64,000 nt of DNA from Massilia sp. erpn (lineage in GTDB: Bacteria > Pseudomonadota > Gammaproteobacteria > Burkholderiales > Burkholderiaceae_D). The stretch is taken from positions 5,022,001-5,086,000 of the forward strand of contig NZ_CP053748.1 of the NCBI RefSeq assembly GCF_024400215.1, in the 5' to 3' direction. The first letter of the stretch is position 1. Each line of letters starts with the position of its first letter. A program made the position numbers and the translations under genes. The notes beneath the pieces are model-generated. The model had not been told where the DNA came from. It searched no databases and worked only from the letters and a program-made list of their open reading frames with translations. Below, piece by piece: positions 1 to 64,000 of the stretch.

Positions 1-3000
1 GCGTCTGCCCGTAAGGGCCGTACTGGTAGTCGACCAGCTTGTTGCCCTGTCCATCGGTAAGGCGGATGACCGAGCCGATGGCATCGCTAAGATAGCTGGC
101 AACGCGCGCGCTGGCGCCAGTGCCGCTGGTCTGGGCAAACACTTCATCCACTCCGCCGAGAATATAGTTGGCGCGTACATTGGCAGGCACGCTGCCATCG
201 GCATTGACCCCATTCAGCTCCTGCACCACATTCATGCCGTCATACAGATAACCGCTGCCCACGCCTGCCACCGTCTTGCTCTGGCGCCGGCCCAACGCGT
301 CATAGCCAAAGCTGGCGATGACGGAACCATCCAGCGCCTTGATTTGCACCAGCTGGTCGCGTGCATTCCAGACATAGTTCTGCGTGCCATCGCTCAGCAG
401 ATTGCCGTTCGCATCATAGCTCAGGCCATGACCATTGAAACTGGTCAGACGGTTGGCTGCGTCCACGCTGGCCTCGCTCACCTCCTCGGGCAAGAGCGTG
501 CCCGCCAGGCTGCCGCCGCTGGCGGTCCGGCGGCCCGCCAGGTCGTAACTGAAAGTCAGGTCGCCGATCAAGCTGCCGTCAGCCTTGCTGTAGCGGATAA
601 GTGTCAACTGGCCGGCATCGTCATAGCTGTTGGCGCGCACCACGCCGTTCGGATAAGTCACCTTGGTACGCGCGTTATTGCGGTCGTACTCGAAATCGAC
701 GCGCTGCACGGCATTGTTGTTGGCTGCGCCAGCCGCCTGCTCGATGCGGGTGAGACGTCCCCCTGCATCATAGCTGTAACTGATGATGGGCTGGCCCGCC
801 ACCGTTGCCGATGTACGGCGGCCGTACGCATCATAGGCGTAGCTGATGCGTCCTTTCGGCGTGACTTCCTCGAGCAGGTTGTCGTAGTTGTCGTAGTTGC
901 GTGTGATGACGCCGTTCGCGGAGTCGGCGATGCGGGTCAGCCGGTCGCCGGCGTCATAGGTATAGGCGATGCTGCTACCGTCGGCAAAGCTGGCCGTCTT
1001 CATGCGGTTCTGCCCATCGTAAGTGAAGCTGCTGACCTGGCCCTTGCGGTCGGTGAACTTGCTCAGGTTATGCGCGGCGTCGTACTCCAGGATTTCATTC
1101 TGGTTCAGCGGGTCGGTCGCACTGGTCAAGGTATTGACCTTGCTGAAGCCAAACTGATGCTGGTTAAGCTTGGCGTCGCGCAGCGAAGTACTGTTGCCAT
1201 TACCGTCAAAACCCATATTGGTGCTCTGTTCAAGGGCATTGGTGATGCGGGTGATGCGGCCCAGCGCATCCTGTTCAAACACGATGCGGTTGCCTAGGGC
1301 GTCGGACACGTTCAGGCGGCGCCCCAGCGTGTCGGTGGCCGAGACAATGGCGCGGCCCAAGGGATCAGTCACGCCGGCCAGATCGTAACCGTCATACGCC
1401 AGGCTGGTGGCCTTCCCTTCACCGTTGCTGAACTCCACGGCCTGTCCCGCGCTGTTATAACTGGTGCGCGTGGTATTGCCATTGGCGTCCTTTACCTCGG
1501 TCACGTTGCCGCGGCTATCGTACGTCCAGCTGTTGCGGCGGCCGGCGCCGTCGGTCTGGCTCAGCAGCTGGCTGAAATCGCTGCTGTAGGTCATCGTCGA
1601 CGTAACGGCGGCAGCGGTGCCGGCAAACAGGGTTTGGGTCAGCAGATTGCCGTTATCGTCATAGGTATAGGCGGTTTTTCGGCCCAATGCATCGGTGCGC
1701 GAGAGCAGCAGGTTGCTGAGCGGGTCACGCTCATAGACTTCAACCTGCTGCTCCGGCAGGCCGAGCGCCGTGGTAATGCGCAGCGGATAGCCAACCGCAT
1801 TAAACTCGATACGCTTGATAATGCCGCGTTCATTGGTCACATCGGTCTGCACCACCTTGCTGGCCGCATTCAAGGTATAGCTGAACAGATTGGTGCTGCC
1901 ATCGGCATAGGTCTGCTTGTTGACGCGGTAATTGGCGTCATACACATTGCTCACCATCAGGTTGCCGCGCTTATCCTGCACCGTCAGCATATTGTGGGCC
2001 GCGTCATAGGTGAACAGCTCCGTATTGCCCAACGGGTCGGTCACTTTGACCAGCCGTCCTGCGGCATCGTATTCATAGCCCACGGTCCGCCCTGCATTAT
2101 CGCTGGCCTGGGTGATGCGGTTCTTGCTATCGTAGACGAAGTCGATATAACGGCCGCTGGGCGACGTAACACGCGTCAGATTATTGCTGGTGCGGGTGAA
2201 GGTCAGCGTATTGCCGTAGCGGTCGGACAACGACGTGGCCGCCGCCGCGCGCGCCACGGTCGAATTCATCGATTCGGGGAAGCAGATGGCTTCACCATCC
2301 TTCAGTTTCAATTCCCAGTAACAGCTGCCGCCCTTGTGGCGCAGGATCGAGCCATAGTAGCGCGTGGTGGAGGTGGTGTGCTGGTAAACCGCATCTGTGT
2401 AGCCGGTGCCGGCGGAAATGCGCTTGTAGCGCAGGCGGCCGCCATCGGGCAGGATCAGCTCCTGGTAAGTCCAGGGGCTGGTGTCACCCACCAGGAAGTA
2501 GTCGTACTGCAGATTGGTGCCGATACCGAAGCCACGCGAAGCGGGATCGCGCGGGCGATAGCTGCGCGTCACACGCAGGGGCACCACGTCATCCACCGCC
2601 AGGTCGGTGGCATTATTGAGGAACAAGCCGGTGGCGCAATCGACCGGATCGCCGGCGCAGCCCGAGGGCTGGGAAGGCTGGTTGGAGTCGCTGTTGCAGT
2701 CACCGCTGCCGCCACCACCGCAGCCGCCGGGCGGCGGACCTTCCGGCGGGCCGTTGCTGGGCACGGAAATCATGGCACCGGTAAACTCGTAGATCTTCAC
2801 GTCGGCGTCGGGAATGGCCTGCTTGCCGTCCGGGCTGACGGTGCCCTGGCCATATACATACCAGCCCTTGCCGCGCGCATCGTAGTTCCAGAAATCGACG
2901 CGGCTGCCGGGCGCAGCGCCACTGAAGTTCGGATAAATCAGGCGCGCGCCCTGCTGGCTGCGGCTATTGGTGCTGGTGATCGAGGCGCCGCCCGGCTGCA

Positions 3001-4903
3001 CCGTGAAGTAGACCGGCACGTCGACGTTCGGCAGCGGGAATGGCGGACGGTCCACCGGAATGGCCGTCATATTCAGTTCGGTGACGATCTTGCCGCTGCG
3101 GTCGCGGATCACGCTGCCGGCCGGGATGCGCAGTTCCAGGCCGGGGATGCGGGGCGAGGTCAGCACCACTTCCTTGTCGTTGGGCGAGGCGATAGCGACA
3201 TTGCCAGCCGGGTCGAGGCGGCTGCTCCAGATGGTATAGCCGAGGGCCGTGGTCTTCCCGGCATGCACGTCGACGCGCACCTGGTAGTAGCCGTAGCGCG
3301 TGGCTTCCTTGTCGGCGGCGAAACCGTCGATGCTCAGCACCTGCACGCCGGCTGGAATGCCGCGCAACAGGAAGCGGCCGGTGTCGTCGCTCAGCACCGT
3401 CTGGTCACCGATCTGCAGCCGCACATTGCGCAGGCCACGGCCATGCATGGTCAGCACCTGGCCGGCCAGCGCGGTTTCACCGGGCGGCGCCTGTAACGGC
3501 GGCAGTTTCTGCATGGGACTCTCGCCGCGCTTGGCGCGCCAGTCGCCTTTCAGCGCGGTGGCATCGGGCTGCCAGACTTCGCTCTGCATCACGCTTTCCG
3601 CTGCAGCCATCGCCTGCTTTTCCAGCACCCCGTACTGCCTGGCGGCTGCCGGCTGAGTGGCGGCATTGACAGCGGTATCGCCGAGGCTCACGCCGCTGCC
3701 AGTGCCGCCGCCCCCGGAACGGCTGGCGTCCTGGCTGGCAGCGGGAGCAGGCGGCAGCGAGATCGGCGCGGCATCAGTTCCGCCCAAAGTCCCATTGCCG
3801 CCGGCTTGCGCGGTCAAGCGCGCGGTGCTGAAACCGAGTGAGGTAAAGCCCAGCGGCACACCGCTGCGGCTGCGCGCGCCGTCAACAAACAGGGTATAGC
3901 GGCTATCCGGCAGCAAATCCACCGCCGGTTTGACAAAGGCCAGCAGGCCCTGCTCCACCGGCACCACTTTCAGCGGCACCGTGCCGTGCGGACCAAGCAG
4001 CGTGACGCTGGTGCTATTCAGAGAGCGCACATCCATGGCCTGGTTGAAGCGCAGGACGAAGGGCTGATCCACCGGCGCTGCGCTGGATTCGGCTTCCGGA
4101 CGGCTGCCCGCCAGTGCCAGCGGCGCGGGCGCGGCCAGTTGCGCCGCCAGTTCGCCCAGTCCGGCCGCGCTGACGCGGTTGAAACGCTGACTGCCGGGAT
4201 CATACAGCTCGCCGCTGTCGATACTGCGCTTCTCGCCATCGCTGCCGGACCACAGCAGCACCTCGGCGCTGGGCAGCAAGGCGGCCAGGTGGTGCAGGCG
4301 CGCGCTTTCCAGCTTGGGATTGAAGCGCTCCACCTGGCGCGTGAGCGGGTCATAGATTTCCGCCTCATACACCGGCCGGCCGCGCGCATCGGCACCGCCG
4401 GCGATCAGCAGCTTGCCATCGGCCAGCACGGTAGCGCTATGGCCGCTGCGCGCGATCAGCGGCAGCGGCGGCAAGGCCTGGGAACGGGCTTGATCCAGAT
4501 CGAACCGCTCGGCCAGCGCCACCACATTGCCGCCGCTGTCCACGCCACCCAGCACCAGCACGCTGCCGTCGGGCAGGAGGGTCGCGCTATGGCTGCGCCG
4601 CGCCAGGAGCAGCGCGCCGGGCAGCTTTTCCTTTTTGCCGCTCGCCGCATCCAGCAATTCGACACCAGCCACGGCCTCCTGGTCCACGCCCTGCCCGCCC
4701 AGCAGCAGCCAGCGCCCGTCCGGCAACTGGGTGACGCTCTGGCCCGGCCGTGCCATTGGCGCCGGCGCGGCCAGCTTCTGCAGGCTGGGACGCTGCGCGT
4801 CGGCAGTGGTATTTTGCGCCCCAGCCGGCGCAGCCAGCAGCACGGGCAGAAGCAAGGCAGGCAGCCAGCGCAGGCGGCGGCTCATCACGTGACGTTCAGA
4901 CAT
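1..4903 (-). CDS. RHS-repeat secreted protein, copy A (C-terminus off the left edge)
   Basis: This is a large secreted RHS/YD-repeat protein, with about 1634 residues in the window. The chosen ATG at 4903 follows a GAGGGA ribosome site eight bases upstream and opens a Sec signal peptide ending near AGAQN; an ATG 39 bases further up is also possible. After the signal come kelch-like repeats (GRWLLLGGQG, GSVLVLGGVD), a bacterial Ig-like segment, a carboxypeptidase-regulatory-like segment, a Gly/Pro/Cys-rich linker, a DUF6531-type start and then many YD repeats. The window ends at DYQYGPYGQT, just before the hyperconserved RHS core and the variable C-terminal domain, so the toxin type cannot be read. 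It lies 57 bases downstream of its TIG partner and is probably co-transcribed. It is a near-identical paralogue of 11191-16815. Confidence 0.9.
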   Translation of the reverse strand, partial: MSERHVMSRRLRWLPALLLPVLLAAPAGAQNTTADAQRPSLQKLAAPAPMARPGQSVTQLPDGRWLLLGGQGVDQEAVAGVELLDAASGKKEKLPGALLLARRSHSATLLPDGSVLVLGGVDSGGNVVALAERFDLDQARSQALPPLPLIARSGHSATVLADGKLLIAGGADARGRPVYEAEIYDPLTRQVERFNPKLESARLHHLAALLPSAEVLLWSGSDGEKRSIDSGELYDPGSQRFNRVSAAGLGELAAQLAAPAPLALAGSRPEAESSAAPVDQPFVLRFNQAMDVRSLNSTSVTLLGPHGTVPLKVVPVEQGLLAFVKPAVDLLPDSRYTLFVDGARSRSGVPLGFTSLGFSTARLTAQAGGNGTLGGTDAAPISLPPAPAASQDASRSGGGGTGSGVSLGDTAVNAATQPAAARQYGVLEKQAMAAAESVMQSEVWQPDATALKGDWRAKRGESPMQKLPPLQAPPGETALAGQVLTMHGRGLRNVRLQIGDQTVLSDDTGRFLLRGIPAGVQVLSIDGFAADKEATRYGYYQVRVDVHAGKTTALGYTIWSSRLDPAGNVAIASPNDKEVVLTSPRIPGLELRIPAGSVIRDRSGKIVTELNMTAIPVDRPPFPLPNVDVPVYFTVQPGGASITSTNSRSQQGARLIYPNFSGAAPGSRVDFWNYDARGKGWYVYGQGTVSPDGKQAIPDADVKIYEFTGAMISVPSNGPPEGPPPGGCGGGGSGDCNSDSNQPSQPSGCAGDPVDCATGLFLNNATDLAVDDVVPLRVTRSYRPRDPASRGFGIGTNLQYDYFLVGDTSPWTYQELILPDGGRLRYKRISAGTGYTDAVYQHTTSTTRYYGSILRHKGGSCYWELKLKDGEAICFPESMNSTVARAAAATSLSDRYGNTLTFTRTSNNLTRVTSPSGRYIDFVYDSKNRITQASDNAGRTVGYEYDAAGRLVKVTDPLGNTELFTYDAAHNMLTVQDKRGNLMVSNVYDANYRVNKQTYADGSTNLFSYTLNAASKVVQTDVTNERGIIKRIEFNAVGYPLRITTALGLPEQQVEVYERDPLSNLLLSRTDALGRKTAYTYDDNGNLLTQTLFAGTAAAVTSTMTYSSDFSQLLSQTDGAGRRNSWTYDSRGNVTEVKDANGNTTRTSYNSAGQAVEFSNGEGKATSLAYDGYDLAGVTDPLGRAIVSATDTLGRRLNVSDALGNRIVFEQDALGRITRITNALEQSTNMGFDGNGNSTSLRDAKLNQHQFGFSKVNTLTSATDPLNQNEILEYDAAHNLSKFTDRKGQVSSFTYDGQNRMKTASFADGSSIAYTYDAGDRLTRIADSANGVITRNYDNYDNLLEEVTPKGRISYAYDAYGRRTSATVAGQPIISYSYDAGGRLTRIEQAAGAANNNAVQRVDFEYDRNNARTKVTYPNGVVRANSYDDAGQLTLIRYSKADGSLIGDLTFSYDLAGRRTASGGSLAGTLLPEEVSEASVDAANRLTSFNGHGLSYDANGNLLSDGTQNYVWNARDQLVQIKALDGSVIASFGYDALGRRQSKTVAGVGSGYLYDGMNVVQELNGVNADGSVPANVRANYILGGVDEVFAQTSGTGASARVASYLSDAIGSVIRLTDGQGNKLVDYQYGPYGQT

Positions 4904-4960
4904 TGCGGCATTCCCTCGTACAGTCATGGTTCTGTCTCTCATGAATTCGAACGGCCGGCA

Positions 4961-7900
4961 TCACTTCAACTGGATATCGACCTGGCCGGTGGTGGCAGCA
5001 GAAGGATTGATGAAAACGGTATAAGTTCCGGCAACGGACAAGGCCGGCAGATTCAGCGTGCCGCTGGTGCTGACGCTGGTGCTGGTCAGGGCGCTACCAT
5101 CGGGCTTGTAGACATAGATGCTGGCAGAAGACGGGAAGGTGCCGCCGCTGAATTGCAGCGGTCCGGTCTGCCCCGCCGTGCCGGCGAAAGTGAAGCGCCC
5201 GTTCTGCCCAGCGCGGCTGCTGGCGAAGCGTACGGCCGCCCCGCCTGGCACCAGGGTGCCTGGCGCATCGGCCGACAAGCTGATCGTCACCTTCGCCGTG
5301 GCCGTGGCGGGCGGCTGCACATGCACGGTATAGGTTCCGCCGACCGGCAAGACTGGCAGATCGTTGCTGTTGTTATTGCTCCAGCTATCGCTGAACAACT
5401 GGCTGCCGTCCGGCTTGAGCACGCGGTAGCTGATGGACTGGCTGGCCGGCACCGTGGCGTAGCCTGTGTAGCCCAGGCCCAGGCGCTGTCCGGCAACGCC
5501 ATCGAAGCTCAGTACCGCTTTCTGGTGCAGTTGCAGGTCGAGCGCCACCGGTGCGCCGTCGACGGCGATAGCCGCCGTGCTATCGGCCGGCACGGCGCGC
5601 AGCTGCACATTGGCCTGGCCCACCGAAGCCGCGGCAGGGTCGATGAACACGGTATACGTGCCAGCCACCGGCAAGGCGGGCAAGTCCAGATCCGTGGTGC
5701 TGCTGGAACTGGTCGAAGCCAGGCTGCTGCCGTCCGGTTTATACACATAGATGCTGGCGCCGCCGGAGAAAGTGGCGCCGGAATACGTCAGCCACAGGCG
5801 CTGGCCGACATCGCCGCTGAAACTGTAGCGAGCATTCTGGCCAGGCCGCGTGCTGAGGAATTGCAGCGGCGCGGCGCCCGGCGCCAGCACGCCGGCGGCA
5901 TCGGCCGACAGCGTCACCGTGGCCTTCACCGCGCTGTTCAGCGCAGCACCGTAGACGATCAGCTTATAGCTGCCGCCGACCGGCAAGGCGGGCCAGTTAT
6001 TGCTGTTGTTCGAGCTCCAGCTATCGCTGAACAGCTGGGTGCCGTCCGGTTTAAAGACGGTAAAGTAGACCGACTGGCTGACCGGGACGGTGCTCAAGCC
6101 CGTGTAGCCCGCGCCCAGGCGCTGGCCGGCGCTTCCGTTAAAACTCAGCGCGGCGCGCTGATGGACAGCCAGGTCAAGCGTGACCGGCGCGCCATCAATG
6201 GCCAGCGCCGCCTCGAAATCGGCAGGAACGCTCTTCAGCTGTACGTCGACCTTGCCAACCGTGACACCGCTTGGGTCGAGGAAGATGCTGTACACGCCAT
6301 CGGCCGGCAGCACTGGAATATCGAAGTACGAGGTCGAGTTGCTGGCCGAAGTGCTGGCCAGCGAGCTGCCGTCCGGCTTCAATATGCTGACACTAATACC
6401 GGCCGTCAGTGCGCCATTCGAGAAGGTCAGCCAGTATTTCTTGCCCGCCGTGCCGTTGAAGGTGAAGCGCCCGTTCTGGCCTACGCGGCTGGTATTGAAG
6501 GTCAGTGCCGGGCCGTCGGTCTCCAGCGCACCCGGCAAATCGGCCGAGAGACCCACCGTCACCTTGAAGGAGGCCGCGATATTGCTGGTGTAGACGGCAA
6601 TCTTGTAGCCGCCGCTGACCGGCAGAACTGGCAGGTTGTTGCTGTTGTTCGAGGTCCAGCTGTCGCTGAACAGCTGGCTGCCATCCGGCTTATAGACAGT
6701 GTAGTAGATGCTCTGGCTGGCCGGCACGGTCGACATATTGGTATAGCCAAGGCCAAGACGCTGCCCCGCCACGCCGTCAAAGCTCAATGTGGCACGCTGG
6801 TGCACCGCCATATCGAGCACCACCGGGCTGCCATCGACAGCGATCGGAATCACCTGGTCGGCCGGCACGCCTTTCAGCTGCACGTCGACTTTGCCGGTAA
6901 CGATGCCGCTCGGGTCGATGAAGACCGTGTAAGTACCTGCCGCCGGCAAGGCGGGAATATCCAGATTGTTGACCGAGGTGGAGACCGAAGTCGAGACCAG
7001 CGCGCTGCCATCGGGTTTCAGCACACTGACGCTGACGCTGGAAGGGAAGTTACCGTTGGCCAGTGTCAGCCACAGCTTCTGCCCTGCCTCGCCGCTGAAA
7101 GTGAAGCGGCCGTTCTGCCCCACGCGCGCCGTGATGAAGGTGAGCGGCGCGGCATCGACGGTCAGCACGCCCGCGATATCGGCCGATGCTGTCAGCACCA
7201 GGCTGGCGGAAGCGGCGATATTGGATGGCGCGATGCTGATCTTGTACTCGCCCGCCACCGGCAGCACCGGCAGGTTGTTGCTATTGCTGTTGCTCCAGCT
7301 GTCGCTGAACAGCTGGCTGCCGTCCGGTTTCAGCACGACGTAGGAAATACTCTGGCTGGCCGGGACAGTCGCCACATTGGTATAACCCAGGCCCAGGCGC
7401 TGTCCCGCCGCACCGGTAAAGCTGATCACGGCTTTCTGGTGGATGGCCAGATCGAGCGGCAGGGACTCGCCGTTGATCTCGATCGTACCGGTCCTGTCGA
7501 CCGGCACATTCTTCAGCTGGATATCCACCTTGCCGGTGACGATGCCGCTTGGATCGACCAGGACGGTGTACGTCCCGGCCACCGGCAGCGCCGGAATATC
7601 GAAGTTCACAACGGACTTGCTGACCGAGCTGGAAACCAGCGCGGAGCCGTCCGGCTTCAGCACCGAGATGCTGACGCCGGAAGCGAAACTGCCGTTGGAC
7701 AGCGTCACCCACAGCTTCTGGCCCACGCTGCCCGTGAACGTATAGCGGCCATTCTGTCCTACGCGGTCGCTGTTGTGCGTAACGGTGGCGCCATCGGCTT
7801 CCAGCGCGGCCGCAAGATCGGCCGACAAGGTCAGCGTGGTTTTCAGCGAAGCGCTGACGTTATTGCTGTACACGGCGATCTTGTACTCACCCGCCACCGG

Positions 7901-10486
7901 CAATGCAGGCAGGTTATTGCTGTTATTACTACTCCAGCTGTCGCTGAACAACTGCGTGCCATCGGGCTTGTAGACGGTGTAATAGATGTTTTGGTTGACC
8001 GGTATCGTCGCCACGCCGGTATAGCCCAGGCCCAGGCGCTGGCCAACCGTGCCATTAAAGCTGATCATGGCCTTCTGGTGGACCGCCAGATCCAGCGCCA
8101 GCGGCACGCCGTCGATCTCGATCGTGCCCGTCCTGTCGGCCGGCACGCCTTTCAGCTGGAGGTCCACTTTGCCGGTGATGATGCCGGGCGGGTCGATGAA
8201 GACCGTGTAGGTGCCTGCAACGGGCAAAGCGGGAATATCCAGGTCGACCGAGGACTTGGCGACCGAACCGGTGACCAGCGAGCTGCCGTCCGGTTTCAGC
8301 ACGTTCACGTTGACGCTGGAGGCAAAACTGCCGTTGGAGAAGGTCAGCCAGAATTTCTGTCCGGCCGCGCCGCTGAAGGTATAGCGCCCGTTCTGGCCCA
8401 CGCGGTCGCTATTGTGCGTGACGGTGGCGCCATCGGCTTCCAGCGCGCCTGCGATATCGGCCGACAGGGTCAGCGTGGTATTCAGCGAGGCACTGATATT
8501 GTTGCTGTAGACGGCGATCTTGTAGTCGCCCGTCGCCGGCAGGACTGGCAGATTATTGCTGTTGTTCGCGCTCCAGCTGTCGCTGAACAGCTGCGTGCCG
8601 TCCGGTTTGTAGACGGTGTAATAGATGCTCTGGTTGGCCGGCAGGGTCGAGACGCCGGTATAACCCAGGCCCAGACGCTGGCCCGCCGTGCCGCTGAAGG
8701 TGATCGCGGCTTTCTGGTGGACGGCCAGTTCCAGCGGTAATGCCGCACCATTGATCTCGATGGTTCCAGTCTTATCGGCCGGCACGGATTTGAGCTGGAT
8801 ATCCACTTTGCCGACGGTAAGGCCGCTCGGGTCGATCAGCACCGTGTAGGTGCCGGCCACCGGCAAGGCCTGGATATCCAGATTGCTGACGCCCGTACTG
8901 ACGGAACTCGATTCCAGCGCGCTGCCATCCGGTTTCAGCACGCGCACGCTGGCGCCGGCAGCGAAGGCTGCGTTGGAGAAGGTCAGCCAGAATTTCTGGC
9001 CCGCCGCGCCGCTGAAGGTATAGCGGCCGTTCTGGCCTACGCGGCTGGTATTGAAAGTCAGTGCCGGTCCATCGGCCGCCAGTTGCCCGGTCAAGTCGGA
9101 GGACGCGATCAGCTGCAGGCTGGCGCTGGCGACGCCGCTCGGGTCAACCTGCAGCGCGTAATTGCCATTCACGGGCAGCAGCGGCAGCGTGTTGCTATTG
9201 CTGTTGCTCCAGCTGTCGCTGAACAGCTGCGTGCCATCCGGATTGAAGACGCGGTAGTAGATACTCTGGCTGGCCGGTACGGTCACCACGTTGAGATAGC
9301 CCAGGCCAATACCCTGCCCTGCGCGACCGGTGAAGGTGTAGCGGCCGTTCTGGCCCGGCGTCAGCGTCACCGGCAACGCGTCGCCATCCAGCACCAGCGT
9401 GCCGCGCGCTTCCGGCTTCAGTTGCAGATCGATCCTGCCCTTGTCGGTGGCGCCGGGGCTGAGGATCAGCGTATAGCTGCCGCCGGCCGGCAGCGCCGGC
9501 AGGTCGATGGCGCTGGCCGCGCTCAGGCCGGCGGAATGGAAGCTGGCGCCGTCATTGCGGTAGGCGGTGAGATTCACGCTGCCGGCGAAATTACCGCCGG
9601 AAGAAACCAGGGTAAGCAGGTCGCGCGGCGTGCCGTCGAACAGCAACAGGGCTTTCTTGCCCGGATTGACAATGTTCACGGGTTGCGGCGCCGCGCCCAC
9701 TTGCAGGCGGCCGGTGTATTCGATGTCGGCCACATTCACACCGGTCGGCACGGCATAAAAGTCCTCGCTGCTGAGCCCCCGGCCATTCGCCGTGGTCACG
9801 GCCACCTTGCCCGAGGCGCCCGCGCCGGGCACCGTGGCCACCAGCTTGTCCACGGCGGCGCTGCTGACATTGCCCAGCATATTGCCGAAACTGACCTTGT
9901 TGCCGGCGCGGTCGGCGGCGAAATTGCTGCCGTTGATCGTCACGGCCGTACCGCGCGTGCCGATGGTGGGCGAGAAGGAGGTGATGACGGGCGCCAGCTG
10001 GTTGCCAATCTTGAAGTCCTGCACGCTGCTGGCCGTACCTTTGGCGTTGCCGACGCTGATCTTGCCGCTCGTGGCGCCGGCCGGCACCGTCACCGACAGC
10101 TCGGTCTTGCTGGCGCTGACCACCTGGGCCTGGACGCCATTGAAGCGCACCGTGTTGGCGGCAGGGCTGGGATCGAAGCCGCTGCCGTAAATCCGCACCG
10201 GGATGCCGGCGCCGCCCGCATTGGGCGAGAACTCGGTAATGGCAAGCGTGGCTTCGCTCAGCTTTTTGACGCTGGCGATATTGCCCACGGCGTCGTAGCG
10301 GTATTCGACGCTGGCACCGTCGGCGGCGATGACCTGCACCAGCCGTCCGGTTTCGTCATAGACGTAACGGACCTCGCCGGCCGCCGCCATACCGCCGGCC
10401 GCACAAATGGCCAGCGCCGCCAGCACGGTGCGCATCGTTCTCTGCGCTTTGAAAAGGACACCATTCCAATCCGATCGAAACCGCAT
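4961..10486 (-). CDS. Secreted TIG-domain protein with six long tandem repeats, copy A
   Basis: This is a predicted exported surface or secreted protein of 1841 residues with no known activity. The start at ATG 10486 has a GAAGGGG ribosome site and opens an N-terminal signal region. The mature N-terminus carries a single YD/RHS-like repeat (YVYDETGRLVQ, then YRYDAVGNI), followed by two IPT/TIG Ig-like domains up to about residue 245. The rest is beta-rich repeats of about 214 residues. Each has one half marked GQNGRYTF...GQK.WLTFSN...KPDGS...AGTYTVFIDPSG and a second half marked HQKA..SF.G.AGQRLGLGY...SDSW..NNSN. I count eight first-half and six second-half motifs. The paralogue at 16874-19834 has four and two. 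It is likely the first gene of the operon with the RHS gene; a partner or carrier role for RHS is inferred only from linkage. Confidence 0.85.
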   Translation of the reverse strand: MRFRSDWNGVLFKAQRTMRTVLAALAICAAGGMAAAGEVRYVYDETGRLVQVIAADGASVEYRYDAVGNIASVKKLSEATLAITEFSPNAGGAGIPVRIYGSGFDPSPAANTVRFNGVQAQVVSASKTELSVTVPAGATSGKISVGNAKGTASSVQDFKIGNQLAPVITSFSPTIGTRGTAVTINGSNFAADRAGNKVSFGNMLGNVSSAAVDKLVATVPGAGASGKVAVTTANGRGLSSEDFYAVPTGVNVADIEYTGRLQVGAAPQPVNIVNPGKKALLLFDGTPRDLLTLVSSGGNFAGSVNLTAYRNDGASFHSAGLSAASAIDLPALPAGGSYTLILSPGATDKGRIDLQLKPEARGTLVLDGDALPVTLTPGQNGRYTFTGRAGQGIGLGYLNVVTVPASQSIYYRVFNPDGTQLFSDSWSNSNSNTLPLLPVNGNYALQVDPSGVASASLQLIASSDLTGQLAADGPALTFNTSRVGQNGRYTFSGAAGQKFWLTFSNAAFAAGASVRVLKPDGSALESSSVSTGVSNLDIQALPVAGTYTVLIDPSGLTVGKVDIQLKSVPADKTGTIEINGAALPLELAVHQKAAITFSGTAGQRLGLGYTGVSTLPANQSIYYTVYKPDGTQLFSDSWSANNSNNLPVLPATGDYKIAVYSNNISASLNTTLTLSADIAGALEADGATVTHNSDRVGQNGRYTFSGAAGQKFWLTFSNGSFASSVNVNVLKPDGSSLVTGSVAKSSVDLDIPALPVAGTYTVFIDPPGIITGKVDLQLKGVPADRTGTIEIDGVPLALDLAVHQKAMISFNGTVGQRLGLGYTGVATIPVNQNIYYTVYKPDGTQLFSDSWSSNNSNNLPALPVAGEYKIAVYSNNVSASLKTTLTLSADLAAALEADGATVTHNSDRVGQNGRYTFTGSVGQKLWVTLSNGSFASGVSISVLKPDGSALVSSSVSKSVVNFDIPALPVAGTYTVLVDPSGIVTGKVDIQLKNVPVDRTGTIEINGESLPLDLAIHQKAVISFTGAAGQRLGLGYTNVATVPASQSISYVVLKPDGSQLFSDSWSNSNSNNLPVLPVAGEYKISIAPSNIAASASLVLTASADIAGVLTVDAAPLTFITARVGQNGRFTFSGEAGQKLWLTLANGNFPSSVSVSVLKPDGSALVSTSVSTSVNNLDIPALPAAGTYTVFIDPSGIVTGKVDVQLKGVPADQVIPIAVDGSPVVLDMAVHQRATLSFDGVAGQRLGLGYTNMSTVPASQSIYYTVYKPDGSQLFSDSWTSNNSNNLPVLPVSGGYKIAVYTSNIAASFKVTVGLSADLPGALETDGPALTFNTSRVGQNGRFTFNGTAGKKYWLTFSNGALTAGISVSILKPDGSSLASTSASNSTSYFDIPVLPADGVYSIFLDPSGVTVGKVDVQLKSVPADFEAALAIDGAPVTLDLAVHQRAALSFNGSAGQRLGAGYTGLSTVPVSQSVYFTVFKPDGTQLFSDSWSSNNSNNWPALPVGGSYKLIVYGAALNSAVKATVTLSADAAGVLAPGAAPLQFLSTRPGQNARYSFSGDVGQRLWLTYSGATFSGGASIYVYKPDGSSLASTSSSSTTDLDLPALPVAGTYTVFIDPAAASVGQANVQLRAVPADSTAAIAVDGAPVALDLQLHQKAVLSFDGVAGQRLGLGYTGYATVPASQSISYRVLKPDGSQLFSDSWSNNNSNDLPVLPVGGTYTVHVQPPATATAKVTISLSADAPGTLVPGGAAVRFASSRAGQNGRFTFAGTAGQTGPLQFSGGTFPSSASIYVYKPDGSALTSTSVSTSGTLNLPALSVAGTYTVFINPSAATTGQVDIQLK
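5300..9260 (-). repeat. In-gene tandem repeats, period about 636-642 bp
   Basis: Within the TIG gene the segment coding for the SDSW...NSN motif recurs near 5383, 6022, 6658, 7299, 7935, 8574 and 9209, a spacing of about 636-641 bases (roughly 213 codons). Units in the middle of the array look more alike than the outer ones. The repeats stay in frame throughout and are coding, not a CRISPR array. Confidence 0.85.
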
Positions 10487-10544
10487 TGCCGCCACCCCTT
10501 CGCAATAAAACTGGCCAAAAACCAATCAACGGGAAAAATATGGC

Positions 10545-10562
10545 AATTTCCCTAGGGAAATT
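10545..10562. promoter_or_regulatory. Perfect 18-bp palindrome upstream of TIG copy A
   Basis: AATTTCCCTAGGGAAATT is a perfect 18-base palindrome 59 bases upstream of the TIG start at 10486. The same position before the second TIG gene carries AATTTCC-4-GGAAATT, so the arms are conserved while the centre has changed. This pattern suggests a dimeric regulator site controlling the TIG-RHS operon. The regulator is not identified. Confidence 0.5.
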
Positions 10563-10760
10563 AATAACTTGATATAGCTTTGCATGGAGTTCGGAGCACG
10601 ATCAAGCGAAAACTTGTTACAGAGCTAACAGTGTAATAAACGCGCAACATTACGAAAAAAACATAATTTTCGTGAGAAATGGAGAGCATTTACTCCTGAC
10701 AGCTGGTGTAGAAATACTGCTGAGCTGCGTCGGCGGACAGTGAAAATGAGGGCATACAGG

Positions 10761-10813
10761 CTGCGAAAAATCCACTGCCGCCGATGCCGCAACTTGCGCA
10801 TGCTAAGTCTTGC
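10761..10813 (+). pseudogene. 5' remnant of the cytochrome c peroxidase gene at the duplication junction
   Basis: This stretch aligns with the first codons of the peroxidase gene (20108-20159), including a shared GCAACTTGCGCA and the following CTAAG.CTTG / TTAAGCCTTGG. Homology stops abruptly afterwards. There is no usable start and no continuation, so it is a decayed fragment carried along when the TIG-RHS unit was duplicated. It sits 16 bases from the 3' end of the zinc-ribbon gene of copy B, which places the recombination point there. Confidence 0.65.
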
Positions 10814-10828
10814 AATAGCGCCCGCCGT

Positions 10829-11191
10829 CTAGCGTTTGGCAAACAGGAGCAGATAGATCAGGGCCAGTAAAAGCAGCGGCGGCGCCAGCCAACGCAAGCC
10901 ATCCAGCAGCAGTTTGCGCGGTGGAATGTTCAGCACTGCGCGCGCATATGCGATCACCGCCCTCACCTCGGCTTCATCGAAGGCATGGGGCTGGCCTCGG
11001 CGGATGGCGGCGCCGATCGCGCGCAACTCCTCCTTGCTTTTGCCGCGGTACTCGTCACCGATCTCGTAATCGAGCGAGAGGATCAGGGCGCGCGCCTTGT
11101 CCTCGTCGCTGCGCGGGGCAAAGCCACAGGACGGGCAGCGTTCCGGCAGACTGCCTTTCTCATGACCGCATCGAATGCAGATCGCACGCAT
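10829..11191 (-). CDS. Small zinc-ribbon membrane protein, candidate RHS immunity protein
   Basis: A protein of 120 residues. The start ATG shares one base with the RHS stop (TAATG), so translation should be coupled to the RHS gene. The N-terminus has two CxxC pairs (CIRCG...CPSCG), a zinc-ribbon signature. The centre is charged and helical. The C-terminus is one hydrophobic segment (LAPPLLLLALIYLLLF) ending AKR, suggesting a cytoplasmic zinc-binding domain anchored in the inner membrane by a C-terminal tail. Genes overlapping the 3' end of RHS toxin genes are usually immunity genes, so immunity to the C-terminal domain of 11191-16815 is the best inference. I do not recognise a named immunity family, and a chaperone or unrelated role is possible. 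Confidence 0.7.
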   Translation of the reverse strand: MRAICIRCGHEKGSLPERCPSCGFAPRSDEDKARALILSLDYEIGDEYRGKSKEELRAIGAAIRRGQPHAFDEAEVRAVIAYARAVLNIPPRKLLLDGLRWLAPPLLLLALIYLLLFAKR

Positions 11192-14100
11192 TATTGACAA
11201 CCGCAGGAATCCTGCTGCGCCTTGGTCCCGATCTGATAACCGGCATAGCCGGAGGCGCCCGCCACGCTTGGTACACCCACCTGAATGCCGACCCGCGCCG
11301 CATTGGCTACCGCAGCTTGGGTGCCGCCCCAGTTTGGCGCGAAGCCCAACCAGGTGTTCAGTGCGCGCGGCATTTCCAGCAGATTCCAGCCGCCGTTGAC
11401 CAGGCCTGATGGCAGCGAACCGTTGCGCGCCGCCGCCTGCGGGAAGAACCAGTGGTCCAGGCTCATGCCGCCAGCCCCACCGCGAGCCCCCCAGTAGGTC
11501 TTGCTGATATTCGAGAAGCGGCTGGTATTCCAGAAGAAGTTGCCGACGCCGGCTGCGCCCGCGCGGGCCATGATGCCGGCCCCCGACCCGGTGAGTGCCC
11601 AAGCGCCGACCTGCCACCAGTTGACACAACCTAAATTGCCGCCGTTGCGGTACAACTGATATCCCAGGTTGCCCACGCCCCCGATTACCCCGCCGATCAC
11701 GCCGAATTCGCCGGTCGGATCAACCCTGCTGACCGGGTCGCCATTCACATAGCCATACATATTGATGCCGCCGCCCAGGCCAATCGGGTCGCTCTGAATG
11801 AAGCGGCCCATGGCCGGCGAATAGTAGCGCGCCCGGTAGTAATACAAGCCGGTGCCGTCGTTTTCGCGGCCGGTGTACTGGAAAGGATTGGCATGGACGG
11901 CATCGGCCTGGGTCTGGCCATAGGGCCCGTACCGATAGTCGACCACCTTATTGCCCTGCGCATCGGTCAGGCGAATCACCGAACCCAGGGCGTCGCTCAG
12001 ATAGCTGGTCACGCGCGCGTCGCTGCCGCTGCCACTGGTCTGGGCAAACACTTCGTCGACGCCGCCAACAATATAATTGGCGCGCACATTGGCCGGGTTG
12101 CCGCCGTTGGCGCTGGCCCCATTCAATTCCTGCACGATGTTGACCCCGTCATACAGATAGCTGCTGCCCACACCGGCCACGGTCTTGCCCTGACGCCGGC
12201 CAAGTGCATCGTAACTGAAGCTGGCAATCTCCGTCCCATCCTGCATCTTGATCTGCACCAGCTGGTCACGCGCATTCCAAACATACGTCTGGGTACCATC
12301 ACTGAGCAGATTGCCATTCTGATCGTAGCTCAGGCTATGTCCATTGAAACTCACCAGGCGGTTGGCGGCATCCACCGTCGATTCACTCACCTCGTCCGGC
12401 AGCACGGCGCGCACCAGGCTACCGCCGCTGGCAATGCGTCGTCCAGCGGCATCATAACCGAACATCAGATCGCCAATCAGGCTGCCGTCCGCCTTGTTAT
12501 AGCGGATGGCGCGCAACTGGCCGGCGTCGTCGAAGGTATTGGTATGCACCACGCCATTCGGATAGCTTGTGGTGCTGCGGCCGTTATTGCGGTCGTAGGT
12601 GAAATCGACCCGCTGCACGGCATTGTTGTTGGACAGTCCGGCCGCCTGCTCGATGCGGATCAGGCGGCCGCCCGTATCGTAGCCGTAGCTGATGGTGGGC
12701 TGGCCAGCCACTGTCACCGAGGTCCGGCGGCCGTACTTGTCGTAGGTGTAGTCGATGCGGCCCTGGGGCGTGGTTTCCTGCGTCAGATTGTCGAAGCTGT
12801 CGTAGCCGCGCGTGATGGTGCCGTTCAGGCTATCCACGATCCGGACCAGGCGGTTGCCGTCGTCATAAGTGTAACCAACGGTGCTGCCATCGGCGTAGCT
12901 GATGCTTTTCAGCCGGTCCAGCCCATCATAGCTCAAGCGGCTGACCTGCCCCTTGCGGTCGGTGAACTTGCTCAGATTATGGGCCGCATCGTATTCGAAG
13001 GCTTCGTTCTGGTTCAGCGGATCCGCCGTGCTGGTCATGGTATTGCTTTTATCGAAGCCGAAGCGGTGCAGATTCGACTTCGCATCCCTGACCGAGGTTC
13101 CATTGCCATTGCCGTCATAGGCCATGGCGGTGCTGTTTTCGAGGGCATTCGTGGTGCGGGTAATGCGGCCCAAGGCATCCTGCTCAAAGATGGTGCGGTT
13201 GCCCAGCGCGTCGGACATGCTCTGACGCCGCCCCAGCGTATCGGTGGCGGAAATGCTGGTGTGGCCAAGCGCATCGGTCACGCCGGCGAAGTCATAGCCG
13301 TCATAGGACAGGCGCGTGATCTTGCCTTCGGCATCGGTCAATTCCACCGGCTGGCCCGCCCCGTTGTATGCGATGCGCATGATATTGCCGTTGGCATCCT
13401 TCACCTCAGTCATATTGCCCACGCTATCGTAGGTCCAGCTGCTGCTGCGTCCCGCGCCATCGGTCCGGCTCAGCAACTGATTGTAATCGCTGCTATACGT
13501 CATGCTGGTCGTGACCGCCGCGGCAGTCCCGGCAAAGAAGGTCTGCGTCAGCAAATTGCCGCGCTCATCATACGCATAAGCGGTTTTACGGCCCAATGGA
13601 TCGGTGCGCGCCAGCAGCAGATTGCTGGCAGGGTCGCGTTCATAGACTTCGGTCTGCTGTTCCGGCAAGCCAAGCGCATTGGTCATGCGCGCCGCATAGC
13701 CCGCCGCACCGAACTCGATGCGCTTGACGATGCCACGCTCATTGGTCACGTCGGTCTGCACCACCTTGCCGGCCGCGTTCAGGGTATAGCTGAAGAGATT
13801 GGTGCTGCCATCAGCATAGGTTTGCTTGCTGACGCGGTTGTTGGCGTCGTACACATTGCTCACCATCAGATTGCCACGTTTATCCTGCACCGTCAGCATA
13901 TTGTGGGCAGCGTCATAGGTAAACAACTCGGTCTGGCCGAGTGCGTCCGTCACCTTCATGAGACGGCCGGCCGTATCGTACTCATAGCCGACGGTGCGGC
14001 CGGCGTTGTCGCTGGCCTGCGTGATGCGGTTCTTGCTGTCGTAAGTGAAATCGATGTAGCGGCCGCTCGGCGACGTGACCCGCGTCAGATTGTTGCTGGT

Positions 14101-16815
14101 GCGGGTGAAGGTCAGCGTATTGCCGTTACGGTCGCTCAGCGAAGTGGCCGCCGCCGCACGCGCCACCGGTGAACTCATCGCTTCGGGGAAGCAGATTGCT
14201 GTGCCATCCCTCAGCTTCAGCTCCCAGTAGCAGTTGCTGCTCTTATATCGCAGCACCGAACCGTAATAACGTGTGGGAGAAGATGTATGCAAATAGACTG
14301 CATCGCCAGTGCCGGTGCCGGGGGAAATGCGCTTGTAGCGCAGCCTGCCGCCATCGGGCAGAATCAGCTCCTGATATGTCCAGGGACTGGTGTCGCCTAC
14401 CAGAAAATAGTCGTATTCCAGGTTAGCGCCGATACCGAAGCCGCGCGAAGCCGGATCGCGCGGCCGATAGCTGCGCGACACGCGTAACGGGAGCACGTCG
14501 TCCACCACCAGATCGGTGGCCGCGTTCAGAAACAGGCCGGTGGCACAATCGACCGGATCGCCGGCACAACCGCTGGGCTGGGGCGGCTGGTTGCCGTCGC
14601 AGCCACCACCGCTGCCGCAGCCGCCGGGCGGCGGACCTTCCGGCGGAGCGTTACTGGGGAGGGAGACCATGGCGCCGGTGAACTCGTAGATCTTCACGTC
14701 GGCGTCGGGAATGGCTTGCTTGCCGTCCGGGCTAACGGTGCCCTGGCCATACACATACCAGCCCTTGCCGCGCGCATCGTAGTTCCAGAAGTCGACGCGG
14801 CTGCCGGGCGCAGCGCCACTGAAGTTCGGATAAATCAGGCGCGCCCCCTGCTGGCTGCGACTATTGGTGCTGGTGATCGAGGCGCCGCCCGGCTGCACCG
14901 TGAAGTAGACCGGCACATCGGCATTCGGCAACGGGAATGGCGGACGATCCACCGGAATGGCCGTCATATTCAGTTCGGTGACGATCTTGCCGCTGCGGTC
15001 GCGGATCACGCTGCCGGCCGGGATGCGCAGTTCCAGACCGGGAATGCGGGGCGAGGTCAGCACCACTTCCTTGTCGTTGGGCGAGGCGATGGCAGCATTG
15101 CCGGCCGGATCGAGGCGGCTGCTCCAGATGGTATAGCCGAGGGTCGTAGTTTTCCCGGCATGGACATCAACGCGCACCTGGTAGTAGCCGTAGCGCGTGG
15201 CTTCCTTGTCGGCGGCGAAACCATCGATGCTCAGCACCTGCACGCCGGCCGGAATGCCGCGCAGCAGGAAGCGGCCGGTGTCGTCGCTCAGCACCGTCTG
15301 GTCACCGATCTGCAGGCGCACATTGCGCAGGCCGCGGCCATGCATGGTCAGCACCTGGCCGGCCAGCGCGGTTTCACCGGGCGGCGCCTGTAACGGCGGC
15401 AGTTTCTGCATCGGACTCTCGCCGCGCTTGGCGCGCCAGTCGCCTTTCAGGGCGGTGGCGTCGGGCTGCCAGACTTCGCTCTGCATTACGCTTTCCGCTG
15501 CGGCCATCGCCTGCTTTTCCAGCGCCCCGTACTGCCTGGCGGCCGCCGGCTGAGTGGCGGCACCGGCGACTTCCCCGCTGCCGATCGCGCCGCTGGCAGT
15601 GCTGCCGCCGCCTGAACGGTTGGCATCCTGGCCGATGCCTGGAGCAGGCGTCAGCGAGGCCGGTGCGGCGTCTGCGCCTCCAGCAGCCGCATTCCCGCCG
15701 GCCGGTCCCGTCAAACGCGCGGTGCTGAAACCGAGCGAGGTAAAGCCGAGCGGCACGCCGCTGCGGCTGCGCGCACCGTCGACAAACAAGGTGTAGCGGC
15801 TGTCCGGCAGCAGGTCCACCGCCGGTTTGACAAAGGCCAGCAGGCCCTGCTCCACCGGCACCACTTTCAGCGGCACCGCGCCGTGCGGGCCAAGCAGCGT
15901 GACGCTGGCGCCGTTCAGCGAACGCACATCCATGGCCTGGTTGAAGCGCAGGACGAAGGGCTGGTCCACCGGCGCCGCATTGGACTCGGCTTCCGGACGG
16001 CTGCCCGCCAGCGCCAGTGGCGCGGGTGCGGCCAGCTGCGCCGCCAGTTCGCCCAATCCGGCAGCGCTGACGCTACTGAAACGCTGGCTGCCGGGATCAT
16101 ACAACTCACCGCTGTCGAGATTGCGCTTCTCGCCATCGCTGCCGGACCACAGCAGCACCTCGGCGCTGGGCAGCAAGGCGGCCAGGTGGTTCATGCGGGC
16201 ACTTTCCAGCTTGGGATTGAAGCGCTCCACCTGGCGCGTGAGCGGGTCATAGATTTCCGCCTCGTACACCGGCCGGCCACGCGCATCGGCGCCACCGGCG
16301 ATCAACAGGCGGCCATCGGCCAGCACGGTGGCACTATGGCCGCTGCGCGCGATCAGCGGCAGCGGCGGCAAGGCCTGGGAACGGGCTTGATCCAAACGGA
16401 CCGGATCCAGATCGAACCGTTCGGCCAGCGCCACCACATTGCCTGCGCTGTCCACCCCGCCCAGCAGCAGTACTGAGCCATCGGGCAACAGGCTGGCGCT
16501 ATGGCCGCGGCGGGCCTGCAACAGTGTCGCAGCCAGTTTCTCGCTCTTGCCGGTCTGAGCGTCGAGCAGTGCGACGCCAGCCACGGCCTCCCGATCCACG
16601 CCCTGCCCGCCCAGCAGCAACCAGCGCCCGTCCGGCAACTGGGTTGCGCTCTGGCCGGACCGCACCAACGGCGCTGGCGCGGCCAATTTTTGCAGACTCG
16701 GAAGCACTGCAACGGACGCAGTGTTTTGCGCCCCGGCCGGCGCGGCCAGCAACACCGGCAGGAGCAAGGCGGACAGCCAGCGCAGGCGGCGACTCGTCGT
16801 TTCACATTCAGACAT
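11191..16815 (-). CDS. RHS-repeat secreted protein with variable C-terminal domain, copy B
   Basis: A secreted polymorphic-toxin-like RHS protein of 1874 residues. The ATG at 16815 is chosen for its GAGGGA ribosome site and the signal peptide that follows; an upstream ATG at 16854 is the alternative. Order: signal peptide, kelch-like repeats (about 40-230), bacterial Ig-like domain (about 260-370), carboxypeptidase-regulatory-like segment (about 460-540), Cys/Gly/Pro linker, DUF6531-like start (about 755), YD repeats (about 880-1560), RHS core with YGPYGQT, YYYRARYYSP.MGRF and DPIGL, and the boundary DPTGEFG near 1705. The last ~170 residues (MSLDHWFFPQ, WNLLEMPRALNTWLGF, terminal CGCQ) are the variable domain; I cannot assign its activity. 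The downstream zinc-ribbon gene overlaps its stop. Confidence 0.92.
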   Translation of the reverse strand: MSECETTSRRLRWLSALLLPVLLAAPAGAQNTASVAVLPSLQKLAAPAPLVRSGQSATQLPDGRWLLLGGQGVDREAVAGVALLDAQTGKSEKLAATLLQARRGHSASLLPDGSVLLLGGVDSAGNVVALAERFDLDPVRLDQARSQALPPLPLIARSGHSATVLADGRLLIAGGADARGRPVYEAEIYDPLTRQVERFNPKLESARMNHLAALLPSAEVLLWSGSDGEKRNLDSGELYDPGSQRFSSVSAAGLGELAAQLAAPAPLALAGSRPEAESNAAPVDQPFVLRFNQAMDVRSLNGASVTLLGPHGAVPLKVVPVEQGLLAFVKPAVDLLPDSRYTLFVDGARSRSGVPLGFTSLGFSTARLTGPAGGNAAAGGADAAPASLTPAPGIGQDANRSGGGSTASGAIGSGEVAGAATQPAAARQYGALEKQAMAAAESVMQSEVWQPDATALKGDWRAKRGESPMQKLPPLQAPPGETALAGQVLTMHGRGLRNVRLQIGDQTVLSDDTGRFLLRGIPAGVQVLSIDGFAADKEATRYGYYQVRVDVHAGKTTTLGYTIWSSRLDPAGNAAIASPNDKEVVLTSPRIPGLELRIPAGSVIRDRSGKIVTELNMTAIPVDRPPFPLPNADVPVYFTVQPGGASITSTNSRSQQGARLIYPNFSGAAPGSRVDFWNYDARGKGWYVYGQGTVSPDGKQAIPDADVKIYEFTGAMVSLPSNAPPEGPPPGGCGSGGGCDGNQPPQPSGCAGDPVDCATGLFLNAATDLVVDDVLPLRVSRSYRPRDPASRGFGIGANLEYDYFLVGDTSPWTYQELILPDGGRLRYKRISPGTGTGDAVYLHTSSPTRYYGSVLRYKSSNCYWELKLRDGTAICFPEAMSSPVARAAAATSLSDRNGNTLTFTRTSNNLTRVTSPSGRYIDFTYDSKNRITQASDNAGRTVGYEYDTAGRLMKVTDALGQTELFTYDAAHNMLTVQDKRGNLMVSNVYDANNRVSKQTYADGSTNLFSYTLNAAGKVVQTDVTNERGIVKRIEFGAAGYAARMTNALGLPEQQTEVYERDPASNLLLARTDPLGRKTAYAYDERGNLLTQTFFAGTAAAVTTSMTYSSDYNQLLSRTDGAGRSSSWTYDSVGNMTEVKDANGNIMRIAYNGAGQPVELTDAEGKITRLSYDGYDFAGVTDALGHTSISATDTLGRRQSMSDALGNRTIFEQDALGRITRTTNALENSTAMAYDGNGNGTSVRDAKSNLHRFGFDKSNTMTSTADPLNQNEAFEYDAAHNLSKFTDRKGQVSRLSYDGLDRLKSISYADGSTVGYTYDDGNRLVRIVDSLNGTITRGYDSFDNLTQETTPQGRIDYTYDKYGRRTSVTVAGQPTISYGYDTGGRLIRIEQAAGLSNNNAVQRVDFTYDRNNGRSTTSYPNGVVHTNTFDDAGQLRAIRYNKADGSLIGDLMFGYDAAGRRIASGGSLVRAVLPDEVSESTVDAANRLVSFNGHSLSYDQNGNLLSDGTQTYVWNARDQLVQIKMQDGTEIASFSYDALGRRQGKTVAGVGSSYLYDGVNIVQELNGASANGGNPANVRANYIVGGVDEVFAQTSGSGSDARVTSYLSDALGSVIRLTDAQGNKVVDYRYGPYGQTQADAVHANPFQYTGRENDGTGLYYYRARYYSPAMGRFIQSDPIGLGGGINMYGYVNGDPVSRVDPTGEFGVIGGVIGGVGNLGYQLYRNGGNLGCVNWWQVGAWALTGSGAGIMARAGAAGVGNFFWNTSRFSNISKTYWGARGGAGGMSLDHWFFPQAAARNGSLPSGLVNGGWNLLEMPRALNTWLGFAPNWGGTQAAVANAARVGIQVGVPSVAGASGYAGYQIGTKAQQDSCGCQ

Positions 16816-16873
16816 GGCAGCATTCCCTCGTACAGTCATGGCACGATCTCTCATGAATTCGAAACGACTGGCA

Positions 16874-19834
16874 TCACTTCAACTGGATATCCACCTGCCC
16901 GCTGGTGGCGGCAGCTGGATTGATGAAAACGGTATACGTGCCGGCCAGCGGCGAGGCGGGCAGATTAACCGTGCCACTGGTGCCGATACTGGTATTGGCG
17001 ACGATGGCGCCATCTGGCCTGAACACAAGGACGCTGGCCGAAGACGGGAAGGTGCCGCCGCTGAATTGCAACGATCCGGCCTGCCCCACCGCAGCGGTGA
17101 AGGTGAAACGCCCATTCTGGCCCGCGCGGCTGCTGACAAAGCGCACGGCCGGACCACCCTGGACCAGGGTACCTGCCACATCGGCCGATAGCGCCAGCGT
17201 CACCTTGGCCGACGCCGCGCCGGCCGGCTGCACTTGCAGCGTATACCGGCCGCTGACGGGCAAGGCCGGCACATCGCTGCTGTAGTTGCCATTCCAGCTC
17301 TCGCTGAACAGCTGGCTACCATCCGGCTTGTAGATGCGGTAATACACCATCTGATTGGCTGGAACGCTGCTGACGCCCGTATACCCGAGACCCAGGCGCT
17401 GGCCGGCGCTGCCCTCGAAGCCAAGCACCGCTTTCTGGTGCGCCTGCAACTCGAGCGTCACGAGGGGTCCGTCGATGGCGATGACACCGATGCTATCGGG
17501 CGGCAAAGTGCGCAACTGTATATTGGCCTGGCCTACGGCGATATTCACGGGATCGATGAAAACGGTATAGCTGCCGGCTACCGGCAAGGCCGGCAGATCG
17601 ATGTCCGCGCTGCTGGTGGAATGGACTTGCGCCATGCTGGTCCCGTCCGGCCGCAAGACAGAGATGGTGGCCCCGCCGGGGAAGGTCGATCCCGAGTAAG
17701 TCAGCCCCAGGAGCTGGCCCGCATTGCCGTTGAAGGTAAAGCGCGCGTTCTGGCCCGGCCGCGTACTGATGAATGGCAGCGGCGGCGCATCGGCGTTCAG
17801 CAAGCCGGGGACATCCGCCGATACCGTGACCGTCGCCTTCAGCGCTGTGTTGGGCGCCACCCCGGATAGCGCCAGCTTGTACACGCCGCTCACCGGCAAG
17901 GCCGGCGGATTGGTGCTGGCGTTCGAGCTGCCGCTTTCGTTGACCAGGATCGTGCCGTCGGGCTTGAAGAGCGTGAAGTATATCGATTGGTAGGGCGGCG
18001 TTGTACTCACACCGCTATAGCCGATGCCCAGACGCTGGCCCGCCGTGCCGTCAAAGCTCAGCATGGCGCGCTGGTGGACAGGCAGATCCAGCGTAAGCGG
18101 CGCGCCATCGATGCTTAGCGCCGCCTCGTAATCGGCGGGAACCCTCTTCAGCTGCACATCGGCCTTGCCGGTCGCGGCGCCAACCGGATCGATGAACACC
18201 GCATACACGCCGTCGCCCGGCAAGGCGGGAATATCCAGGTTTACCGGCGCGGTGGCAACTGCCATGCTGACAAGCGCGCTGCCGTCCGGCTTCAGCACGC
18301 GCACGGTGGCATTGGCGGGGAAGGCCACATTGGAGAAGGTCAGCCAAAATTTCTGTCCGGCCGAGCCGCTGAAGGTATAGCGTCCATTCTGGCCGGCGCG
18401 GCTGCTGTTGAAGCTCAGGGCCGGGCCATCGGCCGCCAGCTGCCCGCCCAGGTCGGAGGACGCAAGCAGTTGCAGGCTGGCGCTGGTCATGCCTGGCGGG
18501 TCAAGCAGCAAGGCATAACTACCGTTCACCGGCAGCAGCGGCAGCATGGTGCTATTGCTTAGGTTGTCGCTGAAGAGCTGGCTGCCGTCCGGGTTAAAGA
18601 TGCGATAACTGATGCTTTGGCTGGCCGGCTGCGTCGCCACATTGACAAAGCCCAGGCCCACGCCCTGCCCCGCGCGGCCGCTGAAGGTATAGCGGCCGTT
18701 CTGGCCTGGCGTCAGCGCCACCGGCAGCGGATCACCATCCAGTACCAGGACGCCGCGCGCTTCCGCTTTCAGTTGCAGGTCGATCTTTCCCTTGTCGCCG
18801 GCGCCCGGAGCAAGAATCAGGGTATAGGTGGCGCCGGTCGGCAGCGGCGGCAAATCCACCGCGGTATTGGCGCCCAGGCTCGCAAAGAAGTTGGCATCAT
18901 CGCCACGATAAACGTTGAGGTTTAAGTTGCCGGCAAAATTGCCGCCCGCAGACAGCAGGAACAGCTGATCGCGCTGATTCCCATCAAACAGCAGCATTGC
19001 CTTCTTGCCGGGATTGAGGATGGTCACTGTCTGCGGCGGTGCACCGACCTGCAGGCGGCCGGTGTACTCGATGTCGGCCACGTTCACGCCATTCGGCACC
19101 GAATAGAAATCGGCGCTGCTGACCGCCCGGCCCTGGACCGTGGTCACGGAAATCCTGCCCGACTCGCCAGCCCCCGGCGCTATGGCCGCCAGCTGTCCCG
19201 TCGCTACGCTGCTGACATAGCCCTGCAAAGTGCCGAAGCCGACCTTGTTGCCCGCCCGCTCGGCGGCGAAATTGCTGCCGACGATGGTGACGACGGTGCC
19301 GCGCTCGCCGATGGTGGGTGCGAACGAGGTGATGGTCGGCGCACCCGGCTGGCCGATCCTGAAGTCCTGGGCGCTGTTGGCTGTGCCATTGGCGTTGGCG
19401 ACACTGATCTTGCCGCTGGCGGCGCCGGCCGGCACTGCCACGCCGATTTCGACCTTGCTGGCGCTCAATACCTGGGCCTGGACGCCATTGAAGCGGACCA
19501 TATTGGCAGCCGGGCTGGGATCGAAACCGCTGCCATAGATCCGCACCGTATCGCCCGCGCCGCCGGAATTGGGTGAGAACTCGGTGATGGCGACAGTGGT
19601 GGCGCTGAGCTTTTTCACGCTGCCGATATTACCCAGCGCATCGTAGCGGTATTCGACGCTGGAGCCATCCGCCATCACCATTTGCACCAGCCGGCCGCCT
19701 TCGTCGTAGACGTAACGGATCTCGTCGGCCATCGCTGCGCGGCCCAGTCCAGCGCAGGCCAGCACCGCCAGCAAGATATATGACGTTCTTCGTGCCCTGA
19801 ACAGCGCACCGCTCCAATCCGATCGAAACCGCAT
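16874..19834 (-). CDS. Secreted TIG-domain protein with two long tandem repeats, copy B
   Basis: The 986-residue paralogue of 4961-10486. The ATG at 19834 has a GAAGGGG ribosome site; the signal region ends near AMADE. It has the same plan: one YD repeat (YVYDEGGRLVQ), two TIG domains (TEFSPNSGGAG, TSFAPTIGERG), then beta-rich repeats. Here only four GQN-type and two HQ-type half-repeats are present, so it is exactly about four 214-residue units shorter than copy A. The stop is 58 bases from the RHS start, fitting one operon. Function is unknown; partnership with RHS is inferred from conserved pairing in both copies. Confidence 0.85.
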   Translation of the reverse strand: MRFRSDWSGALFRARRTSYILLAVLACAGLGRAAMADEIRYVYDEGGRLVQMVMADGSSVEYRYDALGNIGSVKKLSATTVAITEFSPNSGGAGDTVRIYGSGFDPSPAANMVRFNGVQAQVLSASKVEIGVAVPAGAASGKISVANANGTANSAQDFRIGQPGAPTITSFAPTIGERGTVVTIVGSNFAAERAGNKVGFGTLQGYVSSVATGQLAAIAPGAGESGRISVTTVQGRAVSSADFYSVPNGVNVADIEYTGRLQVGAPPQTVTILNPGKKAMLLFDGNQRDQLFLLSAGGNFAGNLNLNVYRGDDANFFASLGANTAVDLPPLPTGATYTLILAPGAGDKGKIDLQLKAEARGVLVLDGDPLPVALTPGQNGRYTFSGRAGQGVGLGFVNVATQPASQSISYRIFNPDGSQLFSDNLSNSTMLPLLPVNGSYALLLDPPGMTSASLQLLASSDLGGQLAADGPALSFNSSRAGQNGRYTFSGSAGQKFWLTFSNVAFPANATVRVLKPDGSALVSMAVATAPVNLDIPALPGDGVYAVFIDPVGAATGKADVQLKRVPADYEAALSIDGAPLTLDLPVHQRAMLSFDGTAGQRLGIGYSGVSTTPPYQSIYFTLFKPDGTILVNESGSSNASTNPPALPVSGVYKLALSGVAPNTALKATVTVSADVPGLLNADAPPLPFISTRPGQNARFTFNGNAGQLLGLTYSGSTFPGGATISVLRPDGTSMAQVHSTSSADIDLPALPVAGSYTVFIDPVNIAVGQANIQLRTLPPDSIGVIAIDGPLVTLELQAHQKAVLGFEGSAGQRLGLGYTGVSSVPANQMVYYRIYKPDGSQLFSESWNGNYSSDVPALPVSGRYTLQVQPAGAASAKVTLALSADVAGTLVQGGPAVRFVSSRAGQNGRFTFTAAVGQAGSLQFSGGTFPSSASVLVFRPDGAIVANTSIGTSGTVNLPASPLAGTYTVFINPAAATSGQVDIQLK

Positions 19835-19892
19835 TGCCGCCACCCCTTCACAAGAAAACCGGCCCAGAACCAATCAACGGGAAAAATATGGC

Positions 19893-19910
19893 AATTTCCA
19901 CAAGGAAATT
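19893..19910. promoter_or_regulatory. Inverted repeat upstream of TIG copy B
   Basis: AATTTCC and GGAAATT arms flank ACAA, 59 bases upstream of the TIG start, matching the palindrome at 10545-10562. It lies in the ~270-base region between the divergent TIG and peroxidase genes, so it could act on either. The surrounding region is AT-rich and contains the shared block TAGCTTTGCATGGAG seen in both copies. Confidence 0.45.
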
Positions 19911-20103
19911 AGGACATGCATAGCTTTGCATGGAGCGCTAGCGTCAATCAAGCGAAAACTTGCCAATAAACTAAATCAATAGCAAACATACAACGTTACA
20001 AATAAAATATTGATCAAGTGAAAAATGGAGAGTATCCGCCCCGGAAAGCTGGTGTAGAAACACAGCTGGGCTGCATCCGAAAGCAGCGGGAACGAGGAGA
20101 GAA

Positions 20104-21231
20104 ATGCAGCGAGAAATCTGGCGCCGTCTGCGCCGCAACTTGCGCACGTTAAGCCTTGGCGGACTGCTGGCCGCCGGCAGCGCCATGCCTGCGTTGCTGG
20201 CTGGCGAGAACGGCACGCATCCAAGTGGCCTGCCGCCGCTATCCGCGGCAAGCTCCGACAATCCGGCCCGCATCGCGCTCGGCAAGACCCTGTTCTACGA
20301 CAAGCGCCTGAGCGGTAATGGGCAGATCAGTTGCGCCAGTTGCCATCAGCCCGAGCGCGCCTTCAGCGATGGCGAGGCGCTGGCCAAGGGCATCGGCGGC
20401 AGGAGCGGCACGCGCAACGCGCCGAGCATTCTGAACGCCGCCTATAACGCCAGCCAGTTTTGGGAAGGACGCCAGCCCACCCTGGAAGCGCAGGCGCTTG
20501 ATCCCTTCACCAACACGCGCGAACACGGGCTGGCCAGCGAGGATGCACTGCTGGCCATCGTGCGCGCCGATCCGGCCTATCTGAGCCAGTTCCGCCTGGC
20601 CTTCGGCGCCGCGCCACAGTCCATTACCGCCAGCCAGGTCGCACAGGCCATCGCCAGTTTTGAGCGCACCCTGATCGCCGGGAATTCGCCTTTCGACCGC
20701 TACTACTACCGCGGCGAACAGGCCGCGCTGAACCCTTCGGCGCGGCGCGGCCTGGCCCTGTTCCAGGGCGCGGCCAAATGCGCCAGTTGCCATCGCATCG
20801 AGCGCGATAGTGCCCTGTTCAGCGACGACGATTTCCATAGCCTGAGCGTGGGCCTGCAGCGCATCGCACCGCAGCTGCCGGCGCTGACCACGCGCCTGGT
20901 GCGCCTGCGCGCCCAAGCCGAAAAACTGGGCGACCATGTACTGAGCGAGGAGGATGTGGCGGAGCTGGGCCGTTTTGCGCTGACGCTGAAACCGGCCGAC
21001 ATCGGCAAGTTCCGCACGCCCAGCCTGCGCAACGTGGCCCTGACCGCGCCGTATATGCACGACGGCAGTGTCGCCACGCTGGAAGAGGCGGTCGAACTGG
21101 AGATTTACTACCGCAGTGCGGAAGCCGGCTATCCCCTGATCCTGACCCCTGCCGAGAAACAGGACCTGGTGGCATTCCTCAAGGCCTTGAACAGTCCCGA
21201 GGCCAGCCAGCCGCCCGCGCACTGGCGTTAA
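20104..21231 (+). CDS. Di-haem cytochrome c peroxidase / MauG family protein
   Basis: A periplasmic di-haem c protein of 375 residues that would reduce hydrogen peroxide with electrons from a small c-type donor, or oxidise another substrate as MauG relatives do. Two haem-binding CxxCH motifs are seen: C77-x-x-C80-H81 and C226-x-x-C229-H230. The N-terminus is basic then hydrophobic, an export signal. The C-terminal YMHDGSVATLEEAV segment is typical of the family. An AGGAGAG ribosome site precedes the ATG. It is divergent from the TIG-RHS operon and converges on hmp with a 9-base gap. The exact substrate cannot be told from sequence. Confidence 0.9.
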   Translation: MQREIWRRLRRNLRTLSLGGLLAAGSAMPALLAGENGTHPSGLPPLSAASSDNPARIALGKTLFYDKRLSGNGQISCASCHQPERAFSDGEALAKGIGGRSGTRNAPSILNAAYNASQFWEGRQPTLEAQALDPFTNTREHGLASEDALLAIVRADPAYLSQFRLAFGAAPQSITASQVAQAIASFERTLIAGNSPFDRYYYRGEQAALNPSARRGLALFQGAAKCASCHRIERDSALFSDDDFHSLSVGLQRIAPQLPALTTRLVRLRAQAEKLGDHVLSEEDVAELGRFALTLKPADIGKFRTPSLRNVALTAPYMHDGSVATLEEAVELEIYYRSAEAGYPLILTPAEKQDLVAFLKALNSPEASQPPAHWR

Positions 21232-21240
21232 GCGGCAGGT

Positions 21241-22425
21241 TTATGCCGCCAGCGCGGCGGCCGGGCCGAAGAACTCGTAATGCGTCTGGTTTTCCGGCAC
21301 GCCCAGCTCGCGCAGCGACTTCTTCACCACCTGCATGAATGGCAACGGACCGAGGAAGTAGGCGTCGATGTCGCGCGTTTCCGGCAGCCAGGCGGCCAGG
21401 CGTTCGCTGTCCAGCAGGCCGACAGCATCCGGCTTGGCGTGGCCGTCGCGCGCTTCGGCGTAGCAGTAGTAACGGCGCAGCTGCGGATATTCGTCCGCCA
21501 ACTGGTCCACCGCATCGCGGAAGGCGTGCACGCCGCCATGGCGCGCAGCATGGATGAAGTGGACTTCGCGGCCGCTGCGCAGGGCGCTGGTCAGCATGGC
21601 CAGGGTCGGCGTGATGCCGACGCCACCGCTGATCAAGGCCAGCGGGCGTTCGCCGCTGCGCAGGGTGAAGGCGCCCGAGGGCGGGAACAGGTCCAGCACA
21701 TCGCCCGGCTGCAACTGCTCATGCAGCCATTCCGACACTTTGCCGCCTGGCTCGCGCTTGACGCTGATGCGGTAATCCACGCCATTGCTTTCGGCCGAGA
21801 GCGAATATTGGCGGCGCATTTCAGCGCCGTCGATTTCCACGCGCAGGCCAATGTACTGCCCCGGCTCGAAATGCAGCACCGGCTTGCCGTCGGCGGGTTT
21901 GAGCAGGAAGGAGGTGATTTCCTCGCTTTCGCAAGTTCTCCCGGCCAGGATAAAGGTGCGCGCACCGCTCCAGCCGCCCGGCGCGGCCGCCTTATCCTCG
22001 TAGGAGCGGCCTTCGGCATCGATCAGGATGGCGGCCAGCTGGCCGTAGGCGGCGGCCCAGGCGTTCAGCACATCATCTGTCGCCACCTGCGGGCCAAGCA
22101 CTTCACTGATGGCTTTCAGCAGGCTGGCACCCACCATCGGGTAATGCTCCTGGCGGATTTGCAGCGCCACGTGCTTGTTGACGATGGTGGCGACCAGCGG
22201 ACCCAGTGCTTCCAGCTTTTCGATATTGCGGGCATACATCAGCACCGCGCCGGCCAGCGCGCGCTGCTGGTTGCCGCTGTGCTGGTGCGACTGGTTGAAC
22301 AGCGGCGCGACCTGTGGGAAATCGCGGAACAGCACCTGGTAGAAGTGGCGGGTCAGCGCTTCGCCGCCCTCCTCCAGAATCGGCACGGTGGCGGAAATGA
22401 TGGTTTTTTGTTCAGTGGACAGCAT
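21241..22425 (-). CDS. hmp: Flavohaemoprotein, nitric oxide dioxygenase
   Basis: Hmp turns nitric oxide into nitrate using oxygen and NAD(P)H, with haem and FAD. The 394-residue length is standard. The globin part (1-137) has Tyr29 in the distal pocket and proximal His85. The FAD-binding part follows (RQYSLSAESNG near 215) and then the NAD-binding part (LISGGVGITPTLAML, and a C-terminal FFGP). An AAGGAGCG ribosome site lies before the ATG. The promoter carries an NsrR-like inverted repeat and nsrR lies just upstream on the same strand, so repression lifted by NO is expected. Confidence 0.97.
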   Translation of the reverse strand: MLSTEQKTIISATVPILEEGGEALTRHFYQVLFRDFPQVAPLFNQSHQHSGNQQRALAGAVLMYARNIEKLEALGPLVATIVNKHVALQIRQEHYPMVGASLLKAISEVLGPQVATDDVLNAWAAAYGQLAAILIDAEGRSYEDKAAAPGGWSGARTFILAGRTCESEEITSFLLKPADGKPVLHFEPGQYIGLRVEIDGAEMRRQYSLSAESNGVDYRISVKREPGGKVSEWLHEQLQPGDVLDLFPPSGAFTLRSGERPLALISGGVGITPTLAMLTSALRSGREVHFIHAARHGGVHAFRDAVDQLADEYPQLRRYYCYAEARDGHAKPDAVGLLDSERLAAWLPETRDIDAYFLGPLPFMQVVKKSLRELGVPENQTHYEFFGPAAALAA

Positions 22426-22444
22426 GGATAATCGCTCCTTTTTT

Positions 22445-22469
22445 AAACATGCATTTATTGTGCATGTTT
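22445..22469 (-). promoter_or_regulatory. NsrR-type operator upstream of hmp
   Basis: The arms AAACATGCA and TGCATGTTT, nine bases each with no mismatch, are separated by seven bases. Read as the usual 11-1-11 NsrR format (consensus half AAGATGCATTT), it is a good match. It lies directly upstream of the hmp ribosome site and next to nsrR. Confidence 0.75.
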
Positions 22470-22522
22470 TTGACGAATGGCGTCAAGCGCTGTTTCGATC
22501 GGACGCGCAAGGCACCCGGGCT

Positions 22523-22996
22523 TCAGGCGGCCTTGCTGCCGGCCTTCTTGTCCTTGCCGATGAACTTGACCGGCTGCGCCTTGCCGGCGCTGCGCGGCTT
22601 GGGCAGCAGATCGGCCAGGGTGACGCCATCCAGCACCTGCAGGAAGGATTCGGTGGCCTGGCCCAGCTTGAATTTCAGGAAGCAGGCGCCGTCCAGGGTG
22701 CAGCTATTGTGCTCGCTGTCGAAGCACTCGGCGATGAAGAAATCGGTTTCGCTGTCGCGCACCACTTCGCCGATATTGATCTCTTCCGGCTCGCGGTTCA
22801 GGCGCAGGCCGCCATTGCGGCCACGCACCGTTTCCACCAGCCCCGCCACGCCAAGCTGGTGAATCACCTTGGTCAGGTGATTTTTCGAAATGGCGTGCAG
22901 ATCGGCGATGTCCTGGATCGTGACCAGACGGTCCCGGTTCATGGCCAGAAACATCAGGGAACGCAGCGTGTAATCGGTGAAGGTAGTGAGTCGCAT
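22523..22996 (-). CDS. nsrR: Rrf2-family nitric oxide-sensing repressor NsrR
   Basis: NsrR is an iron-sulphur DNA-binding repressor that NO inactivates. The ATG at 22996 (MRLTTFTDYTLRSLMFLA) is the family-typical start; the open frame extends further up but that part does not look like Rrf2. The 157-residue protein has the winged helix at 1-65 and three cluster cysteines, C91, C99 and C105, in the expected place. The tail is Lys-rich. A palindrome GCATGATGCATGC at 23003-23015, right before the start, could be an autoregulatory site. The gene is followed by hmp 97 bases on. Confidence 0.93.
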   Translation of the reverse strand: MRLTTFTDYTLRSLMFLAMNRDRLVTIQDIADLHAISKNHLTKVIHQLGVAGLVETVRGRNGGLRLNREPEEINIGEVVRDSETDFFIAECFDSEHNSCTLDGACFLKFKLGQATESFLQVLDGVTLADLLPKPRSAGKAQPVKFIGKDKKAGSKAA

Positions 22997-23115
22997 GTGA
23001 AAGCATGATGCATGCCAAATCCGGCATTGTAAGTATATGTTAAACCATTCCGGCCGCCTAAGGTTGTCTATTACACTTTTGCTAAAATACCGCACTTTGC
23101 TAAACAAGAAACCGC

Positions 23116-23805
23116 ATGAAAATACTGCTCGTCGAGGACGATCTGGGACTGGGGAACGGCATCCGCAACGCGCTGGCGGAACAGGACATGGATATTGTCT
23201 GGGTACGCTCGCGGCAGGACGCCCGCCAGCAGCTGGCCGCGCACCGTTTCGGCCTGCTGCTGCTCGATCTGGCCCTGCCCGACGGCGACGGCCTGGGCCT
23301 GCTGCGCGAACTGCGCGGCGTGCGGGATGGCTTGCCGGTGCTGATCCTGACCGCGCGCGACGCCCTGCACGACCGCCTGATCGGCCTCGATAGCGGCGCC
23401 GACGATTATCTGGTCAAACCCTTTGCGCTGGCCGAGCTGCAATCGCGCATCCGCGCCCTGGCGCGTCGCAGCTACGGGGCGAACAGCGATAGCCTGACCC
23501 TGCGCGGCCTGCACATCAACCTGTCCTCGCACCGCGTGACGCTGGAGGGCAAGGATCTGGACCTGTCGCGCAGCGAGTATGTGCTGCTGACGGCGCTGGC
23601 GCGGCGCTGCGACCGCGTGCTCACGCGCAGCACGCTGGAGCAGGAGCTGCACCAAGCCGGTTCGGCCAGCGACAGCAATGTGCTGGACGTGCATATCTCG
23701 AATCTGCGGCGCAAGCTGGGCAGCGGCTTTATCCGCACCGTGCGCGGCATCGGCTATGTGGTGGACCGCGAGCCGCTGCAGGCCGCCGGGCAGAGGACCG
23801 CGTGA
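23116..23805 (+). CDS. OmpR-family response regulator (QseB/PmrA-like)
   Basis: A 229-residue DNA-binding response regulator. The receiver domain (1-115) has the acidic pair E7-D8-D9, phosphoacceptor Asp51 (LLLLDLALPDGDG), Thr79 and Lys101 (YLVKPF). The winged-helix output domain covers about 125-220 and ends with the usual IRTVRGIGYVVD. Its last four bases overlap the sensor kinase start (GTGA), so the two are made together. It is divergent from nsrR. The QseB/PmrA-like subgroup is a judgement from overall sequence; the signal and targets are unknown. Confidence 0.92.
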   Translation: MKILLVEDDLGLGNGIRNALAEQDMDIVWVRSRQDARQQLAAHRFGLLLLDLALPDGDGLGLLRELRGVRDGLPVLILTARDALHDRLIGLDSGADDYLVKPFALAELQSRIRALARRSYGANSDSLTLRGLHINLSSHRVTLEGKDLDLSRSEYVLLTALARRCDRVLTRSTLEQELHQAGSASDSNVLDVHISNLRRKLGSGFIRTVRGIGYVVDREPLQAAGQRTA

Positions 23806-25181
23806 AAACGCGCTGGCGCCGTCTGTGGCAGCCTTCGCTGGCGCAGCGCATGCTGCTGGCGCAACTGGGCTTGCTATCCCTGCTCTGGCTGGCGTTGTGC
23901 GGCTACGCCATTTACGATACCGTGCACCAGAACGAAGACCTGGGCTTCGACCAGCGCTACGAGCTGGCGCTGGCGGCGGCGCGCAACCTGTCCGGCGATC
24001 CGGTGCGCCAGCGCGATATGCTGCAGCATATCGACCGCATCAACCGTGGCGACGGTGTACAGGAGTCCAATCCGAGCTGGCAGTTGCTGATGGAAGTCTG
24101 GCAGGATGGGAAGATGGTGTACGCCTCGCCGGAACTGGAACAGCCCATTCGCGGCACGCAGCTTGGGGTAACGCAGCAGGTGCAGACCGGCCAGCGCAAA
24201 TGGCTGGCGCGCACCGTCGCCTCGCCCGATGGCCGTTTCGTGGTCACGCTGGCGCAGCCGGCCGACCTGGCCAGCATCTATCTGACCCATAGCGGCCTGC
24301 TGCTGATGCCACTGCTGGTCTGCCTGCCCTTCATGCTGCTGCCGGCCTGGATTTCGGTGCGGCTGGCGCTGCGGCCCTGGCGCAGGGTCAGCGCCGAAAT
24401 CGCCGAACGCGGGCCGCACGACCTGACGCCGCTGGACTACCTGCCACCGCACCGCGAGCTGCATCCGCTGGTGGACAATATCAACCGCCTGCTGGGCCGC
24501 GTACGCGAAAGCGCGCGCCGCGAACGCAACTTCATCGCCGACGCAGCGCACGAAATCCGCACGCCGCTGGCGGCCATGCAGGTGAATATCGAAGCCGCCA
24601 TCCAGCGCACGCCGGATACCCATCTGCGCGCCCTGCTCGACGGCAGCCTGCTGGGCGTGCAGCGTGCCAGCCACCTGGTGCACCAGCTGCTTGCGTTGAT
24701 GCGCAGCGAAGCCGCCGGCGCCGCCCGGCAGCAAAATCCCCTGCCGCTGCACACGCTGCTGCAGGAGTGCTGCGCCATGCTGGCGCCGCTGGCCTGCCAG
24801 CGCGGCGTGGAACTGGAACTGCAGGCCGATGGCGATGTGAAGATCAGCGGCGACACCGAAGGCATGCTGTCGCTGTTCGAAAATCTGATCAACAACGCCA
24901 TCAAATACAGCCCGGACGGCGGCCTGGTACGCATCGCCGTGCACAGCGATGGCGTCCAGGCCGTGATCACCGTCAGCGACGAAGGACCGGGCGTGGCGCC
25001 GGAACTGTATGAGCGCCTGTGCGAACGCTTCTTCCGCGTGCCAGGCCAGCGCCAGGGCGGCAGCGGCCTGGGATTGGCCATCGCCGCCGTCACCGTGGCC
25101 CGCCACGAAGGCCGCCTGCGCTTCGGACCCGCCAACGGCGGCGGCCTGCAAGTGACGACCACCCTGCCGCTGGCGGCTTAA
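23802..25181 (+). CDS. Sensor histidine kinase of the two-component pair
   Basis: A 459-residue inner-membrane kinase starting at a GTG that overlaps the regulator stop. Membrane segment 1 is at about 18-40, a periplasmic sensor part at 41-160, and membrane segment 2 at about 163-190. The H-box FIADAAHEIRTPL places the phosphorylated His at 250. N-box (NLINNAIKYSPDGG), G1 (DEGPGV) and G2 (GSGLGLAI) motifs are intact. The short periplasmic domain is QseC/PmrB-like; the ligand is unknown. Confidence 0.93.
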   Translation: MKTRWRRLWQPSLAQRMLLAQLGLLSLLWLALCGYAIYDTVHQNEDLGFDQRYELALAAARNLSGDPVRQRDMLQHIDRINRGDGVQESNPSWQLLMEVWQDGKMVYASPELEQPIRGTQLGVTQQVQTGQRKWLARTVASPDGRFVVTLAQPADLASIYLTHSGLLLMPLLVCLPFMLLPAWISVRLALRPWRRVSAEIAERGPHDLTPLDYLPPHRELHPLVDNINRLLGRVRESARRERNFIADAAHEIRTPLAAMQVNIEAAIQRTPDTHLRALLDGSLLGVQRASHLVHQLLALMRSEAAGAARQQNPLPLHTLLQECCAMLAPLACQRGVELELQADGDVKISGDTEGMLSLFENLINNAIKYSPDGGLVRIAVHSDGVQAVITVSDEGPGVAPELYERLCERFFRVPGQRQGGSGLGLAIAAVTVARHEGRLRFGPANGGGLQVTTTLPLAA

Positions 25182-25192
25182 GCCCGGCGCGC

Positions 25193-26317
25193 CTACTTCA
25201 CGGCACTGCGGAAGAACAGTCTGGCTTTCTCGCGCACCAGGCGCAGCGCGTCCCCGCCCCGAACCGAAAGGAACATCTCAGGGTCCAGCGCCATCTGGAC
25301 GGGATTATTGCGATTGTACTGCTCTACATAGAATTTCACGTCGGAGAAGTCGCCATGGCCGAAGCCAGCCAAGACCTCGGAGCTGCCCACATTCCTTTGC
25401 AGCTTCATGATGTCGAGATAGCTTGGGTCCGTCGGCCGTTCGCTGGCCAGGATCAGGAAAGGCTTGCTCCATGGTTGGCTTAAATCGCCATACACCGTGC
25501 CGTCCAGATTGATGGCCGCCCGGACCCGCGCGTCCTGGCGCTGCAGTTGCAGGCTGGTGGCGCCGCCAATGGAATGGCCGTAGGCGCCGATGCGCGCCAG
25601 GTCCAGGTGGCCGCCAAGCGGATGGCCGCTGTCGGCATTGCGCTGCGCCAGCCAGTCCAGCACAAACGCCTGGTCCTTCACCAGCACCTCCAGCATCTCG
25701 TCCGAACCCTCATCTTTCGGCACACGCTCGTTGCGGATGACCTTGCCCTCGGCGTTCACGATCACACCCGAGATGCGGCCATGGTTAATGCCGACCACGA
25801 TATAGCCATGGCTGGCCAGATCCTCCGCCAGCGCGGTGTACATCTCGACTACTGCGCCCAGACCCGGGGCCAGCAAAATCACCGGATAGCGCTGTCCATC
25901 CGCCATCGGTCCACCGGCGCGGGCATTGGTGCGCGGGGCGTTCGGGCCCAAATCGATACCCATGCCTTGCATCGTTTCCTTGCTCGCATACTCGGCACGC
26001 GGCTGGCTGCTGCCGCCGGCGACCGGATACCAGATTTTCAGCTCCATTTCGCGCCGGTCCTGCGGATTGCTGGAATAGGGGTCGCTGCGCCGCGGATCGC
26101 TCAGCGCAAAACCGGCTTTGGCGATGCAGCGCCCGCCGGTCGGTTCCAGCACCCGGTAGGTTTCGCCGGATGCGGCAGGCAGACCGCACAGGCTGGCGTA
26201 GCTCAACGTCGGCGGCAGGGTTTCATAGCGCTCGCTATCGCTGCTGCCGCCGCAGCCGGCCAATGCGGTCAGCAGCAAACCGGCGAGCAGAGGTCTATTG
26301 GTCAAAAAAGTCTTCAT
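25193..26317 (-). CDS. Alpha/beta-hydrolase lipoprotein (PAF-acetylhydrolase-like)
   Basis: A 374-residue lipoprotein hydrolase. The ATG at 26317 is chosen because it opens a lipoprotein signal ending LAGC, with the lipidated cysteine at 22; the frame upstream is not protein-like. The nucleophile elbow is YGHSIGGATS, preceded by an LLAPGLGAVVEMY oxyanion-type strand. The layout resembles platelet-activating-factor acetylhydrolase or dienelactone-hydrolase relatives, which cleave esters of small or phospholipid substrates. It converges on the sensor kinase gene with an 11-base gap. Substrate is not predictable. Confidence 0.8.
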   Translation of the reverse strand: MKTFLTNRPLLAGLLLTALAGCGGSSDSERYETLPPTLSYASLCGLPAASGETYRVLEPTGGRCIAKAGFALSDPRRSDPYSSNPQDRREMELKIWYPVAGGSSQPRAEYASKETMQGMGIDLGPNAPRTNARAGGPMADGQRYPVILLAPGLGAVVEMYTALAEDLASHGYIVVGINHGRISGVIVNAEGKVIRNERVPKDEGSDEMLEVLVKDQAFVLDWLAQRNADSGHPLGGHLDLARIGAYGHSIGGATSLQLQRQDARVRAAINLDGTVYGDLSQPWSKPFLILASERPTDPSYLDIMKLQRNVGSSEVLAGFGHGDFSDVKFYVEQYNRNNPVQMALDPEMFLSVRGGDALRLVREKARLFFRSAVK

Positions 26318-26574
26318 GGTGTTCTCTTTCAAGGCGAGGCAAGACGGTACCGGCCCCCATGGCAGGCAAGCTTGCCTCCCCTCCAGTGTAAAAAGCGGCC
26401 GCCGCGCCAGATGAAGATTGGATGAAGCGTTCTTGAACGTTGTTTTAAATTCCCCGCCCTTGCCGGCGCGCGCCACTGCGGCCTGACTCCTGCCGCCATT
26501 TCTTTGGCTCCTGGGGCCAATGCGTAACGGTCTGACAAGCTTCCGTTTCGAATTACTATCGATTCACAGACGTG

Positions 26575-26602
26575 TTGTCGCATTGTTATCAACCGATATA
26601 AA
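26575..26602 (+). promoter_or_regulatory. Probable sigma-70 promoter of the reductase/wax synthase gene
   Basis: TTGTCG and TATAAA hexamers are separated by 16 bases and end 18 bases before the ATG at 26621. The surrounding 100 bases are much more AT-rich than the flanking genes. No clear Shine-Dalgarno is seen between the -10 and the start. Confidence 0.4.
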
Positions 26603-26620
26603 TAGAAGACTGGGACGCCC

Positions 26621-29464
26621 ATGGAAAGCGCGATACAGCAAACGGCACTCGATGTACAGGCCACCCTGGCCGGCAAGCAGGTTTTCCTGACCGGCGCCAC
26701 CGGCTTTCTCGCCAAGGTCGTGCTGGAAAAGCTGATACGCACCGTACCCGACATCGGTGGCATCACCCTGCTGGTACGCGCCGGCCGCGACGACACGGGC
26801 GCGCGCGCCCGCTTCCAGCTGGAGATCGCCACCTCCTCGGTATTCGACAAGCTGCGCGCCGAGCGCCCGCATTTCCTGGAGGCCTTCTTCGCCGAGAAGA
26901 TCCACTGCATCACGGGCGAAATCACGGAACCGGCCTTCGGTCTGCCGCTGGCGCGTTTTGCCGAGCTGGCGCGCAATACCGACCTGATTATCAACGCCGC
27001 CGCCAGCGTGAACTTCCGCGAGGCGCTGGACGAAGCCCTGGCCATCAACTCCCACAGCGTGCAGAACGTGGCGGCGCTGGCGCGTACGGCCAACGCGCCG
27101 CTGGTGCAGGTCTCGACCTGCTACGTAAACGGCTTTAACAAAGGCGAGATGCACGAAGAGATGGTGCACCCGGCGCGCGCCACCATCGCGCGCCACCGCC
27201 ACGGGCACTACGACCTGAGCGGCCTGCTGGCCCATCTGCAGCGCCGCATCGACCAGGTACGCAAGAATGTCAGCGAGCCGGCCGAGCTGGCACGCCGGCT
27301 GACCGCCATCGGCATCGAAGAAGCCAATTACTTCGGCTGGAACGATACCTATACCTTTACCAAGTGGATGGGTGAGCAGTTGGCCGCCGAAGCCATGCAC
27401 GGCCGCGCGCTGAGCATCGTGCGGCCCTCCATCATCGAAAGCACCTTGCAGGAACCCGCCGCCGGCTGGATCGAGGGCGTGAAGGTGGCCGATGCCATCA
27501 TCCTCGCCTATGCACGCGGCAAGACCAGCTTCTTTCCCGCCAAGCCGGAGGAAATCGTCGACATCATTCCGGCCGATCTGGTGGCCAACAGCATCGTGCT
27601 GGCCGGTGTGGAGGCGCTCAACGACGCGCCCGCCCATCGCATTTACCAGGCCTGCTCGGGTTCGGGCAATCCGGTCTGCCTGGGCCAGGTGATCGAGCTG
27701 ATACAGAATGAATCGCGGCGCAATTGGCGCAATTACGAGCGCCTGTTCTTCAAGGCGCCACGCCATCGCTTCCGGGTGGTGGGCCGGCCCACCTTCCTGC
27801 TGATGCTGCGCGCCATGGCGGCTGGACTGGCCCTGCGCAGCGGCCTGCGCCAACTGCTCGGCCTGGGCGAATCGCCCGCGCTGGAAGCGCTGCGCACCAC
27901 GCAGACCCTGGCCCAGACCTTTTCCTTCTACACCGCGCCGCAGTACCGCTTCCACAACGACGGCCTACTGGCGCTGGCGCAGCGCTTCAGCGCCCGGGAT
28001 GAACTGGACTTTCCGGTCGATCCGCGCCTGATCGACTGGCGCGATTACCTGTGCCGCATCCATATGGGTGGCTTGAACCGCTACGCCCTGCGCGCCCGTC
28101 CCGCCGGCCAGCGCCCGCCGCCGGGCGAAAAGCACGCGATGACGCGGCGCGACTATGCCTGGCACCGCATGGATACGGAAAAGAACCTGATGGTCATCAA
28201 CAGCATCCTGCTGTTTGAAGGCCCGGTCGATATGCAGCGCCTGACCGCCACCATTGCTTACCGCCTGCCCAACTACCCGCGCTTTACGCAGAAAGTGAAA
28301 CGTCGCCTGGGCTTGCCGCAATGGGTGGAGGACGAGCATTTCGACATCCACCAGCATATCCGCCTGGAGCGCCTGGAAAAAGAGGTCAGCCTGGCCGAGC
28401 TGCAAAGCCGTATGACCGAACTGGCACACCAGCCGCTGGCGGAAGACCGCCCACAATGGCATATGACCGTGATCGACAAGGCCGGCGGCGGCCATGCCAT
28501 CGTCTTCCGCGTCCACCATTGCATCACCGACGGCCTGGGGCTGGTGCACGTACTGAACCACCTGACCGACGACAATGGCCTGCATGGCCAGACCCCGTCC
28601 CTGGCCGGTCACCCGCACCGTGCACTGGAGGCCGAAGGCGCATATGCCTCCACGCCGGCGCGCGCCAAATCAAGCCTGAAGATCGCTGCCCATATCGGCC
28701 GCCTCGGCATGCTCTGGCCCGATCTGCGCACCCGCCTCAAGGCTCCGCTCAGCGGCCAGAAACAGCTGGTCTGGCTGCCGCCGCTGGATCTGCAGAAAGT
28801 GCGCGTCGCCTCCAAGCGCATGGGCGCCACGCTGAACGATATCTGGGTGGCCGCTGTTTCCGGCGCACTGCGCCAGTATCTGCAGGAACGCGGCCAGGAT
28901 GCCGACAGCCGCGCCCTGCGCGCTGCCGTCACCTTCAATCTGCGCGAGAAGGCCAATGCCTTCCAGTTGGGGAACGAATTCGGCCTGGTCGCGGTCGACC
29001 TGCCCACCGATCTGGACGATCCTTGCGAACGCCTGCGACGTTCCAGCGCGCGCATGACGGCCATCAAGCGCTCGCACCAGCCGCGCGCCACCATGGCCTT
29101 CCTTTCATTGGCGGGCTGCCTGCCGACCGCCTTGCAGCACTTCGCCCTGAATCTGTTCACTTCCAAGGGTTCGGTGGTGCTGACCAATATCGAAGGGCCG
29201 GGCAGCCGGCGCTATCTGGCCGGCTCGCGCATGACCGACCTGATTTGCTGGGTGCCGCAGGCGGGGCGCATCGGCGTGGGTCTGGCCTTCATCTCCTATG
29301 CCGGCCAAATCCAGCTGGCCCTGTTCGTCGACACCCATCTGGTGCCCGATCCAGAGCGTCTGATGGAGCTGGTCCAGCAGGCCTTCGCCGAACTGGAGCT
29401 GGCGACGCGCGATGTGGCGGACGAGGTGGAAAGCATCGCCACGCCGCTGGCACCGGCAGCCTAA
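26621..29464 (+). CDS. Fatty acyl-CoA reductase / wax ester synthase fusion
   Basis: A 947-residue two-enzyme chain. Residues about 20-400 are a fatty acyl-CoA reductase of the male-sterility / NAD-binding-4 type: a Rossmann TGATGFLAK at the start and the catalytic YxxxK as Y244-TFT-K248. It should reduce acyl-CoA to alcohol with NADPH. From about 505 the sequence begins again like a WS/DGAT acyltransferase (MTRRDYAWHRMDTEKNLMV) and carries the active-site motif H632-H633-CIT-D637-G638, then NIEGPGSRRYLAG near the end. That half would join the alcohol to a second acyl-CoA to give a wax ester, so one polypeptide could do both steps. In well-studied bacteria these are separate genes. No frameshift or stop is seen at the junction. 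Confidence 0.9.
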   Translation: MESAIQQTALDVQATLAGKQVFLTGATGFLAKVVLEKLIRTVPDIGGITLLVRAGRDDTGARARFQLEIATSSVFDKLRAERPHFLEAFFAEKIHCITGEITEPAFGLPLARFAELARNTDLIINAAASVNFREALDEALAINSHSVQNVAALARTANAPLVQVSTCYVNGFNKGEMHEEMVHPARATIARHRHGHYDLSGLLAHLQRRIDQVRKNVSEPAELARRLTAIGIEEANYFGWNDTYTFTKWMGEQLAAEAMHGRALSIVRPSIIESTLQEPAAGWIEGVKVADAIILAYARGKTSFFPAKPEEIVDIIPADLVANSIVLAGVEALNDAPAHRIYQACSGSGNPVCLGQVIELIQNESRRNWRNYERLFFKAPRHRFRVVGRPTFLLMLRAMAAGLALRSGLRQLLGLGESPALEALRTTQTLAQTFSFYTAPQYRFHNDGLLALAQRFSARDELDFPVDPRLIDWRDYLCRIHMGGLNRYALRARPAGQRPPPGEKHAMTRRDYAWHRMDTEKNLMVINSILLFEGPVDMQRLTATIAYRLPNYPRFTQKVKRRLGLPQWVEDEHFDIHQHIRLERLEKEVSLAELQSRMTELAHQPLAEDRPQWHMTVIDKAGGGHAIVFRVHHCITDGLGLVHVLNHLTDDNGLHGQTPSLAGHPHRALEAEGAYASTPARAKSSLKIAAHIGRLGMLWPDLRTRLKAPLSGQKQLVWLPPLDLQKVRVASKRMGATLNDIWVAAVSGALRQYLQERGQDADSRALRAAVTFNLREKANAFQLGNEFGLVAVDLPTDLDDPCERLRRSSARMTAIKRSHQPRATMAFLSLAGCLPTALQHFALNLFTSKGSVVLTNIEGPGSRRYLAGSRMTDLICWVPQAGRIGVGLAFISYAGQIQLALFVDTHLVPDPERLMELVQQAFAELELATRDVADEVESIATPLAPAA

Positions 29465-29554
29465 GGCCCGCCTCTTGCGCTAAACACAACAAGACCGGCA
29501 GGGCTTGCGCACGGCAGGTTTGCCGGGCTTGCCTGCTCCATGAAAAGTGCGTTA

Positions 29555-29589
29555 GGCTGGCTGTGAAGCGTATCCCTCCACAGCCAGCC
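29555..29589 (+). promoter_or_regulatory. Perfect 11-bp inverted repeat ahead of the ECF sigma gene
   Basis: GGCTGGCTGTG and CACAGCCAGCC are exact reverse complements with a 13-base loop. The right arm ends 10 bases before the GTG start of the sigma factor and abuts its AGGG. There is no U-rich tail, so an operator or an RNA hairpin controlling translation fits as well as a terminator for the upstream wax synthase gene. Confidence 0.5.
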
Positions 29590-29599
29590 AGGGTAAGCC

Positions 29600-30187
29600 G
29601 TGTCCACATTGCGCTCTGCCGATCCGCAGCAACTCCGTTCATGGCTGTTCGCCTCCGCCAGCCACGACGCCCTCGCCTTCCGTTCGCTGTATGACGCCAC
29701 CGCACCGAAACTGTTTGGCTTCGCCTTGCGTATATTGCGTAAGCGGGAGCTGGCCGAAGAAGCCTTGCAGGATAGTTTCATCACAATCTGGCATGCGGCG
29801 GGCAGCTACCAGTCCCACCTTTCCGCGCCGATGACGTGGATGTCCACCATCGTGCGCAACAAGGCGCTGGACATTCTGCGCCGCCTGGACGATGCAGTGG
29901 AGATCGACGCCAACCTGTTCGATAGCGAGGTGATGCAAGCCATGCAGGACCAGGATGACACGCCCGACGACGCGCTTGAGCTGAGCAATGCCGCGCGCAG
30001 CCTGGCCCATTGCCTCTCCACGCTGGAAGCGCACCAGCGCCAGGCCATAGGCATGGCCTTCCTCCACGAACTGTCGCACAGCGAAGTGGCGCTGCAACTG
30101 ACCCTGCCGATCGGTACCGTCAAGACCTGGATCAGGCGCGGGCTGGAGAAACTGAAGGTCTGCCTGGCCCGCCGGGAACTACCATGA
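29600..30187 (+). CDS. ECF-type RNA polymerase sigma factor
   Basis: A 195-residue sigma-70 family factor with region 2 (FALRILRKRELAEEALQDSF, then TWMSTIVRNKALDILRR) and region 4 (HELSHSEVALQLTLPIGTVK) and no regions 1 or 3, hence the ECF class. The start is a GTG. Its stop overlaps the start of the anti-sigma gene (ATGA). The pair resembles SigK/RskA. It would redirect RNA polymerase after an envelope signal; the convergent TonB/DUF4331 operon is a possible target, which is inference from position. Confidence 0.9.
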   Translation: MSTLRSADPQQLRSWLFASASHDALAFRSLYDATAPKLFGFALRILRKRELAEEALQDSFITIWHAAGSYQSHLSAPMTWMSTIVRNKALDILRRLDDAVEIDANLFDSEVMQAMQDQDDTPDDALELSNAARSLAHCLSTLEAHQRQAIGMAFLHELSHSEVALQLTLPIGTVKTWIRRGLEKLKVCLARRELP

Positions 30188-30888
30188 ATATCCGCCACAA
30201 CGAAACCCTGCGCGAACGCCTGGCAGCCGAATATGTGCTCGGCTCCTTGCGCGGCGGCGCGCGCCGTCGCCTGGAAAGCTGGATGCATGAGGATGCAGCC
30301 TTGCGCCGCAGCGTGGCCGAATGGCAGGACAGGCTGATGCCGATCAGCGAGCTCGCCGCTCCTGCAACGCCAAGGCCTCAGGTCTGGCAAGCCATAGAGG
30401 ACCGTTTGCAACTGGCGCACCCCGTCAAACCATGGCAATTCTGGCGCCGCGACCGAACCGCCATGTGGCGCACCCTCAGCCTAGCCTCCGGCACGCTGGC
30501 GGCAGTGCTGGCGCTTCTTCTGCTCATCGGACAGCCCGAGCCGGCGCGTATCGACCATATCGCCACCCTCAGCGACGATAAGGCGCAAACGGTGCTGCTG
30601 CTGACAGGCGACAGCCGCCGCCGCACCATGGATGTGCGCGTGGTCAGCCAGCTTTCCATCGCCAGCGACAAGACCTTGCAGCTCTGGGCTGTGCCGCGCC
30701 AAGGCGCGCCTCGCTCTCTTGGTATTTTGCCGGACAACCGCAGCGCCAGACTGGAACTGAACGAGCGCGCCACGGGCAGCGACGTCACCCTGCTCGCCAT
30801 CAGTCTTGAACCCAAGGGCGGCTCGCCCGACCCGAACGGACCGACCGGGCCGATTCTATACAAAGGACAGTGGCTGCGGCTGTTGTAG
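30184..30888 (+). CDS. Membrane anti-sigma factor (RskA-like)
   Basis: A 234-residue single-pass membrane protein that should hold the ECF sigma factor inactive. An N-terminal cytoplasmic anti-sigma segment (LAAEYVLGSLRGGARRRLESW) is followed by one membrane helix at about 97-115 and a periplasmic RskA-type domain (KTLQLWAVPRQGAPRSLGIL). It overlaps the sigma gene by four bases. The 11-base gap to the convergent TonB receptor gene leaves no room for separate terminators. Confidence 0.88.
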   Translation: MNIRHNETLRERLAAEYVLGSLRGGARRRLESWMHEDAALRRSVAEWQDRLMPISELAAPATPRPQVWQAIEDRLQLAHPVKPWQFWRRDRTAMWRTLSLASGTLAAVLALLLLIGQPEPARIDHIATLSDDKAQTVLLLTGDSRRRTMDVRVVSQLSIASDKTLQLWAVPRQGAPRSLGILPDNRSARLELNERATGSDVTLLAISLEPKGGSPDPNGPTGPILYKGQWLRLL

Positions 30889-30898
30889 CCGACCTGCC

Positions 30899-32920
30899 TC
30901 AAAAGCGGCGCGTCAGCGTCAGCCGGAAGGAACGCGGTTCGACCGGATGGAAGTGGATATCGCCCACGCCTTCGGCCACCTCACCGGGAAGGCGCGATTG
31001 GTAAAAATAATCGATGTCGCTGGCACGCTTATTGAACATATTGAAGACATCGAAGGACAGACTGGTGCGGCTGTCAATGCGCCAGGCAAGGCGGGCGCTG
31101 GCCAGCGTAGTGGCTGCCGAACGCACGCTATTGTCCTCCGTCAGAGGACGCGGGCCAAAGTGGCGCAGATTGAAGCTGCCCCGCCAGCCATCCCTGCCGT
31201 CCAATGTGACGCCAAAGGACGCTACCCGATTGACAGCGCCTGGAACGAAGCTGGCCGCGCTATCGCCTTCCGTGTAGCGGGCGCGCGAAGCGGCCAGGTC
31301 CAGGTCAAATTGCAGCCAGGGTGCAGCGATGTAATGATTATTCCATTCGATGCCTTGGCGACGGCTGCGGCGGCTAGCTTCGGTCTGTCCTGCATCGCCG
31401 AGATAGACCAGCTCCGAGCTTAAATCGAGGCGCCACAGTGCCAGCGAGCTTTGCAAGCCAGGCAGCAGCTCGCTGCGGGCGCCCAGTTCCATACCTCGCG
31501 TTCCGGCCAGCGCCGCCACCTTGCCCCCCGCCCCGCCAGCGGCCGCACCGATTACACCACGCGCATCGTTGCTATGAAAGCCGTATCCATAATTAAGGAA
31601 AAATTCGGTCTTCCTCCACGGCCCAAAGATCAGCGACAGCTTGGGCGAGACCTTGGAGGCGTCATCTTGCGCGCCATTGACATTGAAACGGTAACGGTCA
31701 TAGCGCAGGCCGGCGACGCTGCGCAGCGACGGCAGCAGTTGTGCGCTGTTCTCGTAGTAGAAGCCCGCGCTGGCTTCGCCCACACTGTCCTGGCGCAGCA
31801 CCGCCGTACGCTGCCGCATCACGCTTTCGTACAGACCAATGGGCGCAATGCGGTCGTAGCGCAGTTGCACTCCGGCGCGTTGACGCATTTCGACGCTTCC
31901 CACGGTATCTTGCCACGCCACGCTGGCATTCGTCCCGGTTGTGGTGCGTCTTTCGCTTTGGGCAAACTGGTCGCCCACAGCGGGATGGGCCAACGCATAG
32001 CTGAAATTGCTGAACAGATCCAGGCTGGAGCGGATCACATACCCTTCCACCTCCACCAAGCGTTCGCCGCTGCGCTTGCGCATGGCGTAGGAAAGACTGT
32101 AGCGCGAGCTGACACCACCGTCGCTGGCGTCGATGCTGCCGAAGCGGCCGATCCGGCCCGACTCCACGGCGCGCAGCGGAATCTGGTCGCTTGCATTCCA
32201 GCGGTTACGGTAAGCCATGGCGGTCAAGCTGAAGCCGTCGTCGCGGCCACCCTGGCTATAGCGCAGCATGGCGCTGTACTTGCGCGCTCTTTCCGGCGTC
32301 TCCCACGGCCCATCGTTGCGGCCCAGTTCCAGACCATACAGCAGCATTCCATCGGCGGCAGGCAAGGAATCCGCAAGCAGCAGGCGGCGATAGCCAAAAC
32401 TGCCGGCCGACACATTGCCACTGCCCTGTTCCAACTTCGACGTAAGCCGAATATGCGCCGCGCCGGCCGAAGAAAAATCGCCTTCGTCGGCAAAATATGG
32501 TCCTTTGCGATAATCGATCCGCTGCACCAGCTCGGGAATCAGGAAGTTCAGATCCGAGTATCCCTGGCCGTGCGCATGGGAGCGCATATTGACCGGCATG
32601 CCGTCCACATAGGTAGCGAAGTCAGTACCATGGTCCAGATTGAAACCGCGCAGGAAATACTGGTTCGCCTTGCCGTCGCCGCTATGCTGGGTAACGATCA
32701 TGCCCGGCACGAACTCCAGCAGTTCGCCGGTACGCAAGGCCGGGCGGTTTTCGAGCAGCGAGGCACGCACCGAACCTTCGCTGGCCGCGTCCGAACTGCC
32801 GATGGACTGGTTATAGTGGCCCACCACCTGCACGACCAGCGGTGTTTCATCGGCGCGCGCTGCGCCGATGCAGACACTTGCTGCCGCCACGCCACAGGCG
32901 CGAAGGACGGAAGGATTCAT
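30899..32920 (-). CDS. TonB-dependent outer-membrane receptor
   Basis: A receptor barrel of about 673 residues for energy-driven uptake. The ATG at 32920 has a GAGG ribosome site; a GTG six bases up is possible. A signal peptide ends near ARADE. A TonB-box-like PLVVQVVG follows, then the plug (FVPGMIVTQHSGDGKANQYF, and YVDGMPVNMRSHAHGQGY) and a beta barrel ending in RRF, with a terminal aromatic residue as usual. It is the last gene of the DUF4331 operon, 9 bases after HupE. The substrate is unknown; no siderophore synthesis genes are beside it. Confidence 0.9.
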   Translation of the reverse strand: MNPSVLRACGVAAASVCIGAARADETPLVVQVVGHYNQSIGSSDAASEGSVRASLLENRPALRTGELLEFVPGMIVTQHSGDGKANQYFLRGFNLDHGTDFATYVDGMPVNMRSHAHGQGYSDLNFLIPELVQRIDYRKGPYFADEGDFSSAGAAHIRLTSKLEQGSGNVSAGSFGYRRLLLADSLPAADGMLLYGLELGRNDGPWETPERARKYSAMLRYSQGGRDDGFSLTAMAYRNRWNASDQIPLRAVESGRIGRFGSIDASDGGVSSRYSLSYAMRKRSGERLVEVEGYVIRSSLDLFSNFSYALAHPAVGDQFAQSERRTTTGTNASVAWQDTVGSVEMRQRAGVQLRYDRIAPIGLYESVMRQRTAVLRQDSVGEASAGFYYENSAQLLPSLRSVAGLRYDRYRFNVNGAQDDASKVSPKLSLIFGPWRKTEFFLNYGYGFHSNDARGVIGAAAGGAGGKVAALAGTRGMELGARSELLPGLQSSLALWRLDLSSELVYLGDAGQTEASRRSRRQGIEWNNHYIAAPWLQFDLDLAASRARYTEGDSAASFVPGAVNRVASFGVTLDGRDGWRGSFNLRHFGPRPLTEDNSVRSAATTLASARLAWRIDSRTSLSFDVFNMFNKRASDIDYFYQSRLPGEVAEGVGDIHFHPVEPRSFRLTLTRRF

Positions 32921-32929
32921 GGGCACACC

Positions 32930-34099
32930 TCAGATTCCGGTCAGTTTCATATCCAGGGCGCGTTCCAGCAACCAGATGCCGGCCAGCAGCGCGATGGCGG
33001 CGGAGCCGCCTTGTAGCACCGTGCGCCGATAGAACCAGGTGGCGCGCAAGGCATACGCCAATGGCAGGAAGACGGCAACAATTGCCAGCTGTCCCAGTTC
33101 CACGCCCAGGTTGAAGCCGGCCAGAGATAACAGCATGGCTCCTGCCGGCAGCCCCAGCCCCGCCAGAACGCTGGCAAAGCCAAAACCGTGGATCACGCCA
33201 AAGCCGAAAGCGGCCACCCAGCGCTTGCGCAGCATGAAGGGAATCAGATTGTTCACCGCCGCCACAATCACCGACGCGGCAATCGCCGCCTCCACCAGGC
33301 GCGATGGCAGGGACACCAGCTCCAGTGCGGCAAGGCTGAGCGTCAGCGAATGCGCCAGGGTGAAGGCCGTTACCACCTTGCAGACCTCGATGGCGGCGGC
33401 GCGCAGGCTGCCGGCCTGACGCCAGCCATGGCCGCTCCGCACCAGCACGGCGGGCAGCAGCAGCGAAATCAGGAATAGAATATGGTCGAATCCCGCCCAG
33501 ATATGCTGAACGCCCAGCGCCATATATTCGAAAAACCCGCGCCGGCGCGACGTGGTGCCGCCGTCCAGGTACAGCACCTGTTGCGGGTGGTCGGCGCCTA
33601 AAATGGCGGTCTGCACGTTTGCGCCCTGCTGGATACGTAACAGGCCTTTGTGCTGCGCATCGGTATCGGCAAACAGGCGGTAAGCCACTGTCAGCCGCTC
33701 CGGCGCCGTGGCGCATTCGCCATGAAAGCGCAACACGGCGTATGCGCCATCGGTATGGTGATCGATCAATTGTCCGACAACGCTGACCGTGCACAGGCCG
33801 CCGCCCGGCGCCATATTGGCAGGCTGCGCACCGCCGGCGATAGTCAGCCGGGAAAACGCGTATGCCGCAATCCGGCCATGCTGGCTGCGCACCTCGCCCC
33901 AGGTCAGGCGGCCATCGCCATCGCTATCCAGGCCAAGGGCGAAATCCAGATCGCGCAAGGCGATATCCCATTGCCCCTCGATCTGCCGCCCTGCCACCTC
34001 AAGGCTCAAATAACTGTCGCTGGGCTTATGGGCGAAGGCGGCGGACATCGGCAGCAGCAGGAACGATAGCAACAGCATGCATTGCAGGCGGCGCATCAT
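32930..34099 (-). CDS. HupE/UreJ-type membrane protein with EF-hand-like loop
   Basis: A 389-residue protein. A signal peptide ends at AFAHK, then a periplasmic domain of about 170 residues, then about seven membrane helices from near residue 190 (ALGVQHIWAGFDHILFLISL, and GFGVIHGFGFASVL). The C-terminal half matches HupE/UreJ proteins, whose relatives are linked to nickel or cobalt handling. The periplasmic part has a textbook EF-hand loop, D58-x-D60-x-D62-G...E69, suggesting calcium binding. It overlaps the TPR gene upstream by four bases and is followed by the TonB receptor. Metal transport is possible, but the family's biochemistry is thin. Confidence 0.85.
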   Translation of the reverse strand: MMRRLQCMLLLSFLLLPMSAAFAHKPSDSYLSLEVAGRQIEGQWDIALRDLDFALGLDSDGDGRLTWGEVRSQHGRIAAYAFSRLTIAGGAQPANMAPGGGLCTVSVVGQLIDHHTDGAYAVLRFHGECATAPERLTVAYRLFADTDAQHKGLLRIQQGANVQTAILGADHPQQVLYLDGGTTSRRRGFFEYMALGVQHIWAGFDHILFLISLLLPAVLVRSGHGWRQAGSLRAAAIEVCKVVTAFTLAHSLTLSLAALELVSLPSRLVEAAIAASVIVAAVNNLIPFMLRKRWVAAFGFGVIHGFGFASVLAGLGLPAGAMLLSLAGFNLGVELGQLAIVAVFLPLAYALRATWFYRRTVLQGGSAAIALLAGIWLLERALDMKLTGI

Positions 34100-35295
34100 G
34101 ATGCCCTCCGAATCCGGGCTTCGAGCTTGCCCAGCAGTGCGGCAAGCGCGCGGTCTTCCATTCCCGCCGTCCTGATCCAGCGCGAGGCGGGGACGGCGGC
34201 CTGCGGCTCATTCGCGGCCAATGCCGCTTCAAGCAGGATGCGGGCATCTGCTGCCTCCTTCTGCACCTGCCAGTTTGCCAGCGCCAGGCGCAGGGCTGTC
34301 TTGCTGTCACCGCGCAGATGCAAGGCGTAGCGCGCCTCTTCCCGCCGATGAACCGTGTCGCCGCGCATGGCAGCCGCCTGAAAGCGCGCCTGCAATTCAT
34401 TGCCGGCGGCGGCCAGCGCGGCCGCGTCCTTGCCGGATTGACGCAGCGCCAGCGCATAACGCAGCAGCAGCGCATCGGCGCGGCCATGCGTGCGTAACAG
34501 GCCGACAACCTCGTCCGCGCGATTCTGATCGAGCAGAAAATCGGCATATGCGCCCAGCAGATAACCGTCGCGCGGGTCCGCCGCCAGCGCGCTGCGGAAG
34601 CTTTGCTCCGCAACAGCGGCATCGCCACGCCGCGCCGCCATTTCGGCCAGCAGGGTTTGCGCCCAGACACGCAACCCGGCAGCTTCGTCCGGATAGCGCG
34701 CCAATACTGTCCGCAGCAGTTCCTGACTTTGCGCCAGATTCCCGCTTAAACCTGCGGCGTTGGCGATGCAGGCGGCGCTGACCAGGGGGCTGGCCAGCAG
34801 CGACAATCTGGCGCAGGCGGCCTTGGCCTCGGCGTACCGGCCTTGCGCGACATGCACGGTGGCGCGGGTCAGCCAGGCCTGCGCATCGCCCGGGTTCTGC
34901 TTCGTCAGCGCGGCCAGGTCGGCCTGGGCTTCGTCGAAGCGGTGGCTATTCTGCAGCAGCGTGGCACGCAGCAGTCGCACTTCGGCCGGGGGCGAGGCCT
35001 CGTTCCACCAGGGTTGCAGTACCGCCTGCGCATGGCCGAAGTAACGCGGATCGTTTTCGCGCCTCCCGGCTTCGATATATCGGCGCGCCAATGCCGTGGC
35101 AAGCTGCAGCCGATGCGGTGCGGCACTCAGCGCGGCCCGCATGCGCCGCAGCTCCTGTGTCTGCCCATCGGCCTGGCGCGGCAGGGTCTCCAGCACTTCG
35201 GCATCGTCGCGCGGTATGCGGGCGCCGGCGAGCGCCCACGCAGGCCAGGCCAGACACGCCAGCAAGGATATAGCAGGGATGACAAGGACTTTCAT
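34096..35295 (-). CDS. Exported tetratricopeptide-repeat protein
   Basis: A 399-residue protein with a signal peptide (MKVLVIPAISLLACLAWP) and repeated helical TPR-like units (for example DEAQADLAALTKQNPGDAQA, then GRYAEAKAACARL). It is probably periplasmic and a protein-binding scaffold. An AAGGAG ribosome site precedes it. It overlaps HupE by the ATGA four-base junction and lies third in the DUF4331 operon. No catalytic motif is seen. Confidence 0.82.
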   Translation of the reverse strand: MKVLVIPAISLLACLAWPAWALAGARIPRDDAEVLETLPRQADGQTQELRRMRAALSAAPHRLQLATALARRYIEAGRRENDPRYFGHAQAVLQPWWNEASPPAEVRLLRATLLQNSHRFDEAQADLAALTKQNPGDAQAWLTRATVHVAQGRYAEAKAACARLSLLASPLVSAACIANAAGLSGNLAQSQELLRTVLARYPDEAAGLRVWAQTLLAEMAARRGDAAVAEQSFRSALAADPRDGYLLGAYADFLLDQNRADEVVGLLRTHGRADALLLRYALALRQSGKDAAALAAAGNELQARFQAAAMRGDTVHRREEARYALHLRGDSKTALRLALANWQVQKEAADARILLEAALAANEPQAAVPASRWIRTAGMEDRALAALLGKLEARIRRAS

Positions 35296-35361
35296 GATTC
35301 CGCTCTCCTTGAATACGGGCGCCAGGGGCAGCAGGACCAGCCACCCCTGGCACCGGCCGCC

Positions 35362-35604
35362 TCACAGCGGCGCCGGCTCCGAATCTTCCGGCATGGTGGC
35401 GGCCAGCGTATCCAGCTCGGTCGGCTCGCTTTCCTCGCTGCTCATGCCGGCCTTGGCCTGTACTGCCGACAGGAAGACATCGGCCGCAGTGGCAGGCGGC
35501 GGCGCGAGGGGATCGGGCGGCGAGGCTACGTCGCCATAGCCACCGTTTCCACCGCCGCCGCAAGCACTCAGCAGCAAGGCAGCGCTCAGGATCAGTCGTC
35601 TCAT
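35362..35604 (-). CDS. Small lipoprotein of the DUF4331 operon
   Basis: An 80-residue protein with lipobox LSAC followed by a Gly-rich spacer, a Pro/Ala-rich stretch and an acidic Glu/Ser-rich tail. A GGAGAAG ribosome site supports the start. It lies 10 bases after DUF4331 and 66 bases before the TPR gene. I do not recognise a family. By position it may anchor or link the complex in the envelope. Confidence 0.7.
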   Translation of the reverse strand: MRRLILSAALLLSACGGGGNGGYGDVASPPDPLAPPPATAADVFLSAVQAKAGMSSEESEPTELDTLAATMPEDSEPAPL

Positions 35605-35614
35605 GATCTTCTCC

Positions 35615-37117
35615 TTATTGCTGGGGTGAGCCGGGAATCGGCGTTTTCAGATAAGGGAAGGACGCGGTAAAGAAGCTGTCGTCCAGATACGCGCCATCGG
35701 TAAAGCGGATGGCGCCGGCCGGTGCGTCGGCCGGCGTGCAGCCCAGGTTCAGGGTACACAGCTTGCCCATGGCGACACGCAGCTCGATGTCGACTACATC
35801 GTCGCCAGGCCGGCGGCCGTTGGGAAAGCCCGCGTTGTCGCCATCGATCACGCCCAGGCGCTTCTGCGCACCCATCGCCACCGGCGCGATTGCCGTGTTC
35901 AGGCGCAGCATCTCGGACGCTTTCACGTTCGCCGGCTGGTTCAAGCCTTTCACCCCGGTGAGGAAGGTCGCCACCAGATCGTTGCGCGGGAAGTTGGTGG
36001 GTGCCTTGGCGCCGGCATTGCCGAACAAGACCTCGACCAGGGCCGGCAGCGTGGGATTCGTCACATAGGTGGCGAACTGGCCATCGGCGGCAGGCTTGCT
36101 GTGATTGAAGCGGTCCTTGTCCTTCAAACCGATCACCAGCTCGTTCACCAGCGGCATGCCGAGGCGCGAGACCTGGGTCCAGGCGCCCCCCTCCTTCGAG
36201 GCGCCGACGGCGTCGCCGGGTACGGGGTTCAGCAACCGTCCCTGGCGCAGGCTGGCCGTGGTCCAGCCGCCGATCACGGGATCGGCCGAACCCGGCGCGG
36301 TCAGGCAGGCGGCGGCGACTTCCAGTGCGATGGTCGTGACATTCTTGTCGGCCAGATCGTCGCGCGCATTCTTCTCGGCGTTGGGCAGGAACTCCACCGC
36401 CGGCGCCTTGTAGTTGACGAGGTCAAACGTCTCGCCCAGGTTGACGGCGAAGGAATCCTTGCGCTGGCCGACGAACATGCGCCCCGGTGTTTCGCAGCCG
36501 GGAATCTTCACGCTGTAGATATGGCGTCCCGCATAGCCGGCATAATCGGGAATGGCCTTGTTGCCGATATTGTCCACCGGCTTATCGAACACCACGCTGC
36601 CGTTGCCTGCATTGCTGAGCGGCGCACGCGAACCGCCGCGCCGGTCCCCGCGCACTACGGTGACCGAATACGTTTCGCGCACATTCAGGCCGGGTGGATT
36701 CACATCGTTGATCGGGCCGCCGTTGATGACCAGCGGGATGGGCACTTTCTTGCCGCCCACCGTGAACTGCGCGTTCTTCACGGTATTCGTGAAGCGGAAC
36801 TGGAAACTGATGTCCTCCTTCGCATCGCCGTTGTTATCGATATGGATTTCATACAGTGCGTCCGGGTCGAGCTGGAAGTAATTCGGGCCGCCGTAGGCGT
36901 CCTGCAAAGGAATATAGTTCGCAATCAACGTCACGAACTTTTCGCGGCCAGGCTCGTAGCTGCGGAACATGTAAAAATCCGTGGCGTCTGCCTTGGGGAT
37001 GCGGGTAATGAAAGGCGCTTCGCGGTGGCTGGACGCCAAAACCGGCGCCGCCACCAGTCCAGCCAGCATGCCGGCCACCAGCGCGGCACGCAACGGGTAC
37101 TGCATGATATTTTCCAT
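35615..37117 (-). CDS. DUF4331 family exported protein
   Basis: A 500-residue secreted or periplasmic protein, first gene of the five-gene operon. A GGAGGA ribosome site lies just before the ATG at 37117. The signal peptide ends near VLASS, and the mature protein starts with the family hallmark SSHREAPFI, then DATDFYMFRSYEPG and YIPLQDAYGGPNYF. The repeated Asp-rich loops could bind metal. The function of DUF4331 is not established. A DUF4331, TPR, HupE, TonB order suggests a shared envelope or metal-related task. Confidence 0.88.
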   Translation of the reverse strand: MENIMQYPLRAALVAGMLAGLVAAPVLASSHREAPFITRIPKADATDFYMFRSYEPGREKFVTLIANYIPLQDAYGGPNYFQLDPDALYEIHIDNNGDAKEDISFQFRFTNTVKNAQFTVGGKKVPIPLVINGGPINDVNPPGLNVRETYSVTVVRGDRRGGSRAPLSNAGNGSVVFDKPVDNIGNKAIPDYAGYAGRHIYSVKIPGCETPGRMFVGQRKDSFAVNLGETFDLVNYKAPAVEFLPNAEKNARDDLADKNVTTIALEVAAACLTAPGSADPVIGGWTTASLRQGRLLNPVPGDAVGASKEGGAWTQVSRLGMPLVNELVIGLKDKDRFNHSKPAADGQFATYVTNPTLPALVEVLFGNAGAKAPTNFPRNDLVATFLTGVKGLNQPANVKASEMLRLNTAIAPVAMGAQKRLGVIDGDNAGFPNGRRPGDDVVDIELRVAMGKLCTLNLGCTPADAPAGAIRFTDGAYLDDSFFTASFPYLKTPIPGSPQQ

Positions 37118-37258
37118 CTGATCCTCCTGCTTGTTTGAACGGGAAGGTACTACCCTTCCTTATACGCAGCGGGGATACGGCTGGATTCAGAATTTTTTGT
37201 CACACAAACCATCTGTAACGCTGACGTTTTGGCAATACCTGCTTATAATCGCCAACAT

Positions 37259-38179
37259 ATGACTATCCGCACTCCACGCCTGAAACCCGCTCTGCTGGCC
37301 CTGTTTGCCGGCATGAGCTGTTCCATGGCCGCGGCGCAAACCATGCCCACCATCACCGTGGCGTGGCGCTTGAAACCGCCCTATCACTATGCGGAGAACG
37401 GCGAACTGAAAGGCCTGCTGCTGCTGCGCGCGCAAGCCATCTTTACCGAGGCAGGAATTGCAACCCGCTTCGTGAACGAACCGCAGCGGCGCATCTGGAA
37501 CAATCTGTCGCATGGCGAGCCGAATTACTGTTCGGTGAGCTGGTATCGTCTGCCGGAACGCGAGGCGGTGGCGCAGTTCAGCCAGCCCTTTCACATGGAC
37601 CAGACCCATATCGTGCTGACCGCAGCGCGCAACCTGGACGAGATCAAGGCACATGCCACCCTGCCCGAATTGCTGGCCAATAAGGAGCTGACGCTGGGGG
37701 TGATCGACGGCGTTTCCTATGGCCCGGAACTGGACGGCATGATGGCGCGCAGCGCCAACCAGATCATGCGGCGCACCGTGGATACGCCCTCAATGCTGCG
37801 CATGCTGGCCGCCGGCCGCGCCACCTATGTGATCGTGGACCGCGCCGACTGGACCTTCTTCAAGGAGCGCGATCCGCTGGCGCAGACGCTGGTCATGCTG
37901 GAATACCCCGATATGCCGGCCGGCCTGCCGCGCCACATCGTTTGCAGCACCAATGTGCCGGAGGGTTTGATGGAGAAATTGAACCGCGCCATCGCCAGCA
38001 CGCCCGGCACGCCCGGTCCATCCAGCGGTGCGGGAGCGCCGCGCAGAGGGCGCGGCGAAGGATTCAGGAATGGCCAGGGACGGCCGGTGCCGCCGTGGCG
38101 GACCTCGGCCGCCGAAAGGCAGCGAGGAAAAGAGCAGCGGGCGGGCTGCAGGGCGCAGCCCGCCACCCAGGTCGATTAG
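37259..38179 (+). CDS. Periplasmic substrate-binding protein (amino-acid type), odd C-terminus
   Basis: About 306 residues. The ATG at 37259 opens a signal peptide ending MAAAQ. Residues 25-250 look like a family 3 solute-binding protein ([20 protein letters not shown], and [19 protein letters not shown]). No transporter genes are adjacent, so it may feed a sensor instead. After about residue 251 the sequence becomes Pro/Gly/Arg-rich, reads through a strong hairpin and ends four bases into the convergent chemoreceptor gene. That tail does not look like the family and suggests a late frameshift or lost stop. Confidence 0.75.
38140..38164. terminator. Strong hairpin between convergent genes
   Basis: GGCGGGCTGC, a five-base loop AGGGC, and GCAGCCCGCC form a perfect 10-bp GC-rich stem. 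It lies 12 bases before the end of the chemoreceptor gene and inside the odd tail of the binding protein. No T-run follows on either strand, so termination is likely but not certain. Confidence 0.5.
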
Positions 38180-40299
38180 AACTCTTCCCAGCCGTCGTCG
38201 CCGCTGACGGAAGCCGGTTTGGACGCCGCTGGTTTCGGCGCGGGCGCAGGCGCCTTGCGTGCCGGCGCCGGCTTGGCCACTGGCACCACAGCCCTTGGGG
38301 CAGCCGCGCGCTGCATGGCCGGCGGCGCAATGCCGCTGTCCATCTTGAATGCGCTCACCAGCGATACCAGCTTGGCCGCCTGGTCCTGCAGGCTTTCCGC
38401 CGCCGCTGCCGCTTCCTCGACCAGGGCCGCATTCTGCTGGGTCACGCTGTCCATCTGGGTGATGGCCTGGTTGACCTGGCTGATGCCGGTGCTCTGTTCG
38501 ACGCTGGCGGCAGCAATCTCGCCCACAATGTCGCTGACGCGGCGCACGCTGGACACCACTTCATCCATCGTGCTGCCGGCGCTGACCACCAGCTGGCTGC
38601 CCGCTTCCACCTTGCTGACCGAATCGCCGATCAGCTCCTTGATCTCTTTAGCCGCCGCCGCGCTGCGCTGCGCCAGATTGCGCACCTCGGAGGCCACCAC
38701 GGCAAAGCCGCGTCCCTGTTCGCCGGCGCGCGCCGCTTCCACCGCCGCATTCAGCGCCAGGATATTGGTCTGGAAGGCGATGCCGTCGATCACGCTGATG
38801 ATGTCCACAATCTTCTTCGAGGAATCGTTGATCGACGCCATGGTATCGACCACCTGCGACACCACCACGCCGCCCTTGGTCGCCACCTCCGAGGCAGATG
38901 CCGCCAGCTGGTTGGCCTGGCGCGCATTGTCGGCGTTCTGCTTGACGGTGGAGGTCAGCTCGTCCATCGAAGCCGCGGTTTCCTCCAGCGCGCTGGCCTG
39001 CTGCTCGGTGCGCGCGGACAGGTCGGCATTGCCCTGCTTGATTTCGCTGCTGGCCACGGCCACGCTGTCGGAGCTGGTGCGCACCTCGGTCAGCACGGCG
39101 TGGATCTTGCTGATGAATTCATTGAAGCCCTTGCCGATGACGGCCAGTTCGTCGTTGCCCTTCACCTCCAGCCTTGCGCTCAAGTCGGCGTCGCCGCTGG
39201 CCAGGCCGGTCATGGCCGTGCCCAAGGTGCGCAGCGGCTGCGTCAGACGGTACAGAATGGCGACCAGGGCCACGGCGGTGGCGAAGGCGCACAGCAGCGA
39301 GACGATCAGGGTATAGCCCATCAGCTCGCGCGCCGAGGCGGTGGCCACGCTGCGCGGGAAATTCAGCTGCACCGACCAGGCGCCGATGTCCGGGTGCAGG
39401 AAGATCGGCTGCAGGATGTGGACGACGCCCTTGTCGTCCTGGTATTCGTAAGGCTGGCCCTGGCGGATGCGTTCCAGGCCGGTGGCCGGAATGTCTTCCG
39501 CCTTCTTGCCGATCAGGGCAGCGTTCGGGTGGCTGGCATACAGGCCGCCGTTCGACACCAGCGCCAGCGTGCCCTGGTCGATGGTCTTCATATCGGCCAG
39601 TATCTTGGTCAGATAGGTCAGCATGAAGTCGGCGCTGGCCGTGCCCTGGAATTTACCGTCGATCGTGATGGGCGCCACCAGGGACGCCATCAGCACATCC
39701 TTGCCGTTGACCGGGTAGACATAAGGCTCGGTGAAATACACCTTGCCGCTGCGCTTGGGAATGTCGTACCAGTCGTTGGCGCCGGCCTGCGGCGAGAACA
39801 CGATCGGTTCCACATTCACGCCGCCGGAATCGTTGCGGGTCCAGTAAGGCATGTAGCGGCCGGTGTCGTCATACTCCGGCTTCTTGCCCGCGTATTCGGC
39901 ATCCTTGCCGTCCAGCGCATTCGGTTCCCAGGTCACGGCCGCACCCAGCAAGTCCTGCGAGGACAGCAGGGCCGCCTTCACCACTTCGCCGGTCTGCTCG
40001 CGCGTCATCGGCTGCTTGCTGCCGCGCGTGGCGCGCATGCTGTCGGCCACGCCGCGCACAGTCGCCAGATTGGTCGTGATGCGGCTTTGCAGTGCGCCCG
40101 CCGCCTCGCGCGAGGCGGTGCGCGCCAGGTTCATGGCGTCCGATTCGGCGGTGTTGCTGCTCTTGATGCCGATCACCGTGGCGGTCACACCGAGGCTGAG
40201 CACCACGAGTATGGTCGCCGCCGCGCAGATTTTGGCATTCAACGACAGCGACAGGCCAGCCCGGGTGGTATCCGCAAGCTTAGCTTTTAATTGCTTCAT
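38176..40299 (-). CDS. Methyl-accepting chemotaxis protein with Cache-type sensor
   Basis: A 707-residue chemoreceptor. Membrane helix 1 is at about 26-46, a large periplasmic Cache-like domain at about 50-340 ([20 protein letters not shown], and [20 protein letters not shown]), helix 2 at about 350-370, HAMP at 371-425, and the signalling hairpin centred on [20 protein letters not shown]. An Ala/Pro/Lys-rich linker then ends in DGWEEF, a WxxF-type tether for CheR/CheB. A GGAGTAGTAG ribosome site lies before the ATG. Cache domains of this type often sense amino or organic acids. Confidence 0.95.
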
Positions 40300-40317
40300 C
40301 CCTACTACTCCTTAAAT

Positions 40318-41127
40318 TCAGAAGGCCTTACTGACAGACACCACCAGCGTACCTTTGGCGACGTCCTTGTATTCCACCACGCCGTTCGCATTCGGAATGC
40401 CGGTCGTGTAATTGCTATAGCCGTTGTTGTCGGAACGCGCCTTGGTGTAGGCCAGGGCCACGCTCCAGCCCTTGTCCAGGGCCTTGGTCACGCCTACTTT
40501 CATGTCCTGCCAATCCCAGAAATCGTTGCCGGCGCCGGCCACGCGGCCATCGCCCAGATGCAGATTCAGCGTGTAGCCCGAACCCATATCGTAGTTGGCG
40601 CCGATATCCAGATAGCCGGTGCCGCGCGCGTTGGTGATGCCGAAGAAGTCGCGCGACACAGTGCGGTTGTATTTCGCATAGAGGAATTTGTAGGTCAGGC
40701 CCAGCGACACTTCGGTGTAATTGAACTTGGTGCCGGTGGCGTGGATCTCGGCGCGCGGATATTTATAGTAGTACAGCAGCGCGCTGTAGCCCACATCGCC
40801 CACCGTACCGTTGTAGCCGCCGTAGATATCCCACTCCAGCAAGCCATCCTCGATGAAATGCTTGCTGACGTTGGACATCCAGGTGCCGACCGACCAGCCG
40901 CTGGGGTGGACATAATCCAGTCCGGCCTGTAAAGCGGGTTTATCCCAGGTCTGACGGATGCCGCGCGATACGTATTGCGACGCCAGCGTCACGCTGCCCG
41001 TCAAAGCGGGAGCTGGCGGCGCTTCGGCCACCTTGCCCGCTTCCTCATTTGCCTGCGCCTGCACCGCACCTGTCCAGAACAGCAAGGAACATGCGATCGG
41101 CGCCAGCTTGGCAAAGTTCTCTCTCAT
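40318..41127 (-). CDS. TorF-family putative outer-membrane porin
   Basis: A 269-residue beta-barrel protein with a signal peptide ending at VQAQA. The mature start LTGSVTLASQYVSRGIRQ is the hallmark of the TorF / Gcw_chp family, and the chain ends VVSVSKAF with a terminal Phe. It should form an outer-membrane channel; its solute is unknown. The GGGAGG ribosome site is clear. It lies 18 bases upstream of the chemoreceptor gene and may be co-transcribed with it. Confidence 0.85.
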   Translation of the reverse strand: MRENFAKLAPIACSLLFWTGAVQAQANEEAGKVAEAPPAPALTGSVTLASQYVSRGIRQTWDKPALQAGLDYVHPSGWSVGTWMSNVSKHFIEDGLLEWDIYGGYNGTVGDVGYSALLYYYKYPRAEIHATGTKFNYTEVSLGLTYKFLYAKYNRTVSRDFFGITNARGTGYLDIGANYDMGSGYTLNLHLGDGRVAGAGNDFWDWQDMKVGVTKALDKGWSVALAYTKARSDNNGYSNYTTGIPNANGVVEYKDVAKGTLVVSVSKAF

Positions 41128-41469
41128 AATGCCTCCCTATTAATTGTGACAATAAGTTATGTAATCTTGGGAAAGCATGAATCCAAGCGGAAACAAGTTC
41201 TTTGCGACAACATCTCATACTTTTCCCGATTTTGGAAGGGAAAGTCCAATCGTGTGCCAGATATTGGACAGTCTGTGGCGAGAAAAACGACGTCATGACT
41301 TGCATATGACAACCTAAATGAAAAACGTTCTCATTTGTGAATAATGGTTATTTTCTAACTCTGGCCGCAGCGGTGTAAAAATTGGCTCGCAAAACCTGTC
41401 GATTCATTGCCGAACTGGCATCACTTTCTGTTTTAATGGCTTTATCTTTTTTCATCGAACAGGCCGAAA
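41128..41469. other. AT-rich divergent intergenic region with an inverted repeat
   Basis: These 342 bases separate torF-like and the binding-protein gene. They are far more AT-rich than the flanks and must hold two divergent promoters. TTTCCC (41222-41227) and GGGAAA (41238-41243) form an inverted repeat spaced by 10 bases, with half-sites like those before the TIG genes. I see no open frame or RNA gene in it. Confidence 0.4.
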
Positions 41470-42558
41470 ATGAATAAAAACAGAAGATTTCTCGCCCTCA
41501 GCATCGCCCTGGCCGCCCTGCCCACCCAGGCTTTCGAGCTGCTGCCGATGGCGTCGATGGACGACAACCATGTATTCAAGCTGGAAGTGCTGCAGGTGAC
41601 GGATATCGAGCCGTATCAGGAAGCCCTGAACGGCTTTCTCGACACCCTGAAAAGCCAGGGCATCGAACAGGGCAAGAACCTGAAGGTGAACCGGGTGCGT
41701 ATCGACTTCGACGTGGAGAACGGGGGCTTCTGGAGCCGTTTGGGCGTGCTGTTCCGCATCCGCCAGGAGGCGGCGCGCATTGCGGCCGTCAAGCCCGATC
41801 TGGCGCTCACCATCGGCACACCGGCCACCCGCCATGCACGCGGCATCCTGGAAGATGCGCGCGTGCCGGTCGTCTTCACTGCCGTGGCCGACCCGCTGGA
41901 GGCGGGTTGCGCCTCGCTCAACGACGGCGGGCCGGGCGTGACCGGCTCCACCCTGTATGTGGACATGCGCGACTCGGTACGCATGGTGCAGCAGGTTTTC
42001 CCCGCCGTGAAAAAAATCGGCATGATCCATACCGACGACGAGAACGGCGTCGCCAACGTGGCCGCCGCCAGTTCCAGCGCCAGCCAGATCGGCATGTCGG
42101 TGACAGCGCGCCAGGTGGGCAAGAGCGACAGCATCGTGCCTTCGCTGAAAGCCATGTTCCAGGATGGGAAAGGGGTGCAGATGTTCGCTGTGCCGCTGGA
42201 TACCTACTACGGCCTGCACCGCTACGAGCCGGCCATCGATCTTGGCGAATTCGGCGCGGCCCACCAGATCCCGGTGGTCACGCTGGCCATGGTGCATGTG
42301 CCGGGCGCGGTGATGTATGTGGGCGCCGATTTCCGCCAGGTCGGCAGCCTGGCTGGCGTGCAGGCCGGGAAGATACTGCGCAACCGCACCAAGCCCGACG
42401 TGCTGCCCATCCTGCGCCAGAAAACGCCGACCATGCTGATCGACCCGGAACGCGCAGCGGCGCTCAAGCTCGACCTGCCGTCCGCCATCCTGGCCCACAA
42501 GACCGCCACCCGCAACGGCTTCTGGATGGTCGATTGGGAGCAGGTCCGGCCGCAGTAG
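41470..42558 (+). CDS. ABC transporter substrate-binding protein (PF04392-like)
   Basis: A 362-residue periplasmic protein with signal peptide MNKNRRFLALSIALAALPTQA. The fold is of the LivK/TrpX-like class, seen in IGTPATRHARGILEDARVPV followed by KKIGMIHTDDENGVANV and VGADFRQVGSLAGVQAGKIL. No permease or ATPase gene is near, so it may serve an unlinked transporter or a sensor. The ribosome site is weak. The start is chosen for the signal peptide. Confidence 0.8.
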   Translation: MNKNRRFLALSIALAALPTQAFELLPMASMDDNHVFKLEVLQVTDIEPYQEALNGFLDTLKSQGIEQGKNLKVNRVRIDFDVENGGFWSRLGVLFRIRQEAARIAAVKPDLALTIGTPATRHARGILEDARVPVVFTAVADPLEAGCASLNDGGPGVTGSTLYVDMRDSVRMVQQVFPAVKKIGMIHTDDENGVANVAAASSSASQIGMSVTARQVGKSDSIVPSLKAMFQDGKGVQMFAVPLDTYYGLHRYEPAIDLGEFGAAHQIPVVTLAMVHVPGAVMYVGADFRQVGSLAGVQAGKILRNRTKPDVLPILRQKTPTMLIDPERAAALKLDLPSAILAHKTATRNGFWMVDWEQVRPQ

Positions 42559-42570
42559 GCCGCCCGCGCC

Positions 42571-43017
42571 TTACTCCGCGTCCTGCTCCAGCAGCGCCGT
42601 ATAGCGGCGCTGCATTTCCTCCGGCGCGACCTCCTCGATACTGTGGCCGATATTCCAGCGGTGGCCGAAGGGATCGCGCACCACGCCACTGCGCTCGCCG
42701 TAGAAGGCATCGGCCGGCGCGCGCTCCAGCGTCGCGCCGACTTCCATGGCGCGGCGGATCGTGGCGTCTGCATCGTCCACATGCAGATGGATGGTCACTG
42801 GCGTGCCGCCGATGGTGCGCGGGCTGGCGATATCGCATTCCGGAAATTCATCCGACAGCATGACGATGGTCCCGCCAAAATCCAGCTCGGCATGGCCGAC
42901 GCGGCCACTCGGTTCAGTCAGGCGGAACTTCTCTTTCGCGCCGAAGGCATCGGTATAGAAGGCGATCGCCTGTTTGGCGTCGCTGACGCAGAGATACGCG
43001 AACAGTTCGTGAATCAT
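42571..43017 (-). CDS. VOC / glyoxalase-like (PhnB-type) protein
   Basis: A 148-residue protein with the paired beta-alpha-beta-beta-beta modules of the VOC superfamily: YLCVSDAKQAIAFYTDAFGA at the start and VRDPFGHRWNIGHSIEEV at the end. The ATG at 43017 is family-typical with an AAGGAG ribosome site; the frame upstream is not conserved-looking. Members range from glyoxalases to demethylubiquinone-like enzymes, so no substrate is named. Confidence 0.85.
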   Translation of the reverse strand: MIHELFAYLCVSDAKQAIAFYTDAFGAKEKFRLTEPSGRVGHAELDFGGTIVMLSDEFPECDIASPRTIGGTPVTIHLHVDDADATIRRAMEVGATLERAPADAFYGERSGVVRDPFGHRWNIGHSIEEVAPEEMQRRYTALLEQDAE

Positions 43018-43148
43018 GGCATGCTCCTTGTGAATGGAGTCTGCACTATAAGCCGCCCGCAGGCGGCGGTCTTGAACAAATTTGACCTGTGGTACGCTCC
43101 GCTGCTGCCGGCATGCACGGTCAATTATCACCGAGAGGAAGTAGTTTG

Positions 43149-44015
43149 ATGCAGAAGAGGTACATCTTGGCCGGGGCTGGACTGGCGCTGATTCTAGGCA
43201 TCGGCCTAATAAACTGGCATACCGCCACACCGGCTAAGCAAGTCATTTCTACTCCCCCTACACGTCCGGCGCCCGTGACCATCCCCAAAGTAGCGCCGCC
43301 CCCGCTCCCGCCCCAGGCGACGGAAGATGCGCCGCTGAGCGTACAGCTTGAGCGGCTTATCGCCACGCACGATCCTGAAAATGCCTATGCGGCCTACTGG
43401 CTCATTGCCAACTGCGACACATTCAACCGCCAGCACGACAGAATGATTTTTGACATGGACGAGGTCACACAGCACCGCAACTTGATTCCCTACCGCGGCA
43501 TGAACGACAGTGAAAAGCAGCACGACGCGAAACTGTGCGCGGGAATGACTGAGCGCATGCGCCTGTCGCGCTTCGACTATCTCGAGACGGCAGCCAAGGC
43601 CGGCGTCAGTGGGGCGATTACACAAGTGGCCGAGGAAGGACCGTTTGGCGACCGCAGCGCCCTGACTACGCGACCAGACGACCCTCTGGTGCAGGAATGG
43701 AAGGCAAAAGTATTGGATCAGCTGGCAAAGGAAGCCGAGAGCGGCGATCTGTCAACGCTCAATTATCTCTGGGTGCACACGGTCACGGGTGATGCGCTTA
43801 TCGCCAAAAATCCGGCACTGACCTATCGATATGCGGTGGCACAAGGCTTGATTTATCGGGACCTTAAGGGACCCACCGCGATCGAGGCTACCATGTACGC
43901 GCCGGAGGGGCAGTTGATGATGTCGATAGTTGAACTTAAGCCTGAACAGCGTATGGCGGAACGAGCCGCTGCCCAACGTATTGCCGACAATGCGCGTGAA
44001 GCGGGCAAACATTGA
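43149..44015 (+). CDS. Hypothetical membrane-anchored protein
   Basis: 288 residues. An N-terminal membrane segment (YILAGAGLALILGIGLI) is followed by a Pro-rich linker and a helical periplasmic domain with no motif I recognise. The start at 43149 has GAGAGGAAG about eight bases upstream. Base composition is less GC-biased than the neighbours, as in the next genes. It runs into the next gene with 63 bases between. Confidence 0.65.
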   Translation: MQKRYILAGAGLALILGIGLINWHTATPAKQVISTPPTRPAPVTIPKVAPPPLPPQATEDAPLSVQLERLIATHDPENAYAAYWLIANCDTFNRQHDRMIFDMDEVTQHRNLIPYRGMNDSEKQHDAKLCAGMTERMRLSRFDYLETAAKAGVSGAITQVAEEGPFGDRSALTTRPDDPLVQEWKAKVLDQLAKEAESGDLSTLNYLWVHTVTGDALIAKNPALTYRYAVAQGLIYRDLKGPTAIEATMYAPEGQLMMSIVELKPEQRMAERAAAQRIADNAREAGKH

Positions 44016-44078
44016 AGCAAAAACTGAAATGTGCCCCATTCTCAACACTTGATTTTTCAAAGCGATAGCGAAGTCAAA

Positions 44079-44582
44079 ATGGCCATCTGGCAGTTCAAAC
44101 TTGAAGTGATCCCATCAGCTCTCGCTGGTGCGCGCGACGTCATTCCCGAGAAAGAATGGGCGGACTGTAGTTGGTGGCTAGACTCCAACGTACCGCATGA
44201 AATGCTGGAAGAGCTTTCAAGAATTCTCCCACCACACGAGTCCTGGTCCATAGAGCTAAGCCAGTGGGGCCTGCAAAACTCAGATCTCATCGAAATTTGG
44301 CAGGAGGGGCAGGCCATAGAGTCGATTTCCGCCAGGATCGATGCTCGTGAATTAAACCTACCTTTTGTGAAACGGTTGTTGCAGATCGTAGAAAAGTGGG
44401 ATTGCCGATTAGTGTATTCCCGCTATAGGACCATACTCCCACAAGCTTATGCCGAGTTCATCGAAGCACTGAACGATAGCCCCAACTTCAAGGTAATCGG
44501 CAATCAGGAAGAGTGGCTACCTAGAATGGCCAATGAGGTAGCTCAAAATGAAAGAGATGCCGGTACTGCGTTCAAAATCTGA
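44079..44582 (+). CDS. Hypothetical protein, immunity-like in style
   Basis: 167 residues, cytoplasmic, acidic, Trp-rich near the N-terminus (MAIWQFKLEVIP, and EWADCSWWLDS). The ATG at 44079 is preferred over an upstream one because protein-like sequence begins there. GC is clearly lower than average for the window. I do not recognise a family. Its size, acidity and neighbourhood next to a SUKH-3 gene are like orphan immunity genes of polymorphic toxins, but that is only a suggestion. Confidence 0.6.
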   Translation: MAIWQFKLEVIPSALAGARDVIPEKEWADCSWWLDSNVPHEMLEELSRILPPHESWSIELSQWGLQNSDLIEIWQEGQAIESISARIDARELNLPFVKRLLQIVEKWDCRLVYSRYRTILPQAYAEFIEALNDSPNFKVIGNQEEWLPRMANEVAQNERDAGTAFKI

Positions 44583-44597
44583 CGACTAACTTTGCCG

Positions 44598-44837
44598 TTA
44601 TGGGAAGGTCAAGTCCATACCGAGCATCCGGCTAAGGGCAAAGGTGACGAGCCCCAGGCCCAGGAGCGATAGCGTGAAGATTGCGGCCACCTTGCCGCCC
44701 GCGCGTAGCACCGCGCCCTTCTGCATCTCCTTCCCCTTCTTCCCTTGATCGTAATGCCACTTGATGGCGAAGAACATGCCCGTGCAGAGCACGAGACCCT
44801 TGAATATAACGAAGACTATTGGGGTCCAATCCATCAT
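44598..44837 (-). CDS. Small two-helix membrane protein
   Basis: About 79 residues with two hydrophobic helices (IVFVIFKGLVLCTGMFFAI, and AAIFTLSLLGLGLVTFAL) separated by a Lys-rich loop. Paired ATGs at 44837 and 44834 leave the exact start open. It is divergent from the MocR regulator with 122 bases between them, so it is a candidate target of that regulator. Function is unknown. Confidence 0.6.
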   Translation of the reverse strand: MMDWTPIVFVIFKGLVLCTGMFFAIKWHYDQGKKGKEMQKGAVLRAGGKVAAIFTLSLLGLGLVTFALSRMLGMDLTFP

Positions 44838-44899
44838 TTTGAGTATTTCCAGGCTATTACTTGACACTAAGAACACATCGTCGACTGCCGTGCAAGGAT

Positions 44900-44943
44900 G
44901 ATGTTGCTGCAGCTTCTGAGGCATACTACTCAAAAGCAACATC
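44900..44943. promoter_or_regulatory. Inverted repeat between the MocR regulator and the small membrane gene
   Basis: GATGTTGCT and AGCAACATC are perfect 9-base arms with 26 bases between them, ending 16 bases before the regulator start. A TTGACA lies at 44861-44866. The position fits an operator used by the divergently transcribed MocR protein, but this is not proven. Confidence 0.35.
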
Positions 44944-44959
44944 CATACATAGAGACAAA

Positions 44960-46360
44960 ATGTCCCAGCCTAGACCCATACAAGATGAAAGTTTGCCAAT
45001 CTGGCTGCCGCGATTGGCCGCGCACCGCGGGCCACGTTTTTTGCAGATTGCGGATGCCTTGCAGGCGGCGCTGGCAGACGGATCGCTGAAACCGGGCGAC
45101 CGTCTACCTCCGCAGCGCCAGTTGGCAACACAACTGGACGTCGACCTGACGACGATCACGCGCGCATACGACGAAGCCAGACGCCGCAACTTGCTGGAGG
45201 GCCGCGGCGCTCGCGGCACGTATGTCGCGGCGCCGAAAGTCGAATTGACCTCGATCCTTGACCTGAGCATGAATACCCCACCACCGCCGGATGGCGTGGA
45301 CTTCGACGACATGCTGAAACAAGGTTTGTCTCAAGTACTGATGAGTGCAGATAATGGATTGCTGATGACATACCACTTGGCCGGGGGAAGCGGCTCCGAC
45401 CGTCAGGCTGGAGCCAAATGGCTCGAACCGATGTTTGGACATCTGGACTCTCAACAGCTTGTTGTCTGTCCGGGCGCGCAAGCGGCCATCGCCGCATTGA
45501 TCCTTGCGCTGACGGAGCCTGGCGATGTCATCCTGGCGGAGCCAATGAGTTATCCCGGCTTGCGTGCCGCAGCGAGCCAATTTGGCCGGCACATCATTGC
45601 AGTGGCAGCGGACCAGCAGGGAATGGTGCCTGCGATGCTGGAGGAAGCGTGCCGCCAGCACAAGCCTGGGCTGGTCTACCTCAATCCGACACTACAGAAC
45701 CCGACCGCCATCACCATTCCGGAACGCCGGCGCCAGGAGCTCGCCGGCATCGTGAAGCGCTGCAATGTACGCATCGTCGAGGACGATCCCTGCTGGCTCC
45801 TTGCCGATGCCCCGCCCCCACCTATTGCCACGTTTGCTCCGGAACAGGTGTACTACATCTCAACCCTCTCGAAATGCCTGACGCCCGGCTTGCGTGTCGC
45901 CTTCGTGCTCATACGGGACCCGCACGAACGCGAACGTTTCCTGGTCGCGTTAAGATCATTTGCGCTGATGGCCGCTCCTTTGACGGCCGCCCTGGCCACT
46001 CAGTGGATCCTCGACGGTTCGGCTGATAGATTGGTGGACGGGGTACGCAAAGAAGCGCGCCTGCGCCACCGGATGGCTCGGGATATTATGGCGGGGCGGT
46101 ACAGCGGCGCCGGAGACGGCCTGCACGTATGGCTCGAGTTGCCAACGTATTGGAACTCTTCACAGCTTGCGCGTGCAGCCGGCAACGAAGGCATCGCAGT
46201 CACGCCGGCGGAGGCATTCGCAACCGGCAGCAGCTCCGTGAATGCAATCCGGATCTCGTTGGGTAGCATCAAGGATCGTGGACGCCTGCAGGCGGGTCTT
46301 CAACGGCTGTCTCATCTGCTTGCGCGGCGGCCCGAGCCGTTCAGCGCTGTCGTGGTTTAA
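44960..46360 (+). CDS. MocR-type regulator (GntR helix-turn-helix plus aminotransferase domain)
   Basis: 466 residues from ATG 44960 (MSQPRPIQDESLPIW). An N-terminal winged helix (LKPGDRLPPQRQLATQLDVD, TITRAYDEARRRNLL) is joined to a fold-type I aminotransferase-like domain with the PLP lysine in STLSKCLTPGLRVAF and the VEDDPCW cofactor aspartate region. MocR proteins are PLP-dependent regulators of amine, amino acid or vitamin B6 genes. It is divergent from the small membrane protein gene. The effector is unknown. Confidence 0.92.
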   Translation: MSQPRPIQDESLPIWLPRLAAHRGPRFLQIADALQAALADGSLKPGDRLPPQRQLATQLDVDLTTITRAYDEARRRNLLEGRGARGTYVAAPKVELTSILDLSMNTPPPPDGVDFDDMLKQGLSQVLMSADNGLLMTYHLAGGSGSDRQAGAKWLEPMFGHLDSQQLVVCPGAQAAIAALILALTEPGDVILAEPMSYPGLRAAASQFGRHIIAVAADQQGMVPAMLEEACRQHKPGLVYLNPTLQNPTAITIPERRRQELAGIVKRCNVRIVEDDPCWLLADAPPPPIATFAPEQVYYISTLSKCLTPGLRVAFVLIRDPHERERFLVALRSFALMAAPLTAALATQWILDGSADRLVDGVRKEARLRHRMARDIMAGRYSGAGDGLHVWLELPTYWNSSQLARAAGNEGIAVTPAEAFATGSSSVNAIRISLGSIKDRGRLQAGLQRLSHLLARRPEPFSAVVV

Positions 46361-46381
46361 CTGCCCGGGAAACACCGTGCT

Positions 46382-46810
46382 TCATCGGCTGCCAGCCATG
46401 GCAGGGCCATAGTGCAAACCAAGCAGTAATTTTTCCATGGCAAGCGAGAATTCGGAGCCAAGATCATAAAGCTTGCCATCGGGATCGGTGAACGCGTAAA
46501 AGCCATACGCCCCGACATAAACAATGATGTGGTCATGATGCGCCGTAGCTATCGCTTCGACTTCGCCGGTTTGTTTCTTCCAGGCCTTTAGCAATTCGCT
46601 GGCCTCGGGCTTCAGCTCCGAATAGAAGCAAACGTCGCTCGCTGCCAATTCGATGCCGGCACCAACGCTGCCAACCTCTAAACCAGCAAACTCGCTGAGC
46701 AAGGCCATCGCCTTCTCCCTCGGCGATTGCAGCTTTTTCTGGCGAATGTTGCCAGGCACCCAGCCTGCCTTCTCAAAATGATGGCGAATGCCTTCAGATA
46801 AGTCGAACAT
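46382..46810 (-). CDS. SUKH-3 domain immunity-type protein
   Basis: 142 residues with the SUKH-3 layout: FEKAGWVPGN near the N-terminus, LLSEFAGLEVGSVG in the centre and YAFTDPDGKLYDLGSEFSLA near the end. SUKH proteins neutralise the C-terminal toxin domains of polymorphic toxins. No toxin gene is adjacent, so it is an orphan here; the RHS locus is 26 kb away. It has a downstream 21-base gap to the convergent MocR gene. Confidence 0.75.
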   Translation of the reverse strand: MFDLSEGIRHHFEKAGWVPGNIRQKKLQSPREKAMALLSEFAGLEVGSVGAGIELAASDVCFYSELKPEASELLKAWKKQTGEVEAIATAHHDHIIVYVGAYGFYAFTDPDGKLYDLGSEFSLAMEKLLLGLHYGPAMAGSR

Positions 46811-46844
46811 CTCTACATTAACCCCTAATTTTCAATTTTTCATT

Positions 46845-47936
46845 TTACCAAGCGTCCATCTTCGCCGCTCGCCATGGCAGCCGCAATCCTGAAATTGCCG
46901 TGGACTCAATCGAGAAAAGCATGCCGCGTTCAGAATCAAGTACATGCGCCAGGAAATTGGGCCAGGCCGAGATTTGGCTGCGCGAAGCGATGTCCCAGGC
47001 CGTTGTACCTGATTCATCAGCGATGTAAAGGCGCTGGCCATCGCTGAACAGTTCGCGGACTTCGCCGCCATTCAGGTCCATCGGCCAGCGCTCGGGGGAC
47101 GCCTGCTCTTTCGATTCCACATCCAAAATCTGGACGCCCGGTCCTTTGGCCACTTCTTCGAATTCTTCCTCGTCCCATTCAGAAAGTCCCCATAGCGCGA
47201 CGTACCTGTCATCGATCCAGCAAGCGGGGATGTTCCAGTCTTCGCGGATCGGGAAGTCTACGATGGATGGGCCGTCCTCACTCTCCCATGGATTAGATCC
47301 GAGCCAGCCGCTGAGGGACCAGATGCGCGGCACCGACACCGGGTGCCATACCCAGCCATCGTCAAGGATGCGGTTTCCGTCCGGGCTAAGGCGTAGCTGC
47401 CCATGGAAGTAGTCAAGGTAATGATCCGGCCTTTCGCCACCCGCCTCATAAACTGCGATGTCGCGGCTGGTGAGCGATTCGCCGGTAGCGGGATCCGCCG
47501 CGTCGAGCCGGTTCCAGGCTGTTCGGTGTATGAGGACACTCCGCCCCTGGAAGCGGGTAAAACCTGCACTGAAGGGTACGGTGTGCTCGTGATAATCGCC
47601 GCCATCGAGATGCATCGTCACTTTTCCGGATGCTATGTCGACGACGATGCCCGCTCTTCCCCTGTCGACAACGACGGTGGCAAACCGCCCGTCCGCCGAC
47701 GCATGCAGGCGGAATCCGGGCGCGCCGAAATAGCTGCCCTCATCTCCACCGGGTAGTTCAGGAAGGCTTACGCGGCAAAGGATTACCGTCTCTCCTTTGT
47801 CCAGATGAATGCCATGGAAAGCGCCGTCTTCGGTCAGCACCAGTAAGTGACCGTAATCGGCTTGGACTGAGCGGGCATCCAGGATGGGGACGTCCGACAC
47901 TGGGAAGGATTGGATTGCGGCTGTTGCGGTATTCAT
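46845..47936 (-). CDS. Hypothetical beta-propeller-like protein
   Basis: About 363 residues from the ATG at 47936, which has a GGAG ribosome site (an upstream ATG at 47957 is less well placed). No signal peptide, so cytoplasmic. Repeated strand patterns such as HLLVLTEDGAFHGIHLD, LRLSPDGNRILDDG, QRLYIADESGTTAWDI suggest a WD40- or YVTN-like propeller. I do not recognise the family. It lies downstream of the AraC gene and upstream of the SUKH-3 gene on the same strand. Confidence 0.65.
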   Translation of the reverse strand: MNTATAAIQSFPVSDVPILDARSVQADYGHLLVLTEDGAFHGIHLDKGETVILCRVSLPELPGGDEGSYFGAPGFRLHASADGRFATVVVDRGRAGIVVDIASGKVTMHLDGGDYHEHTVPFSAGFTRFQGRSVLIHRTAWNRLDAADPATGESLTSRDIAVYEAGGERPDHYLDYFHGQLRLSPDGNRILDDGWVWHPVSVPRIWSLSGWLGSNPWESEDGPSIVDFPIREDWNIPACWIDDRYVALWGLSEWDEEEFEEVAKGPGVQILDVESKEQASPERWPMDLNGGEVRELFSDGQRLYIADESGTTAWDIASRSQISAWPNFLAHVLDSERGMLFSIESTAISGLRLPWRAAKMDAW

Positions 47937-47960
47937 GTGCTCCGAAATTTTAGGCATTTT

Positions 47961-48773
47961 CTAGCTGGCAGACCGTCTGACATGATTGGCGGTCTCCGGC
48001 GCCAGCAGGCGGTATTGTAGCGGTGTGAGGCCGGCAAATTCGCGGAATTCGCGGTTCATATGGGCCTGGTCGCTATAACCCAGGAGCTGGGCCAGTTCGC
48101 TCAGCGAGGTTTGCGGCTGGGCGCGCACGGCGGCCAGCAGCGCCTGGAAACGCAGCAGGCGCGTGTAGCGCTTGGGACTGAAGCCGGTGGCCTGGCTGAA
48201 CAGGGCATTGAAGCCGCGATGGCTGTAGCTGCTGGCGCGCACCATCTCATCCACCCGTGTTTCATGCGTGATGCCGCCCAGGATCTGCGCCACGCCGGGA
48301 TGTAGGCCGTGGATGCGCGGCAGCCGCGCCGCCAGCCAGCTCTCCAGCACGGCCAGCTTTTGCGGCGCGCCAGCCGCCTCGCTCAACTGCTGCAGCACGC
48401 TGTCGCCCTGCCCTCCGCACAGCTCGGACAAGGGCGTATGCCGGCCGGCCAGTTCGGCGGCGCTGACGCCAAACAGGGCCTGCAGCGCGCCCGGTTCCAG
48501 CTGCACGCCCACGCTCAGCACCGGTTGTCCCACTTCCTTGATATAGAAACTGCTGCGCGGCCCGCCCAGCACCGGCTCGCGCAGCACCGCGCCATTGGCA
48601 TCACCGGCATCGGCGTAGATGCGCAAAGGCGGTCCCGCCAGGCGGAAGACCAGATGCGCCAGACCGGTGGGCAGCACATGTTCGCGGCCGGGACGGTCCG
48701 TCTGGCCGGCATCGTGTACCCACAGCTGTTTGATGAAGGGCCGCAGCGCGGCGCCTGGCGGTCTGCAAAGCAT
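47961..48773 (-). CDS. AraC-family transcriptional regulator
   Basis: 270 residues. An N-terminal ligand-binding part (about 1-150; VLPTGLAHLVFRL, then SVGVQLEPGALQALFG) precedes two helix-turn-helix units at about 165-255 (YSHRGFNALFSQATGFSPKR, and LSELAQLLGYSDQAHMNREF) with the family signature GLTPLQYR. No membrane segment. Its stop lies 24 bases before the start of the propeller-like gene, so the two may form an operon. Target and effector are unknown. Confidence 0.88.
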   Translation of the reverse strand: MLCRPPGAALRPFIKQLWVHDAGQTDRPGREHVLPTGLAHLVFRLAGPPLRIYADAGDANGAVLREPVLGGPRSSFYIKEVGQPVLSVGVQLEPGALQALFGVSAAELAGRHTPLSELCGGQGDSVLQQLSEAAGAPQKLAVLESWLAARLPRIHGLHPGVAQILGGITHETRVDEMVRASSYSHRGFNALFSQATGFSPKRYTRLLRFQALLAAVRAQPQTSLSELAQLLGYSDQAHMNREFREFAGLTPLQYRLLAPETANHVRRSAS

Positions 48774-48835
48774 GAGTGTCTGGCTGAATTTGATGCGCCT
48801 ACTTTAGCAGATTCGGACTGGCCGGTGATTAGCGC

Positions 48836-49432
48836 TCAATGGCGCAAAGGCCAGCGGCCAAGGATGGAATACGGCTCGCCGCTGCCGATCCGGCTGCGGG
48901 CGAGCACGAATTCCCGCACCGGCCACCTGACCGGCTGCACCTGGACCGGCGCCAGATGCAGCTTTTCATAGGATAGGGTGAGATGCGGCATGATCTGGCG
49001 CGGCACGCGGCGAAAGCCGGCCGCGCGCAGGCGCTGCGCCAATGCCTCGTACAGGATGCGCACGCCTTGCACGCCATCGTCGCCGCTCAGCACCAGCGCG
49101 TGCCGTCCCTTGTCGTGCATATGACCGCCGTCGAAACTCATGGCGGTATCGAGGCAGGCGGTGAAGCATGGTGCATCGACCGTGGCAAGCAGCCGGCTCA
49201 AACCGGAAACCAGACGCGGCGGCAGGCCGGGAAAATCGCCAAAACCGGCCAGCGTGATATGCATGCGGCCCGGGATAATCGGCCGTCCATGCAGCGGATA
49301 GCGCATGCCCAGCGCCTGCCGCCGCTGGCAGACCTGCTGCGCGGCGCCTTCATCCGGCAACAGCACCAGCATCAGCCGGTCGCTCAGGACCGGCTTGGCT
49401 TCGATGCCAGGCAAAGTCAGTTGCTCAGCCAT
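48836..49432 (-). CDS. 2'-5' RNA ligase / cyclic phosphodiesterase family protein
   Basis: 198 residues with the two catalytic HxT motifs of the 2H family, H58-I-T60 (MHITLAG) and H150-L-T152 (PHLTLSY). Family members join or cleave 2'-5' linked RNA ends or cyclic phosphates in vitro. The ATG at 49432 is chosen for the family-like start; upstream the frame overlaps the ABC exporter gene antisense context and is not conserved-looking. It follows the NRPS exporter by 64 bases but has no evident part in peptide synthesis. Confidence 0.85.
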   Translation of the reverse strand: MAEQLTLPGIEAKPVLSDRLMLVLLPDEGAAQQVCQRRQALGMRYPLHGRPIIPGRMHITLAGFGDFPGLPPRLVSGLSRLLATVDAPCFTACLDTAMSFDGGHMHDKGRHALVLSGDDGVQGVRILYEALAQRLRAAGFRRVPRQIMPHLTLSYEKLHLAPVQVQPVRWPVREFVLARSRIGSGEPYSILGRWPLRH

Positions 49433-49496
49433 ATCCGCCCCCGTTCGTCCAGAATACACAGCGGATATGATAAACCCGGTCCGCCGGACGCGGCGC

Positions 49497-51251
49497 CTAA
49501 CCGTGTTGGGCCGCCAAGGCGGGTTGCATTTGGTGCGCCACCAGGCGGGCATAGTAAGGGTGGGAACCCAGCAGCTCCTTATGCCGGCCCACGCCGGAAA
49601 TACGGCCATCCTCCAGGAAGTAGATACGGTCGGCATGCACTACCGTTGCCAGCCGGTGCGCCACCACGATATTGGTGCGGCCTGCCATCAAGGCTTCCAG
49701 CGCTTCCCGGACCTGGTATTCGGTTTCGCTGTCCAGATTGGACGTGGCCTCGTCGAGAATCAGGATGTCGGGATTGCGCAGGAACATACGGGCGATGGCG
49801 ATACGCTGGCGCTGTCCCCCCGAGAGATTATTGCCCTGTTCAATCAGCGAAGTGTCCAGGCCCTGCGGCATTTGTTCGATGAAGGCCAATGCCCCGGCGC
49901 GGGCGGCGGCGGCCAGCACCATTTCATCCGGATAGTCGCCTGCCAGGCCATAGGTGATATTGTCGCGCACCGTGCCGGGCATGATGGGCGCACCCTGCGC
50001 CACGTAGCCGATCCGGCCGCGCCAGGCGGCCAGCGGCAGGCTGGCGATGGGCCGGCCGTCATACACGATCTCGCCGGCGCCGGGGGCGTAGAAGCGCTCG
50101 ATCAGGGACAGGATGGTGGTCTTGCCACTGCCGCTGGTGCCCACCAGCGCGGTCGTGGTGCCGGGCCGGAAAACCAGATCGATGTGCTGCAGCACCCGCT
50201 CCTCCCGCCCCGGATAAGCAAACGACACGCCGCGGAAAGCCAGCTCGCCGGGCCGGCTTTCCTGCGCCAGGCCCGCCAGGCTGCCCTCTTCCGCCTCGTT
50301 CAGCAAGACGGCGATGCGGGCGGAGGCGCCTTTGGCTTTTTGCAGCTCGGCGGTGAAATTGGTGAGCTGGATCAGCGGTGCCGCCACGTTGAAGATATAC
50401 AGCAGGAAGGCGGTGAGCGTGCCCATGCCGATGGCGCCGCTGCTCACGCGCAGCGAGCCATACATCAGGATCACCAGTAGCGCGGCAGTCAAGGCCAGGC
50501 CGATGATGGGTTCCAGCCCGGCGTTGATGCGCGCCGTGCGCAGGCCAAGACGGCGGATTTCTTCGATCTCGCGGCCGGCGCGCTCCTGCTCGCGCGCTTC
50601 GGCCGTGAAGGCTTTCACCAGGCGGATCTCGGAAAACACATGGGCCAGAATGCCGGCCAGGCGCGCAGTGCGGTCCTGGGTGCCGCGCGCCAAGCCTTCC
50701 AGCAGCTGCGCCAGGGGGATGACGATGGCAAACGCCACGGCCAGGCAGGCGAACAGCGTGAGCGTGAGCTGCACGTCAAGCAGCAGCAGCACGACCACGG
50801 AACCGCTCAGCAGCATGATGCCGGTCAGCAGATTGACCGATTGGCGCGTGGCCAGCTCCGAGATCGAGTCGCAGTCGCTCAGCACACGGCTGACGCGCGC
50901 GCCGGTGCTGTCCTCGTCGAAGGCGGGCACCGGCATCTTGAGCAGCTTGCCGACCAGCAGGCGGCGCAGCCCGGCAACCAGGCCGTGGCCGGTACGCGCC
51001 AGCAGGTAGGACGAGACGGCGGAGGCGATGGCCGCCGCCACCAGCACCGCCGCCATGGCCGCTATGCTGGCCGGTTCCAGCCGGCCGCCGCCCAGCTCAT
51101 CGACCATGCGCTTGGCCAGCAAGGGGAAATACAGCGTGGCGGCGGCCGATAGCGTGGCCGCCAACGCCGCCGCGCCCAGGGCGGCGCGCGAGGGCCGGGC
51201 CAGGCGCACCAGCTGCCACAGCTGGCGCAACGATGAGCCGGAGCCGCTCAC
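49497..51251 (-). CDS. ABC exporter (fused membrane and ATPase domains) of the NRPS cluster
   Basis: 584 residues, half-transporter of the MsbA/multidrug type. The GTG at 51251 overlaps the hydroxylase stop (GTGA) and has GGAG just upstream, so it is preferred to longer frames. Six membrane helices lie at about 20-310 and the ATPase at about 345-575, with Walker A GTSGSGKTT, signature LSGGQRQR and Walker B ILILDEATS. It most likely exports the NRPS product, acting as a homodimer. It is the last gene of the coupled chain NRPS, hydroxylase, exporter. Confidence 0.9.
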   Translation of the reverse strand: MSGSGSSLRQLWQLVRLARPSRAALGAAALAATLSAAATLYFPLLAKRMVDELGGGRLEPASIAAMAAVLVAAAIASAVSSYLLARTGHGLVAGLRRLLVGKLLKMPVPAFDEDSTGARVSRVLSDCDSISELATRQSVNLLTGIMLLSGSVVVLLLLDVQLTLTLFACLAVAFAIVIPLAQLLEGLARGTQDRTARLAGILAHVFSEIRLVKAFTAEAREQERAGREIEEIRRLGLRTARINAGLEPIIGLALTAALLVILMYGSLRVSSGAIGMGTLTAFLLYIFNVAAPLIQLTNFTAELQKAKGASARIAVLLNEAEEGSLAGLAQESRPGELAFRGVSFAYPGREERVLQHIDLVFRPGTTTALVGTSGSGKTTILSLIERFYAPGAGEIVYDGRPIASLPLAAWRGRIGYVAQGAPIMPGTVRDNITYGLAGDYPDEMVLAAAARAGALAFIEQMPQGLDTSLIEQGNNLSGGQRQRIAIARMFLRNPDILILDEATSNLDSETEYQVREALEALMAGRTNIVVAHRLATVVHADRIYFLEDGRISGVGRHKELLGSHPYYARLVAHQMQPALAAQHG

Positions 51252-52858
51252 AGAATCAGCTCCATCTTGCCGAACAGGACGTCGGCCTGGCGGCCCTCGG
51301 TACGCAGCTGCTTCTCGACGATGCGCGCTTCCTTGAACTGGGTCGACTCCTCGGAATACATGATGCTGGTGATATGGGTCAGCCATGGCTCCGCCCCCAT
51401 GGCGTAGACGAACAGGCGCTCGGGATTGAAGAAGCGGTGCATATTCAGCGCCTTGGCCGAGTCGCAGCCATCCAGGCGGCGCGACTGGTCTTCACCGCGC
51501 GTCAGCATTTTTTGCAGCATCGGGCCATACAGCCAGGTCGCTGGCGCGCCCACGCATTCCATGCCGAGGAAGAGACAATCGACGCGCGGCATCATCTTGC
51601 GCAATGGCTCGTAGAACTCGGGCGCGGGTGGATTGGAGTCGGCGAAGAACAGGCAGTTCGCGTCATGCATCTGCACGCCGAAAGCCAGCTTGGTGCGGAT
51701 ATCCAGATCGGCGTGCTCGCCGTAGAACGGTGCGCCGATGACGCGGCCGCCCGCGAATTCCAGGGTCTCGTACTCGCCCAGTTCGACCACGCGCTCAAAG
51801 CCTGTCTTGTGCAGCATGAGCTTGAGCGAGATGTCCTGCAGATTGCCGCCGCCGGCACGGCCCACCACCACGCAATCGACCTTGCTACGCAGGCGCAGCA
51901 AGGTTTCGAATACGATATGGTCCTGGTGCGGGTGGGTGATCAGTACGTAGTCCAGGCGCGTCGGCAGATCGTCGAAGGTGTAGTGGTCGATGGCCGATTC
52001 GCCCGGATAGCTGATCAGGGGGTCGATCAGGATGCTGACGTCGGCGCTTTCCATCAACACGCAGGCGTGGCCGAGGTAGCGGATGCGCACCGAATCGGCC
52101 GGAATGGCATGGCGTTGAGCCTGGGCGGCGCGCTCGCCCAGCATGCCTTCCAGCAGCGGCAGCTCGCGGCGCGGATCGGCCAGATGGTCGCGCAGCCTTT
52201 CCAGCAGGCCGCCCGCATCCTCCGTGCCGCCATACAGCTCATTCCACAACGGGTCGCCGAACGGCAGGCGCAATTCCACCGTATCGCCTTTGTGGCGGAT
52301 CTGCGGCGTGCTCAGGACGAAGGTGCGCTGTTCATAGCTGGCTTTTTCCAGCACACAGGTTTGCAGCGAGGTGTCATAGAGCGGGCTGTCATAGAACACC
52401 GACTCGATAAAGCGCGCCACCGGCTGCTTGCATAGATCGTAGGACAGGTCGACGCCGTGGCGGATCTGCGCGTCGATCTGGGCATACAGGCCGGGCACGC
52501 CGGCGCCTTTGGCCTGGGTCATCAGCATCTGATACATGGCGCCGATGGCGTCTGCGCTACGCAGGTGCTGGGCGCAGCGTTCGCGCGTACCGTCGCGGAA
52601 GCGCGCCATATCGGCCGGATCGCCGTCATAGTTGATGAAGGGACCACCCAGCAGTTCAGGAATACGGGCCGATTCCAGATGCTGGGCCGGATCTTCGACG
52701 AAAGAATCAAGCATGGGCAGGTGGGCATGTTTGGTGTACAGGCCGAAAGTCAGCGGCGACACCAGATAGGGATGGGCAAACCAGGAATTGACCAGTGGGA
52801 TGCTGCGGACGTTGGGCGCAATGGCTTTAAGCGTTTTCATGGCTGTCTCACTTTTCAT
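51248..52858 (-). CDS. CmlA-type di-iron beta-hydroxylase (metallo-beta-lactamase fold)
   Basis: 536 residues. The length and layout match CmlA, the di-iron oxygenase of chloramphenicol synthesis that beta-hydroxylates an aminoacyl group held on an NRPS carrier: an N-terminal domain of about 250 residues, then a metallo-beta-lactamase fold. Metal motif: H309-P-H311-Q-D313-H314; further candidate ligands are E381 (FYGEH) and D407 (FFADS). With the alternative start at 52840 the numbers fall by six. The ATG at 52858 overlaps the NRPS stop by four bases, so it is coupled to the synthetase. It should hydroxylate one residue of the peptide. A plain hydrolase is the alternative, but the large N-terminal domain argues against it. 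Confidence 0.82.
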   Translation of the reverse strand: MKSETAMKTLKAIAPNVRSIPLVNSWFAHPYLVSPLTFGLYTKHAHLPMLDSFVEDPAQHLESARIPELLGGPFINYDGDPADMARFRDGTRERCAQHLRSADAIGAMYQMLMTQAKGAGVPGLYAQIDAQIRHGVDLSYDLCKQPVARFIESVFYDSPLYDTSLQTCVLEKASYEQRTFVLSTPQIRHKGDTVELRLPFGDPLWNELYGGTEDAGGLLERLRDHLADPRRELPLLEGMLGERAAQAQRHAIPADSVRIRYLGHACVLMESADVSILIDPLISYPGESAIDHYTFDDLPTRLDYVLITHPHQDHIVFETLLRLRSKVDCVVVGRAGGGNLQDISLKLMLHKTGFERVVELGEYETLEFAGGRVIGAPFYGEHADLDIRTKLAFGVQMHDANCLFFADSNPPAPEFYEPLRKMMPRVDCLFLGMECVGAPATWLYGPMLQKMLTRGEDQSRRLDGCDSAKALNMHRFFNPERLFVYAMGAEPWLTHITSIMYSEESTQFKEARIVEKQLRTEGRQADVLFGKMELIL

Positions 52859-55800
52859 TTGATAGAGGTTTGGAAGAACTGGCTATCCTGCCGGCCCCAG
52901 GCCTGTTTCAGCGCCGCGGCGATAATGGCGGCGTGCGGCGCTTTCAGGATATTCATATGGTTGCTGCCTTGTAGTTCGCGCATCGTTGCCGCCGGCGCGT
53001 ACTGGCGCCAGCGCTCCAGCTTCTGCTGCGCCGTCGCCACCGGCCGCCGCGTGCCCGCCTGGGTGATGGCGGCATCCGCGTTCAGCAACACAAGCGGCCC
53101 CGCATATGGGTTGGCAGGCGCATAGCTGGTATTCAGATTGGCGCCGAACACCCGCAGCAGGCCTTGCAGCTTGGCCAAGGGCGTGCGCGGCGGGAAAATG
53201 CCGGCTGCGCACAGGCTGGCCAGCAGCGCCTCCAGTTGCGCATCCGCCGCCAGCAGTGCGAACTGCCGGCGGTCCAGCTTCAAAGCCTGGCCCCGATCCA
53301 TTTCCAGCAGATCGATCAGCAGGTTCAAGGTCGCCAGCCGGTCTGAGTAGCGCACCACGCCGGGCGGCTCGCAATCGACCAGCACCACAGGCGCCACCGC
53401 GTGGCCCGCCTCGCTCAATAGACGCGCCAGCTCCAGCGCGATCCAGCCGCCGAAGGAATGGCCCAGCAGGCGATACGGGCCGCGCGGCGTGGCGGCGCGC
53501 AATTCCGGCAGATAGGCCCGCGCCGCCGCCTCCACACTGGCATGCGGCACCGTGCGGCCGTCATGGCCGCGCGCCTGCAAGCCGAGCACCGCCTGCTCCG
53601 CGCCCAGCGCTTGCAGTAGAGGCAGGAAGCAAGTGACGTTGGCGCCGGCGCCGGGTATGCAGAACAGCGGTGCGCCACCACCGGTACCGCCCTGCAGCAT
53701 GATGGCGGCTTTGTCGGCCACGATGTCCAGCGCCGCGCCGCTCGCCTCAGCCTCGGTCAGCGCATGGCGGATATGGTCGGCCAAGGTCTGCATATGCGGT
53801 GCTTCCATGATCGTCTTATGGCTGCCGCCAACCGGCACCAGACGCAGATTGCGTCCCAGCAGCTCATCCCAGCCGCTGCTGGCGTCCGCTCCCGGCGCAG
53901 CATCCGCCGCGAACAGATGGACGTGGATAGGTAAGGACTGCGGCTGGTAGGCGGCGCAGCTGCTCACCAGTTGGGCAAAGCGCTCGGCGCGCCAGCTCAG
54001 CTCCTCCAGCGTGAAGCCGGCCGGCAGCCAGCCGGCTTGCTGGCAATGCGCCAGCGCCGCCCCGATATCGCCCTGCTGCTGCAAGGCGCGCACCGCCAGC
54101 ATATCGACCGAGGTATCGAGATAGGCGGCGTACACTTCGAGGAAGACCCAGCGCATCTGCTGCGCATCCGGCATTTCTTCGGCCGGCTTATAGCCTGGAC
54201 GGCCGCTGTCGATCAGGCCAAGGAATTCCACTGCCTCGTCCTCGCCCAGCAACTGGGCCGCCATTTCATAGGCCAGCAGGCCGCCGCCGGACCAGCCGGC
54301 CAGGCGGTAGGGGCCATGCGGCTGCACCGCGCGCAACACGGCCACATAGCGCCGCGCCAACTCTTCCAGGCGCGGCGTATGCTCCGTCTCCACCCCGCCG
54401 GCCTGGATGCCGTAAATCGGGATATCGTCGCCGAAGCAGCGCGACAGGCGCTCATACGAGAGCACCTCCCCGGTCGGTTCGTGCAGGAAGAACAGGGGAC
54501 GGCGCGCACCGCCCAGACGCAGCGGCACCAGATGCGGCGACTGCGCCGCGCCGTCCGCCCGCCTTGCCAGCAGGGCCATGTCCTGCAGAACCGGCGCGTC
54601 AAAGATGGCGCGCAGCTCGATCTGCCAGCCTTCGCGGCGCAAGCCTTCGGCCAGCTGGATCGCCAGCAGCGAATGGCCGCCAAGGGCGAAGAAATCGTCG
54701 TCGCGGCCAACCCGTTCCTGCGCCAGAAGCTGCGTCCAGAGCTGCGCCAGCAGCGCTTCCACGCCATCCTGCGGCGCGGCATAGCTGCGCTGGGCGTAGG
54801 CCGCCGCCTCCGGCGTGGGCAGGGCGCGCCGATCCAGCTTGCCGTTCGGCGTCAGCGGCCAGGCATCCAGCGGCATGATGGCGGCCGGCACCATATAGTC
54901 CGGCAGGCTTTGCGCCAATGCTTCGCGCAGGACCGCGGCGCTGGCGGCGTCGGCCTTGTCGTGGCAAAGCACATACGCCACCAGGCGCTTATCGCCGGAC
55001 CGCTCCTGGCGCGCCAGGACCACGGCGCCGCGCACGCCCGGCTGCATGCTGAGACGGGCTTCGATCTCGCCCGGCTCGATGCGGAAGCCGCGCAGCTTGA
55101 GCTGGTGGTCGCTGCGGCCCATATATTCCATCCGGCCATCCGGCAGCCAGCGTCCAAGGTCGCCGGAGCGGTACATGCGCGCGCCGGGGACGGCGGCGAA
55201 GGGATCGTCGATAAAGCGCTCGCGCGTGAGCTGCGGCTGGTTCAGATAGCCGCGTGCCACACCGGCGCCGCCAATGTGAATTTCACCAGTCACGCCTTGC
55301 GGCAACAGCTGGCCATGGCTGTCTAGCAGATACAGCGCCGCATTGGCGATTGGCTTGCCGATCGGTGGCTTGCCCTGCGCCGCCGCATCGCCGTCCGCCA
55401 CGCAGATCTGGTAGCTGCTCCAGATAGTCGCCTCCGTCGGGCCATAGGCATTGACGAAGCGGCGTCCAGGCGCCCAGCCCTGCACCAACTCGGCGCTGCA
55501 CGCCTCGCCCGCCACCACCAGGGTGCGCAGCGTGACCGGGGCATCCGCTGGATCCAGGCCGTGCAGCACGGCCGGCGTCACTGTCAGGTGGCTGATATCC
55601 AGCCGCGCCAGCGTCTCGCTCAGCACCGATCCGGCCATCAGCGCGCCCGGCGTGGGCAGATGCAGGCAAGCGCCCTGGCACAGGGCCATCAGCATCTCGA
55701 ACAGGCTGGCGTCGAAGCTCAGTGAGGCGCATTGCAGCACGCGGCTGCTTTCATCGACCTGCAGCACGGCCGCCTGCTCGGCGACGAGGTTGAGCAGGCC

Positions 55801-58800
55801 GCGATGTTCCACCATCACGCCTTTTGGCCGGCCGGTGGAGCCGGAGGTATAGATGACATAGGCCAGGTTGCGGCTATCCAGGCCCAGTTCCACCGGCATC
55901 AGATCGGTGGCCGCTTCGCTTTGCCATGGCTGCACCTCGCCGTCCAGTTCCAGCACCGGCAGGCTGGCCGGCGTTTCCAGTCCGACGTAGAGCACCGCCT
56001 GGGTCAGCAGGGCCATGGGCGCGCTATCGCGCAACATATAGTCCAGCCTTTCCTGCGGATAGGCCGGATCGAGCGGCACGTAGGCGCCGCCGGCCTTCAG
56101 CACGGCCAGAATCGCCACCACCATATCCAGGCTGCGCTCCATGCAGATGGCGACCCTGCCGTCGGGCCGCAGGCCTAGCGCCAGCAGATGCCGCGCCAGC
56201 CTGTTGGCCCGTTGGTTCAACTCGCCATAGGCCAGCCGGCGGCCATCCTGCTCCAGCGCCGTGCGCCATGGACGCCGCTGCACCTGGCGTTCGAATTGCT
56301 GATGAATGCACAGCTGCTCCGGATAGTCCTGCTGTGCGCCCCGGCCCAGTTCCAGCAGGCGCCTCTGTTCGGCGGCATCGAGGATGGCACTGCGCCAGGC
56401 CGGCTGCGGCGGCGCCTGTTCCAGCGCCTGCACCAGTTCCTCCAGCGCCCACTGCATATAGCTGCAAACGCGTTCGGCACCGGCTGTCTCGGCGATCTGG
56501 GCACTCAAGGCAAAGTCCTGCCCACGGTCATCCACCGACAGGTTGAAGGGATAGTTGCTGCGCTCCTGGGCCGCCAGCACTTCGATGCCCTCTTCCCAGA
56601 TGCGCGTTACGCTGGCGTCGACCGGCGGCGCGCTGTGGCGGTAATTGAGCAGGGCCGAGAACAGCGGCGCCGAAGACGGCAAGCCGCTGCAGCGCTGGGC
56701 CAAGGCCAGCGAGGCATGCTCGTGCTGCATCAGCTGCGCCAGCAGCTGATGGGTGGTGCGCACGCCTTCCTGCACGCTGCCTTCCTCCAGGCGTACGCGC
56801 AGCGGCAGCGTGTTGATGAACAGGCCCATGGCGCGGCCAGCGCCCTCGCCCGCCTGCATGCGGCCCAGCAGCACAGTGCCGAAGACGACATCGCTGCGGC
56901 CGGTGGCCTGCGCCAGCACCTGGGCCCAGGCCCAGTGGAACAGCGCTGCGGCGCTGACGCCATGGGCGCGCGCCTGGCTGCGGATGCGCTGCGACAGCTG
57001 CGGCGGCAGCAGGCGTTCGGCCACCTGCACCGTGCTGCCGTCGCCGCGCACATCGGCCAGGCCGAAGGGAGCGGTGGTTTCGTCCACATCGCCCAGCATG
57101 TCGCGGAAGAAGGCTTCGTGCGCGGCCACGCCAGCGCCCAGCCTTGCCTGGGCCACGAAGTCGCGGTAAGGCACGGCCGGCGCCAGTTCCTGCTCCCGGC
57201 CCGCCTGCACCAGCGCCATTTCCTCGAACAGAATGTCAAGCGTGGCGTGGTCGGTGATCAGGTGATGCTCCAGCAATAGCAGGAGCCAGCGGCCACTGGC
57301 GGCGTCGAAGGCAGTGAAACCGCGCAGCAGCGGCGCCTGGCGCAGATCGAGCCGGTAGCTCGCCGGATCGGCGTGAGCACGCAGCGCGGCAGCCGTGTCT
57401 CCGGGCGGCAGCTCCAGTTCCTGCAGTGGGAAGGATGCATCGCGCCAGACCACCTGCACCGGTTCCGGCAAGTCCTCCCACAGCACGGCGCTGCGCAGCA
57501 CATCATGGCGCAGGGCGACGCGGCGCAAGGCATGCACGAAACCATCCAGGCGCGCGCGTTCATCGAAGGCCAGCATGACCGAGGACAGATAAGGATCGCC
57601 TTCCGGCTGCAGCAGGTGATGGAAGAGGATGCCTTCCTGCAGCGGCGCCAGAGGATAGATATCCTGAATATTGGCGGCGCCACCAGGTACTGTCGCGGCG
57701 ATGACGGCAATCTGCTGGACATCGAGCCGCACCAGGGTCAGCATGTCCGGCGTGATGACGCTGGCGCCGTCCGGAATGCCGTTGGGCGGCACCGCCAGCG
57801 CGCGCTGGCCCGCACTGGCCGGGTCCTGCAGCGCCTCGGCCAATGCGCTCAGCGTAGGTTGCAGGAACAGGGTACGGATATCGAGCGGTAGCTGGTGGCG
57901 GCGCAGCGCTTCCATCAGTTGTAGGCCCAGCAGGGAATGGCCACCCAGCTCGAAGAAGTTGTCGTCGCGGCCCACTTGCTCCACCTGCAGCAGTTCAGCC
58001 CAGATCCGCGCCAGCGTCGCTTCCAGTTCGCCCTGCGGCGCAGTGTAAGCGCGCATCGGCCTGGACTCGCTGTCCGGTGCCGGCAAGGCATGGCGGTCCA
58101 GTTTTCCGTTCGGCGTTTGCGGCAAGGCGTCCAGCAGCATAAAGGCCGAGGGCAGCATATACTCCGGCAGCGTGCGCGCCAGCGCCTGGCGCAACGCCGC
58201 CGTTTCGGGTGGCGGCACATCCTGCGCCGCTACCAGGTACGCGACCAGGCGCTTATCGCCCGGCCGGTCCTCGCGCGCCAGCACCACGGCCTGGCCCACA
58301 CCGGGCAGGCGTGCCAGTTGAGCCTCGATCTCGCCCAGTTCGATGCGGAAGCCGCGCAGCTTCACCTGATGGTCGTTGCGCCCCAGGTATTCCAGCGTGC
58401 CGTCAGGCAGCCAGCGCGCCAGGTCACCGCTGCGGTACATGCGCGCTTCCACCTCATCCGCAAAGGGATCGGGCAGGAAGCGTTCGCCGCTGAGCTGCGG
58501 CTGGTTCAGGTAAGCACGCGCCACACCCGGCCCGCCAATATACAATTCGCCCGCCACCCGCGGCGGCACCAGCTGGCCGTAGCGGTCCAGCAGATAAACC
58601 GGGGTATTCGGCAACGGACGGCCGATAGAACGCGGATGGGTATCGGGAGTGCACAACAGAATACTGGCGTTCACCGTAGCCTCGGTCGGGCCGTAAGCGT
58701 TGAAGAGGGCTGGACGATGGCCCGGACGCTGCCACCAGGCCGCCAGTGCAGCCGCGCCGACGCCTTCGCCGCCGATGCTGATCTGGCGCAGCGCCGGCGG

Positions 58801-61800
58801 CATTGCCGCGTGTGGCGCCTGCGCCAACTGCTGCCAGAACAGGGTCGGCAAGTTGGCCACCGTCAGGCCGTGGGCAGCTGCAAGCTCGCTCCAGCGCTGC
58901 GCATCGCTGATCCATTCCGGTGTCGCCAGCACCAGCGTCGCCCCGCTCAGCAAGGCACCGAAGATTTCTTCAACCGACATGTCGAAACCCGGCGCCGCAA
59001 ACTGCAGCACACGGTCGGCCGCGCTCAGTCCATACAGGGACTGCAGGGCCGCAATCTGGTTGCACAGACCACGGTGTTCGATCAGCACGCCCTTCGGCCT
59101 GCCGGTCGAGCCGGAAGTATAGATCACATAAGCCAGATGACGGTTATGCAGGCCGAGTGCCGCCGGTTCGGGATTGTGCGCGGGCAGATCCTGCCAGCCC
59201 GCCAACGGCCGGTCGATTTCCAGCACCGGCATGGAAGGCGATGTTTGCAGGCCGCTGCGCAGGGTGGAAAGCGTCAACAGTGCCAACGGCGCGCTGTCCT
59301 CCAGCATGTATTCGGCCCGTTCCTGCGGATAGGCAGGGTCCAGCGGCAGATAGGCGCCGCCGGCCTTCAGCACCGCCAGCAGCGCAACGACCATCTCTAT
59401 GCTGCGGCCGATGCGAATCGCCACACGCTGATCGGGCTGCAAGCCCATGGCAAGAAGATGGTGGGCCAGCTTGTTTGCGCGTTCGTTCAGCATGCTGTAG
59501 CTAAGGCGGCGGCCTTCGTGTTCCAACGCTGTCGCATGGGGCACGCGCGCCGCCTGCTGCTCAAACAGCTGGTGCGCGCAAACCTGGTCCGGATAGGCGG
59601 CGCGGTTATGCCGCCATGCCGCGTGCAATGCGGCCATCCCAGCGTCGTCCAGCAGCGCAATGCGATCCACGGCCTGGCCATCATCGCGCGCCATGCCCGC
59701 CAGCACCCGGCGCAACTGGTCCAGATGGCCCTCTACCGTCGCCCGCTCATACAGGGCGGCGGCGTACTCCATGGTGCCGACAATGCGGTCCTCGGTTTCC
59801 GCCATGGTCAGCGAGAGATCGAACGGCGTACTGCGGTCTTCGCGTTCCGCCAGCTCTTCCAGCGCCAGATCGCCCAGACGCAGCGCCGGCTGCGGCATAT
59901 TCTGCCAGGCCAGCATCAGCTGGAAGACGGCGCTATAGCCCATCGCGCGCTCGGGATTGAGCGCTTCCACCACCTGTTCGAAAGGCACGTCCTGATTGTT
60001 CTGGGCTTCCAGCACGCGTTGCTTCACCTGCGTCAGCAACTGGCCGGCGGTCGGAGCGCCTTCCAGGTCCAGGCGCAGCGCCACCGTGTTGACGAACAAA
60101 CCAATCAGCGGCTCCAGTTCGGGGCGGCCACGATTCGCCAGCGGCGAACCGATGACCACCTCGTCCTGTCCCGCCAGGCGCGCCGCCAGCGCCGCCCAGC
60201 CGGCCAACACCGTCATGTACAGGGTCACGCCATGCTTGCGCGCCAAGGCTTTCAGGGAGGTCGTCAGCTTCGCATCCAGCTCAAAGGACAGGCTCTGGCC
60301 ACGATAATCCTGCTGCGCCGGACGTGGGTGGTCGGTAGCAAGACTGATCAGCGCCGGTGCACCGGCCAGCTGCCGTTTCCAATAGTCGAGCTGCTGCTGG
60401 CCCACCGCCCCGGCCAGCCAGCCGCGCTGCCATAGCGCATAGTCGGCGTACTGCACGGGCAACGGCTCAAGCGGATCGCTGTGCGCGGCCACGCCGTCCA
60501 CGGCGTAAGCCTGATACAGGGCGCTGAATTCGCGCGCCAGCACACCCATGGACCAGCCGTCCGACACCACGTGGTGCAGCGTCAGCAGCAGCACGTGCTC
60601 CTGGGCGGCGCAACGCAGCAGCCGGGCGCGGATCAGTGGGCCGTGTTCCAGATTGAGCGGCGTGGCCGCCTCCACCTGGCGCCATTCAGCCAGCGCCTGC
60701 TCCTGTCCGGAGCCGGCGAGATCATGGCGGCTCAGCGCGAAGTGCGCATCGGCATCGATGAGCTGCACCGTTTCACCTGCCTCCAGTACAAGGCGGGTAC
60801 GCAACACCTCGTGACGCTGCACGATGCGGTCCAGCGCTGCCTGCAGCGCCGCTTCGTCCAACAACCCGCGCAGACGCATGCCGCCGGTGATGTGATAGGC
60901 AGCGTTGGCCGCCTCGCCCAATTGTGCAATGAACCAGAGTCGCTGCTGGGCAAAAGAAGCCGGTAGACGCGATGGCCGCGCCGCCGCCACGATGGCCTGG
61001 CGCGCATCGGCCTGCGTCTGGCGCGCCAGACTGGCAAAGCCGGCCAGCTGCGGCTGGGCAAACAGGTCGGACAAGGCCAGTTCCAGGCCAAGGCGCTGCT
61101 GCAGGCGCGAGATCATCTGCACCGCCAGCAGCGAGTGGCCGCCCAGTTCAAAGAAATTGTCGCGGCGGCCCACACGCTCCACCTGCAGCAATTCGCTCCA
61201 CACGCCCGCCATCGCTGTCTCGACCGGGCCTTGGGGCGCCTCGTAGACACGCACGCCGAAGGCCGCGTCCTCGGGCGCCGGCAATGCGCGCCGGTCCAGC
61301 TTTCCGTTCGCCGTCAGCGGCAGCGCATCCAGCCGCACATAGGCAGCCGGCACCATATACTCCGGCAGGCTGACCGCAAGATGGGCGCGCAGCGTTTCCG
61401 GCGTGCACTCGGCGTCCGGTTCGGCGCTGAAGTAGGCGACCAGGCGACGCTGGCCGGTCTGCTCCGCGCGTGCCTCCACGGCGGCCTGGCGCAGCCCCGG
61501 TGCAGTCAGTAGCGCAGCCTCGATTTCGCCCAGCTCGATACGGAAGCCGCGCACCTTGACCTGCGTGTCGCGCCGGCCGGCGAATTCGATGCTGCCATCG
61601 GCGCGCCGCCGTCCAAGATCGCCGCTGCGGTACATGCGGGCGTCCGTTTCCTGCGGTCCGGCGAAGGGGTCGGGCAGGAAACGCTCCTGGCTCAACTCCG
61701 GCCGGTTCAGGTAGCCGCGCGCAATGCCGGCGCCGGCGATATGGATTTCACCCGCCACACCCTGCGGTACCGGCTCGCCATGCTCGTCCAGCAGATAAAT

Positions 61801-64000
61801 GCGTTTGTTGGCGATCGGCTTGCCGATGGGCGGATCGCCCTCCGCCGCCGCATCGCAATAGTGGACAGTGGCGCAGACCGCCGTTTCCGTCGGCCCATAG
61901 CCGTTGATCAGTATGCGGCCATCCGCCCAGCGCCGCACCAGGGCCTGGCCGGACGCCTCGCCTGCCATCACCAGCATGCGCACCGAATCCATGCGCGCCG
62001 TCTCCGGCAACGCATTCAGCACCGCAGGCGGCAGGATCGCATGGGTCACCCCATGTTTCGCCGTTATCTCCAACAGGCTGTCCCCAGCCAGCGGCAGATC
62101 CGAGCCGCTCATGACCAGCGCGCCGCCATGGCATAGCGCCAATACTACTTCAAAGATGCAGCCGTCGAAGCTGAAGGAGGCGTATTGCAGCACCCGGCTG
62201 TCCGCACTGGCGGCAAAGCTGGCAATCTGCGCCTGCGCCAGATTGCATAGGGCCGCATGCTCCATCATCACGCCCTTCGGCGTGCCGGTGGAGCCGGACG
62301 TGTAGATCACGTACGCCAGGCTGGATGCTTTCAGCCCCAGCGCCTGCGGCTCGGGATTGGCCGCGGAACGGCGCAGCCACGGTGCGGCCGGATCGTCCAG
62401 TTCCAGCACTGTCGCCGTGAACAGGGCGCGGCTGGCAGGCAGCTTGTCCTGCAGCGAGGCCTGGGTCAGCACCACGCGCGGCCGGCTGTCATCCAGCATG
62501 AAGGCCAGGCGCTCGGCAGGATAGGCCGGGTCCAGCGGCACGTAGCCGCCGCCCGCCTTCAGCGTGGCGAGCAAGGCGATCAGCAAGTCCGCACCCCGCG
62601 GCAGGGCGATGGCAACCCGTGTCTCCGGCTTCACGCCGAGCGCGATCAGATGATGGGCCAGACGATTGGCGCTTTCATTGAGTTCGCCATAGCTCAGCGT
62701 TACGCCGCCGTCGACCACCAGCGCAGTCGCTTGCGGCCCCAGCGTCGCCTGGCGCTCGAACAGCTGATGGATGCAGCTGTCGCGCTCATACTCGCCAGCG
62801 GTCCCGTTCCAGCCATGAGTCAGCTGCAGCCTTTCCTCCGGCGGCAGGATATTCAGGGTGCGCGCCGGGGTGTCAGGCTCATACTCGAGCGCCTGCGCCA
62901 GGCTTGCCAAAGCCGTATGCATATAATGGCAAACCCGCAGCGGATCGATGGGGCGCTGCGAGTTCGCCGTCAACAGGAAGTCCTCGCCCAAATCATCGGT
63001 CTTCAGCACCAGCGGGAAATTGCTCAGTTCTTCGCCGTGCAACACCTCCATGCCTTCCCATTGCTGCTGTCCGGCGGCACTGTGGCGGTAGTTGAAGCCC
63101 GCCGAGAACAATGGCACCGAAGGCGGCATGCCGCTGCAGCGCTGGGCCAGCGATAGCGGCGCATGCTCGTGATGCAGCAGCTCGGCCAGCGTGGCGTGGG
63201 TGGCGCGTACCGCCTGTACGACCGGAGTATCGTCCAGTTTCAGGCGCACTGGCAAGGTATTCATCAGCAAGCCCAGCGCACGGTCGGCGCCGCTGCCGCC
63301 GCGCATGCGGCCGAACAACGCCGTGCCGAACACCACGTCGGCGCGGCCACTGGTACGCGACAGCACCTGCGCCCAAGCCAGGTGGAACAGGCTGCCCGGG
63401 CTCACGCCCAGACGGCGTGCCTGGGCGCGCAAGCGCGCCGCCAGCTCCGGTGCGACCTGAATGCGCGCCTCATCCACGTTCGAGCCGTCGCCCTGCATAT
63501 CCGCCAGACCGAATGGCGCCGTCGTCTCGTCCACATCGCCCAGCATGCGGCGGAAGAATTCCTCGTGTTCCTGTTCGCTGACGCCAAGCCGCGCCTGGGC
63601 CACGAAGTTACGGAACGGCACCGGTTCGCTCAGCTCCGCATCCCGGCCCGCCAGAATCAGGGCGATCTCCTCGAACAGTACGTCAAGCGTGATGTGGTCG
63701 GTGACGATATGGTGCAGCAGCAGCTGCAGCAGCCAGCGCCGGCCTTTAACGTCGTAAGCGCTAAAGCCGTGCATCAGCGGTGCACGCGAAAGGTCCAGGC
63801 TGAAATGGCGGGGATCGGCATGCTCGCGCAGCGCTGCGGCGGCGTCGTCACCTTGCAGTTCCAGCGTTTCGACCTCGCAGATAGCTTCGCGCCACACCAC
63901 CTGCACCGGTTCAGGCAAACCTTCCCAGACCAGCGCTGTGCGCAACGCGTCGTGCCGTGATGCCGCCTGCTGGAAGGCTTTGATGAAGGCCGCCATCCGC
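52855..64000 (-). CDS. Non-ribosomal peptide synthetase, last three modules with tandem thioesterases (5' end off window)
   Basis: About 3714 in-frame residues; the N-terminus lies beyond the right edge. Domains with residues counted from the edge: partial condensation domain (HHIVTDH near 95); A1 (YTSGSTGTPKG near 565) and carrier 1 (LGGHSLL near 954); LCL-like condensation domain (HHVVSDG near 1144); A2 (near 1629) and carrier 2 (near 2020); a dual epimerisation/condensation domain with HHLLQPEGD near 2129 and HHLITDH near 2245; A3 (near 2718), carrier 3 (near 3105); TE1 (GWSGGG near 3235) and TE2 (GHSFGG near 3514). The edge domain is also of the dual type by its HHxxxDH. Tandem TEs plus dual E/C domains are typical of Pseudomonas and Burkholderiales lipopeptide synthetases. 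Overlaps the hydroxylase gene. Confidence 0.95.
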   Translation of the reverse strand, partial: RMAAFIKAFQQAASRHDALRTALVWEGLPEPVQVVWREAICEVETLELQGDDAAAALREHADPRHFSLDLSRAPLMHGFSAYDVKGRRWLLQLLLHHIVTDHITLDVLFEEIALILAGRDAELSEPVPFRNFVAQARLGVSEQEHEEFFRRMLGDVDETTAPFGLADMQGDGSNVDEARIQVAPELAARLRAQARRLGVSPGSLFHLAWAQVLSRTSGRADVVFGTALFGRMRGGSGADRALGLLMNTLPVRLKLDDTPVVQAVRATHATLAELLHHEHAPLSLAQRCSGMPPSVPLFSAGFNYRHSAAGQQQWEGMEVLHGEELSNFPLVLKTDDLGEDFLLTANSQRPIDPLRVCHYMHTALASLAQALEYEPDTPARTLNILPPEERLQLTHGWNGTAGEYERDSCIHQLFERQATLGPQATALVVDGGVTLSYGELNESANRLAHHLIALGVKPETRVAIALPRGADLLIALLATLKAGGGYVPLDPAYPAERLAFMLDDSRPRVVLTQASLQDKLPASRALFTATVLELDDPAAPWLRRSAANPEPQALGLKASSLAYVIYTSGSTGTPKGVMMEHAALCNLAQAQIASFAASADSRVLQYASFSFDGCIFEVVLALCHGGALVMSGSDLPLAGDSLLEITAKHGVTHAILPPAVLNALPETARMDSVRMLVMAGEASGQALVRRWADGRILINGYGPTETAVCATVHYCDAAAEGDPPIGKPIANKRIYLLDEHGEPVPQGVAGEIHIAGAGIARGYLNRPELSQERFLPDPFAGPQETDARMYRSGDLGRRRADGSIEFAGRRDTQVKVRGFRIELGEIEAALLTAPGLRQAAVEARAEQTGQRRLVAYFSAEPDAECTPETLRAHLAVSLPEYMVPAAYVRLDALPLTANGKLDRRALPAPEDAAFGVRVYEAPQGPVETAMAGVWSELLQVERVGRRDNFFELGGHSLLAVQMISRLQQRLGLELALSDLFAQPQLAGFASLARQTQADARQAIVAAARPSRLPASFAQQRLWFIAQLGEAANAAYHITGGMRLRGLLDEAALQAALDRIVQRHEVLRTRLVLEAGETVQLIDADAHFALSRHDLAGSGQEQALAEWRQVEAATPLNLEHGPLIRARLLRCAAQEHVLLLTLHHVVSDGWSMGVLAREFSALYQAYAVDGVAAHSDPLEPLPVQYADYALWQRGWLAGAVGQQQLDYWKRQLAGAPALISLATDHPRPAQQDYRGQSLSFELDAKLTTSLKALARKHGVTLYMTVLAGWAALAARLAGQDEVVIGSPLANRGRPELEPLIGLFVNTVALRLDLEGAPTAGQLLTQVKQRVLEAQNNQDVPFEQVVEALNPERAMGYSAVFQLMLAWQNMPQPALRLGDLALEELAEREDRSTPFDLSLTMAETEDRIVGTMEYAAALYERATVEGHLDQLRRVLAGMARDDGQAVDRIALLDDAGMAALHAAWRHNRAAYPDQVCAHQLFEQQAARVPHATALEHEGRRLSYSMLNERANKLAHHLLAMGLQPDQRVAIRIGRSIEMVVALLAVLKAGGAYLPLDPAYPQERAEYMLEDSAPLALLTLSTLRSGLQTSPSMPVLEIDRPLAGWQDLPAHNPEPAALGLHNRHLAYVIYTSGSTGRPKGVLIEHRGLCNQIAALQSLYGLSAADRVLQFAAPGFDMSVEEIFGALLSGATLVLATPEWISDAQRWSELAAAHGLTVANLPTLFWQQLAQAPHAAMPPALRQISIGGEGVGAAALAAWWQRPGHRPALFNAYGPTEATVNASILLCTPDTHPRSIGRPLPNTPVYLLDRYGQLVPPRVAGELYIGGPGVARAYLNQPQLSGERFLPDPFADEVEARMYRSGDLARWLPDGTLEYLGRNDHQVKLRGFRIELGEIEAQLARLPGVGQAVVLAREDRPGDKRLVAYLVAAQDVPPPETAALRQALARTLPEYMLPSAFMLLDALPQTPNGKLDRHALPAPDSESRPMRAYTAPQGELEATLARIWAELLQVEQVGRDDNFFELGGHSLLGLQLMEALRRHQLPLDIRTLFLQPTLSALAEALQDPASAGQRALAVPPNGIPDGASVITPDMLTLVRLDVQQIAVIAATVPGGAANIQDIYPLAPLQEGILFHHLLQPEGDPYLSSVMLAFDERARLDGFVHALRRVALRHDVLRSAVLWEDLPEPVQVVWRDASFPLQELELPPGDTAAALRAHADPASYRLDLRQAPLLRGFTAFDAASGRWLLLLLEHHLITDHATLDILFEEMALVQAGREQELAPAVPYRDFVAQARLGAGVAAHEAFFRDMLGDVDETTAPFGLADVRGDGSTVQVAERLLPPQLSQRIRSQARAHGVSAAALFHWAWAQVLAQATGRSDVVFGTVLLGRMQAGEGAGRAMGLFINTLPLRVRLEEGSVQEGVRTTHQLLAQLMQHEHASLALAQRCSGLPSSAPLFSALLNYRHSAPPVDASVTRIWEEGIEVLAAQERSNYPFNLSVDDRGQDFALSAQIAETAGAERVCSYMQWALEELVQALEQAPPQPAWRSAILDAAEQRRLLELGRGAQQDYPEQLCIHQQFERQVQRRPWRTALEQDGRRLAYGELNQRANRLARHLLALGLRPDGRVAICMERSLDMVVAILAVLKAGGAYVPLDPAYPQERLDYMLRDSAPMALLTQAVLYVGLETPASLPVLELDGEVQPWQSEAATDLMPVELGLDSRNLAYVIYTSGSTGRPKGVMVEHRGLLNLVAEQAAVLQVDESSRVLQCASLSFDASLFEMLMALCQGACLHLPTPGALMAGSVLSETLARLDISHLTVTPAVLHGLDPADAPVTLRTLVVAGEACSAELVQGWAPGRRFVNAYGPTEATIWSSYQICVADGDAAAQGKPPIGKPIANAALYLLDSHGQLLPQGVTGEIHIGGAGVARGYLNQPQLTRERFIDDPFAAVPGARMYRSGDLGRWLPDGRMEYMGRSDHQLKLRGFRIEPGEIEARLSMQPGVRGAVVLARQERSGDKRLVAYVLCHDKADAASAAVLREALAQSLPDYMVPAAIMPLDAWPLTPNGKLDRRALPTPEAAAYAQRSYAAPQDGVEALLAQLWTQLLAQERVGRDDDFFALGGHSLLAIQLAEGLRREGWQIELRAIFDAPVLQDMALLARRADGAAQSPHLVPLRLGGARRPLFFLHEPTGEVLSYERLSRCFGDDIPIYGIQAGGVETEHTPRLEELARRYVAVLRAVQPHGPYRLAGWSGGGLLAYEMAAQLLGEDEAVEFLGLIDSGRPGYKPAEEMPDAQQMRWVFLEVYAAYLDTSVDMLAVRALQQQGDIGAALAHCQQAGWLPAGFTLEELSWRAERFAQLVSSCAAYQPQSLPIHVHLFAADAAPGADASSGWDELLGRNLRLVPVGGSHKTIMEAPHMQTLADHIRHALTEAEASGAALDIVADKAAIMLQGGTGGGAPLFCIPGAGANVTCFLPLLQALGAEQAVLGLQARGHDGRTVPHASVEAAARAYLPELRAATPRGPYRLLGHSFGGWIALELARLLSEAGHAVAPVVLVDCEPPGVVRYSDRLATLNLLIDLLEMDRGQALKLDRRQFALLAADAQLEALLASLCAAGIFPPRTPLAKLQGLLRVFGANLNTSYAPANPYAGPLVLLNADAAITQAGTRRPVATAQQKLERWRQYAPAATMRELQGSNHMNILKAPHAAIIAAALKQAWGRQDSQFFQTSIK

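Follow-up and report, generated by a model that had tools for sequence, protein, structure and literature searches.

What is a set of seven adjoining genes for, whose products include an outer-membrane receptor, an inner-membrane permease and a protein of a family, DUF4331 (PF14224), on which we found no paper in the open-access literature, most subscription papers being outside its reach? The genes lie in the 64,000-nucleotide stretch analysed here (the window), part of the single 6.15 Mb contig that makes up the genome of Massilia sp. erpn. A preliminary description had read them as a complete uptake or sensing path across both membranes, possibly for a metal or metal complex, under the control of an ECF sigma/anti-sigma pair. 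Our best explanation, to which we give a probability of roughly 55%, is a system spanning the envelope, under ECF control, that captures a transition metal ion of the Cu(II)/Ni(II) type and probably imports it.

Gene arrangement and its conservation

Open reading frames and Pfam searches placed all seven genes where they had been described, with the sigma/anti-sigma pair convergent on the five-gene set (Table 1). The arrangement is therefore confirmed as an observation; its mechanism is what we infer. From the DUF4331 gene to the TonB gene, the intergenic gaps are 10, 66, -4 and 3 bases; the first three agree with the preliminary description, and the last agrees with the described value of 9 when the ATG at 32920 is taken as the TonB start. 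The start of the anti-sigma gene overlaps the sigma stop codon, and 10 bases separate the end of the pair from that of the convergent TonB gene. PF14224 and PF13795 are each represented by one gene in the whole genome, both within this operon, which, together with the linkage kept in relatives, makes the pairing of DUF4331 and HupE more than chance. Of the flanking genes, the 947-residue fatty acyl reductase (NAD_binding_4, Sterile)-wax ester synthase/DGAT fusion just upstream of the sigma gene has a counterpart of 95% identity in Pseudoduganella violacea (L033), and the family 3 solute-binding protein gene, divergent from the operon promoter, is kept only in L032 and L033 among the 80 near loci checked.

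Table 1. Features of the locus (positions in the window unless another locus is named)
Feature	Position	Strand	Basis or remark
Acyl reductase-wax ester synthase/DGAT fusion	26621-29464	+	NAD_binding_4, Sterile
ECF sigma factor, SigK type, Cys138 and Cys188	29600-30187	+	PF04542, PF08281
RskA-type (RskA_C) anti-sigma factor	30184-30888	+	PF10099, 85 bits
TonB-dependent outer-membrane receptor	30899-32926	-	PF00593 and PF07715 (barrel, plug) above cut-off
Ang-1-like periplasmic domain and HupE_UreJ_2 permease (HupE)	32930-34099	-	PF13795, 159.4 bits vs cut-off 24.5
EF-hand loop, HupE residues 58-69	33928-33893		D58-x-D60-x-D62-G-x-L-x-x-x-E69
Predicted mature His1 of HupE, residue 24	34030-34028		codon
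Exported TPR protein	34096-35295	-	TPR_19 and TPR_16 above cut-off
Small lipoprotein	35362-35604	-	no Pfam family; acidic P-E-D-x-E-P-like tail
DUF4331 protein	35615-37117	-	PF14224, 514 bits
Predicted mature N-terminus of DUF4331, Ser29-Ser30-His31	37033-37025		codons
ECF-type promoter of the operon, TGAATCC-N16-CGTA	37163-37189	-	pattern search
Family 3 solute-binding protein	37229-38179	+
TonB paralog linked to cueR and copper ATPase	L228:5957-10939		~3.45 Mb, same genome

A scan of species genomes yielded at least 549 confirmed DUF4331 relatives, of which the best 80 were used as near loci, a set biased to close kin in which counts are of sequences and not of independent events. Near-locus counts rest on the 67 of these whose flanks reach 3.5 kb or more upstream and 6.5 kb or more downstream, 13 being dropped for short flanks. 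Class and phylum searches gave a distant set of 51 stretches, 16 of which were dropped as having no full-length DUF4331 gene and a further 10 (of 35) for short flanks, leaving 25; L152, from the same family, was left out. The closest named loci among the matches listed are those of Massilia sp. BJB1822 and P. violacea. Of the genomes searched, 81 of 195 in the family, 31 of 369 in the class and 22 of 398 in the phylum have DUF4331, some of the last through weak matches only.

All 80 near loci carry a full-length DUF4331 gene. Genes for the TPR protein and HupE follow on the same strand within 4.5 kb downstream in 63 of 67, the two adjoin each other in 63 of 67, and the lipoprotein profile (HMM) matched in 67 of 67; the sigma gene and the anti-sigma gene were each found in 35 of 67 and a TonB gene within 9 kb in 29. 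Among the 25 distant loci, 20 have TPR and HupE genes, 22 a sigma gene, 17 an anti-sigma gene, five a lipoprotein match and two a TonB gene. Co-conservation in relatives, on which the preliminary description had staked its reading, thus holds for DUF4331, TPR and HupE; of its complete two-membrane path, the TPR/HupE linkage stands but the TonB receptor proves optional. In some genera the sigma pair is found convergent and downstream, in others upstream, and the TonB gene may be last, first, in the middle or on the opposite strand; linkage that lasts while being shuffled argues for a common function of the set. In P. violacea, the TonB gene of the operon is reduced to two ends with the middle missing (L033:14175-14486). 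Among lipoprotein matches of the fetched loci, 88 of 89 have a lipobox-like cysteine; the acidic tail with its P-E-D-x-E-P-like repeats is conserved in the relatives of this protein, which belongs to no known family.

The series extends beyond the proteobacteria. Six of the nine listed actinomycete DUF4331 records were examined, and five have the order DUF4331-TPR-permease (Streptomycetaceae L231, L240 and L241, Embleya L242 and Nonomuraea L243), in L231 with a sortase gene inserted. Here the permease matches NicO (PF03824; all three that were tested exceed the cut-off). It has a His-rich loop, an EF-like loop and an exported domain that, in the three read, begins with HPLGNF directly after an alanine. 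As profile comparison found no homology between NicO and HupE proteins, two distinct families seem to occupy the permease position. In Miltoncostaea, DUF4331 and TPR genes had no NicO match in the 5 kb flank, and in Adhaeribacter (Bacteroidota) they adjoin a divergent TonB gene. Near its NicO-type permease gene, the Streptomyces plasmid L240 (525-9465) has two DUF4331 genes, a sortase gene and one for a protein with a fasciclin domain; in other bacteria, SigK controls genes for fasciclin proteins. On three Rhodobacterales plasmids (L234, L235, L239), DUF4331 and a small lipoprotein-like gene lie beside type II secretion genes, with no TPR, HupE or TonB gene annotated in the DUF4331 flank. This may point to a role of DUF4331 at the cell surface, and the type II secretion cluster is possibly its exporter there.

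A conserved promoter and the sigma/anti-sigma pair

The operon, and often the TonB gene too, carries a conserved ECF-type promoter. The motif TG[A/C]ATCN-N15-17-CGTA, mostly TGAATCC-N16-CGTATA, was found in 91 of 116 regions upstream of DUF4331; 89 of these have a spacer of N16. The 91 comprise 77 of 81 near-locus regions (the window included) and 14 of 35 others, its exact form being absent from most distant loci. It precedes 12 of 29 TonB ORFs but none of 94 HupE or 70 TPR ORFs; among 922 other ORFs at these loci, taken as a control, only 6 have it. The proposed ECF control of the operon thus gains a conserved ECF-type promoter, less general among distant loci; that the sigma factor encoded here reads this promoter is what we infer. 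Neither of the two refuting tests named in the preliminary description, on co-conservation and on ECF control, went against its reading, which is partly supported.

This sigma factor resembles SigK. Its Cys138 and Cys188, each kept in 58 of 67 rows, are 50 residues apart, as are Cys133 and Cys183 of SigK of ECF18/ECF19 (available part of PMC7509140), and it shares with the SigK-RskA systems a neighbouring RskA_C anti-sigma gene. It differs in staying below the cut-off of the NCBIfam SigK model NF007228 (129.6 bits vs 226) and in its target, here the DUF4331 operon vs the mpt83 cassette in the available part of PMC7509140. The side-by-side placing of an ECF sigma factor, a membrane anti-sigma factor and a TonB receptor also recalls FecI-FecR-FecA surface signalling, but the anti-sigma factor is of the RskA_C and not the FecR type and the receptor has no N-terminal signalling domain; Pfam searches for FecR and for that domain returned only RskA_C, plug and barrel.

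Evidence for a metal substrate

The predicted mature DUF4331 protein starts with Ser-Ser-His, and SSH was counted in 113 of 114 rows, ANH in the remaining one (20 further rows were left unmatched, most of them counted in the full alignment). The full alignment has His31 in 128 of the 130 rows that carry a residue at that position; residue 30 is S, D, N or H, and alanine stands at -1 in 126 of 129. The tripeptide is followed in actinomycete and most other plasmid relatives examined by the same residues as in the window (SSHREAP). In a crude control of 165 other exported-looking ORFs, histidine was at +1 in six and at +3 in two. ATCUN sites, which bind Cu(II) or Ni(II), consist of a free X-X-His terminus, and DUF4331, whose free terminus is predicted, has such a sequence. 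His31 is invariant in 43 rows with identity down to 33%. Against this reading, the E-A-P that follows is invariant there too, so that selection acts on more than the tripeptide, and a bare ATCUN site does not require a strictly kept E-A-P. DUF4331 proteins near that of L176 carry methanotroph names (P0295, P0296, P0305, P0326, P0330, P0331, P0349, P0358); methanotrophs have a high copper need.

The HupE protein offers a second predicted N-terminal ligand. In an alignment of 100 rows, His24 is present in 100, alanine before it in 99 and a small residue at -3 in 100, so that histidine would come first after signal peptide cleavage, as in anglerases; in the predicted model, residues 17-24 have pLDDT below 50. 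The periplasmic domain has the Ang-1 beta-sandwich fold (structural match to PDB 9GCE, ~16% identity). The preliminary description, which had proposed a seven-helix protein with a periplasmic EF-hand loop, was right on both points: seven helices, one of them short, follow the domain in the model, and the loop is kept in the aligned rows (D in 96, D/N in 97, D/N in 98 and E in 97 of 100). Its statement that the path has no described function does not hold for this domain, as the metal-binding anglerase RbAng-1a (available part of PMC12537917; 9GCE) likewise has a PF13795 permease joined to an exported domain that shares this fold and the predicted N-terminal histidine. According to that part of the source, both Cu(II) and Ni(II) stabilised RbAng-1a and Co(II) made it slightly less stable; HupE is cited there as a nickel transporter. 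The second copper ligand of Ang-1, Asn41, is by simple count Arg64 in HupE; Asn41 is described as not conserved (available part of PMC12537917). Unlike RbAng-1a, the protein here has a canonical EF-hand loop and stands in a DUF4331-TPR-sigma operon; neither EF-hand nor calcium nor DUF4331 is mentioned in the available part of PMC12537917, the only source on anglerases or the mono-histidine brace found in open-access literature from 2024 onwards.

Relatives of the TonB receptor (E <= 1e-40) were found in 50 plasmid records, the best 20 of which supplied 15 neighbourhoods, five of them unannotated and tested by tblastn. Eight (L206, L207, L208, L210, L211, L216, L221 and L222, with L208 and L222 near-copies) have nikR or a HoxN-type nickel permease gene in the 6-8 kb flank, some beside hydrogenase genes; these receptors (C. 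necator pHG1, A. carboxidovorans pHCG3 and others) are 42-48% identical to ours over most of their length. Among the other seven, L209 lies by cobalamin genes and L217 by a CopA-like ATPase gene. In the Massilia genome itself, a 58% paralog follows cueR (TIGR02044) and a copper ATPase gene (TIGR01511), both above cut-off, while the scanned neighbours of a 51% paralog include no metal gene except one for a CusB/HlyD-type membrane-fusion protein. A metal regulator or permease gene thus adjoins 8 of 15 plasmid relatives and one of two paralogs, but the DUF4331 locus flanks fetched by then gave no nikR, HoxN, cueR or copA match, which weakens the argument from receptor neighbours; in place of nikR/HoxN, these loci have an ECF-type promoter or in-operon regulation. 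A tree of 52 receptors, with several long branches, groups Undibacterium operon receptors with nickel-linked C. necator and Paraburkholderia receptors, and the window receptor with those of other Oxalobacteraceae and with the paralog that follows cueR.

The Ang-1 fold and N-terminal histidine of HupE, the X-X-His terminus of DUF4331 and the metal genes near TonB relatives together back the suggested metal substrate; uptake, as against sequestration or sensing, is the conjectural part of that suggestion. Copper is favoured by the Ang-1 preference and the cueR/copA-linked paralog, nickel by the HupE and NicO families and the nikR/HoxN neighbours of the receptor family. Nickel is also favoured by co-occurrence with urease, found in 63 of 81 genomes with DUF4331 vs 54 of 114 without it, a count not corrected for kinship that leaves out five weak urease matches. 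Against nickel, the host genome gave no match for urease alpha, [NiFe] hydrogenase or NikR; for cobalt, it does encode CobN. We do not decide between copper and nickel, and rank cobalt third.

Capture and import weighed against other explanations

In the metal capture system that we favour, the RskA-type membrane anti-sigma factor would hold the SigK-type sigma factor, which on release would switch on the operon promoter. Exported DUF4331, located on the cell surface or within the periplasm, would bind metal through its predicted free X-X-His terminus, and the TonB receptor, where present, may bring the metal, alone or as a complex, across the outer membrane, as its relatives' gene neighbours suggest. 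Holding or handing over the metal-bearing protein is a conceivable part for the acidic lipoprotein and TPR protein. By analogy with RbAng-1a (available part of PMC12537917), the N-terminal histidine and Ang-1-like domain of HupE might then take the metal and pass it to the permease. Counting against this explanation are the often unlinked TonB gene, the Rhodobacterales DUF4331 genes with none of the TPR, HupE and TonB genes annotated beside them, and the failure to obtain a usable DUF4331 fold. The missing metal genes in the DUF4331 flanks, the nickel enzymes and NikR not found in the host genome, the low model confidence at His24 of HupE, the arginine counted at the place of Asn41 and the strictly kept E-A-P of DUF4331 weigh on the same side.

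The same parts might instead serve sequestration, detoxification or sensing, DUF4331 and the Ang-1-like domain binding excess envelope metal and the sigma factor answering metal or oxidative stress, with no nutrient uptake. We consider this unlikely, though it would suit the paralog that follows a copper efflux ATPase gene and cueR, the long His-rich loops of actinomycete NicO proteins, the two nickel enzymes searched for and not found in the genome, and a Sphingobium HupE/UreJ-like gene strongly up-regulated in nickel-rich medium (available part of PMC5557971). Against it, no efflux gene constantly adjoins the operon, and in characterised relatives TonB receptors and HupE permeases move their substrates inward.

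Still less probable is that DUF4331 is a structural or enzymatic surface protein, its histidine serving fold or export and HupE a side component. Conservation beyond His31 as strong as that of His31, the type II secretion genes beside Rhodobacterales DUF4331 where HupE is missing, and the want of a fold or solved relative would fit; a near-constant X-X-His directly after the predicted cut, and His1 permeases of two Pfam families linked to DUF4331 in two phyla, speak against it. Cobalt or corrinoid uptake for B12 synthesis is very improbable, since CobN, the cobalamin genes by L209, a predicted cobalt branch of the HupE/UreJ family (available part of PMC2667541) and a receptor plug resembling BtuB in a PDB search are set against the slight destabilisation of RbAng-1a by Co(II) vs its stabilisation by Cu(II)/Ni(II) (available part of PMC12537917) and scores far below cut-off for B12-receptor models (TIGR01779, 29.7 vs 599.7).

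That the operon is a new arrangement of partly known parts is well supported, and it is probably a metal-capture operon that yields the first functional proposal for DUF4331. Much more tentatively, DUF4331 could stand for a new class of exported proteins, tipped by an ATCUN terminus, that capture metal, working in a module with TPR and a His1-tipped permease in at least two phyla, the permease being swapped (HupE_UreJ_2 in Pseudomonadota, NicO in Actinomycetota) and a SigK-type sigma factor forming its metal-responsive switch in many proteobacteria. For a protein family found in 81 of 195 genomes of the bacterial family studied here, and also in Actinomycetota and Bacteroidota, capture and import of metal would be the first testable function proposed. 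The newly described anglerase permeases would become part of a complete path across the envelope that has its own receptor and regulator, and SigK-type sigma factors of proteobacteria are offered a conserved target operon and hence a possible signal.
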